Positions 1-64,000 of a DNA stretch of 64,000 bases are shown here, in pieces; the first letter of the stretch is position 1, and each line of letters begins with the position of its first letter. Source of the stretch: Saccharothrix sp. ALI-22-I (GTDB taxonomy: Bacteria; Actinomycetota; Actinomycetes; Mycobacteriales; Pseudonocardiaceae); the NCBI RefSeq assembly GCF_001984175.1, contig NZ_MTQP01000069.1, positions 620,001 through 684,000 on the forward strand. The letters run 5' to 3'. Position numbers and translations under genes: made by a program. A model generated the notes under the pieces. That model was not told the DNA's origin. It did not search any database and saw only the letters and a list, made by a program, of their open reading frames with translations.

Positions 1-1968
1 GAACGACAGGCACGCCGCGTCGGACAAGCCCGGCCGGGCCCAGAACGTGGCGTCCAACCGGCCGGTGTCGTCACCGATCACGTCGGTGCGCACCAGCCCA
101 TCGCGGTGGCGCAGGTACCGGTCGGTGAAGCCGGTCGTGGTGACCCGCAGGGAGATCGCCTCGCCCCGACCGACCTCGGTGCCGTTGGCCAGCGCCAGCA
201 CTCGCTGGTTGACCTCCCGCACCCGCGCCTCGGACACCTTCAGCACCTGCCGGTCGTAGGTGTAGAAGCCGTTGACCTCGTTCTCCACGTCGTAGGGCTC
301 GGTGTAGACCGACGCGGACAGCCCGCGGGTGTGCACGAACCGGCCGACCTCCTTGGTGATCTCCACGTACCGGCCGGTCAGCGACGTCTCGTCGGGGAAC
401 AGCTCGCCGTACGCGAAGCCCGCGCCCGGCTGCCACTCGTGCCCGACGATCCGCCGTCCCAGACCGCCGAACTCGCCGAGCACCGCGATCCGGTTCGCGT
501 CGGGCGTCCGCGTGCCGCTGGACATCTGGTAGGCGTGGTCGTCGATGATGTCACCGTTGCCCGGGTCGGGGTCGGAGACGCAGCAGTTCGAGCCCGAGTT
601 GTGGTTGATCAGCCGGGTGTTGTCGATCGACCGGACCAGGTCCACGATCCGGCCGGCGTCGTACTCGCCCCAGCCCTCGTTGAACGGCACCCACTGCACG
701 ATCGACGTGATGCCCTTGAGCTGGTCGATCATCCGCCGCAGCTCGGACTCGAAGTGGGTGGCCCCGTTGGGCACGTCGTCCACCGCGTCCAGCGACGGCA
801 TGTCCTGCCACACCATCAGGCCGAGCCGGTCGGCGTGGTAGTACCAGCGGGCGGGTTCGACCTTGATGTGCTTGCGCACCATGTTGAAGCCGAGCGCCTT
901 CTGCCGTTCCAGGTCGAACCGCAGGGCGGCATCGGTGGGGGCGGTGTAGATGCCGTCCGGCCAGTAGCCCTGGTCGAGGGTGCCGAGCTGGAACACGAAC
1001 TTGCCGTTGAGCAGGGGCCGCATGACGCCGCCGATCATCGCCTTGCCCAGCGACCTCATGCCGAAGTAGCCGGTGACCACGTCGCCGCCCATGCTGACCC
1101 GCAGGTCGTAGAGGAACGGGTCGTCCGGCGACCACAACCGGGCATTGGGCACGGGCACCCGCAGGTGCGCGCCCACTGTGCCCACGGCCGTGCCGACGAC
1201 CCGGCCACCGGACAGCACCTCGGCGCGCACTCGTTGCCCGGCGGTGCCCTGCACGACCAGGTCGAGCACGCCCGCGCGCACGTCCGGGGTGGTGTCGAGG
1301 CGGGTGATGTGGTTGGCCGCGACCGGTTCCAGCCACACCGTCTGCCAGATACCGGACGCGGCGGTGTAGAAGATGCCGCTCGGGTCGCGCCGCTGTTTGC
1401 CGATCGGGTGCGAACTGCCGTCCACAGTGGACCGCACGCCGACGATCACCTCGTTCGTGCCGCCGCGCAGGGCGTTGGTGATGTCGAACGAGAACGCGTC
1501 GAACCCGCCGGTGTGGGTGCCGACGCTGACGCCGTTGACCCAGACCCTGGTCTCCCAGGTGACCGCGCCGAAGTTGAGCTTCACCCGGCGGCCGTGCCAG
1601 CCGGCCGGTGTGGTGAAGGTGCGGCGGTAGAACATGTGGTCCTCGTGCCGCTTGATGCCCGACAGCGCGGACTCGATCGGGTAGGGCACCAGGACGCCCT
1701 CGGCGAGCGGCCGGCCGAACGGCGGCGAGGACAGGTTCGGCGCGCCGGTGAACTCCCAGACGCCGTTGAGGTTGAGCCAGTCGGACCGGACCAGCTGCGG
1801 GCGCGGGTACTCGGGCAACGCGTTGGTCGGTGACACCTGGCCGGTCCACGGTGTGGTCAACGGCGCCGGTTTGGGCTGCCAGACGGCCGCCGAGGCGGTG
1901 CCGGGCAGGGCGATCACGAGGGTGCTCAGGACGAGGAGTCCGGTCAGCCCGGACAACAGCTTGCGCAT
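1..1968 (-). CDS. Secreted GH2 glycosidase with C-terminal CBM42 (AbfB) domain, 3' end outside window
   Basis: Open for 656 codons to the window edge, so the C-terminus is missing. ATG at 1968 follows GGAG at a good distance. A signal peptide (about residues 1-28, ending GTASAA) is followed by a GH2 jelly-roll domain (LNLNGVWEF near 70), an Ig-like domain and a TIM barrel. The acid/base lies in FNEGWGEYD (Glu431) and the nucleophile in LGEFGG (Glu499). After the barrel, from about residue 590, a beta-trefoil segment (DRYLRHRDGLVR, later RPGLSDAACLSF) matches the AbfB/CBM42 arabinofuranose-binding pattern also seen in the GH43 at 33.5 kb. GH2 members include beta-galactosidases, glucuronidases and arabinopyranosidases, and the exact activity cannot be told. 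With galK next door and arabinanases downstream, galactose release from arabinan-decorated pectin side chains is my inference. Confidence 0.88.
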   Translation of the reverse strand, partial: MRKLLSGLTGLLVLSTLVIALPGTASAAVWQPKPAPLTTPWTGQVSPTNALPEYPRPQLVRSDWLNLNGVWEFTGAPNLSSPPFGRPLAEGVLVPYPIESALSGIKRHEDHMFYRRTFTTPAGWHGRRVKLNFGAVTWETRVWVNGVSVGTHTGGFDAFSFDITNALRGGTNEVIVGVRSTVDGSSHPIGKQRRDPSGIFYTAASGIWQTVWLEPVAANHITRLDTTPDVRAGVLDLVVQGTAGQRVRAEVLSGGRVVGTAVGTVGAHLRVPVPNARLWSPDDPFLYDLRVSMGGDVVTGYFGMRSLGKAMIGGVMRPLLNGKFVFQLGTLDQGYWPDGIYTAPTDAALRFDLERQKALGFNMVRKHIKVEPARWYYHADRLGLMVWQDMPSLDAVDDVPNGATHFESELRRMIDQLKGITSIVQWVPFNEGWGEYDAGRIVDLVRSIDNTRLINHNSGSNCCVSDPDPGNGDIIDDHAYQMSSGTRTPDANRIAVLGEFGGLGRRIVGHEWQPGAGFAYGELFPDETSLTGRYVEITKEVGRFVHTRGLSASVYTEPYDVENEVNGFYTYDRQVLKVSEARVREVNQRVLALANGTEVGRGEAISLRVTTTGFTDRYLRHRDGLVRTDVIGDDTGRLDATFWARPGLSDAACLSF

Positions 1969-2050
1969 GGTGGCTCCACGGTCGGCAGGGTGCTGGTGAC
2001 GTGGTGCTGGGGTGATCCAGAGTTGGTGACCTGGGTCACTTCTCGTTCTT

Positions 2051-2072
2051 ACATCGTTGATACAACGTTGTA
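2051..2072. promoter_or_regulatory. LacI-type operator between GH2 gene and galK regulator
   Basis: A perfect 12-bp palindrome TACAACGTTGTA (2061-2072) lies between the divergent GH2 gene (start 1968) and LacI gene (start 2160). Just upstream is a related half, ACATCGTTGAT, so ACAnCGTTGnT occurs twice in tandem. The centred CG and symmetry are typical of LacI-family operators, and the neighbouring LacI protein is the obvious ligand. It could control both directions. Confidence 0.6.
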
Positions 2073-2159
2073 AACCGCCCGACGCGCCGGCTACGATTCC
2101 GGTCGTTCCCGAGACCCGCCGTTTCCGACCCGCCCTTCCCGAGAGCCCGGAGGTGCCGC

Positions 2160-3157
2160 GTGGCCACGCTCAAGGACGTCGCCGCGCTGGCCGGTGTGTC
2201 GGTGAAGACGGTGTCGAACGTGGTCAACGGCTACGCGTTCGTGAAACCGGAGAACCGCCGCCGGGTCGAGGAGGCGCTGGTCTCCACCGGCTACCGGCCG
2301 AACCTGGGCGCGCGCAACCTGCGCCGGGGGCGGACCGGGTTCGTGGCCCTGGTGCTGCCGGAACTGGTCGTGCCGTACTTCGCGGAACTGGCCGGGCTGG
2401 TGCTCGGCGCGGCCCAGGAGCGCGAGTGGAACGTGCTGATCGAGCAGACCCTCGGCACCCGCGAGGGTGAACGGGACACGCTCGCCTCGCTCGGACCGCA
2501 CATGATCGACGGCGCGATCGTGAGCCCGGAGGCGCTGCAGGCGCGGGACTTCGGCGAGCTGGCGCCCGGCATCCCGGTGGTGATGCTCGGCGAGCACTCG
2601 GTGGACCTGCCGATCGACCACGTCGGCATCGACAACGTGGAGGCGGCGCGGGCGGCCGTGGCGCACCTGGTCGGCCTGGGCCGCACCCGGATCGCGGCGA
2701 TCGGCGCGCACCCGCATCGCGGCACGGCCGCGCAACGCCTGGAGGGCTACCGGCTCGCGCTGGCCGAGGCGGGCCTGCCGGTGCGCGATTCGCTCGTGGC
2801 GACGGCGTTGAACTACCACCGCCGGGACGGCGCGGAAGCGATGGCGCGGCTGTTGGCCGCCGACGAGCCACCGGACGCGGTGTTCTGCTTCAACGACCTG
2901 TTGGCCGTCGGCGCGGTGCGCGCGGCGGCGGAACGGGGCGTGCGCGTGCCCGCGGACGTGGCGGTCGTCGGGTTCGACAACACCGAGGAAGGCGCGTACA
3001 GCCTGCCCTCGCTGACCTCGGTGGCACCGGACAAGGCCGCGATCGCGCGGGCCGCGGTGGACCTGCTGCGGCGGCGCGTGGAAGACCCGGAACGGCCACC
3101 GGAGCACGTGCGGACGCCGTTCTCGTTGGAGATCCGAGACAGTACGAGGAGTGGCGC

Positions 3158-3161
<4 letters not shown>
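2160..3161 (+). CDS. LacI-family transcriptional regulator, probably of galactose/galactoside genes
   Basis: The protein has 333 residues, the usual LacI length. The N-terminal helix-turn-helix and hinge are clear: ATLKDVAALAGVSVKTVSNV, then YRPNLGARNLRRGRT. A periplasmic-binding-protein-like effector domain follows, with DAVFCFNDLLAVGAVRAA and VAVVGFDNTEEGAYSLPSL. The start is GTG at 2160, a few bases after cccGGAGGtgcc. The stop TGA overlaps the GTG of galK (GTGA), so the two are translationally coupled. Position next to galK and divergent from a GH2 enzyme suggests a repressor that responds to galactose or a galactoside and binds the palindrome at 2061-2072. The effector is inferred, not visible. 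Confidence 0.9.
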
Positions 3162-4279
<1,118 letters not shown>

Positions 4280-4286
4280 CTCTGGT

Positions 4287-4604
4287 CTAGGCGCCGGGTG
4301 CCCGGTAGTCCGGGAGTCTGGTCCGCGCCTCGTCCATCTCTGCCGCGGTCAGCAGCGCGGTCGTGCTGAGTTGGACGCTGCCGCTCTGGTTGACCGAGAG
4401 CGAGATCGCTGCGGCCGCCGAGGGTTCGGCGTCGACGAGGACGATCACGTCGTCCTGGCCGTAGGCCCAGTAGAACGCCTCGACCTTCCCTCCGACGGAT
4501 TCCGCGAGGGTGCGGATGTAGGCCTCACGCGCACCGAAGCCCTCTTTGACCACGCCCTGGAAGCCGGCCTGCGTGTATCTGCCGTGGTACAGGAATTTCG
4601 CCAT
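4287..4604 (-). CDS. GYD-domain protein
   Basis: A small cytoplasmic protein of 105 residues starting MAKFLYHGRYTQAGFQGVVK. It carries the GYD-domain pattern: the start, the central AFYWAYGQDDVIVLVDAE and the ISLSVNQSGSVQLSTTALL strand region. Members are alpha/beta ferredoxin-like folds and their biochemical function is unknown. I chose the ATG at 4604 because GAGG lies 7 bases upstream and family members begin here. An upstream in-frame ATG at 4643 would add 13 residues unlike the family. It is convergent with galK. A strong 15-bp inverted repeat sits about 50-85 bp upstream of the start and may affect its leader. Confidence 0.85.
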   Translation of the reverse strand: MAKFLYHGRYTQAGFQGVVKEGFGAREAYIRTLAESVGGKVEAFYWAYGQDDVIVLVDAEPSAAAAISLSVNQSGSVQLSTTALLTAAEMDEARTRLPDYRAPGA

Positions 4605-4624
4605 GGTGCACCTCGTCGATGAAG

Positions 4625-4831
4625 TCATTGGGTGCTCCCCCACAGCTCAAGGTAGGTCCACTGTCGAGTGACCACCACTCGACAGTGGACGCCCGCCGTC
4701 GGCTCTGAATCGGTGGAGCCGACGCTGATGGTCCACTCCGGTTCTCCGACCGGCCCGCCCTTGACGATCACCTCGTCGGTGATCCCGGTATCGGGCGCCC
4801 TCCCCGAAGTGCCCGGCCGAAGTGTCCGCAT
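4625..4831 (-). CDS. Possible small hypothetical protein upstream of the GYD gene
   Basis: A 68-codon frame ending 20 bp before the GYD start on the same strand. From about residue 18 (GITDEVIVKG, then GEPEWTISVG and TYLELWGSTQ) codon use is GC3-rich and looks coding. The first residues are Arg/Gly/Pro-rich, and no ribosome site precedes the ATG. The gene would contain the perfect inverted repeat 4656-4690. I do not recognise the family. It may be a real small gene with a later start or a chance frame in a regulatory leader. Confidence 0.22.
   Translation of the reverse strand: MRTLRPGTSGRAPDTGITDEVIVKGGPVGEPEWTISVGSTDSEPTAGVHCRVVVTRQWTYLELWGSTQ
4656..4690. repeat. Perfect 15-bp inverted repeat with 5-base loop
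   Basis: Arms GTCCACTGTCGAGTG (4656-4670) and CACTCGACAGTGGAC (4676-4690) are exact reverse complements around ACCAC. No U-tract follows on either strand, so a simple intrinsic terminator is doubtful. It could be a hairpin in the GYD leader or a binding site for a dimeric regulator. Confidence 0.9.
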
Positions 4832-5079
4832 GGGAATTCGAGATGAGCGGAGCCCGAGCCCATTCGGGAAGTTTATCTATCACCAATACATCTCCTAGTT
4901 GGGCGGGCGTTCACCAGGGACGTTCGGGTGACCGCCCCATGAGGGCCCGTCATCCCACCTCCGCCGAGGGCTTCCCGCGCTCCACCGGGCGTACACGTCG
5001 GGGATGGCCGCTGATCACCTCCGGCGTGTACGCAGTACCGGGAACGCGTTCTTCCGGGCCCTGCACCGAAGGAGAGCCG

Positions 5080-6591
5080 ATGTCCCCACTGACTCGACGA
5101 ACGCTCATCGCCGGCGGCATCGCGAGCGCCGGCGTGACGGTCCTCGCCCCCACCACCGCGAACGCCATCTCCTACCCGTTCACGCTCGGCGTCGCCTCCG
5201 GTGAGCCCGCCGCGGACGGCTTCGTGATCTGGACCAGGCTCGCGCCCAGCCCGCTCAACGCCGACGGCCTCGGCGGCATGACCAGCGCCTCGGTGGCGGT
5301 GGAGTGGCAGGTCGCGACCGACCAGAGGTTCAGCCAGATCGCCCGCAGCGGCACGGTGACCGCGACGCAGACGTGGGCGCACAGCGTGCACGTGGAGGTG
5401 GACGGCCTCCAGCCCGGTCGCGAGTACTTCTACCGGTTCCGCGCCGCCGGCCACATCTCCCCCGTCGGCCGCGGCGTCACCGCGCCCGCACCCGGCACCA
5501 GCCCGGCGCTGACCATGCTGTTCGCCTCGTGCTCGCACTACGAGGAGGGCTACTTCACCGCGTACCGGCGGATGGCCGAGGAGAACCCGCACCTCATCCT
5601 GCACCTGGGCGACTACATCTACGAGGGCGCGGCGACGACCACCAAGGTGCGCAAGTTCGCGCCCGGCGTGGAGATCTCGGGCCTGGCCGACTACCGGGTG
5701 CGGCACGCGCAGTACAAGACGGACGTGGACCTCCAGGCCGCGCACGCCGCCGCGCCGTGGCTGGTCGTGTGGGACGACCACGAGGTGGAGAACAACTACG
5801 CCAAGCTGGTCCGCAACGACACCTCGCCCGCCGGCGACTTCAAAGCCCGCCGTGCGGCGGCGTACAAGGCCTACTACGAGCACATGCCGTTGCGCGCCGC
5901 CCAGGCGCCGGTCGCCGAGAACATGCAGCTCTACCGCCGGGTCCGCTGGGGCGGCCTGGCCACGTTCCACATGCTCGACACCCGCCAGTACCGCGACGAC
6001 CAGGCGTGCGGCGACGGCACCAAGGTGTGCCCGGAGGCCGACGCCCCGGCCCGCACGCTGATCGGCGCGACGCAGGAGTCCTGGCTGCTCGACGGGATGC
6101 GGCAGAAGCTGGGCACCTGGGACTTCCTGGGCCAGCAGGTGTTCTTCGCGCAGAAGCTGGCCTCGGCCGACGGCGCGAAGTCGATGGACTCGTGGGACGG
6201 CTACAGCGCCAACCGCGGCCGGTTGCAGAGCGGCTGGGACGCGGCGGGCCTGCGCAACACCGTGGTGCTGACCGGTGACGTGCACCGGTCGTGGGCCGCC
6301 AACCTGATGGCGAACTACAACACCCAGGACCGGATCGTCGGCACCGAGCTGGTGACCACGTCGGTGACCTCCGGTGGCGACGGCAACGCCGCCGACACCG
6401 GCCTGAACAGCCTCAACCCGCACGTGAAGTTCTTCAAGAACCTGCGCGGCTACGTCCGCACCGTCACCTCGCCCACCCAGGTGAACGTGGACTTCCGCTT
6501 CGTGGACCGGGTCACCGCGCGCGACTACCCGATCAGGACCTTGCAGAGCTACGTCATCCAGGCAGGCAACCCGGGATTGCAGGCGCCATGA
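5080..6591 (+). CDS. phoD: Secreted PhoD-like alkaline phosphatase
   Basis: The 503-residue exported phosphodiesterase/phosphomonoesterase begins at ATG 5080 after AAGGAG. It has a Tat signal with the twin arginine in SPLTRRTLIAGG, cleaved near TTANA (about residue 27). A PhoD N-terminal domain (FTLGVASGEPAADGFVIWTR) precedes the metallophosphatase core. Metal-site motifs are visible: FASCSHYEEGYF, LHLGDYIYEG, VWDDHEVENNY and TGDVHRSW. PhoD enzymes use Ca and Fe and release phosphate from phosphoesters outside the cell. The stop overlaps the start of the next secreted gene (ATGA), so the two are co-translated. Control by phosphate limitation is expected for the family; only a weak PHO-like unit is visible upstream. 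Confidence 0.95.
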   Translation: MSPLTRRTLIAGGIASAGVTVLAPTTANAISYPFTLGVASGEPAADGFVIWTRLAPSPLNADGLGGMTSASVAVEWQVATDQRFSQIARSGTVTATQTWAHSVHVEVDGLQPGREYFYRFRAAGHISPVGRGVTAPAPGTSPALTMLFASCSHYEEGYFTAYRRMAEENPHLILHLGDYIYEGAATTTKVRKFAPGVEISGLADYRVRHAQYKTDVDLQAAHAAAPWLVVWDDHEVENNYAKLVRNDTSPAGDFKARRAAAYKAYYEHMPLRAAQAPVAENMQLYRRVRWGGLATFHMLDTRQYRDDQACGDGTKVCPEADAPARTLIGATQESWLLDGMRQKLGTWDFLGQQVFFAQKLASADGAKSMDSWDGYSANRGRLQSGWDAAGLRNTVVLTGDVHRSWAANLMANYNTQDRIVGTELVTTSVTSGGDGNAADTGLNSLNPHVKFFKNLRGYVRTVTSPTQVNVDFRFVDRVTARDYPIRTLQSYVIQAGNPGLQAP

Positions 6592-7793
6592 GAAAACTGA
6601 TGATCACGACCGCGGCGCTCGTGCTGCTCGGCGCCGGCGCCGGTACCGCGTCGGCGGCGGCCACGTGGACCCCCGCGAACAGCACCGCCACCGGCGACCA
6701 GGACAACGCCGCGGTGTCGGCGGTGCGCAACGGCTGGACCGCCGTGGTGTGGGAGGACGACCGCGACTCCGAAACGCCCACCGATCCCGCGCACAGCGAC
6801 GTGTGGGTGCGGATGTTCGAGGACGGCGTGTCCCGCTACGAGAAGAAGCTGTCCGCGGGCGGCACCAGCGGCACCACCTGGCGGCACATCCAGCCGGACG
6901 TGGCCGTGCACGACAACGGCAGCGCGGTCGTGGTGTGGGCCGACGACGCCGATGGCAACGGCTACTACAACATCCAGGTGCGGGTCCTGGGCACCGACGG
7001 CACGGTCACCGGTTCCGCGCGGGCCAACGCGAACACCGACGGGCAGCAGCTGAACCCGGCCGTGGCCGCCGACCCCGACACCGCCGGTTTCGCGGTGGCG
7101 TGGGAGGACGAGCAGACCGGCGTCAACCCGACCGTGCGGGTGGCCGGGTTCGCGTCCGTGACGTCGAAGACCTACGAGGCGCAGGTGAACACGGCCGGCG
7201 GCACGCACCAGCGGCCGGACGTGGCCATGGGCGCGGCGGGCAACGCGATCGTGGTGTGGGACGAGGACGGCGACGGCAACGGCTTCTTCAACATCGGCCG
7301 CAAGATCCTCACCCCGTCCGGTGGCGTGAAGCTGGCCCAGGGCGCGGCCAACGCGAGCGGTGACGGCCAACAGCGGCGGCCCGTCGTGGCGGCCAACTTC
7401 AACGGCGACTACACGGTGGCCTGGGAAACCGACCACACCGGCGTGGCGCAGGTGGGCGCCCGGTCGTTCACCGCCGCCGGCACCGCCCGCACGGCCACCG
7501 ACACCCTGCTGCCGGGCACCGACCCGCAGATCGGCATCGACGACCAGCTCAACGTCGTCGTGACGTCCGTCGAAGCGCAGGACGTGGTGACGCAGGGCCT
7601 GAACCCGGACGGCACGGTGACCGGCCGGCTGCCCCGCCAGCCGACCGTCTCCACCGCCACGGGCAGGCAGGACGAGCCCGCGCTGGGCGTCGACGCGTGG
7701 GGTCGGATCACCGTCGTCTACACCGACGACAACGACGGCAACGGCTTCGACCAGGTCTACCTGGGCACCGGGCTGGTCAACAGCACCTGGTGA
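6588..7793 (+). CDS. Secreted repeat protein, probable beta-propeller, coupled to PhoD
   Basis: The protein has 401 residues with a signal peptide (MRKLMITTAALVLLGAGAG to TASAA). The mature part is about six repeats of a Trp-rich strand followed by an acidic loop: VVWEDDRDSE, VVWADDADGNGYYNIQVR, VAWEDEQTGVNP, VVWDEDGDGNGFFNIGRK, VAWETDHTGV, VVYTDDNDGNGFDQVYLG. The DxDGNGxxx loops look like calcium-binding turns, and the repeat count suits a six-bladed propeller. No catalytic motif is seen. The ATGA overlap with phoD suggests matched production, perhaps as a partner or calcium-dependent surface protein. Function is unknown. A strong terminator follows. Confidence 0.82.
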   Translation: MRKLMITTAALVLLGAGAGTASAAATWTPANSTATGDQDNAAVSAVRNGWTAVVWEDDRDSETPTDPAHSDVWVRMFEDGVSRYEKKLSAGGTSGTTWRHIQPDVAVHDNGSAVVVWADDADGNGYYNIQVRVLGTDGTVTGSARANANTDGQQLNPAVAADPDTAGFAVAWEDEQTGVNPTVRVAGFASVTSKTYEAQVNTAGGTHQRPDVAMGAAGNAIVVWDEDGDGNGFFNIGRKILTPSGGVKLAQGAANASGDGQQRRPVVAANFNGDYTVAWETDHTGVAQVGARSFTAAGTARTATDTLLPGTDPQIGIDDQLNVVVTSVEAQDVVTQGLNPDGTVTGRLPRQPTVSTATGRQDEPALGVDAWGRITVVYTDDNDGNGFDQVYLGTGLVNSTW

Positions 7794-7798
7794 GTCAC

Positions 7799-7837
7799 GC
7801 TCGCGGCGCGCCCTCTCGCTCAAGGCGCGCCGCGAGC
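7799..7837. terminator. Bidirectional hairpin terminator
   Basis: A perfect 14-bp stem (GCTCGCGGCGCGCC at 7799-7812, its complement at 7824-7837) with an 11-base loop lies between the convergent propeller and YjbR genes, 6 and 10 bp from their stops. Confidence 0.85.
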
Positions 7838-7847
7838 GATGGCCTGG

Positions 7848-8237
7848 TCAGTGATCGGCCTCGTACTGGTTCGCGAGACGTTTCGGCGCGCGGCAGAGCC
7901 AGGCTTCGGTCAGCAGTTCCTGCAGGTCGTCGGTGGTGACCCCGTCCAGGCGGACCAGGACGGCGGGGAAGCCGTCGAAGTGCGGGGTGGTGAAGTAGAC
8001 GGTCGGGTCGTCGGCGAGCAGCGCCTCTTTCGCGCCCAGGTCGGGCACGCGGGCCGCGAGGACCGGGCCGTCGGGCGCGGTCCGGCCGAGGGCGGCCAGG
8101 TCGGCTTGGCGGAGCGGTCGGTCCCAGGCGAACGCCTTGTCCTTCACCCGCCACACGGGTCGTCCGTCGTAGGAGGCGTGCTCGGTGACCTCGGGCAGTG
8201 CCGCGGCGATGCGGCGCACGTCGTCCCAGGTGGCCAT
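7848..8237 (-). CDS. MmcQ/YjbR family DNA-binding-like protein
   Basis: A 129-residue cytoplasmic protein starting MATWDDVRRIAAALPEVTEH. It shows the YjbR pattern: the N-terminal helix, PVWRVKDKAFAW, the central segment around LLADDPTVYFTTPHFDGFPA, and the C-terminal LLTEAWLCRAPKRLANQYE. These proteins have a double-wing fold similar to DNA-binding CyaY-like modules and have no established activity. The start ATG (8237) sits in a CCATGG shared with a possible divergent small frame. It is convergent with the propeller gene, separated by the hairpin terminator. Confidence 0.88.
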   Translation of the reverse strand: MATWDDVRRIAAALPEVTEHASYDGRPVWRVKDKAFAWDRPLRQADLAALGRTAPDGPVLAARVPDLGAKEALLADDPTVYFTTPHFDGFPAVLVRLDGVTTDDLQELLTEAWLCRAPKRLANQYEADH

Positions 8238-8481
8238 GGGTGCAGACGATAGTCCCGTAGTCCGACGACCGCCCGGGATTGACCGTTGGCGAGTCGTGTT
8301 CACGTCGCCACCGCGCCGCCCGAGCCTCGGGCCGCACCTCCAGTACCGACTGCGGTTCCCCGTCGGCACGGCCGAGCCCGCCGGGCTCGCGGCCGACATC
8401 ACCGCCACCATCGCCGCCGCCGACCCGAGGCCCCACGCCGAGGTGTGCGGCGGCTACCAACCCCCGCTAGACGACGAGTGA
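8236..8481 (+). CDS. Possible small hypothetical protein or gene remnant
   Basis: An 81-codon frame (MGADDSPVVRR) whose distal half has the strong GC3 bias of real genes and a protein-like composition (WRVVFTSPPRR, LQYRLRFPVGTAEPAGLAAD, ATIAAADPRPHAEVCGGYQ). It fills the space between the YjbR and LysE genes, and its stop lies 14 bp inside the LysE 3' end. No ribosome-binding site precedes the ATG, which overlaps the YjbR start on the other strand. It may be a decayed gene end or a short real gene. I do not recognise the family. Confidence 0.3.
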   Translation: MGADDSPVVRRPPGIDRWRVVFTSPPRRPSLGPHLQYRLRFPVGTAEPAGLAADITATIAAADPRPHAEVCGGYQPPLDDE

Positions 8482-9051
8482 GATGCCGGTCGCCGTGACC
8501 ACCACGGCGACTGCCGCGTCCAGCACCCGCCACGCCGAGGGCCGGGTGAACGTGCCGGACAGCCACCGGGCGCCGAAGCCGAGCGCGGTGAACCACAGCA
8601 CGCTGCCCGCCATCGCACCCGCCCCGAACCACCACCGGTCGCCGCCGAAGCCGGTGGACGCGGTGCCGAGCAGCAGCACGGTGTCCAGGTAGACGTGCGG
8701 GTTGAGCCAGGTGAGCGCCAGGCAGGTGACGATCGCCGCCGACGCCGCGCCGCCGAGTTGCAACGCGGCCGGCCGCAGCACCCGCCGTGCGGCCAGCACG
8801 CCGTAGCCGACCAGGAACGCCGCGCCGACCCACCGCACCGCCGTCAACGCGGCCGGCCACGCGGTCAGCGCCGCGCCGACACCGCCGACGCCCAGCGCGA
8901 TGAGCAGCGCGTCCGAGCCCGCGCAGATGGCGACGATCGCCGGCACCTGCTGCCGCAGCACCCCTTGGCGCAACACCAGGGCGTTCTGGGCGCCGATCAC
9001 GACGATGAGGGACAGTCCGGTGCCGAGTCCGGCGATGAGCGCGTACATCAC
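8467..9051 (-). CDS. LysE/ArgO-type amino-acid exporter
   Basis: The 194-residue membrane protein has about six hydrophobic segments and the LysE signature near the start (GLSLIVVIGAQNALVLRQG), followed by DALLIALGVGGVG and LTWLNPHVYLDTVLLLG. Family members export L-lysine or L-arginine with proton exchange and relieve internal amino-acid excess. It is divergent from a LysR regulator of the ArgP/LysG type only 69 bp away, the classic arrangement in which the regulator senses lysine/arginine and activates the exporter. The substrate is inferred from this pairing. The alternative start 3 bp downstream (second Met) is equally possible. Confidence 0.93.
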   Translation of the reverse strand: MMYALIAGLGTGLSLIVVIGAQNALVLRQGVLRQQVPAIVAICAGSDALLIALGVGGVGAALTAWPAALTAVRWVGAAFLVGYGVLAARRVLRPAALQLGGAASAAIVTCLALTWLNPHVYLDTVLLLGTASTGFGGDRWWFGAGAMAGSVLWFTALGFGARWLSGTFTRPSAWRVLDAAVAVVVTATGISLVV

Positions 9052-9120
9052 ACCGCCGACCGTATGAACCCGGCCGCGATAAGGCCAGCTACGGTTTCTT
9101 ACGTATCATTAGTGATCGTG

Positions 9121-9981
9121 ATGCTCGATCCGGAATGCGTGCGCACCCTGCTGGCCGTCGTGGACGAGGGCACGTTCGACGCCGCCGCCAAAGCGCTGCA
9201 CGTCACGCCGTCGGCGGTGAGCCAGCGCATCAAGCTGCTGGAACAGCGCACCGGCCGCGTGCTGCTGGTGCGCTCCAAGCCCGCACGGCTCACCGACTCC
9301 GGCGCGGTGATCGCCCGGTACGGGCGCCAGCAGGCGCTGCTGGACCGGGACGCGCGGGAGGCACTGGGCCTGATCGAGGACCCGACCCCGATCCCGGTCG
9401 CCGTCAACGCCGACTCGCTGGGCACCTGGTTCCGCCGCGTGGTCAAGGAGCTGGCCACCGACGAGAGCCTGGTGCTGGCCGTGCGGCGGGACGACCAGGA
9501 CCACACCGCCGAACTCCTGCGCCAGGGCCTGGTCGTGGGCGCGGTGACCTCGTCGCCGCAACCGGTGCAGGGCTGCGTCGTCCGTCCACTGGGGAGCATC
9601 CGCTACCACGCCGTGGCCACCAAGCGGTTCACACAACGCTGGCTGACCGACGACCGCCCACTGCACGACGCGCCGGTCATCGTGTTCGACGAGAAGGACG
9701 ACCTCCAGGACCGCTTCTGCCGCGACCTCACCGGCCACAACGCCTCCACCCGCCGCCACCACCTACCCGACGGACACGTGTTCGAGGACGCCGTCGTCGC
9801 GGGCGCGGGCTGGGCACTGCTCACCGAGCACCAGATCGCCAGGCACCGCCGGCTCGTCCATTTGGCTCCGGAGAAGCCCGTGGACGTGCTGCTGTACTGG
9901 CAACAGTGGAAACTCGACTCACCCCCGCTGGCCCGCGTCGCCGACGCCGTCTTCCGCGCGGCTGCCGCTGAACTGCACTGA
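9121..9981 (+). CDS. LysR-family regulator of the ArgP/LysG type
   Basis: The protein has 286 residues. The N-terminal winged helix-turn-helix is clear (LDPECVRTLLAVVDEGTF, KALHVTPSAVSQRIKLLEQR). The effector domain includes VAVNADSLGTWFRRVV, GVVTSS-like VVGAVTSSPQPVQGC and APVIVFDEKDDLQ, all typical of ArgP/LysG activators that bind lysine or arginine. I chose ATG 9121; in-frame GTGs at 9112 and 9118 would add 1-3 residues. No Shine-Dalgarno precedes it, so a leaderless message is possible. It is divergent from the LysE exporter, its likely target. Confidence 0.92.
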   Translation: MLDPECVRTLLAVVDEGTFDAAAKALHVTPSAVSQRIKLLEQRTGRVLLVRSKPARLTDSGAVIARYGRQQALLDRDAREALGLIEDPTPIPVAVNADSLGTWFRRVVKELATDESLVLAVRRDDQDHTAELLRQGLVVGAVTSSPQPVQGCVVRPLGSIRYHAVATKRFTQRWLTDDRPLHDAPVIVFDEKDDLQDRFCRDLTGHNASTRRHHLPDGHVFEDAVVAGAGWALLTEHQIARHRRLVHLAPEKPVDVLLYWQQWKLDSPPLARVADAVFRAAAAELH

Positions 9982-10110
9982 GACAGTCTGTCGGGTACGC
10001 GGCCGTGGCCGAGGCGGTGTGGCACCTGCACGTGGCCGCGAGGTCACGGCGATCACGCCGCGACGCTGACGCCCACGCCTTCACCCATGCGCCGCCGCGC
10101 CGCGCAGCAG

Positions 10111-10863
10111 TCAGACGGCCTCCAGGACGAAGAACAGGAAGCACAGGAAGGCCCCGGAGGGGAACTTCGCAAGCTCGTCGGGGAAGAGTTCGCGGGCTTC
10201 CGGTGCCGGGTGCGGTTCACTGATGACGGCTGTGCGGAAGCCGGCTGCGGTGAAGGCGTCGGTCATCGCGTGCAGCGGCCGGTGCCAGTAGGTGAGCACG
10301 GCCTTCTGACCGTTGAAGGTGTACTCGTAGGACCCCTTGCTGGTCGCGAAGTAGTCGGCTTCGCGATGCTCCATTTTGAGGAGGATGGGGTGATTGACGA
10401 CCACGATCAGCCGGCCGCCGGGCTTCACCACGCGCCTCAACTCGGCCAGCGGTGCGGTCCAGTCCTCCAGGTAGTGCAGCACCAGCGCCGCGATGACATC
10501 GTCGAACGCGGCGTCGGGATACGGCAGCGGACCGGCTATGTCGGCGACCCGCAGGTCCGCGTCGTCACCGAGTCGCTGCCGGGCCAGCTCCACCATCTTG
10601 GTGCTGCGGTCGAAGCCGGTCACGACGGCGCCCCGGTCGCGCAGCGCCGCGAACAGGGGGCCTGCGCCGCAGCCGGCGTCGAGAATCCGGCGACCGGCCA
10701 CATCCCCTGCCAAGTCGAGGATCGCGGGCCGCGTGTAGTAGGCGTTGATGAGGCTGGTCTCGTTCTCGGCCGTGTACGCCTCGGCGAAGCCGTCGTAGTC
10801 GTTCTCCACGACCACGTCGACGGCTCCGGCAGACCTCTCGGGATTGGCGGGCATGTTCCCCAT
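10111..10863 (-). CDS. Class I SAM-dependent methyltransferase
   Basis: A 250-residue cytoplasmic Rossmann methyltransferase. Motif I is RILDAGCGAGPLFAALRDRG, followed by the acidic residue in VTGFDRSTKMVELA. The later motifs are DLRVADIAGPLPYPDAAFD, LVLHYLEDW and LRRVVKPGGRLIVVVNHP. The N-terminal EAYTAENETSLINAYYTRP segment is typical of UbiE/Tam-like small-molecule methyltransferases. The substrate is unknown. The start at 10863 gives MGNMPANP; the inner ATG at 10854 is an alternative. The gene stands alone, divergent from the phosphoesterase and convergent with the ArgP-like gene, with no operon partner to suggest a pathway. Confidence 0.93.
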   Translation of the reverse strand: MGNMPANPERSAGAVDVVVENDYDGFAEAYTAENETSLINAYYTRPAILDLAGDVAGRRILDAGCGAGPLFAALRDRGAVVTGFDRSTKMVELARQRLGDDADLRVADIAGPLPYPDAAFDDVIAALVLHYLEDWTAPLAELRRVVKPGGRLIVVVNHPILLKMEHREADYFATSKGSYEYTFNGQKAVLTYWHRPLHAMTDAFTAAGFRTAVISEPHPAPEARELFPDELAKFPSGAFLCFLFFVLEAV

Positions 10864-11031
10864 ACTGCCGAGTGATCAATCAGGGCACCAGGAGGTCATC
10901 GGGGTCGAGAGCCGGAGGCTCGATCAGACGTCCCGCTGCCGAAGTTTTCCCGAATGGCCGGCAGAGACCGGCATCGGAACCCGAGCACCTCTCGCGAGCC
11001 TTCTTCACCTGCACTGATCAAGGCGTGAGCG

Positions 11032-11053
11032 GTTCGTCGGTCGTTCATCCGGC
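11032..11053 (+). promoter_or_regulatory. PHO-box-like direct repeat upstream of phosphoesterase
   Basis: Two adjacent 11-base units, GTTCGTCGGTC and GTTCATCCGGC, stand in exact register about 90 bp before the secreted phosphoesterase start. They fit the direct-repeat pattern bound by PhoP in streptomycetes (GTTCAYYYRGG-like units). PhoP binding here is an inference from the match and the gene's role. Confidence 0.55.
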
Positions 11054-11140
11054 GGCTGCCCGGTCATCACCACGCAGTGTCTACGCCTGCCTACTGTCTG
11101 CGAGGCTCTGGTAGCCGCCATTCGAAGCGAAGGGTTTCGC

Positions 11141-12535
11141 ATGTCACGTCGCAGGGCTCCCCTGGCGGTGCTCGCCATCGGCGTCGTCACCGCCGCAACG
11201 CTCACCGTCATCGCCTCCTCCGGCCAGGTGCCGGCCGCCACGGCCGCCACCACCACGTTCACGGCGTCCGCCGACACCTACGTCGACAACTCCGCCACCG
11301 GCACGAACTACGGCACCTCCGGTCAGCTCGGCGTGGACAACTCGCCGATCAAGCGGATGTTCCTCAAGTTCACCGTCTCCGGTGTGTCCGGCACGGTCAG
11401 CGGCGTCAAGCTGCGCGTGCACACCGACGACGTGTCGGGCGCCGCCAGCCCGGCCGGCGGCTCGTTCCGGGCCATGACCGACACCACCTGGTCCGAGACC
11501 GGAGTGACCTGGAACAACCAGCCCGCCATCGACGGCGTCACCCTCGGCACGCTCGGCTCCGTCGTCCGCAACACCTGGTACGAGGTCGACGTGACCTCGC
11601 ACGTCAAGGCCAACGGCACGTTCAGCTTCGGCGTCACGTCGTCCAACTCCGACGGCAGCGACTACGACTCGCGGGAGACCGGCGCCACCGCGCCGCAACT
11701 CGTCGTCACCACCGGCACCACACCGACCACCACGACCACCCCGCCCAGCGGCGACCCCGTGCTGGTCGGCGCGGGCGACATCTCCAACTCCGGCTCCGGT
11801 GACAGCGCGACCGCCGCGCTGCTCGACAACATCCCCGGCACCGTCTTCACCACCGGCGACAACGTCTACAACGACGGCACCGCCGCGGAGTTCGCCAACT
11901 ACTACAACCCCACCTGGGGCAGGCACAAGGCACGCACGCGCCCCTCACCGGGCAACCACGACTACCACACCAGCGGCGCGACCGGGTACTACGACTACTT
12001 CGGCTCGCTCGCCGGACCGTCCGGTCAGGGCTACTACTCCTACGACCTGGGCAACTGGCACATCGTCTCGCTGAACTCCAACATCAGCATGGCCGCCGGC
12101 TCCGCGCAGGAGCAGTGGCTGCGCGCCGACCTGGCCGCGAGCGGCAAGCCGTGCACGGCGGCGTACTGGCACCACCCCCTGTTCACCTCCGGCGCCAACC
12201 ACGCGCCGTCCACGTCCACGCGCCCGCTGTTCCAGGCGCTGTACGACAACAACGCCGACGTGGTCCTGTTCGGCCACAACCACCACTACGAGCGGTTCGC
12301 GCCGCAGAACCCCAGCGGCGGACTGGACACCACGCGCGGCATCCGCACGTTCGTCGCGGGCATGGGCGGTGCCAGCCACTACAGCTTCGGCACCATCCGC
12401 GCCAACAGCGAGGTCCGCAACAGCGACACCTACGGCGTGCTGAAGCTGACCCTGCACAGCAACAGCTTCGACTGGCAGTTCGTGCCCGAGGCGGGCAAGA
12501 CCTTCACCGACAGCGGCACCACCGCCTGTCACTGA
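11141..12535 (+). CDS. Secreted metallophosphoesterase with N-terminal DNRLRE (CBM96-like) domain
   Basis: The 464-residue exported protein has a signal peptide ending near PAATAA. A beta-sandwich DNRLRE domain (residues about 35-190) has the hallmarks FTASADTYVDNSATGTNYGT, RMFLKFTVSGV and WSETGVTWNNQPA. A Thr/Pro linker (TTPTTTTTPPSG) leads to a calcineurin-like phosphoesterase domain. Metal-site motifs are VGAGDISN, FTTGDNVYNDG, SPGNHDYHTSGA, WHHPLF and FGHNHHYERF. It probably hydrolyses phosphoesters at the cell surface. A PHO-box-like repeat upstream fits induction under phosphate starvation. With PhoD it is the second exported phosphatase within 6 kb. A strong hairpin follows the stop. 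Confidence 0.94.
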   Translation: MSRRRAPLAVLAIGVVTAATLTVIASSGQVPAATAATTTFTASADTYVDNSATGTNYGTSGQLGVDNSPIKRMFLKFTVSGVSGTVSGVKLRVHTDDVSGAASPAGGSFRAMTDTTWSETGVTWNNQPAIDGVTLGTLGSVVRNTWYEVDVTSHVKANGTFSFGVTSSNSDGSDYDSRETGATAPQLVVTTGTTPTTTTTPPSGDPVLVGAGDISNSGSGDSATAALLDNIPGTVFTTGDNVYNDGTAAEFANYYNPTWGRHKARTRPSPGNHDYHTSGATGYYDYFGSLAGPSGQGYYSYDLGNWHIVSLNSNISMAAGSAQEQWLRADLAASGKPCTAAYWHHPLFTSGANHAPSTSTRPLFQALYDNNADVVLFGHNHHYERFAPQNPSGGLDTTRGIRTFVAGMGGASHYSFGTIRANSEVRNSDTYGVLKLTLHSNSFDWQFVPEAGKTFTDSGTTACH

Positions 12536-12545
12536 CCCGAAGGCA

Positions 12546-12577
12546 GCCGCACCCGGCCCTCACCGGCCGGGTGCGGC
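12546..12577 (+). terminator. Hairpin terminator after phosphoesterase gene
   Basis: A perfect 13-bp stem (GCCGCACCCGGCC, 12546-12558; complement 12565-12577) with a 6-base loop lies 10 bp after the phosphoesterase stop and before the MFS gene. Confidence 0.85.
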
Positions 12578-12598
12578 GCCCCGCCACGGAGGTGTGCC

Positions 12599-13825
12599 GT
12601 GTACCTGTCCACGATCACCCGCACCAAGACCGAAGGTCCGAGAACGGCCCGCTGGAAAGGTCTCAGCGCCAACGTCTTCGCGCTCGGTGCGGTCAGCCTG
12701 GTCACCGACATCTCGTCCGAGATGGTCACCGCCGTCCTGCCGCTCTACCTCGTCATCGGACTCCAGCTCAGCCCCGCCGCCTACGGCGTCATCGACGGCG
12801 TCTACACCGGCGCCACCACCCTGCTGCGGCTGGTCGGCGGCTACCTCGCCGACCGGACCAGCAAGCGCAAGACCGTGGCCGGGTTCGGTTACGCCATGTC
12901 GGCCGTCGCCAAGGTCGGGCTCCTGCTGGCCGGCAGCTCCACCGCCGCACTCGGCGCGGTGATCACCCTCGACCGGGCCGGCAAGGGACTGCGCACCGCA
13001 CCGCGTGACGCCCTGATCACGTTGTCCACGCCTTCGGGTGACCTCGGACGGGCGTTCGGCGTGCACCGGGCGATGGACGGCGTGGGCGCGTTCGCCGGTC
13101 CGCTCGTCGCGCTGGCCGTGCTGGCCGCCGCCGGGCAGTCGTTCGACTCGGTGTTCATGACCAGCTTCTGCATCGCCGCGCTCGGTGTGGTGATCCTCGT
13201 GCTGTTCGTGCGCGACCACCGTTCACCGGTACCGGCGAAACCCGTGCGGGTGAAGGCGATCGGCGGGCTGTGGAAGGACGCGGGCGTGCGGCGGGTCGTG
13301 CTCGCCGCGTCACTGCTGGGGTTGGCCACGATCGGCGACGGGTTCGTGTACTTGCTGCTGCAGAAACGGGAGGGCCTGGCCATCGGCTGGTTCCCGCTGC
13401 TGGCCGTCGGCACCAGCCTGGTGTACCTGCTGCTGGCCGCGCCGCTCGGGGCGTTGGCGGACCGCGTGGGCAGGCTGCCGGTGATGCTGGGCGGGTACGT
13501 GGCGCTGGGCGCGGTGTACCTGCTGCTGTTCGGGCCGCTGGGCGGGTGGCCGCTGGTCGTCGTCGTGGTCGCGCTGTACGGGGTGTTCTACGCGGCCACT
13601 GACGGGGTGCTGATGGCGTTGGCCGGGCCGCTGTTGCCGGAGCGGTTGCGCACGACCGGTATCGCGTTGATCCAAAGTGGACAGGCCCTGGCGTACCTCG
13701 GCTCGTCCGTGCTGTTCGGCCTGGCCTGGCAGTTCTGGGGCCCGGAGGCCGCCACCCGATTGGCCGCCGCGGGCGTCGCGCTCACGTTGGCCGCCACCGT
13801 CGCACTCCTGGGACGCCGCTCATGA
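12599..13825 (+). CDS. MFS transporter
   Basis: A 408-residue membrane protein with about 12 hydrophobic segments in two halves. The N-terminal half shows LVTDISSEMVTAVLPLYL and the MFS loop motif GGYLADRTSKRKTV after the second segment. RAGKGLRTAPRDALI follows and is typical of the subfamily of putative drug/metabolite MFS carriers related to YfcJ/bicyclomycin-type permeases. The second half repeats the loop signature as LGALADRVGRLPVM. GTG 12599 follows GGAGG. The stop overlaps the next ATG (ATGA), so it is co-translated with a TolB-like protein. The substrate is unknown; export of a small molecule is likely. Confidence 0.92.
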   Translation: MYLSTITRTKTEGPRTARWKGLSANVFALGAVSLVTDISSEMVTAVLPLYLVIGLQLSPAAYGVIDGVYTGATTLLRLVGGYLADRTSKRKTVAGFGYAMSAVAKVGLLLAGSSTAALGAVITLDRAGKGLRTAPRDALITLSTPSGDLGRAFGVHRAMDGVGAFAGPLVALAVLAAAGQSFDSVFMTSFCIAALGVVILVLFVRDHRSPVPAKPVRVKAIGGLWKDAGVRRVVLAASLLGLATIGDGFVYLLLQKREGLAIGWFPLLAVGTSLVYLLLAAPLGALADRVGRLPVMLGGYVALGAVYLLLFGPLGGWPLVVVVVALYGVFYAATDGVLMALAGPLLPERLRTTGIALIQSGQALAYLGSSVLFGLAWQFWGPEAATRLAAAGVALTLAATVALLGRRS

Positions 13826-14781
13826 CCACCCGCACCCGTCTGCTGATCACCGCGCTGGCCGCCGTACTGCTCGCCGTCTTCGCGGTCGGCTACACGGCGC
13901 TGTCCACGTCCAAGCAGCCCGACGCCATCACTTCCTCCACCGTCAGCGGGCCGCGGTTGATGGTCCTGGGCAACGGCAGACTGTCCACGGTGCCCCGTTC
14001 CGATCCCAGCGGACCGCGCGAGGTCACCGAACAGCGCTGCGACCGCGCATACACCGCCGCCGGGACCACGTCCTGCCTGCGTCCGGTGGGCGCGTTCAAG
14101 GCCGGTGAGCTGGCCGTGTTGGACTCCGGACTGCGCGAGGTGCGGACCGTGCCGCTGACCGGCTTCCCGAACCGCACACGGGTGTCACCGAGCGGCCGGA
14201 TGGTGGCGTGGACCCTGTTCGTCGACGGCCACTCCTACGCGGCCAACGGCTTCTCCACCAGCACCGGCATCCTGGACACGAAAGCCGACACCCTCGTCAC
14301 CTCGCTGGAGGAGTTCACCGCCACCGTGGACGGCGAGGTGGTCACCGCCGTGGACCGCAACTTCTGGGGCGTGACCTTCACGGCGGACGACAACCGCTTC
14401 TACGCCACCATGTCCACCGGCACCCACCGCTACCTGATGGAAGGCGATTTCGCGGACCGCACACTGCGGTCGATCGCGGACAACGTGGAATGCCCATCGC
14501 TGTCGCCCGACGGAAAGCGCATCGCGTACAAGGCGGCGGTCAACCGCGATCCGCAGCAAGGCTGGCGACTGTCTACAATGGATCTCGGCACCAGGGTGAT
14601 CACCCCGCTGGCCGAGACGCGCAGCGTGGACGACCAGCCGACGTGGCTCGACCAGGACACCATCGGCTACGGCATGCAGCGCAGCGACGGCCTGAACGAC
14701 GTCTGGGCCGTGCCCGCCGATGGCACCGGCACCCCGGCCGTCCTCGTCCCGGAAGCCAACTCGCCCGCACCGATTGGGTGA
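13822..14781 (+). CDS. Membrane-anchored TolB-like (PD40) beta-propeller protein
   Basis: The protein has 319 residues. One N-terminal hydrophobic segment (LLITALAAVLLAVFAVGYTA) acts as an uncleaved anchor or signal. The rest is rich in WD40/PD40-like strands: TRVSPSGRMVAWTL, CPSLSPDGKRIAYKAA, WRLSTMDLGTRVITPL and DDQPTWLDQDTIGYGM. Such folds bind ligands or proteins and lack a conserved active site. It overlaps the MFS gene by 4 bp and probably forms a two-gene operon with it, perhaps as an extracytoplasmic accessory. Function is unknown. Confidence 0.82.
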   Translation: MTTRTRLLITALAAVLLAVFAVGYTALSTSKQPDAITSSTVSGPRLMVLGNGRLSTVPRSDPSGPREVTEQRCDRAYTAAGTTSCLRPVGAFKAGELAVLDSGLREVRTVPLTGFPNRTRVSPSGRMVAWTLFVDGHSYAANGFSTSTGILDTKADTLVTSLEEFTATVDGEVVTAVDRNFWGVTFTADDNRFYATMSTGTHRYLMEGDFADRTLRSIADNVECPSLSPDGKRIAYKAAVNRDPQQGWRLSTMDLGTRVITPLAETRSVDDQPTWLDQDTIGYGMQRSDGLNDVWAVPADGTGTPAVLVPEANSPAPIG

Positions 14782-14799
14782 TTTTTGTCTACACTGAAG

Positions 14800-14814
14800 T
14801 GATAGTGATTATCA
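14800..14814. promoter_or_regulatory. Zur/Fur-like operator
   Basis: TGATAGTGATTATCA is a 15-base imperfect palindrome (TGATA-N5-TATCA) in an AT-rich pocket of a GC-rich genome. It is close to actinobacterial Zur sites of the TGAAAATGATTTTCA kind. It lies 140 bp upstream of the HAF-repeat gene and 19 bp after the TolB-like stop. A TTGTCT at 14785-14790 could be a -35, with the box covering the -10. Confidence 0.5.
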
Positions 14815-14953
14815 ACTCAGCGTGACGACTTGTGCCCTTGATCGCTGGTTCGGGTGAACATTCGGCCCTCGTTAAAACTGGTTCCCGCGGCGGACGGCCG
14901 CTGCCAGGCTTGCGGTTCGGACGGTGAAATCCGCGCGAGGAAAGGCGATCCCC

Positions 14954-15967
14954 TTGTCGAACCGACGAAACAGACAGCTGCTCGCCACGGCCGTGCTCGG
15001 CATGGCGATGGGGCTGGCGCTACCCGCCGGCCAGGCCGGTGCGGTGGAAGCGGCGGCCTGCACCTGGCTGAAGACCGCGTGGAACCTGCCGACCGGCATC
15101 GACGCGGGCACGATCTCCGGCTACGACGGCCGCCGGTACGCGGTCGGCGTCACCGGGAAGCGGCGGCTGTCGGGCGGCATGGCCGATCCGCGCGGAACGC
15201 TGTGGGACAACGGGAAGGTCGCGCTGCGGCTGACCGGCGAAACGCCCCACCTCCGCGACGTGAACGCCGCCGGGCTGATCGTCGGCGACGACATCGTCAA
15301 CGGCGAGTTCGTCGGCGTCACCGTCGGTCGCGACGGCAGCACCACCGTGCTGCCGGGCAACCCCGCGTGGGAGGGTTACTCGGCCGACCTGGTCAACAAC
15401 GCCGGTGACATCGTCGGTTCGTCCACCACCGGCTTCCGGCACACCGTGGTGGTGTGGCCGGCGAGCGCGCCGGGCACCTACCGCGAGCTGCCCACACCGG
15501 ACGTCGACTACCTCAGCCTCACCGACGTCGACGAGCAGGGCCGGATCGTCGCTCAGACCGACTCGGGCTCGGGCGGCGGCTTCGTGTGGGACACCGACGG
15601 CCAGTGGCGGGCGCTCGCCGCGCAGGGCACCGGCGGCTACGGCACCCCGTGGGCCATCCGAAACGGCCGTGTCGTGGGCGGGATGAACAACGACACCAGC
15701 TACGCCGCCGCCGAGTGGAACGCACGGGGCACCCTGATCCGCACCATCCGCGACGGCGCGGTCAACGCGGTGGCCATCGGCGGCAACGGCACCGTCGGCG
15801 GCAACCGCTTCGTGGGCTCGGGCCAGCGGGCGGTCCTCTGGCGTGACGGCGCGGTCGTCGACCCGCTGACCACCGTCTCGGCCGCGTTCCGGCTGGTGGG
15901 GATCAGCGACGACGAAACCACCCTGGTCGGCCACGAGGGTGGACCCGCGCAGTACCGCTGCTCCTGA
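14954..15967 (+). CDS. Secreted HAF-repeat-like protein
   Basis: A secreted protein of 337 residues from the chosen TTG. I prefer TTG 14954 because GAGGAAAGG lies 9 bases upstream and the protein then begins directly with a signal peptide (RRNRQLLATAVLGMAMG, cleaved near GQAGA). GTG 14924 would add 10 residues and has no ribosome site. The mature part has repeated HAF-type strands about a phrase or instruction: LRDVNAAGLIVGDDIVNGEF, LVNNAGDIVGSSTTGFRHT, LTDVDEQGRIVAQTDSGSGG, AVAIGGNGTVGG and LVGISDDETTLVGHEGG. These suggest a propeller-like fold of unknown role. A Zur-like box upstream hints at metal control. A strong convergent terminator follows. Confidence 0.8.
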   Translation: MSNRRNRQLLATAVLGMAMGLALPAGQAGAVEAAACTWLKTAWNLPTGIDAGTISGYDGRRYAVGVTGKRRLSGGMADPRGTLWDNGKVALRLTGETPHLRDVNAAGLIVGDDIVNGEFVGVTVGRDGSTTVLPGNPAWEGYSADLVNNAGDIVGSSTTGFRHTVVVWPASAPGTYRELPTPDVDYLSLTDVDEQGRIVAQTDSGSGGGFVWDTDGQWRALAAQGTGGYGTPWAIRNGRVVGGMNNDTSYAAAEWNARGTLIRTIRDGAVNAVAIGGNGTVGGNRFVGSGQRAVLWRDGAVVDPLTTVSAAFRLVGISDDETTLVGHEGGPAQYRCS

Positions 15968-15989
15968 CGCCCCCCGGCGGCAAGTAATT

Positions 15990-16029
15990 GGCCGGTCGTC
16001 ACGGCTCTCCCAACACGTGACGACCGGCC
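15990..16029. terminator. Bidirectional hairpin terminator
   Basis: A perfect 13-bp stem (GGCCGGTCGTCAC at 15990-16002, complement 16017-16029) with a 14-base loop separates the convergent HAF-repeat gene and ABC permease gene. Confidence 0.85.
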
Positions 16030-16047
16030 TCTGCAACCGCTCGGCGC

Positions 16048-16875
16048 CTACTTCACTCCGCCTGCGGTCAAGCCTGCGATGATCCTCCGCTGGAACAACA
16101 GCACCATGACGACCAGCGGAACCGTCACGATCACACCGGCGGCCATCTGAGTGCCGAACGGCTGATCGAAACCATACGCCCCGGTGAACCGGGAGATCGC
16201 GACGGTCGCCGTTTGCATGCTGCTGTCGTTGACCATGGACAGGGCGATGATGAACTCGTTCCACGCCGCGATGAACGTGATGATCGCGGTGGTGAAGATA
16301 CCCGGCGCCGCCAACGGCAGGATCACCTTGCGAAACGCCTGGCCACGGGTGCAGCCGTCGATCATGGCCGCCTGCTCCAGCTCCTCCGGCATCTGCCGGA
16401 AGAACGCGGTCAGGTTCCACACCGCCAGCGGCAGCGCGAACGACAGGCTGGGCACGATCATCGACTGGTAGGTGTTGATCCAGCCGATGTCGGTGAACAG
16501 CGCCAGCAGCGGCACCAGCAGCGAGATGCCGGGGAACATCGAGGTGGCGATGATCAGCGCCGCGACCGCGTTCTTGAACCGGAAGTGCAACCTCGCCAGC
16601 GCGTACGCCGCCGACACACCGATGATCAGCGTCAACACCGTGGTGGTACCCGCGACGACCAGGCTGTTGAGCAGCGACCGGCCGAACCCCACCCCGGGCG
16701 AGAACACCGCCGTCATGTTGTCCAGCGAGAACGGCGCCGGCAGCGGCGTGAGCTCGAACTGGTCGGACGGCCGGCGGAACGCCGACACCGCCATCCAGTA
16801 GAACGGCGCCAGGCAGTAGACCAGGATCAGCCCCAGCCCGCCGAACGTCAGCACCCGCCTCAGCTGCGTGTTCAT
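16048..16875 (-). CDS. Carbohydrate ABC transporter permease (MalG type)
   Basis: The 275-residue inner-membrane protein has six hydrophobic segments. The CUT1 EAA-loop sits near residue 185-200: [20 protein letters not shown] followed by [10 protein letters not shown]. The C-terminal part ([34 protein letters not shown], ending GGVK) is typical of MalG/SugB-like subunits. ATG 16875 overlaps the stop of the preceding permease (ATGA). It pairs with that permease and the lipoprotein upstream to import an oligosaccharide. No ATPase gene is nearby, so a shared MsiK-like ATPase is expected. Confidence 0.95.
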
Positions 16876-17807
16876 CGTTTGGCCGCCCTTTCCCGAGCGG
16901 CGCCGATGACGTCCGCACCCAGCAACCGCACGAACACCAAGGCGGTGACGGCCACGTAGACGAACAGTAGCGTCGCGTACGCGGCGGCGGGCCCGAACCG
17001 CAGACTCGCCGCCTCCTCGAAGGCCAACATGGACAACGTCTCCGCCGACGCCTTGCGGGGGCCGATGAGCACGTACGGCAGGTCGAACATCCGCAGCGCG
17101 TCGAGCACCCGGAACAGCACGGCCACCAGCAACGCGGGCTTGACCAGCGGCAACGTGATCCGCCAGAACTGCCGCCACGGCGACGCCCCGTCGACCCGGG
17201 CCGCCTCGTAGACGTCGTTCGGGATGATCTGGAGGCCGGCCAGCACCAGCAGACCGACGAACGGCGCCGTCTTCCAGACGTCCGCCAGGATGATCGCGAA
17301 CTTCGCCTGCCAGCCCTCGGTGGTCCACAGGACCTGCTGGCCGATGATCGAGTTGGCCACGCCGTCGGCCTGGAAGATCCACCGCCACAACAGCGCGGAC
17401 ACCGCCGTCGGCACCGCCCACGGCACCAGGATGCTGGCCCGCACCACACCACGCCAGCACAGCGCGTGGTGCATGACCAGCGCCATGCCGACACCGATCA
17501 CCACTTCCAGGGAGACCGTGATGACGGTGAACACCGTGGTGTTGCTGAAGGCGTTCCAGAACCGCACCGCCGACTCGCCCGCGAAGACCGAGGCGTAGTT
17601 GTCCACACCGACGAACCGCGCGCCCTCCACGACGAAACCGCTCTCGTCGAGGTCCGTGCCCTCCCTGAACACCGACTCGCGCAGCGCCGCCACCAGCGGG
17701 TACCCGACCACCAGGGCGAGCACCACGAACGTCGGTGACAGCAGCGCCACGGCGAGTCGCCCCGCGCCCGAGGTAGCACCCCGGGCGCGGCGGGCGACTA
17801 CCGTCAC
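16872..17807 (-). CDS. Carbohydrate ABC transporter permease (MalF type)
   Basis: The 311-residue membrane protein has about six hydrophobic segments. It carries [19 protein letters not shown] near the N-terminus, a periplasmic loop, then [20 protein letters not shown] and the EAA-type loop [20 protein letters not shown] followed by [10 protein letters not shown]. These are the features of CUT1 MalF/SugA-like subunits. It overlaps both neighbours by 4 bp (binding protein upstream, second permease downstream), giving a translationally coupled transporter operon headed by a LacI gene. Confidence 0.95.
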
Positions 17808-19090
17808 TTGACCAGCTCCTGCAACTTGGCCTGCAACTCCTTCAGCGCCACCTCGCTGGTCTTCTCACCGGTCAGCGCGGCGTACGCGGCTTCCTGGATG
17901 GCCTGGGTGACGTCGCCGTACTTGACGGCCTGCGGACGCGGCTTGGCGGACAGGATGGACGCCTTCAGCATCGGCAGGTACGGGAACTGCTTGATCAGCT
18001 CGGCGTCGTCGTACAGGCTCGCCAGGGTCGGCGCCTGCGAGGTGGCCAGCAGGTTGGAGCGCTGCGCGGCCTCGCCGCTGAAGAACTTGATGAAGTCGAC
18101 CGCGGTGGCCTTGTTCTTGCCGAACGCCGAGATGGCGAAGTTGTGGCCACCGAGCGTGGAGCTGCCGGGTCCGTCGATGCCGGGCAGCGGGGCGACGTCG
18201 AACTTGCCCGCGACCTGCGAGGAGCCGTCGGTCTTGCCGGCCAGGTTCCACTGGTAGGGCCACTGGCGGTGGAACACCAGCTCGCCGGCCTGGAACGCGC
18301 GGCGGCCTTCCTCCTCCTTGTAGGTGATGGCCTTCTGCGGGATCACGCCCTGCTGGAAGGCCGTGACCAGGGCGTCCAGCCCGGCCTTCGCCTCGGGCGA
18401 GTCGACCACCGGCTTGCCGGAGGCGTCGACCACGTCACCGCCCGCGGAGTGCACGGCCTCGTCGAAGTTGACCGTCAGGCCCTCGTACTTCTCGAACTGA
18501 CCGGCGTAGCAGCCGATCGCGGGCTGCGCCGGCTTGACCGCCTGGCAGGCGGCGATGAGTTCGGCCCACGTCTTCGGCGGCTTCACGCCCGCCGCGTCGA
18601 GCAGGTCCTTGCGGTAGTAGAGCAGGCCGCCGTCGGAGTACACCGGCACCGCGTAGAGCTTGTCCCGGTACTGCGCGGTCTTCACCGCGGGCTCCAGGAA
18701 CTTGTCCAGGCCGAGCTGGTCGGTGGGCAGTTCCACCACCCAGCGGTTGGCCGCGAACTCGGCCGTCCACACCACGTCGAGGTTGAGGATCGTGTACGCG
18801 TCGGACTTGACCTGCGCGTTCTGCACCATCTGCTGGCGCTGGGCGTCCGCGGACTCGGGCAGTTCGATGATCCGGACCTGCTCGTTGGGGTGCGAGGCGT
18901 TCCACTCGTCCACGAGCTTCTGCATGTTGTTGGACGTGTCCTTGCCGGTGGCGAACGTGATCTCGCCCCGGCCTTCGAGCGCACCGCCGGTCTGCTCGCC
19001 GGTGTCGTTCCCGCCACTGCCGCACGAGGCGAGGAGAACTGCCACCCCCAGCGCCGCAGTCGCTCGCAACGCCGTTGTCCGAACGCCCAT
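17804..19090 (-). CDS. Sugar ABC transporter solute-binding lipoprotein
   Basis: The 428-residue lipoprotein has a lipobox at LLASCGSG (about residues 20-27). It has the family-1 binding-protein layout of the LpqY/ThuE type: [66 protein letters not shown] and [21 protein letters not shown] chose ATG 19090, which overlaps the regulator stop (TGATG) and follows GGGAG at 8 bases. An upstream ATG at 19105 would overlap the regulator by 16 bp. The ligand is probably a di- or oligosaccharide, and the resemblance suggests a trehalose- or maltose-like glucoside. Confidence 0.93.
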
Positions 19091-20122
19091 CACCGAGACT
19101 CCCATCGGTTCACATCTTGCTCTGTCAGGCGGAGTGGGGCGCTGCCGCGGCTGACGATCTCGCCCGGCAGCAACACACCCCGATCCCCGTTCGTGCTGTC
19201 CAGCAGGTCCACCACGGTTCGGGCGAACCTCTCGACGGGTTGCCGCACCGAGGTGAGACCACCGTCCACAACGGAGGCCAACGGTGAGTCGTCGAAACCC
19301 GTCACCGCGACGTCCGTCCCCGGCCGGAGCCCCTGGCGGCGCACTTCACGGAGCACACCTACCGCAAGCGGGTCGCTCACCGCGATCACCGCGTCCGGCG
19401 GGACTTCGGAGTCCAGCAGGTCCCGCATCGCCGCGCCGCCCGCCGCGACGGTGTCGGCTTCGGCGACCGCGAGCCGGCCCGCGGGCAGGTCGAGGGCGGC
19501 GCACCCGGCGAGCCACCCGCGCTGCCGGTCCAGGAACTGGCCGCTGCCGCCGCGCCTGGCGACGAACGCGATGCGGCGGCGTCCGAGGTCGTGCAGGCCG
19601 TCGACCAGCCGGTGGCACACGGCGGCGCCGTCCAGGTCCACCCACGGACCCGGTTGGCTGCCCGACCACGTGCGACCGAAGGACACGAACGGCACGCCGT
19701 GGTCGGCGAGCCACTGGTGGCGCTGGTCCTGGTCGACGGTGTCGGCGACCACGAACGCGTCCACGGCCCGTTGGGCGACCAGGTCGGCGTAGACCTCGAT
19801 GTCGGTACCGGTGAACAGCAGCACGTGCCGTCCGGAGCGCTCCACCTCGGCGGTGAGCAGGTGCAGGAAGCGGTCCATGAAGGAGTTGGCGGTGTCGCGG
19901 ACCGGGCATGCTGTAGCCGATGAGGCCGGCGCGCCGGGCGGCGAGGTTGCGCGCGTTGCGGTTGGGCCGGTAGCCGAGCGGCTCGATGGCCGACCGGACC
20001 CGCTGCCGTGTCGCCGGGTCCACCCGCTGTGGCGCGTTGAGCACGTTGGAGACGGTCTGGGGGGAGACGCCGGCGTGTAACGCGGCCTGGCGGATCGTCA
20101 CCGGACCACCGGGACGTGCCAT
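19090..20122 (-). pseudogene. LacI-family regulator gene with a single-base frameshift
   Basis: The 1033-nt span is one base more than 344 codons. The first part reads a normal LacI DNA-binding domain (VTIRQAALHAGVSPQTVSNV, YRPNRNARNLAARRAGLIGY). The rest of a normal effector domain continues in another frame (NSFMDRFLHLL, AVDAFVVADTVD, AVIAVSDPLAVGVLREV, DVAVTGFDDSPLASV, then the stop that overlaps the binding protein). The switch lies at the CCC (plus-strand GGG 19904-19906); dropping one base restores GYSMPVRDTANSFMD. It is either a real null mutation or a sequencing error. An intact product would repress this transporter operon and bind the palindrome at 20187. Confidence 0.88.
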
Positions 20123-20186
20123 GGCCTGATCACTCCCCCGTCACGCCCTGTTCACCGAGCGCACCGGCCGGCACACTTCGATCTCC

Positions 20187-20202
20187 ATTTGACCGCTCAA
20201 AT
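20187..20202. promoter_or_regulatory. LacI-type operator
   Basis: ATTTGACCGCTCAAAT has exact 6-base inverted arms (ATTTGA/TCAAAT) around CCGC. It lies between the divergent LacI gene (start 20122) and the debranching-enzyme gene (start 20257), so it probably controls both. TTGACC inside it could serve as a -35 for the rightward gene. Confidence 0.6.
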
Positions 20203-20256
20203 CGGCGGTACTGTGTCCCGCGCCACACGGTGGTGTCAAGGAGTCGGAGGCCCGAC

Positions 20257-22068
20257 GTGACCGGACCGCAACTGACGACCGTCTTACGCGCACCGTCAGT
20301 GGTGCTGAGCGCGGCCGACGGACAGGTCACCGGAGAAGGTGTGAACGGCTTCTTCCACGCCGACCGCCGAGCCCTCGCCCTGCTGCAACTGGCCGTAGGG
20401 CCACTGGTGTGCGTGGGTGCCTCGACGTCCGGCGCTGACCGCGTGTCCTTCCGCTACGCGACCGAAGAAACCACGTCGTGGGTCGATCCGGTACTGATGA
20501 TCCATCGTGACCGAACGGTGACCGCCGACGGCTTGCGCGAACGGATCACCGTGACCGCGTGGGCCCACCGCCAGGTAGTGGTGCGCCTCTGGGCCGCGAC
20601 CGACCTGGCCGGAGTGGACCGCGTCCGAGCCGGCTCCCGACTACCACTGGTGCCGCCGCTGATCGGGGCGGACGTCCTATGGCAAGACGAGCACTCGTGG
20701 TCACGGCTGGAGGTCTCCACCGAGGCGTCCACCGCAGTCATAGCCGACGTAGTCGAACTGAGCTGGCCGCTGACCCTCACCTCCGGCGAATCCTGGACCG
20801 TGGACGTCGTGGTGACCGCAGGCCGCGCCAAGCCGACCACCTTCACACCACTCCCCGCCATCCAACGTCCCAAGTGGACATTCGCGGACGACCTGGCCGC
20901 ACGATCGCTGCGCGACCTGGACGCACTCCTCTTATCCGACCCCGACGCACCCGCCGACACCTACGCAGCAGCCGGAAGCCCTTGGTACTTCACACTTTTC
21001 GGCCGCGACTCACTGTGGACGGCATCCTTACTCCTGCCACTGGACACCACGCTGGCCGCCGGCACATTACGCACCCTGGCACGCAGGCAGGGCGTCCGGC
21101 ACGACCCGGTCACCGAGGAAGCGCCCGGCAAGATGCCGCACGAGGCACGCTCGGAAGCCATCGAGACCGGCCAGGTCAGCCTCTCCCCGTTGTACTACGG
21201 CACGATCGACGCCACCGCCCTGTGGATCCGACTGCTGCACGACGCCTGGCAGGCCGGAATGCCATCCGACGAGGTCCGCGCACTACTCCCGAACCTCACC
21301 GCCGCGATGGCCTGGCTGACCGGCCCGGACGCCGACCCGGACGGTGACGGCCTGCTGGAGTACGCAGGCTCAGCCACCGGCGGCCTCACCAACCAGGGTT
21401 GGAAGGACTCCCACGACGGCATCCGGCACGACGACGGCCGCCACCCCATCGGCCCGCTGGCGTTGTGCGAAGTACAGGGCTACGCGTACGCGGCGGCGAC
21501 GAACGCCATCGCCTTGGCCGACGAATTCGGCCTGGACGCCACCGGCTGGGCCACCTGGTCAAACCGCCTGCGCAACCGTTTCCACGAGTCGTTCTGGCTG
21601 GCGGACGAACACGGCCACTACCCCGCAATCGCGTTGGACGGCGCCAAAAAACCGGTCGACGGCGCAGCGTCGAACATGGCCCACCTACTGGGCACCGGCC
21701 TCCTCGACCGCGACCAGGTGGACCTGGTCGCCGCACGGCTAGCGGCTGACGACCTGACCACCGCATTCGGCCTGCGCACGCTGTCGTCCAACAGCGCCGC
21801 CTTCAACCCGCTGAGCTACCACCTGGGCAGCGTCTGGCCCCACGACACCGCAATCGCCATGGTCGGTCTGGCCGCCGAAGGCCACCACAACCTCGCCGAC
21901 ACATTGGCACACGGCATCATCCGAGCAGCCACACACTTCAGCGGACGACCACAGGAATTACACGGCGTCGTAGACCAAGACATCGTCGCCTACCCCGCGG
22001 CATGCAGCCCACAAGCGTGGTCAGCCGCCGCCGTAGTCCGCGCCCGCTTACACCTCACACGCGAATGA
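20257..22068 (+). CDS. Glycogen-debranching-type glycosidase (amylo-alpha-1,6-glucosidase family)
   Basis: The 603-residue cytoplasmic protein has an N-terminal glycogen-debranching beta-sandwich domain (VTGEGVNGFFHADRRALALL, then SFRYATEETT). An (alpha/alpha)6 toroid catalytic domain follows (YFTLFGRDSLWTASLLLPL, PGKMPHEARSEAIE, YYGTIDATALWIRLLHDAW, GLTNQGWKDSHDGIRH, LSYHLGSVWPHDTAIAM). The acidic residues in FGRD, GTID and WKDSHD are the expected catalytic and binding positions. GTG 20257 follows GGAGG. Such enzymes in actinomycetes occur beside sugar ABC transporters and cleave imported glucosides, so an intracellular glycosidase for the neighbouring importer is likely. The exact linkage is unknown. 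Its 3' end overlaps the convergent DeoR gene by 14 bp. Confidence 0.9.
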   Translation: MTGPQLTTVLRAPSVVLSAADGQVTGEGVNGFFHADRRALALLQLAVGPLVCVGASTSGADRVSFRYATEETTSWVDPVLMIHRDRTVTADGLRERITVTAWAHRQVVVRLWAATDLAGVDRVRAGSRLPLVPPLIGADVLWQDEHSWSRLEVSTEASTAVIADVVELSWPLTLTSGESWTVDVVVTAGRAKPTTFTPLPAIQRPKWTFADDLAARSLRDLDALLLSDPDAPADTYAAAGSPWYFTLFGRDSLWTASLLLPLDTTLAAGTLRTLARRQGVRHDPVTEEAPGKMPHEARSEAIETGQVSLSPLYYGTIDATALWIRLLHDAWQAGMPSDEVRALLPNLTAAMAWLTGPDADPDGDGLLEYAGSATGGLTNQGWKDSHDGIRHDDGRHPIGPLALCEVQGYAYAAATNAIALADEFGLDATGWATWSNRLRNRFHESFWLADEHGHYPAIALDGAKKPVDGAASNMAHLLGTGLLDRDQVDLVAARLAADDLTTAFGLRTLSSNSAAFNPLSYHLGSVWPHDTAIAMVGLAAEGHHNLADTLAHGIIRAATHFSGRPQELHGVVDQDIVAYPAACSPQAWSAAAVVRARLHLTRE

Positions 22069-22840
22069 CCTCGACCCCACGTTCGCGGAACCGACGCACA
22101 TCGTCCTCATCCGCGTCGGTATCCGTGACCAGCGCGTGCACCAGCCCGATCGGGCAGATCTCGGCAAACGCCCTGATGCCGATCTTCGACGAGTCCGCGA
22201 CCACGACGACCCGCTCCGCACGCTCGGCCAGCATCCGATCCACGTCCGCCGCCGCCTCGTGGTGCGCGTAGGCACCGGAGTCCGGGTCGATCGCGTCCAC
22301 GCCCAGAAACGTCACGTCCAGACTCAGCCCACTGAGGATCTTCCCCGCCAACGGACTGGTCAACTCGTAGGACAGCGGCCGCGCCACCCCACCGGTCACC
22401 ACCAACTTCACCTGCGGCCGCACCGCGAGTTCATTGGCGATGTTCAACGCATTGGTCACCACGGTGATCACGCCGTCACCCGCCGCGCCACCGAAATCCG
22501 GGCTGGTCATCAACGCCCGCGCAACTTCCGTGGTCGTAGTACCGCCGTTGATACCAACCACCGCACCACGCGCAACCTGCCCGGCCGCCGCCCGCCCGAT
22601 GCGCTGCTTCTCCCCCGCACGCAGAACCGACTTGTAGCGCAACGGCAACCCATAGGCGACCGAGTGCGCCACCGCACCCCCACGAGTGCGCGTAAGCAGT
22701 TGCTGACCCGCCAAATGATCGAGATCCCGACGAACAGTGGCCCCGGAGACGTCCAACTCGGCCGCGATGTCGTCCACCTCGACCCGCCCCCGCTCGGCCA
22801 ACAGCTCCAACAGCAGGTTCAGCCGCTCATACCGATTCAC
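22055..22840 (-). CDS. DeoR-family transcriptional regulator
   Basis: A 261-residue sugar-sensing repressor. The N-terminal winged helix is the DeoR signature (RYERLNLLLELLAERGRVEV, IAAELDVSGATVRRDLDHLA, TRTRGGAVA). A DeoRC phosphosugar-binding domain follows: VVGINGGTTTTEVARAL, VTNALNIANEL, KLVVTGGVARPLSYEL, TFLGVDAIDPDSGAYAHHEA and VVVVADSSKIGIRAFAEI. Effectors of the family are usually phosphorylated sugars. It is convergent with the debranching gene. It may control the beta-helix gene next to it or a distant target; no operon partner is present. Confidence 0.95.
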   Translation of the reverse strand: MNRYERLNLLLELLAERGRVEVDDIAAELDVSGATVRRDLDHLAGQQLLTRTRGGAVAHSVAYGLPLRYKSVLRAGEKQRIGRAAAGQVARGAVVGINGGTTTTEVARALMTSPDFGGAAGDGVITVVTNALNIANELAVRPQVKLVVTGGVARPLSYELTSPLAGKILSGLSLDVTFLGVDAIDPDSGAYAHHEAAADVDRMLAERAERVVVVADSSKIGIRAFAEICPIGLVHALVTDTDADEDDVRRFRERGVEVIRV

Positions 22841-22913
22841 CGCGCCACCTCCCCCCGAGGTCCACGCACACTACAGATCCCCACATCCGAACGGAACCGT
22901 TTCAGATGGCCTT

Positions 22914-22947
22914 GGCCGGGACAGGACACGTGCGCCCCGTCCCGGCC
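22914..22947 (-). terminator. Hairpin terminator of beta-helix gene
   Basis: A perfect 9-bp core stem (GGCCGGGAC 22914-22922; complement 22939-22947), extendable on both sides, begins 10 bp after the stop of the beta-helix gene. Confidence 0.65.
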
Positions 22948-22956
22948 GAAGGACTG

Positions 22957-24078
22957 CTAGCAGATGCTCTGCCTGCTGTTGACCAGGGTGTTGTTGCGGA
23001 AGGTGGTGTTGGTGCCGCACGGGTTCTCGGTGATCGCCGAGTTGGTGACGGTCAGGTTCTGGATGATGATGTCCCGCGTCACCGGGAACTCGCTCCGCGC
23101 CGCCAACCGGATCTCACCCCCGCCGTTGACGCTGCCGCTCTGAGCGGCAAGGTTCACGTTGTAGCAGTTCTCGATCAGGATCGCGTTGTTGCCGGTGTTG
23201 GCGATGGTGATCCGGTCGATCTGGAGGCCGCCGCTCTCCGAGACGCAGAAGATGCCGCGCCCGCCGCCACGGGCGATGACCTGCCCCACCCGCACGTTGA
23301 TCGGGTAGCTGCTGCCGATGCGGCCGTTGCGGTTGGCGGTGCGGAACGCGGCGTAGCCGGTGCCGGTGCCCGCGTTCTCGGCGTCGACCGTGCCCACGGT
23401 GGCGTTGATGGTCTGGTTGAGCAACAGGCCCGACTCGCCGACGCTGCGGGCCACCACCGTGCCGATGGTCAGGCCGTCCACGCCGTAGGTCTCCACGGCG
23501 TGCGAGCTGGCGCCCTGCACGTAGGCGTAGTCGAGGCGGATGTTGCGGCTCCACTGGCTGGTGTCGCCGCGGTTGTCGATGCGCACGCCCAACCCCCTGG
23601 ACAGGCGCATGTTCACATTGCCGATCACCACGTTGGTGACGTTGCGCATGAAGATGCCGTACAGCGGGGTGCCGGTGAGGGTGAGGTTCTGGACCTCGAT
23701 GTCGCGGACGCCGCGCGCATAGACCGGGGCGTAGTCGCCCGAGCCGGAACCGGTGACGTTGATGGTGCCGCACAGGTCGATCGTGGTGTAGCTGCGCATC
23801 GAGTACCGCTCGCCCGCGGGGATGGAGCCGGACGCCCGGACGACGATCCGTTCCTTGGACGTGCGGTTGGCGGTGAGGCTGTCGTTGGCCGCCTGCATCG
23901 CGGCACGCAGGCTGCTGCCCGTGTAGACCGTGCTGCTGCCCCGGCGGGCGGTGAAGCTGCTGCCGGACCCGGTCACCTCGGCGTGGAACGTGCCGTCGCC
24001 GCAGGCGGCCTGGGCCTCCGGCGCGGTGACCTGGAGGAGCGCCGCTGTCAACGCTGACACGGCGAGTAGTGCTTTCAT
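22957..24078 (-). CDS. Secreted right-handed parallel beta-helix protein (pectinase-like fold)
   Basis: The 373-residue exported protein has a signal peptide ending APEAQAA. The body is a run of short beta-helix coils rich in Asn and small residues: RMSYTTIDL-like SMRSYTTIDLCGTINVTGSG, DIEVQNLTLTGTPLYGIFMR, VTNVVIGNVNMRLSRGLGVR, HAVETYGVDGLTIGTVVARS, NAILIENCYNVNL and IIIQNLTVTNSAITENPCG. The fold is shared by polysaccharide lyases and polygalacturonases. I see no clear PL1 or GH28 active-site motif, so the activity is uncertain. The start 24078 follows GGGAG. A LacI-type operator lies just upstream, and the pectin context suggests a carbohydrate substrate. Confidence 0.85.
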   Translation of the reverse strand: MKALLAVSALTAALLQVTAPEAQAACGDGTFHAEVTGSGSSFTARRGSSTVYTGSSLRAAMQAANDSLTANRTSKERIVVRASGSIPAGERYSMRSYTTIDLCGTINVTGSGSGDYAPVYARGVRDIEVQNLTLTGTPLYGIFMRNVTNVVIGNVNMRLSRGLGVRIDNRGDTSQWSRNIRLDYAYVQGASSHAVETYGVDGLTIGTVVARSVGESGLLLNQTINATVGTVDAENAGTGTGYAAFRTANRNGRIGSSYPINVRVGQVIARGGGRGIFCVSESGGLQIDRITIANTGNNAILIENCYNVNLAAQSGSVNGGGEIRLAARSEFPVTRDIIIQNLTVTNSAITENPCGTNTTFRNNTLVNSRQSIC

Positions 24079-24097
24079 GTGGTGATCTCCCGAGTTT

Positions 24098-24111
24098 GGT
24101 AAGCGCTTTCC
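24098..24111. promoter_or_regulatory. LacI-type operator upstream of beta-helix gene
   Basis: GGTAAGCGCTTTCC is a near-palindrome centred on AGCGCT, close to the common LacI-family operator GGAAAGCGCTTTCC. It lies 20-33 bp upstream of the beta-helix start, where bound repressor would block transcription start or elongation. Confidence 0.6.
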
Positions 24112-24273
24112 TCTAGCGGCGGCGGAGATCTGCGGGTTCCTGTTCGGTCGGAGAGGAAGGATGGCGGCCCACCGGGGGGACGAGGCGGGCCACCACCCGA
24201 GGACCCTGCCCGAGGAACACTGATGGGAGCGTTCCCAGGGCCACTCGGTAGTGAATCGGACATCCGAAAACGA

Positions 24274-24310
24274 GTCAAGGGCCTGTCCGACACCCGGACA
24301 GGCCCTTGAC
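24274..24310 (-). terminator. Terminator of the arabinose operon
   Basis: A perfect 16-bp stem (GTCAAGGGCCTGTCCG 24274-24289; complement 24295-24310) with a 5-base loop lies 25 bp after the gguB stop. Confidence 0.88.
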
Positions 24311-24335
24311 GAAGAGAACCGAGAGAACCAACCGC

Positions 24336-25552
24336 TCAGGCACGCCCGCGACGCTTGGTCCACACGTCATAAGCAACGGCGGCCAACAGCACGAGCCCCT
24401 TGACCAGCATCACCTGTTCGCTCTGGGCACCGATCAACGACATGCCGTTGTTGATCACGCCCATGATCAGGCCGCCGGTGATCGCGCCGACCACCTTGCC
24501 CACGCCGCCCTGCACCGCCGCGCCGCCGATGAACGCCGCCGCGATCGCGTCCAGCTCGAACGCGGTACCCGCGGTCGGACCGGCCTGGTTGAGCCGGCCG
24601 GCGAAGATCACGCCCGCCAGCGCGGCCAGCACGCCCATGTTCACGAACACCCAGAAGGTGACCTGCTTGACCTTCACGCCGGACAGCGTCGCGGCCTGGA
24701 GGTTGCCGCCGATGGCGTAGATGTGCCGGCCGAACACCGACTTGTTGGCCATCAGCGAGTAGCCCAGCGCCAGCACCGCGAGCAGCACGAGCACCCACGG
24801 CAGGTTCCGGAACCGGGCCAGCTGCACGACCACGGCCAGCACCACGGCCGCCGCCAGCGCGATCTTCGCCACGAAGATCGGGAACGGGTCCACGACCTGC
24901 CCATAGCTCAGCCGGGCCTTGCGCGTGCGCCACTGCGTGAACCCGAAAACGGCCACCACCACGACGCCGACCAGCAGGCTGAGCAGGTCTGCGCCGCCCA
25001 GCGGGCCGAGGCCGACGTTGCCCAGGTAGCCCTCGGTGAAGCCGTTGGCCAGGGTGCGGATCTGGTCCGGGAACGGGCCGATGCCCTGGTTGCCCAGCAC
25101 GGTCAGGGTCAGCGCCCGGAACACCAGCATGCCCGCCAGCGTCACGATGAACGCCGGGATGCCGAAGAACGCCACCCAGTACCCCTGGGCCGCGCCGATC
25201 ACCGCGCCCGCGGCCAGCGTGATGACCACGGCCAGCGGCCACGGCAGGCCCATCTGCACGGTCAGCACCGCGCAGATCGCGCCGGTCAACGCGACCACCG
25301 ACCCGACGGACAGGTCGATGTGCCCGCCGATGATCACCAGGATCATCCCGATGGCCAGGATCAACACGTACGAGTTCTGCACGATGATGTTGGAGATGTT
25401 CTGCGGTGTCAGCAGAGCGCCATCCGTCAGCACCGTGAAGAGCACCACGATCAGCGCGAACGCCACGTAGATGCCGGACTGTCGCAGGTTGATCGAGAAC
25501 CGGCGCTGCGGTGCGGCGGATTTCGCCACGGGCGCCGGTGCCAGTTCAGTGC

Positions 25553-25556
<4 letters not shown>
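24336..25556 (-). CDS. gguB: Monosaccharide ABC transporter permease GguB/MmsB-like
   Basis: The 406-residue membrane protein has about 10 hydrophobic segments, longer than ordinary RbsC permeases as is usual for GguB/MmsB. Recognisable blocks are [58 protein letters not shown] and [19 protein letters not shown]. It forms the channel for the ChvE-GguA system, which in Agrobacterium carries arabinose, galactose and related sugars. It is the last gene of the arabinose operon, overlaps gguA by 4 bp and is followed by a strong terminator. Confidence 0.95.
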
Positions 25557-27079
<1,523 letters not shown>

Positions 27080-27090
27080 GTTGTGCAAAC

Positions 27091-28206
27091 CTACTTCAGC
27101 TGATCCGCGGTGTAGTAGCCGCTGTCCACGAGCACCTTCTGGAAGTTGCTCTTGTCCACGATGACCGATTCGAGCAGGTACGACGGGACGACCTTCTTGC
27201 CGTTGTCGTAGTCCTTCTCGTTGTTGACCTCGGGCTTCTGGCCCTTGAGCACCGAGTCCGCCATCTTCACGGTGGTCGCCGCCAGTTCGCGGGTGTCCTT
27301 GTAGATGGTGGAGTACTGCTCGTTGCCGATGATCGACTTCACCGAGGCGACCTCGGCGTCCTGGCCGGTGACGATCGGGTACGGGTTGCCGCCGGTGCCG
27401 TAGCCGCTGCTCTTGAGCGCGGACAGGATGCCGATGGACAGACCGTCATAGGGCGAGAGCACGCCGTGCACCTGGGCGCCACCGTAGGTGGAGGTCAGCA
27501 GGTTCTCCATGCGCTGCTGGGCCGTCGCCGGGTCCCAACGCAGGATGGCGACCGTCTTGAAGTCGACCTGGCCGCTCTTGACGACCAGCGTGCCCTTGTC
27601 GATGTGCGGCTGGAGCACCGACATCGCGCCGTTGAAGAAGAACGTGGCGTTGTTGTCGTCCGGCGAGCCGGCGAACAGCTCGATGTTCAGCGGGCCGGTC
27701 GCGGTGCCCGGGGTGCCGTCGGCGTTGAGCACCTTCAGCCCGGTGAGCAGCGACGTCGCCTGCTGCACGCCGACCTTGAAGTTGTCGAAGGTGGCGTAGT
27801 AGTCGACGCTGTCGGTGTTGCGCAGGAGGCGGTCGTAGGCGATGACCGGGATCTTCGCGTCTTCGGCCTGCTGCAGCTGCGACGTGATCGCGGTGCCGTC
27901 GATCGAAGCCACGATGAGCAGCTTCGCGCCCTTGGTGATCTGGTTCTCGATCTGGTTGGCCTGCGTCGGGATGTCGTTCTCGGCGTACTGGAGGTCGACC
28001 TTGTAGCCCTTCTCCTCCAGCTGCTTCTTGATGTTGTCGCCGTCGTGGATCCAGCGCTCGGACGACCGGGTCGGCATGGTCACTCCGACCAGCGCGCCCT
28101 CGGTGGTGCCGGTCTGGGTGTCGACGGACTTCTCCGCCGAACCGCAGGCGGACAAGGTTAGGGCTGCTGCCGCCACGGTGACGGCGGCGAACCGTGGAAA
28201 CTTCAT
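27091..28206 (-). CDS. chvE: Sugar-binding lipoprotein ChvE-like
   Basis: The 371-residue lipoprotein has a lipobox at [10 protein letters not shown] (about residues 15-24). The periplasmic-binding domain of the xylose/arabinose type includes [96 protein letters not shown] and [17 protein letters not shown], all ChvE/MmsA-system hallmarks. It captures L-arabinose or a similar aldose outside the membrane. ATG 28206 follows GGAGAG. It is 40 bp after araA and 11 bp before gguA in the same operon. Confidence 0.95.
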
Positions 28207-28246
28207 CGTTTCTCTCTCCTCGGGGTGGTGCCAAGCCCAGATGCTG

Positions 28247-29755
28247 CTAACGCAGGCCCTGCGCAAGTCGGAAGTACGCCTGGTTCCAGCGCAGGCGATC
28301 GCTGAACGACGTGGTCGTCGTGTCCTGGTCGATGACCACCAGTTCGGTGTTCACCATGTTCGCGAAGTCACGCAGCACCTCCGCGCCCACCGCCTGCGTC
28401 ATGACGGTGTGGTGCGGGCCGCCCGCGGTCAGCCACGATTCGGCCGAAGTGGACAGCGACGGTGCGGGCTTCCACACCGCGCGCGCCACCGGCAGGTTCG
28501 GCAGCGGCTCGTCCGGCGGCACGACCTCGACCTCGTTGGCCACCAACCGGAACCGCTCCCCCAGGTCGGCCAGGCCGACAACCACGGCGGGCCCCTCCGC
28601 CGCGTCGAACACCAACCGCACCGGGTCCTCCCGACCACCGATGCCCAGCGGGTGGATCTCGCACGAAGGCCGGTCGGCCGCGATGGTCGGGCAGACCTCC
28701 AGCATGTGCGCACCCAGGATCTTCGGCTCACCCGGCCCGAAGTGGTAGGTGTAGTCCTCCATGAACGACGTGCCGCGGCCGGTGCCCGCGCCCATCGCCT
28801 TGACCGCGGCCAGCAGGGCCGAGGTCTTCCAGTCGCCCTCGCCGCCGAAGCCGTAGCCGTCGCCCATCAACCGCTGCACGGCCAGGCCGGGCAGCTGCCG
28901 CAGCCCGCCCAGGTCCTCGAAGTTCGTGGTGAACGCGCCGAAGCCGCCGTCGGTGAGGAACCGACGCAGACCGGCCTCGATGCGGGCCGCGTAGCGCAGC
29001 GACTCGTGCCGCTCCGCGCCGCGGTGCAGTTCGGGCGCGAGCCGGTAGGTGTCGGCGTAATCGGCGACGAGGACGTCGATCTCCTGGTCCTCGACCGCGT
29101 CCACCAGCTCGACCAGGTCGTTCACTCCGTAGGTGTTCACCGAGACGCCGAAGCGCAGCTCCGCTTCCACCTTGTCGCCCTCGGTGACCGCGACGCCACG
29201 CATGTTGTCGCCGAACCGGGCCAGCTTCATCCCGTTGAGATGACTGTAGCCGGTGGCCGCGCGCACCCAGCCGTCGATCCGCTCGGCCAGCAGCGGGTCA
29301 CTCGCGTGGCCCGCGACGGTCTTGCGCGGCACACCGATCCTGGTCTGGATGAACCCGAACTCGCGGTCGCCGTGGGCGGCCTGGTTGAGGTTCATGAAAT
29401 CCATGTCGATGGTGGACCACGGTAGCGCCTCGTTCAGCTGCGTGTGCAGGTGCAGCAGCGGCTTGCGCAGCGCGTCCAGCCCGGTGATCCACATCTTCGC
29501 GGGCGAGAACGTGTGCATCCACGCGATCACGCCGATGCACGACGGGTCGCTGTTGGCCGCCAGCATCACGTTGCGGATGGCGGCGGTGTCGGTGAGCACC
29601 GGCTGCCACACCACCTCGGCGGACAGCTTGCCCGACTCGGTGAGCATCCGCTGGATCTGCTGCGACTGCCGGGCCACCTGCTCCAGCGTTTCCGGGCCGT
29701 AGAGGTGCTGGCTCCCGGTCAGGAACCAGACCTGCGGCTTCCCCCCAGAGGACAT
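28247..29755 (-). CDS. araA: L-arabinose isomerase
   Basis: A cytoplasmic enzyme of 502 residues, the family's usual length, that converts L-arabinose to L-ribulose with Mn. Diagnostic segments are [104 protein letters not shown] and IHPLGIGG. The metal ligands Glu (GFGGEGD, FMED) and His (YHF, EIHPL) are all present. ATG 29755 follows GGGGAG. It lies 20 bp after araD. Together with AraB and AraD it sends arabinose to D-xylulose 5-phosphate. Confidence 0.98.
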
Positions 29756-29775
29756 GCGGGACTCCCCTCGTGGGC

Positions 29776-30429
29776 TCATTGCCCGTAGACGTTCTGGTAG
29801 CGCGAGTAAAGGCTGTCGATGTGGTGCTGCTCGATCGGCTCCGGCTTGCCCAGCTGGTGTGCGAAGTGGACGGTACGTGCCACGTCCTCCAGCATCACCG
29901 CTGCCTTCACCGCCGACCGCGCGTCCTTGCCGACCGTGAACGGGCCGTGGTTGCGCATCAGCACGGCCTTGGACCGGCTGGCGCGCAGCGTCTCCACGAT
30001 GCCGTGGCCGATCGAGTCGTCGCCGATGAGCGCGAACGGCCCCACCGGGATGTCGCCGCCGAACTCGTCGGCGATCATGGTGAGCACGCACGGGATCGGC
30101 TCACCGCGTGCCGCCCACGCCGTGGCGTAGGGCGAGTGCGTGTGCACCACGCCGTTCACCTCGGGCATGTGCCGGTACACGTAGGCGTGCGCGGCGGTGT
30201 CCGACGACGGCGCCATCTCGCCCTCGACGAGCGTGCCGTGCAGGTCGGTGACGACCATGGCCTCGGGCCCCAGCTCGTCGTAGGACACGCCGGACGGCTT
30301 GATGACCATCAGGTCCTGGTCCGGCACGCGCGCCGAGACGTTGCCCGCGGTCCAGATGACCAGCTCGTAGCGGGTCAGCTCGCGGTGCAGGTCGGCGACC
30401 GTGCGACGCAGGTCGGAAACGGCTGACAT
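29776..30429 (-). CDS. araD: L-ribulose-5-phosphate 4-epimerase
   Basis: The 217-residue class II aldolase-fold zinc enzyme shows [71 protein letters not shown] and [13 protein letters not shown]. The zinc-binding His pair is in VHTHSPYAT, and a third His is in RNHGPF. It interconverts L-ribulose 5-phosphate and D-xylulose 5-phosphate, the last step into the pentose phosphate pathway. ATG 30429 follows GGGGAGT and lies 4 bp after the araB stop, so the two are probably co-translated. Confidence 0.97.
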
Positions 30430-30433
30430 GGAC

Positions 30434-32089
30434 TCACTCCCCCTTGGCGGCACGACGCCGCGCCTTGAGCCGGTGCATGACCTCGTTGACGCCGCGCCCG
30501 AAGTAGTCGTGCAGCTCCTGGTACTCGACGAACATCCGCTCGTAGGCCACGACGTTCGCCGGGATCGGCAGGTACACGCCCCGCTTGACCGAGCCCATCG
30601 CCTTGGCCGCGGCACGGATGTCCTCGAAGGCCTTCGCGGCCACCGCCGCGTGCATCGCCGAGCCCAGCGCGGGCCCCTGCTCCGAGCCGATCACCGACAG
30701 CGGCAGGTTGGTCACGTCGGCGTAGATCTGCATCAGCAGCGGGTTGCGCAGCAGGCCGCCCGCGATCACCAGCTCGTTCACCGGGATGCCCGCGTCGGTG
30801 TAGGAGTCCACGATCACCCGGGTGCCGTAGGCCGTGGCCTCCAGCAGCGCCCGGTAGGTGTCCTCGGCGCGCGTGGCCAGCGTCTGCCCGACCACCACGC
30901 CCGACAGCTCGTGGTCCACCAGCACCGAGCGGTTGCCGCTGTGCCAGTCCAGCGCGATCAGGCCGTGCTCGCCGATGCGCTGCTGGGCGGCCAGCTCGGT
31001 CAGCAGCTCGTGCACCGAGATGCCCCGCTCGCGGGCCGTCTCGTGGTACTCCGCCGGCACGTTGTGCTCGACGAACCAGGCGAAGATGTCGCCGACACCG
31101 CTCTGGCCCGACTCGTAGCCCCACAGGCCGGGCACGATGCCGCCCTCGACCACGCCGCACATGCCGGGCACGTCGCGCAGGATGTCGCCGTTCATCACGT
31201 GGCACGTGGAGGTGCCCATGATCGCGACCATCTGGCCCGGTTCCACGGCTTGGGCGGCGGGCGCGGTCACGTGCGCGTCGACGTTGCCGACGGCCACCGC
31301 GATGCCGGGCGTGAGGCCGGTCCACTCGGCGGCCTGCTCGGTGAGCCCGCCGGCGCGGTCGCCCAGCTGGCCGAGCGGGTGCTCCAGCTTGTCGGCGACG
31401 AAGCCCGCGAAGTCCGGGTTGAGCGCCGCCAGGAACTCGGTGGACGGGTAACCGTCCTGGTAGATGCCCTTGTAACCGGCCGTGCACGCGTTGCGCACGT
31501 AGACGCCGGCCAGCTGCCAGACGATCCAGTCCGCGGCCTCGACCCAGTGGTCCATCTCCGCGTAGACCTCGGGGGCCTCTTCGAGCAGCTGGAGCCCCTT
31601 GGCGAACTCCCACTCCGAGGAGATCAGGCCGCCGTAGCGGGGCAGCCAGCTCTCGCCGCGCTGGGCCGCGAGGTGGTTGATCCGGTCCGCCTGCGGCTGG
31701 GCCGCGTGGTGCTTCCACAGCTTCACGTACGCGTGCGGGTTGGTCTCGAACTCGGGCAACTCGTTGAGGGGCGTGCCGTCCGCCTTGACCGGGACCATCG
31801 TGCACGCGGTGAAGTCGGTGCCGATGCCGATCACGTCGGCCGGGTCCACCCCGGCGTCGGCGATGGCCGCGGGCACCGCGTGGCGCAGCACGTCCACGTA
31901 GTCCTGGGGCACCTGCAACGCCCAGTCCGGGGGCAAGGCGCGCCCACCGGGCAGCGCCCGGTCCAGCACGCCGTGCGTGTAGTCGTGCACCGCTGAGCCC
32001 AGTTCAAGGCCGTCGCGGACCCGCACGACCACCGCGCGGCCGGACAACGTGCCGAAGTCGACACCCACCACCAACGGATCGCTCGCCAT
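30434..32089 (-). CDS. araB: Ribulokinase
   Basis: The FGGY-family kinase of 551 residues phosphorylates L-ribulose with ATP. The N-terminal phosphate-binding loop is VVGVDFGTLSGRAVVV. The ribulokinase features are IGIGTDFTACTMVPV, LPRYGGLISSEWEFAKGLQL, GNVDAHVTAPA, IMGTSTCHVM, LIALDWHSGNRSVLVDHEL and VIAGGLLRNPLLMQIYADV. ATG 32089 starts MASDPLVVG. The bases before it (cactccttccc) carry no Shine-Dalgarno, and a TTGACG-N16-TAACAC promoter places the transcription start at or within 1-2 bases of this ATG, so translation is probably leaderless. It is the first gene of the araB-araD-araA-chvE-gguA-gguB operon. Confidence 0.97.
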   Translation of the reverse strand: MASDPLVVGVDFGTLSGRAVVVRVRDGLELGSAVHDYTHGVLDRALPGGRALPPDWALQVPQDYVDVLRHAVPAAIADAGVDPADVIGIGTDFTACTMVPVKADGTPLNELPEFETNPHAYVKLWKHHAAQPQADRINHLAAQRGESWLPRYGGLISSEWEFAKGLQLLEEAPEVYAEMDHWVEAADWIVWQLAGVYVRNACTAGYKGIYQDGYPSTEFLAALNPDFAGFVADKLEHPLGQLGDRAGGLTEQAAEWTGLTPGIAVAVGNVDAHVTAPAAQAVEPGQMVAIMGTSTCHVMNGDILRDVPGMCGVVEGGIVPGLWGYESGQSGVGDIFAWFVEHNVPAEYHETARERGISVHELLTELAAQQRIGEHGLIALDWHSGNRSVLVDHELSGVVVGQTLATRAEDTYRALLEATAYGTRVIVDSYTDAGIPVNELVIAGGLLRNPLLMQIYADVTNLPLSVIGSEQGPALGSAMHAAVAAKAFEDIRAAAKAMGSVKRGVYLPIPANVVAYERMFVEYQELHDYFGRGVNEVMHRLKARRRAAKGE

Positions 32090-32097
32090 GGGAAGGA

Positions 32098-32125
32098 GTG
32101 TTATCGCTAACATTCCCGGCGTCAA
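32098..32125 (-). promoter_or_regulatory. araB promoter with AraR operator over the -10
   Basis: On the minus strand, TTGACG (32120-32125), a 16-base spacer and TAACAC (32098-32103) form a plausible sigma-70-type promoter. The 14-base palindrome TGTTAGCGATAACA (minus strand, 32099-32112) covers the -10. The identical palindrome occurs upstream of the LacI-type regulator at 33399-33412, so repression by that regulator is likely. Confidence 0.7.
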
Positions 32126-32341
32126 GACCTGCCCGCAACCTGGTCTTAACGACTTGGTGAGCGTGCACAAAACGTGATGCTTAGCGGGTTCGGGCGACTA
32201 CCGCCCGCAGCTTCAGCGTAGGCGTGATCGCGCCCGACGCGGAGCCGCAGATGTGCGAAGAGAGTACGAAAGTGTTGCGCCGCCGTCCCCGGCGGCGCCC
32301 ACTACGAGCCCGGACCCTAGCCGGACGACGTCACTCCGCGA

Positions 32342-33358
32342 TCACTCCGCGGGCGGAGCGACGCTGTCCCGTTGCACCAACGACGGCGCGACGGTGCGCT
32401 GCGGCGCACCCACGTCGCCGTCGGAGACCTGGGCCAGCAGCAGCTCCAGGGTCTCCTTGGCGACGGCGTCGAAGTCCGGCCTGATGGTCGTCAGCGGCGG
32501 GATGAAGTACGCCGCCTCCGGCACGTCGTCGAAGCCCACGAGGCTCACGTCGTGCGGCACCCGGCGGCCCCGCTCGCTCATCGCCCGCAGGATGCCGAGC
32601 GCCAGGTGGTCGTTCGCCGCGAAGATCGCGCTGACCTCCGGCATCCGGGCCAGCATCTGGCCCGCCCGGTAGCCGGACGACGCGCTCCAGTCCGCCGGGA
32701 CGACCGGCGGCACCTCCAGGCCCGCGGTCTCCAGTGCCGTCCGCCAACCCCGTATGCGACCGAGGCTGTCGAACCAGTCCGACGGGCCCGACACGTGCCA
32801 CACCGTGCGGTGACCCGCGCTGAGCAGGTGCGTTGTCGCCGCGAACGCGCCCGCCGCCTGGTCGACCGTGACCAGCGGGGTGGAGCGCTCCGGGTCGCCG
32901 TCCACGGTGACCAGCGGGATGCCCGCGGACACCTCGCCGACGGCCTCGTTGGCCGACGCGGTCGGCGCGATAACCACTATTCCGGCGACACGCTGGTCGA
33001 GGTGCCGCTCGACGGCGTCCGAGATGGAGTTGCGGTCCAGCACGTTGACCCGGCCGACGCTCACCGCGAACCCGGCCTCGGCCGCCGCCGCCTCGAACGC
33101 GGCGAGCAGCGACGCGGGGCCGTAGAGCGTCGAGTTCTGCGCCACCACCCCGATCAGCTGGGACCGTCCGGTCACCAGCGCACGGGCGGCCTTGTTGGGC
33201 CGGTAGCCCAGCTCGGCGATGGCCGCGCGCACCCGCAGTCGGGTCTGCTCCCGGACGTTGGGGTGCCCGTTGAGCACCCGCGACACCGTCTGGTGCGAGA
33301 CCCCGGCGAGCCGGGCGACATCCGTCATCGCGGGATCGCGCGAGGTCCTGTGGTCCAC
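32342..33358 (-). CDS. LacI-family regulator, probable arabinose repressor
   Basis: The protein has 338 residues. The N-terminal helix-turn-helix is MTDVARLAGVSHQTVSRVLN followed by GHPNVREQTRLRVRAA and ELGYRPNKAARALVTGRSQL. The effector domain contains NSTLYGPASLL, GIVVIAPTASANEAVGEV, WHVSGPSDWFDSLGRIRGW, ISAIFAANDHLALGILRA and VSLVGFDDVPEAAYFIPPLT. GTG 33358 is preferred with GGGG upstream; ATG 33328 is an alternative. It sits between the arabinose operon and the arabinanase operon. Matching palindromes lie before araB and before this gene, so autoregulation and control of both operons is the natural reading. It is unrelated to GntR-type AraR of Bacillus. Confidence 0.92.
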   Translation of the reverse strand: MDHRTSRDPAMTDVARLAGVSHQTVSRVLNGHPNVREQTRLRVRAAIAELGYRPNKAARALVTGRSQLIGVVAQNSTLYGPASLLAAFEAAAAEAGFAVSVGRVNVLDRNSISDAVERHLDQRVAGIVVIAPTASANEAVGEVSAGIPLVTVDGDPERSTPLVTVDQAAGAFAATTHLLSAGHRTVWHVSGPSDWFDSLGRIRGWRTALETAGLEVPPVVPADWSASSGYRAGQMLARMPEVSAIFAANDHLALGILRAMSERGRRVPHDVSLVGFDDVPEAAYFIPPLTTIRPDFDAVAKETLELLLAQVSDGDVGAPQRTVAPSLVQRDSVAPPAE

Positions 33359-33398
33359 TACGTCCCCATCTCCACTGTCCGAACACTGCTTGCCTTGA

Positions 33399-33430
33399 TG
33401 TTAGCGATAACAGGGCCTGTTAGCCCTGTT
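33399..33430. promoter_or_regulatory. Operator cluster upstream of arabinose regulator
   Basis: TGTTAGCGATAACA (33399-33412) is identical to the araB operator. It overlaps a second inverted repeat AACAGGGC-CTGTTA-GCCCTGTT (33409-33430). Both lie 41-72 bp upstream of the regulator start, which suggests autoregulation and perhaps two overlapping binding sites. Confidence 0.7.
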
Positions 33431-33493
33431 CACCGCGCAAGTGCGCCCGATCGATTGTCTCACCGGGGACCGGGCGCACCTGGCCGCAACACG

Positions 33494-34987
33494 TCATCCC
33501 AGGCGGAATGTCGCCCGTTCCCTGGCGCGCCGGTCGTCACCGGGCTTGGACACCACCAGCCGCCCGGTGTCGTGCGCGAGGTACGCCGCCGGGTCGGCGG
33601 CCAACCGCAACGACACCGCGCCGCGATCGGTCAGGCCCGGGACCCGGACGAACGACGCGGCCAGCCCGTAGGCGTCGGCGTCCTCGTACGGGTCGATCCG
33701 GATCGCGGTCCCGTCGACCCGCGCGTAGCGGTCCGGGAAGTTGACCGACTGCACCGCCACCGTGCCCGCGCCGAGGAAGCCGGGCACGAACCGGAACTGC
33801 GAGTCGGCCACCTCGCGGACGTTGCCGTCCACCCGGAGCCGGTACTCGTAGTGCCGCACGAACAGGTTCGGCGCGTCGAGCGGCGACAGCCGGACCACCG
33901 GTCCGCCCTTGCCCACCGGCACGCCGAAGCTGGGCGTGCCGTCGGCGTTCCAGTGCACCCGCTGCACGCGGGTGTGCCGGTTCGGGTCGAACAGCGGGTC
34001 GCCGGTGATGTCCCGGTAGTCGCGCGCGTGGTAGACCAGCACGTCCTGGTCGCCGACCGTGGTGAACGAGTTGTGACCGGGGCCGTACTGCCTGGTCGCG
34101 TCGTTCGTGGTGAAGATCGGCGTGGGCGTCTTGGTCCACGACCGCGCGTCGAGCAGGTTGGCGTTCTCGTCCGCGGTGAGCAGACCCATGCAGTAACGGG
34201 CGTCGGTGGCGCTGGCGGAGAAGGTCACGAAGACCCGGCCGTTGCGGATGAGCACCGCCGGCCCTTCGTTGACCTTGAAGCCCTGGGTCTCCCAGGACAG
34301 CGTCGGCGTCGCGATCCGCACCGGCGCCGACTTGAGCGCCAGCGGCGAAGCCATCTCGGCGATGTAGAGGTTGCTGTTGGTGGCAATGCCGGGTTCGCTC
34401 TGCGCCCACAGGAAGTACCGCTTGTCGCGGTGCACGAACGTGGTCGCGTCGAGGGTGAACGTGTCCCACGCGGTGACCATCTCGCCGCGCAGCTCCCAGC
34501 CGCCCTCGCGCGGGTCGGCCTTGGCCGATTCCAGCACGTAGGTGCGGATGCGGAACGGCTGGTCGGAGTCGCCGGCGGCGAAGTAGACGTACCACTTGCC
34601 GTCGATGCGGTGCAGCTCCGGCGCCCAGATGTAGCCGCCCATCTTCCCGGACGTCGGCCGCCGCCAGATGGTGCGCTCGCGGGCGTCGGCGAGACCGTCG
34701 AGGGTGGACGCGCCGCGGATCACCACCCGGTCGTACTCGGGCACCGAGCCGGTCAGGTAGTACATCCCGTCGACCGGGCGGGTGATGAACGGGTCGGCGC
34801 GCTGCTCGACCAGCGGGTTGCGGGTGGGCAGCCCACCCGGCGTCGCGGCCGCGGCCTCGGCCTCCGGTTGGGCCTCCGCCGCGATGGCCGCCGCCGAGGT
34901 GGACAGGCCACCCACCACGGCCAGCGCGCCGCCGGCGCGGAACAGGCTTCTGCGGTCGAGCGTCACGTCGGCTCCAGTCTCGGTCAT
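33494..34987 (-). CDS. Exported GH43 arabinofuranosidase-like enzyme with CBM42 (AbfB)
   Basis: The 497-residue protein has a Tat signal (TLDRRSLFRAGGALAVVGG, residues about 9-28). The GH43 five-bladed propeller follows: catalytic base Asp in NPLVEQRADPFITRP, a pKa modulator region in YIWAPELHRIDGKWYVYFA, and the acid Glu in NEGPAVLIRNGRVFVTFSAS. From about residue 360 a beta-trefoil AbfB/CBM42 domain (FVRHYEYRLRVD, SVNFPDRYARVDG, DAYGLAASFVRVPGL) binds arabinofuranose side chains. ATG 34987 overlaps the stop of the GH51 gene (ATGA). It is the last gene of the arabinanase operon and probably releases terminal L-arabinose from arabinan. Confidence 0.94.
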   Translation of the reverse strand: MTETGADVTLDRRSLFRAGGALAVVGGLSTSAAAIAAEAQPEAEAAAATPGGLPTRNPLVEQRADPFITRPVDGMYYLTGSVPEYDRVVIRGASTLDGLADARERTIWRRPTSGKMGGYIWAPELHRIDGKWYVYFAAGDSDQPFRIRTYVLESAKADPREGGWELRGEMVTAWDTFTLDATTFVHRDKRYFLWAQSEPGIATNSNLYIAEMASPLALKSAPVRIATPTLSWETQGFKVNEGPAVLIRNGRVFVTFSASATDARYCMGLLTADENANLLDARSWTKTPTPIFTTNDATRQYGPGHNSFTTVGDQDVLVYHARDYRDITGDPLFDPNRHTRVQRVHWNADGTPSFGVPVGKGGPVVRLSPLDAPNLFVRHYEYRLRVDGNVREVADSQFRFVPGFLGAGTVAVQSVNFPDRYARVDGTAIRIDPYEDADAYGLAASFVRVPGLTDRGAVSLRLAADPAAYLAHDTGRLVVSKPGDDRRARERATFRLG

Positions 34988-37461
34988 CGGCGTTGGTCCT
35001 TGATCCGCAGGAACGTCACGGAGTTCGGCGGGAACGTGTGGGTGAAGGAGTTCGAGACCCGCACCTGCGTCTGCCTGGCCTTGATCGGCTGGGTGAACTC
35101 CGTGTTCACGTCGTCCGGCATGCCCTCCAGCACGGTGGCCTTCGCGGTGGGCACGACCCAGGTGTTCGGGCCCAGGTCGATCTTCGTGCGGGCCGCGTTG
35201 TCCTGGGCGTTGACGACCTTGACGATCAGCTCGCCGGTGGCCTGGTCGCGGGTGACGACCTGGCGGAACGGCTCGGCGACGCTGTCGTCGGTGAACTCGC
35301 CCCACTTCTGCCCGTCCAGGAACAGCTGCACCTTCCGGCCCCGGACCTCGATCCGCAAGTCGTAGGCGCGGCCGGCGTCGATCTTGGTGGTGTCGGTGAG
35401 CAGCGTGCTCTTGGCGCCGCCCTCGGCCTTCTCCACCGCCGACTGGGTGTTGTTCCAGCCGCCGAGGTTCCACCAGTAGTAGTTGCCGGTGTCCTTGACG
35501 CCGAAGGCGACCAGGAAGCCCTCGCGGCCGGACTGCTTGGTGGCCTTGACGTTGAGGGTGTAGTCGCGCCAGGTCGGATCGCCCGCCGTGACCAGGGTGT
35601 TCTCGGCGGCGGCGTCGGACTGCACGTAGGCGCCGTCCACCACGCTCCACGCGCCGCGACCGGTGCCGATCCACTTGTTCGCGCCGGCCGAGAAGTCGTC
35701 GGAGAACAGCTCCTGGCCTGCTGCCGAGGTGACCTTGACGTCGTCGTAGGAGGCGGCCGTGGCCCAGGTCGAGAGACCGATCGCGCCGGTGATCGGCTCA
35801 CGGGTGGACGGCGTGCCCGAAGCGGTGCTGGACACCACGTGGTCGCCCACGTTGGTCATGAACAGCTTCTGCATCTCGTACGAGGCCGAGCCCCAGGAGG
35901 CGTGGTTGTTGAACCAGATCATGTCCGGCCGCCACTGCACGTAGTCCTCGTTGGCCAGCAGCGGCGCGTAGGAGGCGAGCTTCACCACGTCCGCGTTGCG
36001 CTCCAGGCCGGTCATGAACGCGGCCTCGGCGAGGGCGTTGGAGAACAGGTTGCCCTGGGAGGCGTACTCGCCGAGGAACACCTTGGGTCCGTTGCGGTCG
36101 TAGCTGTCGTACCGCTCGTTGTTCTCCAGGAACCAGCTCGGGCTGTTGTAGTAGTGCTCGTCCACCATCTTCACGCCGGCGTCGCGGTTGAGCTGCCAGA
36201 GCTTGTCGAAGTTGGCGCCGGTGTCGTCGGGCCCGGAGTTGCTCACGACCGTGATGTCGGGGTACTTCGCTTCGATCGCGGCCCGGAACTGGGTGAACCG
36301 GGTGAAGAACGCGTCGGCCAGGTTCTCCTCGTTGCCCACCCCGATGTGGGTGAGCTTGAACGGCTCCGGGTGCCCCATCTCGGCCCGCTTGCGGCCCCAG
36401 GTGGAGTCGGCCGGGCCGTTGGCGAACTCGATCAGGTCCAGCGTGTCCTGGATGTGCCGTTGCAGCAGCGCCGGGTCGTCGGTGGCGCGGTTCTGACCGC
36501 ACCCGGTGACCAGCGCGGGCACCACCGGCAGCGGCATCGCGCCGACGTCCTCGGAGAACTGGAAGTACTCGTAGTAACCGAGCCCGTACGATTGGTTGTA
36601 GCCCCAGAAGTTCCAGTTGGTGGCGCGTTGTTCGACCGGGCCGATGGTGTCCTTCCACTGGTACGAACGGCGGCGCTCGAAGTTCGGGGCCTCGTAGCCG
36701 TAGTGGCTGCCGGTGTTCACCAGGCACCCGCCGGGGAAGCGCACGAAGCCGGGGTCGAGGGCGGCGATCTTCTCCGCCAGGTCCTTGCGCAGGCCGTGGC
36801 CCTTGAAGGTGTCCTGCGGGAACAGCGACACCATGTCCAGGCGCAGCGTGCCCGTGCCGCCGGCGTTGAGCAGCAGGCGGCCGGTGGTGGAGGACTTGCG
36901 CGCCTCGAACGTGCCGGTGTACTTCGCCCAGCCGTCACCGCGCACCTGGATGTTCAACGGCGGCGCGAAGTAGTTGCCCGCCGGGTCGGTCAGGCCGATG
37001 CTCATCGGCGTGCCGGCCGGCTGGTCCGTGCGGGCCCAGACGGAGAAGTCGTACCGCTTGCCGCTCTCCACCGCGATCCCCGAGTTGTACCCGGAGTTGA
37101 TCACCCCGGCGGGCAGGCCGAGGCGCAGGTAGCGGCGGTTGCGCTCGTTGAGGCGGGCGTCGTCGTCCACCACGTCGAGCGTGCCGCCGGTCGGCGCCCA
37201 CGCGGTCAGCGGCGTGTAGGTGGCGTTGTCCGCACGGTCGTACTCGAACGATCTGTTCTGCACCAGCTCCGCGTAGAGGCCGCCGTCGGCCGCGCGGTTG
37301 ATGTCCTCGAAGAAGACGCCGTACATGCTGTCGTCGATCGACGCGCCCTTGGCCGCCGGGTCGATGGTGAGGGTGTAGTCGGTGTCGGCCGCCGTGCCCG
37401 AAGCGGGCACGGCGACCAGCAGGGTCGCGGCGAGTGCCGCGGCCATCACAACGCGGGACAT
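34984..37461 (-). CDS. Secreted GH51 alpha-L-arabinofuranosidase, multidomain
   Basis: The 825-residue exported enzyme has a signal peptide ending near SGTAA. The N-terminal part has YGVFFEDINRAADGGLYAEL, which starts the GH51 region, with an inserted CBM4_9-like sandwich (about residues 75-215). The TIM barrel carries the acid/base in THIGVGNEEN (Glu378) and the nucleophile in KVFLGEYASQG (Glu465). Between about residues 560 and 720 lies an inserted concanavalin-like domain (SDDFSAGANKWIGTG, GGWNNTQSAVEKAEG), then the C-terminal GH51 beta domain ends with FTHTFPPNSVTFLRI. ATG 37461 follows GGAG and lies 12 bp after the LamG-GH43 stop. It cleaves arabinofuranosyl side chains. Confidence 0.96.
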   Translation of the reverse strand: MSRVVMAAALAATLLVAVPASGTAADTDYTLTIDPAAKGASIDDSMYGVFFEDINRAADGGLYAELVQNRSFEYDRADNATYTPLTAWAPTGGTLDVVDDDARLNERNRRYLRLGLPAGVINSGYNSGIAVESGKRYDFSVWARTDQPAGTPMSIGLTDPAGNYFAPPLNIQVRGDGWAKYTGTFEARKSSTTGRLLLNAGGTGTLRLDMVSLFPQDTFKGHGLRKDLAEKIAALDPGFVRFPGGCLVNTGSHYGYEAPNFERRRSYQWKDTIGPVEQRATNWNFWGYNQSYGLGYYEYFQFSEDVGAMPLPVVPALVTGCGQNRATDDPALLQRHIQDTLDLIEFANGPADSTWGRKRAEMGHPEPFKLTHIGVGNEENLADAFFTRFTQFRAAIEAKYPDITVVSNSGPDDTGANFDKLWQLNRDAGVKMVDEHYYNSPSWFLENNERYDSYDRNGPKVFLGEYASQGNLFSNALAEAAFMTGLERNADVVKLASYAPLLANEDYVQWRPDMIWFNNHASWGSASYEMQKLFMTNVGDHVVSSTASGTPSTREPITGAIGLSTWATAASYDDVKVTSAAGQELFSDDFSAGANKWIGTGRGAWSVVDGAYVQSDAAAENTLVTAGDPTWRDYTLNVKATKQSGREGFLVAFGVKDTGNYYWWNLGGWNNTQSAVEKAEGGAKSTLLTDTTKIDAGRAYDLRIEVRGRKVQLFLDGQKWGEFTDDSVAEPFRQVVTRDQATGELIVKVVNAQDNAARTKIDLGPNTWVVPTAKATVLEGMPDDVNTEFTQPIKARQTQVRVSNSFTHTFPPNSVTFLRIKDQRR

Positions 37462-37473
37462 GCGTGCTCCAGA

Positions 37474-39681
37474 TCAGGGGAAGGCAGCGCGGAGACGGTC
37501 GAGTTCGGCCTTGGTGACCGGCACCACGGTGCCGTGCCGGGGCCGGCTGGGCAGCTCGTAGCCGGTCGAGAGCTGCCACTGCCCGGAGGCGAGGTCGGTG
37601 GTCTCGAACGGGACGTAGCCGCGTCCGCCGAACTCGTCGATGAGCAGGTACCACTTCTCCTCGGTGTTCGACTTGAACACCGTCGGCCCTTCGCCCTGGT
37701 TGATCGAGCCCTTGCCGATGCAGTCGGCGACGAAGTCGTACGAGGTGTCACGCAGCTCGGTGGACTTCTCGGCGAGGATGAACTTGCTGCACGGCGTGGT
37801 CGAGGTGTTGTTCCGCTCGTCCTTGGTGAACCGGTAGTACTCGCCGTCGTGCTTGATCACCGTGGAGTCGATGACCGAGTAGCCCGGGTCCACCCACACC
37901 TGCGGCTCGCTGAAGGTGCGGAAGTCGCGCGTGGTCGCGTAGAGCATCTTGTTGTAGGTGTTGCCCGTGTGCTCCGGGTCGTTCTCGGCGTAGATCTTGG
38001 AGGCCCAGAACACCACGTACGCGCCGATCGACTCGTCGTAGTACGCCTCGGGCGCCCACGTGTTGCCGGCCGTCTCGGGCGACACCTGCACGTGGCGCTG
38101 CTGCGACCAGTTGACCAGGTCGGTGGACTCCCAGACCTCGATGTAGCGGCTGCCCTTGCGCTGCACCAGGTCCCAGTTGCCGTTGCCGTGGATCTTCAGG
38201 TCGGTGGCGATCATGTAGAACTTGTCGCCCTCGGGCGAGCGGATGATGAACGGGTCGCGCACACCCTTGTCCCCGAGCGAGGACGTGAGCACGGGGTTGC
38301 CCTGGTTGAGCTCGTCCCACTTGAGGGCGTCGTTGCCGCGGCTGGCGGCGAAGTAGATCTGCTCGCCGTTGGCCGAGCCCTCACCGGTGAAGTAGCCGAA
38401 CATGTAGCCCTCGTAGGCCTGCTGCTCGGGCTTCGGGGTCACGGTGACCTTGAACTTCTTGCGGGTGGTCTCGCGGCCCGCGCTGATCTCCGCGGTGAGC
38501 TGCACCTTCACCGGCTTCGCGCCGAACGCGGGCCGGGTGACCTCGCCGGTGGGCGTGATGACCTCGGGCTTGGCGCTCTTCCACGTGATCGTGGTGCCGT
38601 GCAGGCCGGTGGTGGGCAGGGTGATGTTGCCACGGATGTCGTTCTCGTCCCACACGACCAGCGCGGCGTCGGCCTCGGCGACCTTCTCGTCGTCGGTCAG
38701 CTCCGGGCGCACGGTGACCTGGAACTCGCGAGTCTGGCCGAACGCGGTCGCGGTGAGCGTCACCGTCGCGGGCGCGCTGCCGGGCGCGGGACGGGTGACG
38801 ACACCGTCGGTGCCGACGTGCGCGGGGTCGCTGGACTGCCAGGTGATCGTGGAGCCGTACGGCCCGGTGACGGGCAGGGTGAGGTTCGCCGTGACGGCCG
38901 AGGTGTCGCCGAGGTCGATCGCCGCGAGGTCGCGCCGACCCTTCTCGTCGTCCGCCACGAAGCCGAGGTCGTGCGCTTCGGCGGCGGTGAGGGCCCGGTT
39001 GTAGAGGCGGAAGTCGCGGACCGCGCCCTTCAGGTAGCGGTCACCGCTGTAGTTCGAGCGGCCGATGTAGTTGGCGGTCGTGGTGCCGCCGCCGATCATG
39101 GCCGGGGTGATCGTGACGTCGGTCTTGCGGGCGATCTCGACGCCGTCCTCGTACAGCACCGCAGTGCCGCCGGAGAGGGTGTAGGTAAGCGTTTTCCAAA
39201 CGCCCCTGGCCAGATTCCGGCCGGCCGTCACGGTCTGCTCCGTGGACCAGTTGCCGGTGGCGATCGAGGTGCGGTAGCCGTTGCCCGTGGTGAACAGGTA
39301 GCCGTCACCGAACGTGCCCGAGGAATTACCGAGGCCGTAGATGAAGTAAGGCGTCGCCTGGTCTGGCGCGATGCGCACCTGGAGCGAGACGCTGACGTCG
39401 GTCAGACCGCGCAGGACGTTGTCCGGCAGCTTGACGTGGCCGTTGACGCCTCCCAACTGGAGGCCGTCGGCACCGGCAGGGGTGGCGTCACCGATGATGG
39501 CGGCGTCACGACCGCTGCCGGAGGCGTCCGTCGCGACGGCGCCCGCCGTCTCGGTGAGGGGGTAGTGCACTACGAGTCCGTCGGCGGCCGACGCGGGCGG
39601 TGCGCTCAGGGCCGCGACCGCGAGCACCACGACGAGTATCGCGGCGAACGGGCGTGCTGGGCGATGACGAAGGGAGACCAT
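37474..39681 (-). CDS. Secreted LamG-GH43 arabinanase-like enzyme
   Basis: A 735-residue protein with a signal peptide ending PPASAA. A LamG jelly-roll (about 35-230: LVVHYPLTETAGAVATDASG, WKTLTYTLSGG, AVRDFRLYNRAL) leads into two atypical bacterial Ig-like repeats (about 255-430: TITWQSSDPAHVGTDGVVTR, TITWKSAKPEVITPTGEVTR). The C-terminal GH43-type propeller has SLGDKGVRDPFIIRSPEGD with the catalytic Asp, TWAPEAYYDESIGAYVVFWA, and INQGEGPTVFKS. ATG 39681 has only a weak GAGAG upstream. It is the first gene of the arabinanase operon behind a strong promoter. Endo- or exo-arabinanase activity is likely; the substrate is inferred. Confidence 0.92.
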   Translation of the reverse strand: MVSLRHRPARPFAAILVVVLAVAALSAPPASAADGLVVHYPLTETAGAVATDASGSGRDAAIIGDATPAGADGLQLGGVNGHVKLPDNVLRGLTDVSVSLQVRIAPDQATPYFIYGLGNSSGTFGDGYLFTTGNGYRTSIATGNWSTEQTVTAGRNLARGVWKTLTYTLSGGTAVLYEDGVEIARKTDVTITPAMIGGGTTTANYIGRSNYSGDRYLKGAVRDFRLYNRALTAAEAHDLGFVADDEKGRRDLAAIDLGDTSAVTANLTLPVTGPYGSTITWQSSDPAHVGTDGVVTRPAPGSAPATVTLTATAFGQTREFQVTVRPELTDDEKVAEADAALVVWDENDIRGNITLPTTGLHGTTITWKSAKPEVITPTGEVTRPAFGAKPVKVQLTAEISAGRETTRKKFKVTVTPKPEQQAYEGYMFGYFTGEGSANGEQIYFAASRGNDALKWDELNQGNPVLTSSLGDKGVRDPFIIRSPEGDKFYMIATDLKIHGNGNWDLVQRKGSRYIEVWESTDLVNWSQQRHVQVSPETAGNTWAPEAYYDESIGAYVVFWASKIYAENDPEHTGNTYNKMLYATTRDFRTFSEPQVWVDPGYSVIDSTVIKHDGEYYRFTKDERNNTSTTPCSKFILAEKSTELRDTSYDFVADCIGKGSINQGEGPTVFKSNTEEKWYLLIDEFGGRGYVPFETTDLASGQWQLSTGYELPSRPRHGTVVPVTKAELDRLRAAFP

Positions 39682-39770
39682 GGGGACGTCGCTCTCTCGT
39701 CTTGCGTGCGGCACGTGGGCCGCGGATGAACAGGGCATCCGTACTGTCCAGGTGTGCTGTGTCACAAAAA

Positions 39771-39808
39771 GTGAGCGCTAACATACGACTGGCTAACAAA
39801 TGTGTCAA
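39771..39808 (-). promoter_or_regulatory. Promoter and AraR-like operator of the arabinanase operon
   Basis: On the minus strand, TTGACA (39803-39808), a 17-base spacer and TATGTT (39780-39785) form a near-consensus promoter. The LacI-type site TGTTAGCGCTCAC (39771-39783), related to the araB operator, overlaps the -10 and the start region. A further GTTAGC half-site lies in the spacer. Confidence 0.75.
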
Positions 39809-39835
39809 GGATGCAAAATCGTCATTTCCGAGGGG

Positions 39836-39861
39836 TTGACGAGCGGATTGTGAACGCTCAC
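39836..39861 (+). promoter_or_regulatory. Promoter and operator of the ytfQ transporter operon
   Basis: TTGACG (39836-39841) could be a -35. The near-palindrome GTGAACGCTCAC (39850-39861) lies where the -10 would be and resembles the operator of the opposite arabinanase promoter 67 bp away. The -10 itself is weak. Joint control by the same LacI regulator is plausible. Confidence 0.5.
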
Positions 39862-39937
39862 TCTTGTCCACCAGGTGACCACCGTCACGCGGTTCGCCGC
39901 GACGTCAAGTGTCTCGGGTTCACACGGAGGAAGACCA

Positions 39938-40906
39938 GTGTTGAAGAAGATCACGACCGCCGCAGCTGCGGTCATGTTGGCCGCGTTGACCGCGTGCGGT
40001 TCCGGGGACACCGCGTCGTCCGGTACCACCGCGGACGACGGCAAGATCACCATGGGCTTCGCCCAGGTCGGTGCCGAGAGCGGCTGGCGCACCGCGAACA
40101 CCAAGTCGATCCAGGAGTCCGCCGAGGCTGCCGGTATCGAGCTGAAGTTCTCCGACGCGCAGCAGAAGCAGGAGAACCAGATCAAGGCGATCCGGTCCTA
40201 CATCCAGCAGAAGGTGGACGTCATCGCCTTCAGCCCGGTCGTGGAGACCGGCTGGGACACGGTGCTGCTGGAGGCCAAGCGCGCGAACATCCCGGTCATC
40301 CTGACCGACCGCGCGGTCGACTCCGAGGACACCTCCCTGTACAAGACGTTCCTCGGCTCGGACTTCGTCGAGGAGGGCAAGAAGGCCGGCGAGTGGCTGA
40401 AGGCCAACGCGGGCAGCGCGGTCAACGTCGTCGAGCTGCAGGGCACCACGGGCGCGGCGCCGGCGATCGACCGCAAGGAGGGCTTCGAGAAGGCCATCGC
40501 GGGCACGCCCCTGAAGATCGTGGCCAGCCAGACCGGTGACTTCACGCGGTCCGGCGGCAAGCAGGTCATGGAGGCCTTCCTGAAGTCGGTCCCGCAGATC
40601 GACGTCGTCTACGCGCACAACGACGACATGGGCCTGGGCGCCATCGAGGCGATCAAGGCCGCGGGCAAGGTGCCGGGCAAGGACATCAAGATCATCACCG
40701 TGGACGCGGTGAAGGACGGCATGACCGCGCTGGCCGCCGGTGAGATCAACTTCATCGTCGAGTGCAGCCCGCTGCTGGGCGACCAGCTGATGGACCTGGC
40801 GAAGAAGGTCCTCAAGGGCGAGGAAGTGCCGGCCCGCGTGGTGACCGAGGAGACGACGTTCACCCCCGAGCAGGCCAAGGCCGCGCTCCCCACCCGCAAG
40901 TACTAG
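39938..40906 (+). CDS. ytfQ: Furanose-binding lipoprotein, YtfQ-like
   Basis: The 322-residue lipoprotein begins at GTG 39938 after GGAGGA. A lipobox (LAALTACGSG) is followed by a type I binding-protein domain: KITMGFAQVGAESGWRTANT, LKFSDAQQKQENQIKAIRSY, VDVIAFSPVVETGWDTVLLE, IPVILTDRAVDSEDTSLYKT, YAHNDDMGLGAIEAIKAAGK and FIVECSPLLGDQ. The AQVGAESGWR and SPVVETGWD segments are hallmarks of YtfQ, the galactofuranose-binding protein of E. coli. Next to arabinofuranosidases, its ligand may be L-arabinofuranose, which shares ring stereochemistry with galactofuranose. A perfect hairpin separates it from ytfR. Confidence 0.93.
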   Translation: MLKKITTAAAAVMLAALTACGSGDTASSGTTADDGKITMGFAQVGAESGWRTANTKSIQESAEAAGIELKFSDAQQKQENQIKAIRSYIQQKVDVIAFSPVVETGWDTVLLEAKRANIPVILTDRAVDSEDTSLYKTFLGSDFVEEGKKAGEWLKANAGSAVNVVELQGTTGAAPAIDRKEGFEKAIAGTPLKIVASQTGDFTRSGGKQVMEAFLKSVPQIDVVYAHNDDMGLGAIEAIKAAGKVPGKDIKIITVDAVKDGMTALAAGEINFIVECSPLLGDQLMDLAKKVLKGEEVPARVVTEETTFTPEQAKAALPTRKY

Positions 40907-40918
40907 TCACCACAAGCA

Positions 40919-40958
40919 GCGGTCCCCGCCACCCTCCGGGTGTGGTGGCGGGGACCGC
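40919..40958 (+). terminator. Hairpin between ytfQ and ytfR (attenuator or mRNA stabiliser)
   Basis: A perfect 15-bp stem (GCGGTCCCCGCCACC 40919-40933; complement 40944-40958) with a 10-base loop follows the binding-protein gene within the transporter operon. Such hairpins usually cause partial termination or protect the upstream mRNA, giving more binding protein than membrane subunits. Confidence 0.8.
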
Positions 40959-40984
40959 ACCCACTCATGTGAGGGAGTTGTCCG

Positions 40985-42502
40985 GTGACCGAGCCGGTCG
41001 TCGACATGCGGGGCATCTCGGTGGAGTTCCCCGGAGTGAAAGCCCTGCAAGAGGTGGATTTCCGGCTTTTCCCCGGCGAGGTCCACGCGTTGATGGGAGA
41101 GAACGGAGCGGGTAAGTCCACCCTCATCAAAGCGCTGACCGGGGTGCACCCGCTGGCCGCGGGCGAGGTCCGCTACGCGGGCGGCTCCGTGTCGTTCGGC
41201 GGGCCTGCCGAGGCGCAGGCCGCCGGGATCAGCACGGTGTACCAAGAGGTCAACCTGTGCTCGAACCTGACCGTGGCGGAGAACATCCTCCTCGGGCGTG
41301 AGCCGCGGAAGTTCGGGCGCATCGACGGTAAGACGATGCGCGCCCGTGCCGCCGAGATGTTGGCGCGCATCGGGTTGCACATCGATCCGGGTTCGGTGTT
41401 GGAGAGCCACCCGATCGCCGTGCAGCAGCTCGTCGCGATCGCACGTGCGGTCGCGGTGGACGCGCGGGTGCTCGTGCTGGACGAGCCGACGTCGAGCCTG
41501 GACGTGGACGAGGTCGCGGAGCTGTTCCGGATCATCCGGGTGCTGCGCGACGAGGGTGTCGCGGTGCTGTTCGTGACGCACTTCCTGGAGCAGGTGTACG
41601 AGATCTCCGACCGGATCACGGTGCTGCGCAACGGCCGTCTGGTCGGCGAGCACGCCACCGCCACGTTCAGCCGGATCGACCTGGTGTCGGCGATGCTGGG
41701 TCGTGAGATGGGCGTGCTGGAGGAGATCGAGCGCCGCACCGGCACGCCGGGTGATCCGCTGCTGGTGGCGGAGGGTCTGGGCCGCAAGGGTTCGGTCGCG
41801 CCGTTCGACCTGGAGATCAGGTCGGGCGAGGTGGTGGGCCTGGCCGGGTTGCTGGGTTCGGGCCGCACCGAGGTGGCGCGGCTGCTGTTCGGCGCGGACA
41901 AGGCCGATTCCGGCCGGGTCCTGGTCGACGGCAAGCCGGTGCACCTGCGCGGGCCGCGGTCGGCGATCGAGGTCGGCATCGCGTTCTCCTCGGAGGACCG
42001 CAAGGCCGAGGGCGTGGTGGCGGACCTGAGCGTGCGGGACAACCTGATCCTGGCGATGCAGGCCGCGCGCGGTTGGCTGCGGCCGGTGCCGCGCAAGCTG
42101 GCCGACGAGCTGGTGGCCAAGTACATGGAGATGCTGGACATCCGGCCCGCGAACCCCGACGCGGTGGTGGGCACGCTGTCCGGCGGCAACCAGCAGAAGG
42201 TGCTGTTGGCGCGGTGGTTGGTGACCGAGCCGCGGCTGTTGATCTTGGACGAGCCGACGCGCGGTATCGACGTCGGCGCGAAGGCACAGATCCAGAAATT
42301 GGTGGCGGACTTGGCCGCGGAGGGCATGGCGGTGGTGTTCATCTCCGCCGAACTGGAAGAGGTCGTGCGGATCGCCGACCGGGTCGTGGTGATGCGCGAC
42401 CGGCAGAAGGTCGCCGAACTCGACGGCGGCGCGGTGGGCGTGGACGACGTGATGGCGCTCATCGCGGGCGGCGGCGGCGTGGAGAAGGCGGTGGCGTCGT
42501 GA
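40985..42502 (+). CDS. ytfR: Furanose ABC transporter ATPase, YtfR-like
   Basis: The 505-residue duplicated CUT2 ATPase has first-cassette Walker [17 protein letters not shown], signature region AVQQLVAIARAVAVD and Walker B VLVLDEPTSSLD. In the second cassette GLLGSGRTEVARLLFG is the degenerate Walker A, followed by [19 protein letters not shown] and [19 protein letters not shown]. It energises import through YtfT and YjfF. GTG 40985 begins MTEPVVDMRGISVEFPG after GGGAG. It follows the intercistronic hairpin and overlaps ytfT by 4 bp (GTGA). Confidence 0.96.
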   Translation: MTEPVVDMRGISVEFPGVKALQEVDFRLFPGEVHALMGENGAGKSTLIKALTGVHPLAAGEVRYAGGSVSFGGPAEAQAAGISTVYQEVNLCSNLTVAENILLGREPRKFGRIDGKTMRARAAEMLARIGLHIDPGSVLESHPIAVQQLVAIARAVAVDARVLVLDEPTSSLDVDEVAELFRIIRVLRDEGVAVLFVTHFLEQVYEISDRITVLRNGRLVGEHATATFSRIDLVSAMLGREMGVLEEIERRTGTPGDPLLVAEGLGRKGSVAPFDLEIRSGEVVGLAGLLGSGRTEVARLLFGADKADSGRVLVDGKPVHLRGPRSAIEVGIAFSSEDRKAEGVVADLSVRDNLILAMQAARGWLRPVPRKLADELVAKYMEMLDIRPANPDAVVGTLSGGNQQKVLLARWLVTEPRLLILDEPTRGIDVGAKAQIQKLVADLAAEGMAVVFISAELEEVVRIADRVVVMRDRQKVAELDGGAVGVDDVMALIAGGGGVEKAVAS

Positions 42503-43461
42503 AGAACCGATTGCTCTGGCCGGTGTTGGCGCTGGTCGCGCTGCTCGTGCTGAACGTGGTGGTCACGCCGTCGTTCTTCTCGCTGCGGCTGCAGGACGGG
42601 CACCTCTACGGCAGCCTGATCGACATCCTGCGCAACGGCGCGCCGACGCTGCTGATCGCGTTGGGCATGACGCTGGTGATCGCCACCCGCGGCATCGACC
42701 TGTCGGTCGGTGCGGTGGCGGCCATCGCGGGCGCGGTGACGTGCACGTACATCGCCTCCGGCGGTGACCCGTGGATCGGCATGGGCCTGGCCCTGCTGCT
42801 GTGCGCGGCGCTGGGGTTGTGGAACGGGTTCCTGGTGTCGGTGCTGGGCATCCAGCCGATCATCGCCACGCTGGTGCTGATGACGGCCGGTCGCGGTATC
42901 GCGATGCTGATCACCGAGGGGCAGATCGTCACGGTCGACTCGCCGACCTACCGCGAGGTGGGCGCGGGGTTCCTGGTGCTGCCGATCGCGATCCTGATCA
43001 GCCTGGCGGTGCTCGGCCTGGTCGCGTTGGTGACCAGGAAGACCGCGCTGGGCCTGCTGATCGAGTCGGTCGGGGTGAACCCGGCGGCGTCGCGGCTGGC
43101 GGGCGTGAAGGCGCGCACGATCATCTGGACGGTGTACGTGTTCGCGGCGCTGTGCGCGGCCGTGGCCGGGTTGATGATCAGCTCGAACGTGAGTGCGGCG
43201 GACGCCAACAACGCCGGTCTGTGGATCGAGATGGACGCGATCCTGGCCGTCGTCATCGGCGGCACGTCGTTGGCGGGCGGCAAGTACTCGCTGACCGGCA
43301 CGCTGCTCGGCGCGTTGATCATCCAGACGTTGACCACGACGGTCTACACGATCGGCATCGCGCCGGAGATCACGCTGGTGTTCAAGGCGGTCGTGGTGAT
43401 CGCGGTGTGCCTGATGCAGGCGCCGATTCGGATTCGGGTGAGGCAAGGGGTGCCCGCATGA
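42499..43461 (+). CDS. ytfT: Furanose ABC transporter permease, YtfT-like
   Basis: The 320-residue membrane protein has about 8-10 hydrophobic segments of the RbsC/YtfT type: APTLLIALGMTLVIATRGID, LSVGAVAAIAGAV, LGIQPIIATLVLMTAGRGIA, LLIESVGVNPAASRLAGVK and AVVIGGTSLAGGKYSLTG. It begins with GTG overlapping the ytfR stop (GTGA), and its own stop overlaps yjfF (ATGA). It forms half of a heterodimeric channel with YjfF. No signal other than the first membrane segment is seen. Confidence 0.95.
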   Translation: MKNRLLWPVLALVALLVLNVVVTPSFFSLRLQDGHLYGSLIDILRNGAPTLLIALGMTLVIATRGIDLSVGAVAAIAGAVTCTYIASGGDPWIGMGLALLLCAALGLWNGFLVSVLGIQPIIATLVLMTAGRGIAMLITEGQIVTVDSPTYREVGAGFLVLPIAILISLAVLGLVALVTRKTALGLLIESVGVNPAASRLAGVKARTIIWTVYVFAALCAAVAGLMISSNVSAADANNAGLWIEMDAILAVVIGGTSLAGGKYSLTGTLLGALIIQTLTTTVYTIGIAPEITLVFKAVVVIAVCLMQAPIRIRVRQGVPA

Positions 43462-44477
43462 GCAATTCAGTGATGAGCCCTCCCGCCAAGCCCTCCGGGT
43501 CGTCGCGCGGGTTGGGGCAGGTGGTCTCCAAGGTGCCGTCGCGGTTCCTGCCGGTGATCGCGACCTTCGTGGTGTTCGTGGCGACGTTCGGCGTCGGCTC
43601 GGCGCGCTACGAGGGGTTCGCGTCCGGTCAGGTGATGGCGAACCTGTTCATCGACAACGCGTTCCTGATCGTGCTCGCGGTCGGGATGACGTTCGTGATC
43701 CTGACCGGCGGCATCGACCTGTCGGTGGGGTCGGTGGTGGCGCTGTCCACCATGATCGCGGCGTCGGCGCTGCAGGCCGGGTGGCCGGCGTGGCTGGTGG
43801 TGATCACGGTGCTCGCGGCCGGTTCCGGTCTCGGCCTGGCCATGGGCTGGGTGATCCACCGGTTCGGCGTGCAGCCGTTCATCGTGACGTTGGCGGGCAT
43901 GTTCCTGGCCCGCGGCCTGTGCTTCGTGATCAGCGTGGAGTCGGTGTCGATCAAGAACCCGACGTTCCGCGACGTGGCCACCGGGACGATCGAACTGCCG
44001 GGCGGCGTGACCATCACCTACCCCGTGGTGATCGCGCTGGTGGCGGTGATCGCGGCGGTGTACGTGCTGCACCTGACCCGGTTCGGCCGCACCGTGTACG
44101 CGGTGGGCGGCAGCGAGTCGTCCGCCCGGCTGATGGGCCTGGCGACGACGCGGGTGAAGATCGGCGTGTACGTGATCAGCGGGTTCTGCTCGTCGTTGGG
44201 CGGACTGCTGTTCAGCCTCTACATGCTGTCCGGCTACAGCCTGCACGCGGTGGGCATGGAACTGGACGCGATCGCCGCGGTCGTCGTCGGCGGCAGCCTG
44301 CTGTCCGGCGGTGTCGGCTTCGTGATCGGCTCGGTGGTGGGCGTGCTGGTGTTGGGCACGATCCAGACCCTGATCTCGTTCGAGGGCACGCTGTCGTCGT
44401 GGTGGACGAAGATCGTGATCGGCGCCCTGCTGCTGGCGTTCATCGCGTTGCAGCGGATCATCGTCCGGCGGACGTAG
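43458..44477 (+). CDS. yjfF: Furanose ABC transporter permease, YjfF-like
   Basis: The 339-residue membrane protein is related to YtfT, with [80 protein letters not shown] and AAVVVGGSLLSGGVGFVIGS. The long cytoplasmic start (MSNSVMSPPAKPSG to KVPSRFLPV) is slightly extended compared with E. coli YjfF. It is the second permease of the furanose importer and the last gene of the operon. A strong hairpin terminator follows. Confidence 0.95.
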   Translation: MSNSVMSPPAKPSGSSRGLGQVVSKVPSRFLPVIATFVVFVATFGVGSARYEGFASGQVMANLFIDNAFLIVLAVGMTFVILTGGIDLSVGSVVALSTMIAASALQAGWPAWLVVITVLAAGSGLGLAMGWVIHRFGVQPFIVTLAGMFLARGLCFVISVESVSIKNPTFRDVATGTIELPGGVTITYPVVIALVAVIAAVYVLHLTRFGRTVYAVGGSESSARLMGLATTRVKIGVYVISGFCSSLGGLLFSLYMLSGYSLHAVGMELDAIAAVVVGGSLLSGGVGFVIGSVVGVLVLGTIQTLISFEGTLSSWWTKIVIGALLLAFIALQRIIVRRT

Positions 44478-44499
44478 CCGTCCTGGTTCGTGACATTCG

Positions 44500-44540
44500 G
44501 TCAGGCGGCCGGCCCGGTAACAGGGGGCCGGCCGCCTGAC
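44500..44540. terminator. Bidirectional terminator after yjfF
   Basis: A perfect 16-bp stem (GTCAGGCGGCCGGCCC 44500-44515; complement 44525-44540) with a 9-base loop lies 22 bp after yjfF and before the convergent STAND gene. Confidence 0.88.
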
Positions 44541-44598
44541 TGCGTCAGTGCCGCCCGCCGCCCAGCCGGCAAACGCCGCGACGCCGTTGCCGGTTCGT

Positions 44599-47037
44599 TC
44601 ACGCTGGCGGAGACGACTCCCAGCCGGCCAGCAACACAGCGGCTTCACGGGTGCGCGGGTGGTTGGCGCCCTGCACGCGGGCCATTTCGGACAGCACCTC
44701 GCGCAGTTCGTCGACCGCTTCGGCGCGCCGGCCGGCCCGGTGCAGGAGTTCGGCGCGTTGTTGCCTGATCCGCAGCACGCGGGGGTGGTCGGGGCCGAAT
44801 ACGGCTTCGACCGACCGCCGCAGGGTGGCCAGGTGGCCCGCCGCCTCCGGGTCGCCCGCCACCCCGCGCCAGAAGGCCAGGTTCGACCGGTAGGTCAGGG
44901 TCGTCGGGTGGCTGGCGCCGAGGCCGAGTTCGGCGTCGGCCGCGGCGGTCTCGAATTCGGTGATCGCCTGCTGCAAGTCTCCCGCGACGGCACGCCAGTA
45001 GGCCAGGTTGTGCCGGGCGATGAACGTGTCGTGGTACACGCGTCCGGCCACGGCCTCCAGCCCGTCGACGGCCTCCTGGTAAGTCGCCACGGCGGCCCGC
45101 GCGTCGCCGGTCTCGCCGATCCACCGGCCCAGGCCGACCAGCACCCGCAACGTCTGCTTGTGCCGCGGCCCCAGTTCCTCGCGCAGCACGGTCACCAGCG
45201 CGGTCGCCGCGTCACGCGCGCCGGTGATGTCGCCGGACAGGCCCATGCACAGCACGCGGTCGTCCTCGGCCGCCACCAGCAGCGGGTGTGCGGCGGGCAG
45301 GTCGCAGGCGGCGACGAGGGACGTCAGTTCGGCGAGCGCGGTCTCGATCTGGCCGGATTCCATCCGGTAACTGGACTGGTAGAGGCGGGCCCACAAGGTG
45401 TCGAGGTCGGTCGGGCCGAGGTCGCGTTCGGCGGCGGTCCGGATCTCGTTGAAGTGCACCAGCGCGGTAGTCGTGTCGCCTAGGTCGCCGATGGCCTTGG
45501 CCACTTGGGTGCGCAGCACGACCACATCGCGGGGTTCGACCGCACGGGCCAGCAGCTCGGACGCCACGTCACGGGACGCGGCGGTGCGGCCGATGCCGGA
45601 CAGGTACTGCCCGAGCCGGCGCAGCACGGGGTGCATGGCGCCGGCCCACAGGTGCTCCCCCGCGACCGACCGCAGCACCTCGACGTTGCGGTACAACGCC
45701 GCCGCGGTGTCCGGGTCGGCCATCGCCCACTCGCGTTCGATCGCGTCGGCCGCCGCCACCGCGACCGCGGAAAGGTCCGGCACCAGGTCACGCGCGGCAC
45801 GCTGGACCAGCGCGTGCGCCTCGACCCTGCCGTGGTGGGTGACGAGGTTGAGCCGGTGCAACGCCCGCAGCGCCAGCAGGTTGCGGCCGCCGTCGAGCAG
45901 CACGGCTTCCGGGATGCCGTCCGGTGCGAGCACCGAGACCAGGCCGAGAACCTCGACCGCGTTGGCGGCCAGCGACTCGGCCCGTTCCGCGGCCAGCCGC
46001 ACCGAACCCGCGACCGTGTCGACGTGCTCGTCACCGGGTGACGACGGCGGGAACAGGTCGGCCACCCGTTGCCGTCGGTCGGCCAGCAGATCGAGGTAGG
46101 CGGGCACGTCCGTGCCGGTGTCGATGAGGAACGCGGCGGCTTGGGACAGCGCCAGCGGGAAGCACCCGAGCGCGTCGGCGAGCGCGGCCAGTTCGTCCGG
46201 GTCGTGCCGGGGATCGACCGACAACCGGGCAGACAGGTAGGAGGTCGCCTCGTCCGGGGCGAACGTGCCCACCGGGATCATCCGCACGTCCGGCCGCAGC
46301 AGCGACGCGTCCCGTCGTTGCGTGGTGACCAGCGTGCGCCCCGCGTCGCCGACGGGCCACAGCCCGGCCAACTCCGCGGGGTCGTCCACGTCGTCCAGCA
46401 CGATCAGCCACGACGTGCCGGTGGACCGCAGCCAGGCCAGGAACAGGTCGGCCTGGGCCTCGTCGTCGGCGCCCGCCTCGGCCTTGACCAGCGCGCGCCA
46501 CGCGCGGGCGTACCCGGTGAGCACGGATTGCCTGGTCCGCGCGCCCACCCAGACCAGCACGTCGGCCCGCGCCCGGTGGAACGCGGCGGTCGCCAACTGC
46601 GACTTGCCCACGCCACCGGGCCCGGTGAGCAGCACTTGCCGGACGTCGTCGGCCCGCAACGCGGCGTCGACCGCGTCAGCCAGCTCGGTCCGGTCGCATA
46701 ACGCGGCCGCGTCGGTGGGCGGTCGTCCGACGACCACGCGTCCGGACTTCGGGGTGGCCCGGCGGTCCTGGCGCGCGGCCCGCCACAGGTCGCGCAGCGT
46801 GTTCAGCCCCGGCACGCCGCCGGTGGCGAGCGCCACGGCCAGCACGGCGTCGAAATCGCGCGGCACGGACTGGCCGCCGACCCACTCCCCCAGTCGCCGC
46901 GCGTTCACCGCGACCCGCCGCCCGGACGGCAGGACCACCGCGCTCGCACGCCGCGCCACCGCCTCGTCCGACACGTCGGGCAACCGCCCCCGCAAGCTCG
47001 CCAACGCCTGCGCGAACGCCGTTTTCGGGTCGCTCAA
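44599..47037 (-). CDS. STAND (NB-ARC) ATPase with TPR sensor
   Basis: The 812-residue cytoplasmic protein begins with a short helical region (LPDVSDEAVARRASAVVLPS), possibly a degenerate XRE-like DNA-binding or effector module. The NB-ARC domain has Walker A QVLLTGPGGVGKSQLATAAF near residue 137, Walker B WLIVLDDVDDPAELAGLWPV, a sensor TLVTTQRRD and DALGCFPLALSQAAAFL (GLPL-like). From about residue 480 a run of tetratricopeptide repeats follows (RTAASRDVASELLARAV, AVATYQEAVDGLEAVAG, LQQAITEFETAAADAELGLG). Such proteins are signal-gated switches and occur in regulation and phage defence. No effector enzyme domain is seen, so the role is open. Confidence 0.9.
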   Translation of the reverse strand: MSDPKTAFAQALASLRGRLPDVSDEAVARRASAVVLPSGRRVAVNARRLGEWVGGQSVPRDFDAVLAVALATGGVPGLNTLRDLWRAARQDRRATPKSGRVVVGRPPTDAAALCDRTELADAVDAALRADDVRQVLLTGPGGVGKSQLATAAFHRARADVLVWVGARTRQSVLTGYARAWRALVKAEAGADDEAQADLFLAWLRSTGTSWLIVLDDVDDPAELAGLWPVGDAGRTLVTTQRRDASLLRPDVRMIPVGTFAPDEATSYLSARLSVDPRHDPDELAALADALGCFPLALSQAAAFLIDTGTDVPAYLDLLADRRQRVADLFPPSSPGDEHVDTVAGSVRLAAERAESLAANAVEVLGLVSVLAPDGIPEAVLLDGGRNLLALRALHRLNLVTHHGRVEAHALVQRAARDLVPDLSAVAVAAADAIEREWAMADPDTAAALYRNVEVLRSVAGEHLWAGAMHPVLRRLGQYLSGIGRTAASRDVASELLARAVEPRDVVVLRTQVAKAIGDLGDTTTALVHFNEIRTAAERDLGPTDLDTLWARLYQSSYRMESGQIETALAELTSLVAACDLPAAHPLLVAAEDDRVLCMGLSGDITGARDAATALVTVLREELGPRHKQTLRVLVGLGRWIGETGDARAAVATYQEAVDGLEAVAGRVYHDTFIARHNLAYWRAVAGDLQQAITEFETAAADAELGLGASHPTTLTYRSNLAFWRGVAGDPEAAGHLATLRRSVEAVFGPDHPRVLRIRQQRAELLHRAGRRAEAVDELREVLSEMARVQGANHPRTREAAVLLAGWESSPPA

Positions 47038-47320
47038 CCCGTCACCTCCCCAAGGTGATCGAGTCTAGATCTCCGCAGCGGCCCGGAGCGGGGGCGCGAC
47101 ACGTGCCCGTTCACGCATAGCCACGTCCTGCTCGCACTGTCACTCAGCGCGTTCGCCCCGGTCTCCTCCGTCACCGCCCCGGGGAGCACCTGCGTGGGTG
47201 GCGGCACACAATGGTGTGCGGCGACTGGTACGCGGTGGCTGGCGAGTCCGAGGCTGCCGGACGCCATCGTTGACCTGAATGTCCGCACATTGGCTGCGTC
47301 GCTCAATGACGGAGGCGTGC

Positions 47321-48667
47321 ATGAACGTCGAGACGATCAGCACCGAGGCACTGGGCGACCGCGGCTACCTCGTGCACGACGGCGGGTCGGCGCTGGTGGT
47401 CGATCCTCAGCGGGACTTCGACCGGGTCGAGGACCTGGCCGCACGGTTGGGCGTCCGGATCACGCACGTCGCCGAGACGCACGTGCACAACGACTACGTC
47501 ACCGGCGGTCTGGCGCTGGCCCGCCACCACCACGCCACCTACCTGGTGGCCGCGGCCGAGGACGTGTCCTTCGAGCGCCACCCGGTCCACCCCGGTGACC
47601 AGTTCGCGGTCGGCACGATGACCGTCACCGCCGTCGCCACCCCCGGCCACACCGAGCACCACCTCGCCTACGTGGTCGAGCACGAAGGGCAGCGGGCCGT
47701 GTTCTCCGGCGGCAACCTGCTGTTCGGCTCGGTCGGCCGCACCGACCTCGTCGCACCGGACAAGACCGCCGACCTGACCCGCGCCCAGTACCGCTCGGCC
47801 CGCGCCCTGGCCGACCACGCCGGTGACGACGCCACCCTGCACCCGACGCACGGGTTCGGCAGCTTCTGCTCGTCCGGACCGGCGGTCGTAGCCGACTCGT
47901 CCACCATCGCCGAGCAGCGCCGGTCCAACCACGCGCTCACCGACCCCGACGAGCACCACTTCGTGCGCACCCTGATCGACAACCTCAGCGCGTACCCGTC
48001 GTACTACTCGCACATGGCCCCGCTGAACCTCCGCGGACCGGCCGCACCCGACCTGTCGGTCCCGCAACCGCTCCGCGCCGACGAGCTCAAAGCGCGGATC
48101 GCGAACGGCCAGTGGGTGGTCGACCTGCGCGACCGGGTCGCGTTCGCCGCCCGCCACCTGTCCGGCACGGTCGGCATCGAGTACGGCAACAGCTTCACCA
48201 CCTACCTCGGCTGGACGCTCCCCTGGGGCGAACCGATCACCCTGGTCGGCTCCGAGGCCGACGTCCGCGCGGCGATCCGCGACCTGTCCCGCATCGGCAT
48301 CGACCGCCCCGACGCGGCGATCGGCGACCCGGCCCACGGCATCGCACCCGGCCACCCGCTGGTCGGCTACCGACGCGCGACCTGGCCCGAACTGACCCGC
48401 CAGAAGCAACCACCGATCGTGCTGGACGTGCGCCGCGCGGACGAACACCGAGCCGGTCACGTCGCCGGCTGCGTCCACATCCCGCTGCACGACCTGGTCC
48501 GCCGGCTGGACGAGGTGCCGGCCGGCGAGGTCTGGGTGCACTGCGCCTCCGGCTACCGAGCCGGGATCGCGGCAAGCCTGCTGCACCGGGCCAGGCACGA
48601 TGTGGTGCACGTGGACGGCGACTGGGCCCAAGCCGCGGACGCCGGCGTGCCGATCACGACACCGTGA
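47321..48667 (+). CDS. Metallo-beta-lactamase-fold/rhodanese protein, ETHE1/CstB-like
   Basis: The 448-residue cytoplasmic protein starts at ATG 47321 after GGAGG. The N-terminal MBL domain (1-240) has VAETHVHNDYVTGGLALAR, VTAVATPGHTEHHLAYVVE and AVFSGGNLLFGSVGRTDLV. A first rhodanese-like domain (about 255-340) lacks an active Cys. The second (about 355-448) has VVLD-like IVLDVRRADEHRAGHVAG and active-site WVHCASGYRAGIAAS. Relatives are persulfide dioxygenase-sulfurtransferases in sulfide detoxification. Two usual metal ligands differ here (HxHxDH becomes HVHNDY; SGD becomes GGN), so the oxygenase activity is uncertain. It stands alone. Confidence 0.9.
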   Translation: MNVETISTEALGDRGYLVHDGGSALVVDPQRDFDRVEDLAARLGVRITHVAETHVHNDYVTGGLALARHHHATYLVAAAEDVSFERHPVHPGDQFAVGTMTVTAVATPGHTEHHLAYVVEHEGQRAVFSGGNLLFGSVGRTDLVAPDKTADLTRAQYRSARALADHAGDDATLHPTHGFGSFCSSGPAVVADSSTIAEQRRSNHALTDPDEHHFVRTLIDNLSAYPSYYSHMAPLNLRGPAAPDLSVPQPLRADELKARIANGQWVVDLRDRVAFAARHLSGTVGIEYGNSFTTYLGWTLPWGEPITLVGSEADVRAAIRDLSRIGIDRPDAAIGDPAHGIAPGHPLVGYRRATWPELTRQKQPPIVLDVRRADEHRAGHVAGCVHIPLHDLVRRLDEVPAGEVWVHCASGYRAGIAASLLHRARHDVVHVDGDWAQAADAGVPITTP

Positions 48668-48937
48668 CAGCGCTGGTCCTCGCGGGCGCCGGCCCTCGCG
48701 TTGGTGGTCGGAGCCGTCGTCAGGCTGTTGCTGGGCGCGCTCGGCGGCGGTGGAGTCGTGTGGGTGGTTTCGGTGTGTTGGTTCGGTGGGTGGAGTTGTG
48801 TGGGTGGGTTCGAGTGCTGCCTGGGGGTGCCGCCTCCTTCTAACCCGGCAACGTCAATGGTGCGCTGAAAGTTTCCCGTTGGCGATTTGTTCGCTCGTCT
48901 GGGTGATCTTGGCGGTCAGCGGAGACGGCTCGTTCGT

Positions 48938-48975
48938 CCAGGCCAGGCCAGGCCAGGCCAGGCCAGGCCAGGCCA
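48938..48975. repeat. Short tandem repeat (GGCCA)7
   Basis: Seven exact GGCCA units (48941-48975) preceded by a partial CCA. It is a simple-sequence repeat in non-coding DNA between the rhodanese and pectate lyase genes. The 5-base period could expand or contract by slippage. Confidence 0.95.
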
Positions 48976-49072
48976 GTCTACCGGGTCGATCTTCTGTGGA
49001 CCGTTGATCCACACCTCGAAGTGCACACGTGAAGGGAAGTAAACACGTCAAGGTGGTGTGGGAAGACACGGG

Positions 49073-49107
49073 GGCGGCCCCTGGCGGGAGAGTTGCCAGG
49101 GGCCGCC
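49073..49107 (-). terminator. Terminator of the pectin operon
   Basis: A perfect 13-bp stem (GGCGGCCCCTGGC 49073-49085; complement 49095-49107) with a 9-base loop lies 17 bp after the pectate lyase stop. Confidence 0.85.
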
Positions 49108-49124
49108 GATTTACTGACAGGGCG

Positions 49125-50060
49125 TCAGATCTTGCCCGTGCCCGCACCGCTCTGCACGATCGACTTCACGCTGCCGCACGCGTCGAGGGCGTAGGAGTAC
49201 GGGATCGCCCTGACGGAGCCGCCTTGGTCACCCGAGCCCGAGTTCACCAGGCAGTTGTTGCGCGCCACCAGGTTAGCGGCCGGCGAGGAGCCCTCACCGC
49301 GGTGGAACGGGTCTTCGGTGTTCTCGAAGGAGTTGCCCTCCACGAGCACGCCGGCCTCCATGGTGGAGGCGACACCGTACGACGTCACGCCGCCGTAGTA
49401 GTTGTTGTAGACGTGCACCGGGTTGCCGAAGCGCACGCGCGGGTGGCGCTGGTTGGTGCCGTCGAACCAGTTGTGGTGGTAGCTGACGCGCAGCTTGCCG
49501 CGGTCTTCGCCACCGTTGTCGTCACTGTGACCCAGCAGCATCGACTTGTCGTGGGAGCTGATCTTGTTCCACGACACGGTCACGCAGTCGGACGCGCGCT
49601 TGATGTCGATCGCGCCGTCGTAACCGTTGCTCAGGCTGTTGTGGTCGATCCACACCCTGGTCGAGTACTGGACGTTGATCGCGTCGTCGCCCCAGCCCCG
49701 GAAGTTCAGGTTCCGGATGATGACGTTCGACGCGTTGGAGACGTTCAGGCCGTGGCCGGTGATGGTGGCGCCCGAGTTGCCGATGATGGTCTTGTTCGAC
49801 GCGACCTTGGTCATGCTCGACAGGTTGATGGTGCCGGAGACCCGGACCACCGACGCGCTCGACGACCCGACGGCCGACACGAACGCCGAAGTGGTGGAGA
49901 CGGTGACCGTCGCGGCGCTGCCGCCACCGGTCGTGCCGCCGCACTGCGTACCCCAGCCTTCGAGGTTGAACGAGGCGGCGTTGGCCGAGGGTGCGGCCAG
50001 AGTCGCGGTGGCGACCAGCGCCGCGGCCGCGAGCAGGGAACGGGAGATCTTGCGGGACAT
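49125..50060 (-). CDS. Secreted pectate lyase, family PL1
   Basis: The 311-residue exported beta-helix enzyme has a signal peptide (MSRKISRSLLAAAALVATAT, cleaved near SANAA). It shows PL1 hallmarks: VIIRNLNFRGWGDDAINVQY, VWIDHNSLSNGYDGAIDIKR, DKSMLLGHSDDN, LRVSYHHNWFDGTNQRHPRV and RFGNPVHVYNNYYGG. The catalytic Arg lies in RHPRVRFG, and the calcium-binding Asp residues are in the DGAIDIKR strand. It cleaves polygalacturonate by beta-elimination. ATG 50060 follows GGAGGA. It ends the pectin operon, 79 bp after the enolase-superfamily gene, so it may also have its own promoter. Confidence 0.97.
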   Translation of the reverse strand: MSRKISRSLLAAAALVATATLAAPSANAASFNLEGWGTQCGGTTGGGSAATVTVSTTSAFVSAVGSSSASVVRVSGTINLSSMTKVASNKTIIGNSGATITGHGLNVSNASNVIIRNLNFRGWGDDAINVQYSTRVWIDHNSLSNGYDGAIDIKRASDCVTVSWNKISSHDKSMLLGHSDDNGGEDRGKLRVSYHHNWFDGTNQRHPRVRFGNPVHVYNNYYGGVTSYGVASTMEAGVLVEGNSFENTEDPFHRGEGSSPAANLVARNNCLVNSGSGDQGGSVRAIPYSYALDACGSVKSIVQSGAGTGKI

Positions 50061-50139
50061 GCGGTTTCCTCCATACGACAGTGGATGACAGGAAACGGCG
50101 GCGGTAAGACGTGGCGGCGGCCTGAGGTCTACACCGGAC

Positions 50140-51291
50140 TCACCACCTCTCAATGGTGTGTTTGCGGATGTGCTCGACGTCGAACTCGTCACCGAGACCG
50201 GGAGAGGAGGTCATGGTGACGTGGCCGTCCGCGTCGAGCGGGTCGGCGATCGCGAGCCGGTGGGGCGGCACGCGGTCGAAGTCGTGCAGCGGGTGCAACA
50301 GGCCGCGCTCGTACCAGCGGCCGTTGTCGGTGCCGCCGAGCAGGGCGAGGCTGGCGGAGCCGTCGCCGTGGATCTCGCAGTCCATGTTGAACGCCTCGGC
50401 CAGGTGCAGCGCCTTGAGCGTCGGCGAGATGCCGCCGACGTCGGTCGGGCCGGCGCGCAGGATGTCGCACGCGCCGGAGGTGATCCACTCGGCGCGGCTC
50501 ATGTGCTTGCCCCAGGCCACTTCCGGTCCGATCACCGGGATGGACAGCTGGTCGGCCAGCCACCGGTAGGAGCTGATCGACGCCTCCTCCATCGGCTCCT
50601 CGAACCAGTAGAAGTCCAGTGCCTCCAGCGCGCGGCCCAGTTCCAGCGCCTCGGTGCGGGAGTACCAGTGGTTGGCGTCGAGCATCAGCGCCACACCGGG
50701 GCCGACGGCGTCGCGCACCGCCTCGCACGCGGAGATGTCGGCCCGCACGTTGGGCGCGCCGGGCACCGGCGGCATCCACGTGTGCAGCTTGATCGCCCGG
50801 TAGCCCTGCTCCACCAGCTGCTTCGCGAACGACGCGTAGTCGCCCGGTGTGCTCAACCCGCCGGGCATCTCGTCGCCGCACATCGTGCTGGCGTACGCCG
50901 GGATGCGGGACCGGGCGCCGCCGAGCAGCTTCCACACCGGCTGTTCGACCCTCTTGCCCACCAGGTCCCACAACGCGGTGTCGATGTAGCCGAGCGCCCG
51001 GTCGGTGAACCGGCCGTGCGAGCCGCGCTGCTTGCGCGCCATCGACCGCCACAGCCGCTCACGGTCCCACGGGTCCGCGCCGACCAGCACCGGCCGCACG
51101 ATCGAGTCCAGCACGGCGGGCCGCAGCTGGTCGGGGTGCACCTGCACGCGGCCGACGACGCCGTCGGAATCGGTGATCTCCAGCAGCGCCTCGCGGACCT
51201 CGTGCTCGGCGCTGGGGTGTCGGTGCCCAGCCGGGTCCACCGCGGTCCACGCGGTGGTGGTGAACACCGACACCTCGACGCGTTCGATCAC
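50140..51291 (-). CDS. Enolase-superfamily (mandelate racemase-like) enzyme
   Basis: The 383-residue cytoplasmic protein has the MR capping domain (HEVREALLEITDSDGVVGRV) then an (alpha/beta)7 barrel. The second-strand base motif is GYRAIKLHTW (KxH). The metal ligands are in VALMLDANHWYS, FYWFEEPMEE and IPVIGPEVAWGKH, and a His-Asp dyad is suggested by CDILRAGPTDVGGI and DCEIHGDGSA. Such enzymes are mostly sugar-acid dehydratases. In a pectin operon, a dehydratase for a galacturonate-derived acid is a reasonable guess; cycloisomerase activity is also possible. The GTG start overlaps the binding-protein stop by 4 bp (GTGA). Confidence 0.9.
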   Translation of the reverse strand: MIERVEVSVFTTTAWTAVDPAGHRHPSAEHEVREALLEITDSDGVVGRVQVHPDQLRPAVLDSIVRPVLVGADPWDRERLWRSMARKQRGSHGRFTDRALGYIDTALWDLVGKRVEQPVWKLLGGARSRIPAYASTMCGDEMPGGLSTPGDYASFAKQLVEQGYRAIKLHTWMPPVPGAPNVRADISACEAVRDAVGPGVALMLDANHWYSRTEALELGRALEALDFYWFEEPMEEASISSYRWLADQLSIPVIGPEVAWGKHMSRAEWITSGACDILRAGPTDVGGISPTLKALHLAEAFNMDCEIHGDGSASLALLGGTDNGRWYERGLLHPLHDFDRVPPHRLAIADPLDADGHVTMTSSPGLGDEFDVEHIRKHTIERW

Positions 51292-52571
51292 TTGCGGTCC
51301 TCCCACTCCTTTTGTGCCTCGGTGAGCTTCTTCGCCATCTCGTCGAGGAACTGCTGGCCGGTCAGCTCGCCGAGGAGCACCTTCTGGTACTGGGGTTCGC
51401 TGTCGGTCTTGGTGATGGACGAGTACTGCGGCAGGTAGACCGGGGCGGGCACGAGCACGGTGGCCGGGTCCTCCAGCACGCCGAGCGCCATCTTCACGTG
51501 CGCGTTCGACTCGATCCACGCCTCGCTGCGCACGTCGGTGTTCGCCGGGATCTGGCCGACCTTCTCGTTCCAGTAGCTGTTGGACTCGGCGGAGGTCAGG
51601 AACTCGGCGAACTTCCACGCCGCGTCGGGGTTCTCGCTGTTCTTGAACACCGCGAAGCCGTCGGTCGGGTTGGGCACGACGGTCCGCTTGCCGCTCGGGC
51701 CGACCGGCAGCGGGATGGCGGCGACCTTGTCGCCCAGCGCCTTGGTGACGTCGCCGTAGGAACCCAGGTTGTGGTGCATCATCGCGACCGAGCCGCCGGT
51801 GAACTGGGCGATCATCTGGGTGAAGCTGTTGTTGACGTCGGCCTCGGGCGTGGCCTTCTTGTAGAGGTCGGCGACCTTGTCGACGAGTTCGGCGTTGGCC
51901 TTGTCGTTGAGCGTGCTCTTGCCGTCCTTGAAGAAGCTGTCCACGCCGGAGTACGCGTAGGCCTCGGTGATGAGCTGGAACACCGAGCCCGCGCCACCGC
52001 GGATGGTGTAGCCGTACTTGTTCGCGGCCGTGTCGGTGAGCTTCGTGGCGGCGGTGATGAACTCGTCCCACGTCTTCGGCGGCTCCAGGCCCGCGTCCTT
52101 GAACCAGTCGGTGCGGTACCAGATGAGGTCCATGTTGGCCGAGGACGGGACGATGTAGAGCTTGTTGTCCGGCGCGGTCTGGCGGACCGTCTCCACCAGC
52201 GAGGGCAGCAGCTTGTCCTTGAGCGGACCGCCGCTGATGCGGTCGTCGAGGGGCGCCAGCGCGTCCTGGCCGACCAGGTGCGCGAGGTACGAGGTGGTCA
52301 CGCCGCCGACGTCCGGCGTCTCGCCGCCGACGATGGCGGTGTCGTACTTCTGCTGCACCGACGCGCTGGGGATGCCGACGTACTCGACCTTGATGTCCGG
52401 GTTGGCGGCCTCGAACCGCTTGATCAGCTCCTCGTAGATCGGCTGGCGGGCAGGGCCGCCGTTGTTGTCCCAGAACGTGATGGTGGCCGTGCCACCACTA
52501 CTCGTGTCCCCGGACCCGCAGGCGGTCAACGCCAGCGCGGCGGCGGCCACGGCGACCAGCAGTTTTCTCAT
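51288..52571 (-). CDS. ABC transporter solute-binding lipoprotein, probable oligogalacturonide or pectin-sugar importer
   Basis: The 427-residue lipoprotein has a lipobox (ALALTACGSG). Its family-1 binding-protein features include ATITFWDNNGGPARQPIYEE, NPDIKVEYVGIPSASVQQKY, LYIVPSSANMDLIWYRTDWF, PKTWDEFITAATKL, YAYSGVDSFFKDGKS, VAMMHHNLGSYGDV and NPTDGFAVFKNSENPDAAWK. ATG 52571 lies 8 bp after the second permease stop. The operon order pectinase, two permeases, binding protein, enolase enzyme, pectate lyase indicates import of pectin fragments. The ligand itself is inferred from context. Confidence 0.92.
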   Translation of the reverse strand: MRKLLVAVAAAALALTACGSGDTSSGGTATITFWDNNGGPARQPIYEELIKRFEAANPDIKVEYVGIPSASVQQKYDTAIVGGETPDVGGVTTSYLAHLVGQDALAPLDDRISGGPLKDKLLPSLVETVRQTAPDNKLYIVPSSANMDLIWYRTDWFKDAGLEPPKTWDEFITAATKLTDTAANKYGYTIRGGAGSVFQLITEAYAYSGVDSFFKDGKSTLNDKANAELVDKVADLYKKATPEADVNNSFTQMIAQFTGGSVAMMHHNLGSYGDVTKALGDKVAAIPLPVGPSGKRTVVPNPTDGFAVFKNSENPDAAWKFAEFLTSAESNSYWNEKVGQIPANTDVRSEAWIESNAHVKMALGVLEDPATVLVPAPVYLPQYSSITKTDSEPQYQKVLLGELTGQQFLDEMAKKLTEAQKEWEDRK

Positions 52572-52579
52572 GATGCTCC

Positions 52580-53473
52580 CTATCCCTTGACAGCCCCGGC
52601 GCTGAGCCCCTGCACCAGGAACCGCTGCACGACGGCGAAAACCAGGACGACCGGTACGGCCGCGACGACCCCACCCGCGGCGAGCGCGCCGAAGTCGGTG
52701 TTGAACTCACCCAGCGCGTAGCTCAGGCCGACCGGCAGGGTGAACTTGTCCTGCCGCGACGCGAACATCAACGCGAACAGGAACTGGTTCCAGGCGCCGA
52801 TGAACGCGAACGACCCGACCGCCACCAGCGCGGGTTTGAGCTGCGGCAGCGTGACCGCGAAGAACGCGCGCAGGCGCGAGCAGCCGTCCACCATGGCGGC
52901 TTCTTCCAGCTCCACGGAGATGTTGCGGATGAACCCGCTCATCAGGATCAACGACAGCGGGAGCTGGAACGCCACTTCCGCGATGATCAGGCCGGTGATG
53001 CTGTTGAGCAGCCCGGCGCTCTTGAAGATCACGAACAGCGGGATCAGCATCATCGCGCCGGGGATGAACTGGGTGCACAGCATCGCCAGCAGGAAGACCT
53101 TCTGGCCGCGGAACTTGAACCGCGCGAGCGCGTACCCGCCCATCACCGACAGCACGGTCACGAACACCAGCACGCCGAGACCCATGACGACGCTGTTGTA
53201 GAAGAAGATCCCGAAGCCGATGTCGTTCCACACCGTGTCGAAGTGCTCGAACGTGATAGGCCACGGCACGAGCTGCGTCGAGCCGGTCGGCCGCACCGCG
53301 AACACCAGCATCCAGTAGAACGGGATGAGCGTGAACAGCAGGTACACCACCAGCGGCAGGTGGATGAGCCACCGCTTGCCCGGTTCCTCGGCCACCGCCC
53401 GGCGGCGCCGCTTCGTCGGCGGCCGGGGCGGGGGCGGGGTGTCCACCGGTGGTCGGATCAACGTCTCGGTCAT
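52580..53473 (-). CDS. ABC transporter permease (MalG type) of pectin operon
   Basis: The 297-residue membrane protein has a basic, proline-rich cytoplasmic N-terminus (PPVDTPPPPRPPTKRRRR) then six hydrophobic segments. The CUT1 EAA loop reads ELEEAAMVDGCSRLRAFFAV followed by TLPQLKPALVAVGSFAFIGA, and the C-terminus is VVQRFLVQGLSAGAVKG. It overlaps the preceding permease by 4 bp (ATGA) and is followed by the binding protein after 8 bp. It pairs with that permease, and a shared MsiK-like ATPase must come from elsewhere. Confidence 0.95.
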   Translation of the reverse strand: MTETLIRPPVDTPPPPRPPTKRRRRAVAEEPGKRWLIHLPLVVYLLFTLIPFYWMLVFAVRPTGSTQLVPWPITFEHFDTVWNDIGFGIFFYNSVVMGLGVLVFVTVLSVMGGYALARFKFRGQKVFLLAMLCTQFIPGAMMLIPLFVIFKSAGLLNSITGLIIAEVAFQLPLSLILMSGFIRNISVELEEAAMVDGCSRLRAFFAVTLPQLKPALVAVGSFAFIGAWNQFLFALMFASRQDKFTLPVGLSYALGEFNTDFGALAAGGVVAAVPVVLVFAVVQRFLVQGLSAGAVKG

Positions 53474-54345
53474 GCCCGGCTCCCGAACTTCGACACCCGC
53501 AGGTACAGGATCGAGAAGAACAGCAGGATGAGGAACCCGGCGATGGTGAGCGCCGAGCCGTACCCGAAGTTGTGCGAGTCGACGGCCTGCCTGGCGACGT
53601 ACAGCGGCAGCGTCGTGGTCTGGTTTGCCGGGCCGCCGCCGGTGAGTGTGTAGATGAGGTCGACGTTGTTGAACTCCCACACCGCGCGGAGCAGCGTCGA
53701 CAGGATGATCGCGTCTTTGAGGTGCGGCAGGGTGACGCTGGTGAAGCGCCGCCACCGGCTGGCGCCGTCCACGGACGCCGCCTCGTAGAGGTCCTTGGGG
53801 ATGCTCTGGAGGTCGGCGAGGAGCAGGATCGCGAAGAACGGGACACCGCGCCACAGTTCGGTGACGACGAGGGCGTCGAACACCGTGTCGGGGTTGCCGA
53901 GCACCGAGGTGCCCGGCGTGCCGATGCCCAGCTTGGAGAGTTCCTGGAAGATGCCGGTGGACGGGTTGAGCAGCAGGATCCAGATGCCCGTGGTGAGCAC
54001 GCCGGACACCGCCCACGGCGAGAACACCAGTGCCCGCGCCATGCCGCGGCCGATGAACGTCTCGTTCACGATCAGCGCCAGGATCAGGCCGAGCAGCAGT
54101 TGCAGTCCGACTTCGACGAACACCCACTTGGCGCTGAACGCCAGGCTCTGCCAGAACAGCGGGTCGTCGAACAGCATCTGCTTGAAGTTGTCCAGCCCCG
54201 CGAACCCGTTCTTCCACGGCTGCGTGACGTTGTACCGCTGGAGGCTGTAGTAGACGACGCTCCCGATCGGGTAGACCAGGAAGACCGCCATCAGCACCAG
54301 CGTCGGTGCGATCAGCGCATAAGGCGCCCACGTGCGAGTCCTCAT
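53470..54345 (-). CDS. ABC transporter permease (MalF type) of pectin operon
   Basis: The 291-residue membrane protein has six hydrophobic segments. It begins WAPYALIAPTLVLMAVFLVY and has a first periplasmic loop YNVTQPWKNGFAGLDNFKQM. FSPWAVSGVLTTGIWILLLN and the EAA-type loop DLYEAASVDGASRWRRFTSV follow, then TLPHLKDAIILSTL. These are CUT1 MalF-like features. ATG 54345 overlaps the stop of the pectinase fusion (ATGA), so the secreted enzyme and importer are translationally coupled. Confidence 0.95.
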   Translation of the reverse strand: MRTRTWAPYALIAPTLVLMAVFLVYPIGSVVYYSLQRYNVTQPWKNGFAGLDNFKQMLFDDPLFWQSLAFSAKWVFVEVGLQLLLGLILALIVNETFIGRGMARALVFSPWAVSGVLTTGIWILLLNPSTGIFQELSKLGIGTPGTSVLGNPDTVFDALVVTELWRGVPFFAILLLADLQSIPKDLYEAASVDGASRWRRFTSVTLPHLKDAIILSTLLRAVWEFNNVDLIYTLTGGGPANQTTTLPLYVARQAVDSHNFGYGSALTIAGFLILLFFSILYLRVSKFGSRA

Positions 54346-56507
54346 GCGGGGTTCCAGTCGCCGAGGTACGCGCGGAGGGTGTGCTGGGCGGCTTGTTCGG
54401 CCGTGAGCAGCGGACGGTCGACGCCTGCTGTGGCGCCCGCGCCGGAGTTGCGGAACTCGGCGAACCGGGCGTCGCGCCAGGAGAAGCCGGACATGTCGGT
54501 CCACGGCGCGGTCTTCACGGCGGCGGGCAGCTTCGTGTCGCGGATGACGACGGACGCGATGGCGTCCGGGTCGCCGCCGGGGTGCCACGGCCGTCCCAGG
54601 TAGAAGGTGCCCGCGGGCGCGTCGCTCACGATCGTGGAGTTCATGATCAGGAAGCCGTGGGGGTTGTCCCGGCGCGTGCTGGCGGCCGTGATGTAGCCGT
54701 TGGGGTCGCGGTCCCGGTTCAGCGCCGTGATGGTGACCTGGTCGAACACCGCGGTGGCGCGGCCGAAGATGAAGTCGACGTCGCCGACGATCTCGCCGCC
54801 CCGGTAGTACTGGCGGGCCTTCGTCCCCACGGCGCGCGTGTCGGCGTACAGGGTGTCCTGGTGCCCGAGGAACCGGACGCGGTCGTAGTACTGCCGGTCG
54901 CCCGTGGCCTTCACCGCGACGGCTTGCGTGCCGGTGATCTCGGGGTGCGCGGCCCGGTCGAACGAGTTGCTGAACGTCAGGTCGCGGGCGACGAACCCGT
55001 CCGCCTCGATCGTCGCGGTGGCCGACCCGGTAGTCCCGTAGGTGGTGCCGTCGGGCTTCTTGGTGCCGTTGGCGTTGTCGTAGTCGATGACGACGTCCCG
55101 CGCGTTGCCGGTGGAGCCCTTCAGCAGCAGGTCCGGCTTGGTGCGGGGCACCCGGATGACCTCGCGGTACACGCCCTTGCCGATGGTGATGGTCGTGCCC
55201 GGCGGCGCGGCGTCGATCGCGGCCTGCACGGTGTCGAAGTCGGTGCCCTTGGCCACGTGGTACCGCTCGCGCTCCTGCGCGCCCGCCTTGAGGTTCTTGA
55301 TCCGCGAGGCCGGTTCCAGACCGCGGTTCAGCGTGGGCGTCCAGCCGGCGTCGCCGGAGAGCTGCTTGGTCGGGTTGGCCGCGTTGAACGCGTCGAGCGC
55401 GTCGACCGGCTTCCCGTCCACGAGCGTGCCGACCTCGGTGATCGCGGTGCCGCTCCAGTTGTAGATGAGCTTGTCGACCGAACCTCCGTTGCCCAGCTTG
55501 ACGTAGTTGTTCTCCACGTAGAGCGCGGACTGCACGCCGACGCCCCACGCGTAGACGAACGACGGCCCCGGCTCGTAGAGGTTGTTGTAGACGTGCACCT
55601 GGCCGAACCTGACCCGCGGCAGCCGCTCCTCGACGTTGCGGAACACGTTGTGGTGTATCGAGACGCGCAGCTTGCCGGGGTCGACGGTGGAGGTGTTGGA
55701 CCCGCCGATCAGCATCGTCTTGCCGTGGTCCTCGAACCGGTTGTACGACACGGTGACGAGGTCGGCGCCGGCGGTGATGTCCAGGGCGCCGTCGTGCATC
55801 TGGAACGGGCGGTCGAAGTACTTCGGGAGCTCACTGTCCGGGTACGGCTGGTCGGTGAACGTGACGTGGTCGACCCAGACGTTGGTGCTCCCGCCCATCA
55901 CCCACACCGAGTCGTAGAGGGAGTTCCAGTTGCCGACCACGTCTTCGGTCGGGTTCCACTGGGGGAAGCAGTCGCGGGTGTCCCGCATGGTGAGGTTGCG
56001 GATGATCACGTTGTGCGCGCCGTTGAGGCGCAGGTTCGCGCCGGTGATGCCCGCGCCCTTGCCGTCGCCGACGATTGTGGTGTCACTGCCGATGTCGAAC
56101 CGGATGGCCTCGGTCTGCTTGGCCGCGGATGCCGCACGGGCGTCCTCCAAAGGGCCGCTCGGCCTCCTGTCACGCCCCCAAACAGCGGGATCGTATGCCG
56201 CCAAGTAGCCCGCAAGGGTATAGCCGTCCGTCGCGTAGGAAGAACAATCCTCGCGCACGTCGATGACTCCGCGCACTTTGATGATGCGCGGCGCGGGGGC
56301 GGCGAGAGCGGCCCGCAATTCCGCCTCAGTGCGCACGACGTGAATCGTCGTGGCAGCGGACCCGCCGGTGGTCCCGGTGCCGCTCGACGCCCAGCCGTCA
56401 CCTGCCTGAAGCACCTGTTTGCCCAGGTCATCGCTTGCGTGCGCGGGTACCGCCGCGACCACGCCGAGGGCGCATGAAAGCACGAGCGCAGAACTCAGTA
56501 TCCGCAT
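54342..56507 (-). CDS. Secreted PL1 pectate lyase-CE8 pectin methylesterase fusion
   Basis: The 721-residue exported protein has a signal peptide ending VPAHA. The PL1 domain (about 30-400) carries ANLRLNGAHNVIIRNLTMRD, VWVDHVTFTDQPYPD, DGALDITAGADLVTVSYNRF, EDHGKTMLIGGSNT and EERLPRVRFGQVHVYNNLY. From about 417 a CE8 pectin methylesterase follows (GTDFDTVQAAIDAAPPG, GTQAVAVKATGDRQYYDRVR, FLGHQDTLYADTRA, GEIVGDVDFIFGRA, FYLGRPWHPGGD) with both catalytic Asp and the Arg present. One polypeptide could de-esterify and cleave pectin. ATG 56507 has a weak upstream GGAAGG. It heads the pectin operon. Confidence 0.96.
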   Translation of the reverse strand: MRILSSALVLSCALGVVAAVPAHASDDLGKQVLQAGDGWASSGTGTTGGSAATTIHVVRTEAELRAALAAPAPRIIKVRGVIDVREDCSSYATDGYTLAGYLAAYDPAVWGRDRRPSGPLEDARAASAAKQTEAIRFDIGSDTTIVGDGKGAGITGANLRLNGAHNVIIRNLTMRDTRDCFPQWNPTEDVVGNWNSLYDSVWVMGGSTNVWVDHVTFTDQPYPDSELPKYFDRPFQMHDGALDITAGADLVTVSYNRFEDHGKTMLIGGSNTSTVDPGKLRVSIHHNVFRNVEERLPRVRFGQVHVYNNLYEPGPSFVYAWGVGVQSALYVENNYVKLGNGGSVDKLIYNWSGTAITEVGTLVDGKPVDALDAFNAANPTKQLSGDAGWTPTLNRGLEPASRIKNLKAGAQERERYHVAKGTDFDTVQAAIDAAPPGTTITIGKGVYREVIRVPRTKPDLLLKGSTGNARDVVIDYDNANGTKKPDGTTYGTTGSATATIEADGFVARDLTFSNSFDRAAHPEITGTQAVAVKATGDRQYYDRVRFLGHQDTLYADTRAVGTKARQYYRGGEIVGDVDFIFGRATAVFDQVTITALNRDRDPNGYITAASTRRDNPHGFLIMNSTIVSDAPAGTFYLGRPWHPGGDPDAIASVVIRDTKLPAAVKTAPWTDMSGFSWRDARFAEFRNSGAGATAGVDRPLLTAEQAAQHTLRAYLGDWNPA

Positions 56508-56533
56508 GGCGAGGAGCCTTCCCCGGCGAGATA

Positions 56534-56600
56534 GTTCATATTTGTGAACACTATCCAGAAGTGCGAACAGAGTATTACGAAAATGTCCGCCGCACGTCAA
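56534..56600 (-). promoter_or_regulatory. Promoter and operator of the pectin operon
   Basis: On the minus strand, TTGACG (56595-56600), a 17-base spacer and TAATAC (56572-56577) form a near-consensus promoter. Just downstream, at 56534-56549, the inverted repeat GTTCA-TATTTG-TGAAC lies about 15-30 bases after the expected start, where a repressor could block elongation. The cognate regulator is not obvious. Confidence 0.7.
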
Positions 56601-56648
56601 CGACGTAACTCCGTTCGATCGTCGTTCGACAGTGTTGTTCGACGATTC

Positions 56649-56671
56649 GTCGAATTCGAATCGAATTCGAC
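56649..56671. repeat. 23-bp palindrome with doubled TCGAATTCGA
   Basis: GTCGAATTCGA (56649-56659) and TCGAATTCGAC (56661-56671) are perfect inverted arms around one A. Each arm also contains the palindrome TCGAATTCGA, so it is repeated in tandem. Further TTCGA-type motifs occur at 56610-56650. It lies upstream of the pectin promoter and downstream of the TPR gene and may be a regulator site. Confidence 0.85.
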
Positions 56672-56714
56672 GCCGGGCACTACTCCGACCGGCGTGACAC
56701 CGGTGGGACGGCGG

Positions 56715-57662
56715 TCAGAGCGCGGGCGTGAAGGCGGCGATCCTGTCCGACAACGTCCGGGCGTGCGGGTCGGTCCGGTAGCGGTCGGCCAGCCGGCGCA
56801 ACGGCGTCAGTCGGTCGGCGACGCGGGTCGAGCCGACCTCGCCCGCCGCCGCCAACGCCTGCCCGCCCACTTCGGCGGCGTGGTCGAAGTCGTGCTCCAC
56901 CAAGTGGTTCGTGGCCAGTGCCACGAGGCTGAACGCGCGGCTGCGGGCCATCTCGTCCGGATAGCCCCGCACGGCGGTGGTCAGCGTGTCGATCGCCGTC
57001 GCGCTGTGCGCCGGGTTCACCGTCCGGGCCAACTCGGTCAGCACCACGCCGGTCAACCCGCACAGGTCCGACTCGTCGAAGAAGCGCGCCCACCCGGGTA
57101 CCGGGCCGGACGGCACGCGGGCGAAACCGTCGTGCGCCAGGTTCAGCAGCCGCATCGCCTCGCACTGGTTCCCCAACCCCGCGTGCGCCCACGCCTGGTT
57201 GGCCTGCAGCAGCGCGACCGCCCGCCGCGACCCCGCCCGGCGGGCCGCGACCAGCCCGCGTTCGAACATCTCCAACGCCTCCCGACACCGGCCGCGGTGC
57301 AGTCGCATCCGGCCGGCGCGGTAGTGGATGTTGGCCTCCAGGTCGTGGTGGCCGGCTTCGACGGCCAGTTCCAGCGCCCGGTCCCAGTGCCGCGCGGCGG
57401 CCTCCTCCAGTCCCGTGTCGAAACACGTCCACGCGGCCAGGTTGTGCACGTCGGCCAACGCGACCAGCAGCCGTTCGCGCACCGCGTCGGTCGCGTCGGC
57501 GTCGAGTAACCGGTCGTGCCACGCGGCGCAGACGACCGCCGAGGCGCGGCACGCGGCACCGCCCTGCCGGTAGTCCAGCCCGCGCAGGCGTTCGGTCTCC
57601 GCTTCCAGGCGGACCACGTCCTCGACACCGATGCGTGCCGGTACGTGTGGGTGTTCGGCCAT
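56715..57662 (-). CDS. TPR-like regulatory protein lacking a DNA-binding domain
   Basis: The 315-residue cytoplasmic protein is made mainly of helical TPR-like repeats: CRASAVVCAAWHDRLLDADA, LVALADVHNLAAWTCFDTGL, ARHWDRALELAVEAGHHDLE, NIHYRAGRMRLHRGRCREAL and DEMARSRAFSLVALATNHLV. This resembles the C-terminal sensor part of streptomycete XRE-TPR regulators. ATG 57662 follows GAGG; an upstream frame start at 57707 lacks support. No helix-turn-helix is encoded, but a divergent, frameshifted XRE gene 89 bp away carries one. They may be partners or a split regulator. Confidence 0.82.
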   Translation of the reverse strand: MAEHPHVPARIGVEDVVRLEAETERLRGLDYRQGGAACRASAVVCAAWHDRLLDADATDAVRERLLVALADVHNLAAWTCFDTGLEEAAARHWDRALELAVEAGHHDLEANIHYRAGRMRLHRGRCREALEMFERGLVAARRAGSRRAVALLQANQAWAHAGLGNQCEAMRLLNLAHDGFARVPSGPVPGWARFFDESDLCGLTGVVLTELARTVNPAHSATAIDTLTTAVRGYPDEMARSRAFSLVALATNHLVEHDFDHAAEVGGQALAAAGEVGSTRVADRLTPLRRLADRYRTDPHARTLSDRIAAFTPAL

Positions 57663-57751
57663 CGCCACACCTCGCAGTTCCAGTAGAGCCGTCGAGGGAC
57701 ACAACACTCAGTTATCAGTGGGGTACCCCACGTGACACCTGTGCCACTCCC

Positions 57752-58074
57752 GTGAGCGTCGGCGCGCGCATTGACCCCCTGCGCCCGAGCCCGCCAGCCG
57801 CACGAAACGACGAGGGACGCCGACCGAGGCCGATCAGCGCGATACTCCCCGAACTCCGGCGCGGACGCGGCCTACCCCAGTACGACCTGGCCGCGGAGCT
57901 GCACGCGGTGTCCGGCAACGTCAGCATCGCCCGGGAGGAGGTCTCCCGCCGGGAGCGGGAAAACGTATTCCCAGACCGTACTGGCGGACCTGGCTGGGCC
58001 GCGTGCTCGGCACGTCCCAGCAGGAACTGGAACAGGCGGCGGCGACAGCCAGGCGCACCCGCGGACGCCATTGA
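57752..58074 (+). pseudogene. XRE-family DNA-binding gene with a one-base deletion
   Basis: A GTG at 57752 opens a frame containing a clear XRE helix-turn-helix (ELRRGRGLPQYDLAAELHAV then REEVSRRER). At the GGG 57957-57959 the frame is lost. Supplying one extra G restores the typical continuation GKRIPRPYWRTWLGRVLGTS, QQELEQAAATARRTRGRH and a TGA at 58074. The 323-nt span is one base short of 108 codons, in agreement. An intact product would be a 107-residue small helix-turn-helix protein. It is divergent from the TPR gene. The lesion may be real or a homopolymer sequencing error. The start is uncertain. Confidence 0.82.
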
Positions 58075-58106
58075 CGGTTACTGGTTCTTACCGTTCTTCA
58101 CGGTGC

Positions 58107-59384
58107 CTATTCTTCCGTCGTGGCCAGCCGGGTCGCGGCCGGCCCGTCCGACCGGTCCAGGCGTGCCGCCGCTCGGCGGTCGAGCCAGTTCAGCCACGGC
58201 GCGGTCATGACCGTGGTGATGATCGCGACCAGCACCAGCACGCTGAACAGCTCCTGGGTGACGATGCCCGCCGCCAGGCCGACGTTGAGCGCGATCAGCT
58301 GCATCAGCCCGCGGGCGTTCATCAGCACGCCGACCCGCAGCGCGTCCGCACTGCTCTCGCCGACCAGTCGCCCGGCCGCCCAGCACGCGCCGAACTTGCC
58401 CGCGATGGCCACCACGACGCACGCGACCGAGAGCAGGAGCAGGCTCGCGGTGAACAGCAGGCCGAACCGGGTGTTGAGCCCGGAGTAGGCGAAGAACAGC
58501 GGCAGGAACACCACCCGGGTGATCGGGCTGATCGCCGCGATCACCCGGTCGGACGCCTCCCCGCGGGGGAAGACGAACCCGACGCAGAACCCGCCGAACA
58601 CCGAGTACAGGCCGATCGAGTCGGTGTACCAGGCCGCGGCGAACAACGCGACGGCGGTGACCAGCACCAGCTGTTCGATCGACGCGCCCGGGCGGCGCAG
58701 CGCGAACGCCAGGCCGCGCTTGCCGATGGTGCCGAGGAACAGCAGGAACAGCAGCGAGCCGCCCGCGGTGATCAGCACGCCGGCGGGGTTGCCGGTGGCC
58801 AGGCCGAGCACGACGGCGAGCAGGATCCAGGCGACGCCGTCGTCCAGCGCGCCGCAGGCCAGCGCGAGTGAGCCGAACCGGGTCTCGGTGAGGCCTCGTT
58901 CGGTGATGATCCGGGCCAGCATCGGGAACGCGGTGATGGCCAACGCGACGCCGACGAACATCGCCGACACGAACACCGGGATGCCGTCGACCAGCACGTC
59001 CACGTGCTCGTGCACCAGCAGCACCAGCGCGATGCCGCCGACCAGCGGCGCGGCCACGCCCGCCAGCGAGATGGCGGGCGCCGAGCGGCCCAGACCGCTC
59101 ACCTTCCGGGAGGCGAACTCGTAGCCCACCTCGAACATGAACGCGACCAGGCCGATGTGGCTGACCACGTACAGCATCGGCCGCACGCTGGGCGGGAACA
59201 GCAGTTCCTGGAGATCCGGGCTGACGAACCCGAGGGCGGACGGGCCCAGCAGGACGCCCGCGATCATCTCGCCGACGACGGGCGGCTGACCGATGCGGCC
59301 CACCGCCGCCCCGACCATCCGGCACACGACGAGCACGACGACGGCGGCGAGGAAGAACCTGGCAGCCGTGGTGGCGATGTCCAT
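58107..59384 (-). CDS. Cation:proton antiporter, CPA2 type
   Basis: The 425-residue membrane protein has about 12 hydrophobic segments. Features of the KefB/NapA-like family are GRIGQPPVVGEMIAGVLLGP, FMFEVGYEF, FVGVALAITAFPMLARIITE, LACGALDDGVAWILLAVVLG (the DD ion-binding pair), FFAYSGLNTRFG and VGVLMNARGLMQLIALNVGL. It exchanges Na or K for protons. ATG 59384 follows GAGG, 10 bp after the P450 stop. It closes the redox operon, which is an unusual neighbour and suggests product export, pH balance or charge compensation for that pathway. Confidence 0.92.
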   Translation of the reverse strand: MDIATTAARFFLAAVVVLVVCRMVGAAVGRIGQPPVVGEMIAGVLLGPSALGFVSPDLQELLFPPSVRPMLYVVSHIGLVAFMFEVGYEFASRKVSGLGRSAPAISLAGVAAPLVGGIALVLLVHEHVDVLVDGIPVFVSAMFVGVALAITAFPMLARIITERGLTETRFGSLALACGALDDGVAWILLAVVLGLATGNPAGVLITAGGSLLFLLFLGTIGKRGLAFALRRPGASIEQLVLVTAVALFAAAWYTDSIGLYSVFGGFCVGFVFPRGEASDRVIAAISPITRVVFLPLFFAYSGLNTRFGLLFTASLLLLSVACVVVAIAGKFGACWAAGRLVGESSADALRVGVLMNARGLMQLIALNVGLAAGIVTQELFSVLVLVAIITTVMTAPWLNWLDRRAAARLDRSDGPAATRLATTEE

Positions 59385-59394
59385 GGGATGCCTC

Positions 59395-60687
59395 TCAGTC
59401 GTGGCGCGGCCCGTGACCCGGCCCATGACTTGGACCGTGACTTGGCTCGTGGTTTGCGAAGTAGCGCCGGCACAGGCCGACGCGGCGGGCGTCCCAGACC
59501 ATGTAGGTGCCCAGCACGAGCTGCACGACCCCGCGCCACACGTCCTCCCAGCGGTCGCGGACCCGGATGTAGAGCAGCAGCGCGCGTGGCGGCCGGGCGC
59601 CGCGCGGCACCAGGGCGCAAGGCCCGCGGTTGGGCAACGACCGGGTGTGCGCGGCCGTGGAGTGCACCGCGAAGCGGGTCAGCACCTCACGGGCCACCGC
59701 CCGCATCGCGATCGGCGCGATCACCCGCGCCGGGCACGGCCGGTTGCCCGTGACGCCGAACGGGATGTTCCCGCCCGACCGGTGGAACGACGGGTAGTCG
59801 AAGCACAGCACCGAGCCCTTGGGGATCGAGCCGCCGTCGATCGGGATGTCGGCGCTGGTGATCCGGTGCGCGATGCCGAACAGCGGGAACCGGCGGAACG
59901 CCTCGTCCATCACCTCGTCCACCAGCCCGTCCTCGCCGTCGGCGATGCGCTGCTGGATGTCCGGCCGCTGGGCCACGACGAGCAGCAGGTGGGCCATCGC
60001 CTCCGACGACTGCACCACGGCGGTGTTGAAGAACGTGCCCTGGAGGTACCACGCCTTTTCCTGGGCGTCGAACGTGGTGGGCAGTGCGTGCGGCACGGTG
60101 TCGATCCGGTCCAGCAGGAACCTGGTCAGCCGCTCACGGCGGTCCATGTGCCGCAGGCTGGTGCACTTGAGCGCGGAGACCACGTCGTCGGCGTTGGCGA
60201 CGATCAGGTCGCGCGCCTCCGGTGGGCACTTCTCGGCGAAGACCAATTCGTGGTTGAACTCCGCCCAGATCGGCATCATCAGGTCCCGCAGGCGGACCAG
60301 CCTCCGGGTGCCGAGCCCGTCGAGGACCCTCCGGGTGCACTCGGTGGCGAGCCGGTCGGCGTCCGCCATGCCGTGCGCCAGCACGCGCCGGGTGGTGCGG
60401 GCGACGTCGTCGTAGCGCGGCCCGGGTTCCAGGTGCTCCTGGTGCACCTGCGGTCCGGGCGCGAGCCAGTACCAGAACAGGTCTGACAGGGCCGCGCCGC
60501 GACTGCGCCCGTTGGCCGCGGGGTGCTCGTAGACGCGGCGGAAATCGGCCAACCCCACCAGGTCGCCGGGCACCGGGATGCCCTCGTCGCCGTTGATCCG
60601 GGCGAAGATCCGGGTCCGGAGCGCGACGACGGCGTTCGGCAGCCAGAACGGCAGGCTGCCCAGCACGAGGACGGCCAGCGGGATCAC
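59395..60687 (-). CDS. Membrane-anchored cytochrome P450-like protein
   Basis: The 430-residue protein has an N-terminal hydrophobic anchor (IPLAVLVLGSLPFWLP). P450 features are an ExxR motif in DEAFRRFPLFG and the heme-thiolate loop in NIPFGVTGNRPCPARVIAPI (Cys318), with one more residue between Phe and Cys than the canonical FGxGxRxC. The I-helix region is probably FFNTAVVQSSEAMAHLLLVV. The C-terminus adds a long tail and ends with a His-Gly-Pro-rich stretch (HEPSHGPSHGPGHGPRHD). GTG 60687 overlaps the oxidase stop by 4 bp. The substrate is unknown. A redox partner is not encoded here. Confidence 0.82.
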   Translation of the reverse strand: MIPLAVLVLGSLPFWLPNAVVALRTRIFARINGDEGIPVPGDLVGLADFRRVYEHPAANGRSRGAALSDLFWYWLAPGPQVHQEHLEPGPRYDDVARTTRRVLAHGMADADRLATECTRRVLDGLGTRRLVRLRDLMMPIWAEFNHELVFAEKCPPEARDLIVANADDVVSALKCTSLRHMDRRERLTRFLLDRIDTVPHALPTTFDAQEKAWYLQGTFFNTAVVQSSEAMAHLLLVVAQRPDIQQRIADGEDGLVDEVMDEAFRRFPLFGIAHRITSADIPIDGGSIPKGSVLCFDYPSFHRSGGNIPFGVTGNRPCPARVIAPIAMRAVAREVLTRFAVHSTAAHTRSLPNRGPCALVPRGARPPRALLLYIRVRDRWEDVWRGVVQLVLGTYMVWDARRVGLCRRYFANHEPSHGPSHGPGHGPRHD

Positions 60688-61694
60688 CACCGGATCACGT
60701 CCTCGGTCAGGGCCGCGGGCGTGTCGTAGCCGCACAGCGCCAGCGCCCGCACCAGCTCCGCGCGCAGGGCCTCCAGCACCTGCTCGACCCCCTTCTCCCC
60801 GTCCACGGCCAGCCCCCACAGCACCGGCCGGCCGACACCGACCGCGGTCGCGCCCAACGCGCACGCCTTGAGCACGTCCGTGCCGCGCCGGACACCGCCG
60901 TCCACCAGCACCGGCACTCGCCCGTCGACCGCGCGGACCACGGCGGGCAGCAGCTCCACCGTCGCCGGGACGGTGTCGAGCTGGCGGCCCCCGTGGTTGG
61001 ACACGATCACCCCCGCCACGCCGTGCTCGACCGCCAGCACGGCGTCGTCGGGGTGGACGATTCCCTTGAGCAGCAACGGCAACCGGGTCGTGGCGCGCAG
61101 TTCGTCCACGTCCGGCCAGGACAGGCCGGGGTCGAACCCGATCGGCCGGATCACGCCGTCCGCGTCGCGCATGTTCTCGCAGCGCAGCCCGTCCGGCAGG
61201 TCGGTGAACCCGTTGCGCAGGTCCCGTTCCCGGTTGCCGAACACCGGCGAGTCCACGGTGAGCACCAACGCCCGGCAGCCCGCCCGCTCGGCCCGCCGCA
61301 CCACGTGCCCGGTGAACTCCCGGTCCGGCTGCGCGTAGAGCTGGAACCACACGTCCGCGCCGGTCTCGGTGACCGACTCGATCGGCGTGGTCGCGGCCAT
61401 GCTCGCGATCAGCACCACGCCCGCCCGTGCCGCCGCCCTCGCCGTGGCCACCTCGCCGTCCGGGTGCGCCAACCGGTGGAACGCGGTGGGCGCGACCACC
61501 ACCGGCATCGACTGCCCACGACCCAGGAGTCCGGTGTGGACGGTCGGGGTGCCGCCCGCGCGCAGCACTCTTGGCACCAGACCGATCCGCGCGTAAGCCT
61601 CCTCGTTCGCGCGGACCGTGTGCTCGTCGTCCGCCCCGCCCTCGAAGAAGTCGAACACGGCCGGGTCGAGGCGTTGCCTGGCCAGTTCCCTCAT
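60684..61694 (-). CDS. FMN-dependent alpha-hydroxy-acid oxidase/dehydrogenase
   Basis: The 336-residue enzyme has a TIM barrel with LDPAVFDFFEGGADDEHTVR at the start, VVVAPTAFHRLAHPDGEVAT, FQLYAQPDREFTGHVVRRAE, LPLLLKGIVHPDDAVLAVEH with the FMN Lys, IVSNHGGRQLDTVPATVELL containing the active-site His and Arg, and VLVDGGVRRGTDVLKACALG. It oxidises an L-2-hydroxy acid (lactate, glycolate or mandelate-like). ATG 61694 overlaps the flavin monooxygenase stop (ATGA), and its own stop overlaps the P450 start (GTGA). The real substrate is unknown. Confidence 0.93.
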   Translation of the reverse strand: MRELARQRLDPAVFDFFEGGADDEHTVRANEEAYARIGLVPRVLRAGGTPTVHTGLLGRGQSMPVVVAPTAFHRLAHPDGEVATARAAARAGVVLIASMAATTPIESVTETGADVWFQLYAQPDREFTGHVVRRAERAGCRALVLTVDSPVFGNRERDLRNGFTDLPDGLRCENMRDADGVIRPIGFDPGLSWPDVDELRATTRLPLLLKGIVHPDDAVLAVEHGVAGVIVSNHGGRQLDTVPATVELLPAVVRAVDGRVPVLVDGGVRRGTDVLKACALGATAVGVGRPVLWGLAVDGEKGVEQVLEALRAELVRALALCGYDTPAALTEDVIRW

Positions 61695-63220
61695 CGGACC
61701 GGGACGCGCTGCGCCAGGAACCGCCGCAACGGGTCCCGGTGAGTGGTCGCGCCGGTCCACTCGTTCTCCAGGTTCTCCGCCAGGTGGTGGGTCGCGACGA
61801 CTTCGCCGTCACGCAGGTGGCGCACGACCGGGTGCAGGTAGGCGGCGTCGAACGCGCGCTCGGTGTCGTTCTGGGCGACTCGCCGCACGGTGATGTCGAA
61901 CGGGTCCACCTTGTCGTGGTCCGGCCCGTACTCCAGGGTGATCACGAAGCAGTCGTCGGCGAAGCCCGGCACCCAGTCGACCGGCAGTTCCTCGTAGTAG
62001 CGGGCGCGGTCGCCGTCGACGGTGACCACGTCGCCGAGTTGGCCGAACTGCTGCCACAGCCCGGAAGTCCGGTTCACCCGGTCCACCACGACGTCGGCCA
62101 GGTCGTCCAGGGCCACGTCCACGTGCGGCCACTCGGCCCCGTGGTACTTGCGCTCCAGGATGCGGTGCAGCGACCGGACGCAGTAGCGGAAGCCGTGGAT
62201 GAAGCCGCTGGTGGACTTCTTGAAATCGCGGACCTGCATGAGGGTGCCCGCGAAGTACAGGTCGGGGGTGTTGGTGGACTCCCACTCGGGGGTGAGCGCG
62301 GCGAACCTGTCGTTGATGGTGAGTGCCGGTTTTTCGGTGAACACGCTTGCGTCGAACCGGAACCCGGTGGCCGCGATGACGCGGTCGTAGCGCAGCTCCT
62401 TGGTCACCTCGTCGGCACGGGCGAAGCTGACCTTGACCACGAAGCCGTCGCCGTCCGGGCGGATGTCGAGCACGTCGCCGTCCAGCACGGCGTTCTGCGA
62501 CTTGAGCTGGTAGGTGTCGAGGAAGTTGTTGTTCACCGCGCGCACGTGGCCGACGAAGTGCGTCTGCCAGGCCATCCGGAGCGAGTGCGGGCCGACCAGG
62601 TGGATGACGGCGGCGGTCTCGACCAGGTTGTCCGCGGTCTCGAACGCGGAGTTGCCCTTGCCGATGATCAGCACCCGCTGGTCGGTGTAGTCGTCCGGGT
62701 CGGTGGACGCGGTGCCGTACGGCTCGGCGTGCTCGATGCCCGGGATGTCGGGCAGGTACGGTTTGGACGGACCCGTCGCGACGATGACCCTCTTGGCCGT
62801 GTGCGTCCGTCCGCGACTGTCACGGACCACGAAGTGGTCCTTTCGGCTCACCTCCACCACGCGGCTGTCGTAGTGGATGTCCAGATCGGTCTTGGCGGCG
62901 AAGTCCTGCAGGTACCGCACCAGGTCGTCGGCGTGCGGGAAGTAGCGCGGGGTGTAGCGGGTGAACAGCAGCTCGGGATCGTCGGACAGCAGGGAGTTCC
63001 AGTCCATCCGGAGGTTCAGCTCCGGGTCCGTCGTGCCGGTGTGCGGTTTGTTGATGGAGATGAGCTTGCGGTGCCGGGGAAAGGTCTTGAAGAACGTTCC
63101 CGCGGCCGGCCCGGCTTCGAGAATCCGGTAGCTGCGCCGGGCCTGGTGCAGGAAGTAGCCCAGTTGCAGACCGGCCGGGCCGGCACCGATCACGAGGTAG
63201 TCGACATCCATGTCGGTCAC
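61691..63220 (-). CDS. FAD-dependent (flavin-binding) monooxygenase
   Basis: The 509-residue enzyme has an N-terminal FAD-binding GxGxxG (YLVIGAGPAGLQLGYFLHQA), a second dinucleotide site (VLIIGKGNSAFETADNLVET) and ATG-type strands (VIVATGPSKPYLPDIPGI and RVIAATGFRFDASVF). This is the layout of flavin-containing and Baeyer-Villiger-like monooxygenases. A C-terminal extension (from about 390) has no known motif. GTG 63220 is preferred because GGAGG lies 5 bases upstream; ATG 63211 is an alternative. It is the first gene of a four-gene coupled redox operon. Confidence 0.9.
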   Translation of the reverse strand: MTDMDVDYLVIGAGPAGLQLGYFLHQARRSYRILEAGPAAGTFFKTFPRHRKLISINKPHTGTTDPELNLRMDWNSLLSDDPELLFTRYTPRYFPHADDLVRYLQDFAAKTDLDIHYDSRVVEVSRKDHFVVRDSRGRTHTAKRVIVATGPSKPYLPDIPGIEHAEPYGTASTDPDDYTDQRVLIIGKGNSAFETADNLVETAAVIHLVGPHSLRMAWQTHFVGHVRAVNNNFLDTYQLKSQNAVLDGDVLDIRPDGDGFVVKVSFARADEVTKELRYDRVIAATGFRFDASVFTEKPALTINDRFAALTPEWESTNTPDLYFAGTLMQVRDFKKSTSGFIHGFRYCVRSLHRILERKYHGAEWPHVDVALDDLADVVVDRVNRTSGLWQQFGQLGDVVTVDGDRARYYEELPVDWVPGFADDCFVITLEYGPDHDKVDPFDITVRRVAQNDTERAFDAAYLHPVVRHLRDGEVVATHHLAENLENEWTGATTHRDPLRRFLAQRVPVR

Positions 63221-63512
63221 GTGCACCTCCAGAGGGGTGAGTGCTCGCCACCACTACGAGATCGAGCATCCCTCGGGTTCATCCGTACGCGGCACAGTGC
63301 ACGAATGGACGTATGGCCGGTTCGGGAAGACGAAGGTCGGCGGCGCCCACCTACGCCGCCGACCACGATCCACTCCGCGAGTCGTCCCGGCGACAGCAGC
63401 TCAGAGCACATGTGATCGGTGGCCGCGCAGGCCGCCTGAGCTGTCTGCGCCGCAGCGGGGTCCGTCGGCCTAAGCTCGCGGGTGGAGTGATCACACCGGG
63501 GGGCGGATCGCG

Positions 63513-64000
63513 ATGGAGTCCGAACTGTGGTTCTCGCTGCGCGAGGCACAGGCCATGGAGCACACCGAAGCCAGGACGGCGTTGCTGGAGGACACCGTCG
63601 GCCGCGCCGATCGCGCCGACGTGCCGCGGCTGATGTACCTGTCCCGCAGGCTCCTGGCCGACGCGTACCGCGTGGACGGGCGGTGGGAGCAGGTCTACCG
63701 GCTGTTGCGGGAATGCCTGGAGGGGTACGACCGCCGGCCGGCGCGGTTCGCACCGGCCGACGAGATCGACCTGCTGCACTGGTACGCCTGGCTGGTCGAG
63801 TGCATGGTCGACTTCCCGGACTACAGCATCGACGACATCCGCGAGGCGCAGCACGCCGTGGAGCACCGGTTCACCACGGCCGGGCTCGACTGGCACGAGA
63901 TCTACGCCGGCCGGCGCGGTGTGGCCGCGCACTTCGGCGACTGGGCCGTCGCGGACCGGGCCTACTTCCAGTGGAGGGCCACCGCGCCCACCGACCAGGA
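63513..64000 (+). CDS. Hypothetical protein, probably TPR-like, 3' end outside window
   Basis: The first 162 codons are visible. ATG 63513 follows GGGGGCGG, a good ribosome site. The encoded part is helical and rich in Trp, Tyr and acidic residues (MESELWFSLREAQAMEHTEA, RADVPRLMYLSRRLLADAYR, WEQVYRLLRECLEGYDRRPA, DEIDLLHWYAWLVECMVDFP, FGDWAVADRAYFQWRATAP). This resembles TPR or HEAT-like actinobacterial proteins of unknown role that sit near regulatory or biosynthetic loci. It is divergent from the redox operon across 292 bp. No signal peptide is seen. I do not recognise the family. Confidence 0.75.
   Translation, partial: MESELWFSLREAQAMEHTEARTALLEDTVGRADRADVPRLMYLSRRLLADAYRVDGRWEQVYRLLRECLEGYDRRPARFAPADEIDLLHWYAWLVECMVDFPDYSIDDIREAQHAVEHRFTTAGLDWHEIYAGRRGVAAHFGDWAVADRAYFQWRATAPTDQ

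Follow-up and report, generated by a model that had tools for sequence, protein, structure and literature searches.

A conserved four-gene redox operon of actinobacteria that probably forms the oxidative core of a specialised-metabolite pathway

In the genome of Saccharothrix sp. ALI-22-I, the genes for a FAD-dependent flavoprotein, an FMN-dependent alpha-hydroxy-acid oxidase (HAO), a non-canonical cytochrome P450 and a CPA2-type cation:proton antiporter form an operon that is real and conserved far beyond chance. In addition, an AMP-forming acid ligase was found to travel with this cassette. Since the four genes are conserved together and accompany an acid-activating enzyme, they probably belong to one undescribed pathway. 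Our preferred reading, held with moderate confidence, is that they constitute the oxidative core of a small actinobacterial specialised-metabolite pathway that works on an activated, perhaps aryl, acid.

The window analysed here is a stretch of 64,000 nucleotides (contig NZ_MTQP01000069.1, positions 620,001 to 684,000), and the four genes lie consecutively on its minus strand, where the initial annotation had placed them. The first gene (61691..63220) encodes a FAD/NAD(P)H flavoprotein with a Pyr_redox_3 domain (178.8 bits) and a C-terminal region of about 180 residues without a Pfam match. Its GTG start at 63220 is located 5 nt past a GGAGG; a longer frame from the GTG at 63226 would overlap this site. 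The HAO gene (60684..61694; FMN_dh, PF01070, 422.7 bits) overlaps the FAD gene in an ATGA (61694/61691) and is in turn overlapped by the P450 gene (59395..60687) in a GTGA, both as previously described. By contrast, the last junction had been read as a 10 bp overlap and is actually a 10-bp gap, with the antiporter gene (58107..59384; Na_H_Exchanger, PF00999, 179.8 bits) starting at 59384, after the P450 stop. This start is preceded by AGAGG, and an alternative in-frame ATG upstream, at 59426, would give a 32-bp overlap with the P450 gene. The four reading frames are uninterrupted and coupled, and the motifs of the FAD enzyme, the HAO and the antiporter are computed to be intact. A helix-turn-helix N-terminal fragment suspected at about 57.8-58.0 kb on the plus strand was dropped, as a profile search gave no match. 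The neighbouring genes in the window resemble plant-cell-wall sugar-use genes, as named from their sequences.

Conservation was assessed in 116 loci selected by the P450 alone, a set that includes the window and one duplicate pair (L042 and L181). Genes in the relatives were called by codon usage, with approximate starts and gaps. The order FAD-HAO-P450-CPA2 is present in 77 of the 116 loci, which clearly contradicts the idea that these genes are never conserved together; the three enzymes alone are in order in 93, and the full order is joined by the RR and HK genes of a two-component system in 58. The HAO gene is immediately upstream of the P450 gene in 102 loci and, as far as the approximate gene calls tell, overlaps it in 97 of these. 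Near the P450 gene, HAO is found in 110 loci, FAD in 103, RR and HK in 88 each, and CPA2 in 86, followed by the ligase (72), a sulfotransferase-like gene (34), an ammonia-lyase (21) and other families in 15 loci or fewer. Moreover, the distance matrices of the three enzymes co-vary (r 0.85-0.86, with species relatedness ignored). In three Kibdelosporangium loci and two similar ones, the four genes sit between pdxT-yebC and ruvCAB-yajC together with one to three other genes, and neither ligase nor two-component genes occur in this interval (gene names read from sequences). A match in a plasmid collection was to an N. gerenzanensis record that carries no gene annotation.

It could be argued that the four proteins serve housekeeping or the redox-stress response independently of each other, and that chance, common descent or selfish-operon effects keep their genes side by side. 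Each gene does come from a large family whose members are known in many individual roles, and the antiporter is exchangeable. Nevertheless, the order is maintained across many genera despite differing surroundings, and even an unlinked ligase co-occurs with the cassette; we thus regard separate roles as very improbable.

The ligase gene is within six genes of the P450 gene in 72 of the 116 loci and absent from that range in 44. In the Saccharothrix genome it is unlinked, with an orthologue on another contig (441.5 bits versus 178.3 for the runner-up). In a class sample of 394 genomes (two samples treated as one set, as their size and, where listed, their handles agree), 12 of the 13 genomes with the P450 had matches of at least 462 bits, against none of the 381 without it, and the next best match scored 398.6 bits. 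The profile used includes the Saccharothrix ligase and possibly sequences from species near the sampled ones. The Fisher p for this co-occurrence is 5e-22, or 2e-20 with the Saccharothrix genome left out, both ignoring the relatedness of the genomes; G402 is the only P450-positive genome without a high-scoring ligase. Relatives of the ligase at 46-52% were present in all four bare-cassette genomes that were checked, and in L106 the gene adjoins the cassette. When the ligase was compared with McbA-type amide bond synthetases and fatty-acyl-CoA ligases, its best solved relatives by profile were 6sq8/6h1b (399.6 bits), although a search with the single Saccharothrix sequence gave 205 bits, which marks a general relative only. 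The records name this molecule 'Fatty acid CoA ligase', and we take it to be McbA; an McbA-type identity was not accepted for the cassette ligase, as this presumed McbA is the nearest solved relative only.

Other genes extend the set further. An OmpR-type two-component system is usually found beside the cassette, although none adjoins it in the window. In about one fifth of the loci, mostly of the Micromonospora type, the set also includes a tyrosine ammonia-lyase and another FAD enzyme. In the lyase of L042, the Ala-Ser-Gly of the MIO group is present and the selectivity pair His-Leu is aligned to 2o6y; the nearest solved protein is 2o6y/2o7b, presumably a tyrosine ammonia-lyase, and at the His position altered in chain 2o78 the L042 lyase has a His. 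This lyase scores higher against HutH models than against tyrosine-specific ones, all under their cut-offs. The ammonia-lyases of the Saccharothrix genome were rejected as cassette partners, as the best match (43%) lies in another cluster. The presence of the lyase and the ligase suggests an activated carboxylic acid, aryl or other, as the candidate substrate; a lipid, hydroxy acid or small metabolite, as proposed in the initial annotation, is also a candidate. Nevertheless, the ligase is missing from the six-gene range in 44 of the 116 loci and only 20 have the lyase nearby, which means that p-coumarate is not a safe assumption for the window. The earlier view of one linked pathway holds in that the genes are a conserved unit with co-varying enzymes, but the four genes are an incomplete set without the ligase, often the two-component system, and sometimes the lyase and second FAD enzyme.

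Of the four genes, that of the antiporter is replaced most readily (near the P450 gene in 86 loci). Its Asp-Asp motif is kept in all 86 members, and the window protein scores 120.5 bits against the NCBIfam CPA2 model 2a37, below the cut-off of 238.3. In 8 of the 116 loci an MFS-family gene is directly downstream in its stead, and in a minority from Actinomadura, Actinoallomurus and Actinocatenispora its place is taken by an MFS transporter, a DUF6282 protein or an aldehyde-dehydrogenase-like protein (the last named from its sequence). Such replacements would fit catabolism or detoxification as well. In a module of that kind, the ligase, FAD enzyme, HAO and P450 would degrade a plant- or lipid-derived acid, the antiporter would counter acid stress and the two-component system would sense the compound. 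Acyl-CoA-ligase-like enzymes and two-component systems are typical of catabolic sets, and the apparent sugar-use genes around the window cassette also favour this explanation. In contrast, the Micromonospora-type tyrosine ammonia-lyase would produce an aryl acid beside the cassette, the sulfotransferase-like gene is recurrent (34 of 116 loci), and no beta-oxidation or ring-cleavage family was recognised by inspection among the 29 neighbour families present in at least eight loci each. We consider catabolism or detoxification a possible, tentative alternative to the biosynthetic core that we prefer.

The P450 scores 23.5 bits against the p450 model, for which the cut-off is 22.8, and its gene was not among the matches of a genome-wide PF00067 search. 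It has the fold of a P450, as judged from the model of its homologue in L106 (pLDDT 87.1), which aligns to 4r21 over 345 residues (Z 28.6, 2.9 Å). The heme-ligand Cys is present in 115 of the 116 P450s, the remaining one being a gap in L055, which is frameshifted there; in the ExxR motif, Arg is found in all 116, with Glu in 107 and Asp in 9. No acid-alcohol pair of the classical monooxygenase kind was found in helix I. The site was located by its spacing to the end of the helix in known P450s, and holds Val-Gln in all 116 proteins; a shift by one residue, as in the PDB alignment, still gives no such pair. The protein has a hydrophobic N-terminus and a C-terminal helical extension, and a homologue's model shows an N-terminal helix over residues 2-40, which makes the membrane anchor proposed earlier plausible. 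The earlier description of three oxidative enzymes needs refining for a P450 that lacks the classical oxygen-activating pair.

An FxPxRW-like meander motif (ERR triad) is found in 104 of the 116 P450s and is absent from the window protein and nine other open-frame relatives. In the window (59765..59780, minus strand), about 20 residues are missing between FHRSG and NIPFGV, a PERF-type segment present in most relatives, and the ERR-triad arginine is gone too. Because of this loss, the activity of the window P450 is uncertain. Perhaps the window copy is decaying and no longer works, as its regulator and ligase are unlinked and no two-component genes of the family lie beside it. However, its frames remain open and coupled, the ligase persists on another contig, and the same loss is common to eight Amycolatopsis-clade loci and one open-frame Sporichthyaceae MAG protein, with the heme Cys retained. 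Decay thus seems very improbable to us.

In the HAO, the catalytic His234, Arg237, Lys210 and Asp148 are kept in all 110 members, and 35 of them, including the window protein, have Phe in place of the Tyr close to the carboxylate of the substrate. The latter is under the cut-off of every NCBIfam model among the matches listed. In the FAD enzyme, the structures listed hardly cover the C-terminal part beyond about residue 364, for which a new fold is not proposed.

In the scheme that we infer, the ligase would activate a carboxylic acid and hand it over to CoA or an amine; in Micromonospora-type loci the acid would probably be p-coumarate, formed from tyrosine by the nearby ammonia-lyase. In a presumed order of steps, the FAD enzyme or enzymes may oxygenate the intermediate using NAD(P)H and O2, or halogenate it like the possibly related OroF. 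The HAO may then convert an alpha-hydroxy-acid centre to a keto acid, and would release H2O2 in the case of true oxidase activity. Next, the membrane-tethered P450 would modify the intermediate again; rather than a classical monooxygenase, it may be a peroxygenase, an isomerase or a dehydratase. The antiporter could support export or pH/ion balance, and the two-component system, where adjoining, probably controls the cassette. A more specific form of this scheme, which we think rather unlikely, is a self-feeding module for activated aryl acids, in which the HAO would make H2O2 on site for the coupled membrane-tethered P450, which would have abandoned oxygen activation, and in some lineages the meander too, to act as a peroxygenase or isomerase, beside an ERFAD-like, perhaps halogenating flavoenzyme.

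If the preferred pathway exists, natural-product chemistry would gain a gene cluster that is widespread in actinobacteria, has no evident PKS or NRPS core and could be missed by routine searches; even the Pfam P450 model barely detects the window protein. The cluster would also bring a P450 subfamily that lacks the standard motifs for oxygen activation and the heme pocket, and it might offer bacterial relatives in which the chemistry of ERFAD can be studied. Because the unit is conserved, the cluster, the P450 subfamily and the ERFAD link are directly testable.

Among known systems, CYP152 fatty-acid peroxygenases also lack the classical acid-alcohol pair and carry an Arg-Pro pair. They match the P450 fold (7wyg, Z 26.9, 350 residues, 3.5 Å; 1izo, Z 26.5, 349 residues, 3.4 Å), and H2O2 from the HAO could feed the cassette P450. 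Nevertheless, identity is 14-15%, the cassette P450s have Val-Gln in place of Arg-Pro, and many classical P450s score equal or higher (best Z 28.6); the structural comparison does not set CYP152 apart, and this identity was rejected. The HAO, with its catalytic residues retained, scores 301 bits against hydroxyacid oxidase 1 (6gmb) and 247.6 bits against 4-hydroxymandelate oxidase and is of the FMN-dependent hydroxy-acid oxidase kind that takes in lactate oxidase. Human ERFAD may share motifs with the window FAD enzyme.

In line with the initial annotation, which named no known pathway with this set, the gene combination was not described among the matches listed in open-licence literature; this is weak evidence, as only open-licence papers were covered. 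A search of such papers for P450s without the acid-alcohol pair likewise gave nothing useful. The akazaoxime cluster, with its NRPS/PKS and diiron oxygenase, appears unrelated from the sections consulted (PMC9967187), and bacterial ERFAD relatives are not mentioned in the excerpted text of PMC3040216. One of the closest parallels is the sponge oro cluster, an animal gene bundle with other partners, in whose available passages neither HAO nor antiporter is mentioned (PMC12833800). According to the same passages, it combines a CoA ligase, P450s and a FAD enzyme made of a FAD/NAD-binding part and a C-terminal part of unknown function, and this ERFAD/FOXRED2-like enzyme, OroF, was shown to brominate a pyrrole (PMC12833800). 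The two-part window FAD enzyme fits OroF, as portrayed there, in its architecture.

In the window, the four genes lie on the minus strand in the order FAD enzyme (63220-61691), FMN alpha-hydroxy-acid oxidase (HAO; 61694-60684), P450 (60687-59395) and CPA2 antiporter (59384-58107). The FAD enzyme, HAO and antiporter clearly match Pfam models (Pyr_redox_3, 178.8 bits; FMN_dh, 422.7 bits; and Na_H_Exchanger, 179.8 bits, respectively), and the P450 barely passes its own (23.5 bits, with a cut-off of 22.8); the gene was not among the results of a genome-wide P450 search. The ATGA and GTGA overlaps that the initial annotation placed at the FAD/HAO and HAO/P450 junctions are indeed present. By contrast, the 10-bp overlap that it claimed between P450 and CPA2 is wrong, as an ATG with an upstream AGAGG begins 10 bp past the P450 stop; an alternative, longer in-frame ATG would give a 32-bp overlap. 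The observation of a four-gene operon holds. Elsewhere in the window, an NsdA-family TPR protein (56715-57662, minus strand) matches profile positions 139-432 only, its N-terminal part being absent, and a search of the sequence immediately upstream gave no profile match to such a part encoded separately. Positions 49125-56600 encode proteins that, by names read from their sequences, are pectate-lyase- and pectinesterase-like, together with ABC sugar transport; they apparently serve to exploit plant cell walls and have nothing to do with the cassette.

Homologous loci were selected with the P450 as the sole query. It matched 38 of 397 order-sample genomes (E <= 1e-5), 35 of them closely, own genome included (best piece 56-67% in the other 34), and three through weak, partial matches at 32-33%; in the class sample, the P450 family profile matched 13 of 394 genomes (E <= 1e-20). 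In genome_contigs, a P450 relative is encoded on 337 stretches, of which the best 80 were taken. The 116 loci comprise the window, 34 order-sample stretches, 80 named loci and L039, a chromosome-sized record despite its origin in a plasmid collection; one locus is counted twice (L042 and L181), and some stop at contig ends. HAO lies immediately upstream of the P450 in 102 loci, FAD-HAO-P450 is kept in 93, and the four-gene order that the initial annotation proposed to look for in other genomes is kept in 77 of these P450-selected loci (28/34 order-sample, 48/80 named, and the window), followed in 58 by a response regulator and a kinase. L039 lacks the four-gene order, with no HAO in the gene calls made here. 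In those same calls, gene ends overlap at 97/102 HAO-P450, 63/93 FAD-HAO and 52/84 P450-CPA2 junctions. L169, titled Rhodococcus rhodnii NRRL B-16535, is probably mislabelled, since both its cassette and the genomic context match those of Kibdelosporangium aridum (L149). In L129 and L150, parts of the cassette lie on contigs from Acidobacteria and Melainabacteria bins; these are possibly mis-binned actinobacterial DNA.

The suggestion that the genes serve one pathway is strongly supported, although the four are better described as the core of a larger group. Up to six genes away from the P450, the 116 loci carry an AMP-binding acid ligase (72), a response regulator (84), a kinase (88), a sulfotransferase-like gene (34), an ammonia-lyase (20) or two FAD genes (19); the family table gives 88 regulators and 21 lyases because it counts families anywhere in the locus. 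As a built-in control, every neighbour family beyond these and the cassette occurs in at most 15 loci. In the first set of loci assembled, which has 20 with a lyase, fifteen of these belong to family f15, that of Micromonospora sp. CP22, and five to f1, the window's own.

The window cassette is bare, with no ligase or two-component genes beside it. Kibdelosporangium and two close loci also have the bare four genes; there they share the interval from pdxT-yebC to ruvCAB-yajC with one, two or three additional genes. In a FastTree tree built from 92 concatenated FAD-HAO-P450 sequences (the duplicate L181 was dropped from the 93), the window, on a long branch, groups with these bare cassettes (seven rows, local support 99), and three other genomes of the same genus fall elsewhere, a pattern suggestive of transfer or differential loss. 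The ligase orthologue of the window's genome is on another contig (G000:C41:44690-46138). A profile of 23 ligases scores at least 462 bits in 12 of 13 P450-positive class-sample genomes and in none of the other 381 (best 398.6); because this profile includes the own ligase, the score of the latter is inflated, and leaving that genome out gives 11/12. The sole exception, G402, is a fragmented and somewhat contaminated assembly. All four bare-cassette genomes checked encode the ligase away from the cassette (46-52% identity); in a fifth (L106), it adjoins the cassette. Relatives at 340-399 bits in genomes without a P450 match (G585, G748, G717 and others) are the nearest outgroup of the ligase. 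Another own-genome cluster, at about 14.5-34 kb of G000:C51, contains an aromatic amino acid lyase and an AMP ligase.

The P450 is non-canonical. The predicted structure of the L106 homologue shows a P450 fold, and the heme Cys and ExxR are kept in the family; nevertheless, Val-Gln occupies the place of the classical acid-alcohol pair in 116/116 members. We locate this place by its distance from the end of helix I, as in known P450s; the best PDB alignment moves it by one residue, and the pair is still absent. The meander segment is missing from the window P450, eight Amycolatopsis-clade loci and one Sporichthyaceae MAG, as well as from L055, which is, however, frameshifted. In HAO, His234, Arg237, Lys210 and Asp148 are kept in 110/110 members; a site placed by lactate-oxidase alignment, presumably next to the substrate carboxylate, is Tyr in 73/110 and Phe in 35/110, including the window. 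The antiporter keeps its Asp-Asp motif in 86/86, but of the four proteins it varies most (38-72% identical to the window's antiporter) and is the most readily replaced.

From sequence, specialised metabolism is a more likely role than catabolism. The ligase would adenylate an acid, and the FAD enzyme, HAO and P450 would oxidise the intermediate in some order. The L042 lyase carries the His-Leu selectivity pair of 2o6y/2o7b, which we take to be a tyrosine ammonia-lyase (the record says putative histidine ammonia-lyase); thus, in the lyase-bearing loci, about a fifth of the total, the acid is probably p-coumarate. Because a P450 without the acid-alcohol pair adjoins an enzyme that may release H2O2, we speculate that it might be a peroxygenase fed on the spot by HAO.

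Among the matches listed in open-licence papers, none describes this gene set. Both dinucleotide-binding motifs are conserved in the FAD enzyme, as are long segments that are almost invariant (PRHR, DWNSL, TYQLK). Its predicted fold (mean pLDDT 79.1, with some low-confidence stretches) is nearest to YpdA (7a7b: Z 24.8, 313 residues, 3.4 A) and to the bacterial FMO 4c5o (Z 23.5, 303 residues, 2.9 A). A distant second relative in the same genome (G000:C24:24112-25645) is read in two frames and thus probably frameshifted. The window enzyme, P0001, may resemble flavoproteins of the ERFAD/FOXRED2-like type. According to PMC12833800, no reaction catalysed by ERFAD has been characterised, and OroF, an enzyme of the ERFAD-like family from a sponge cluster, is a pyrrole brominase.
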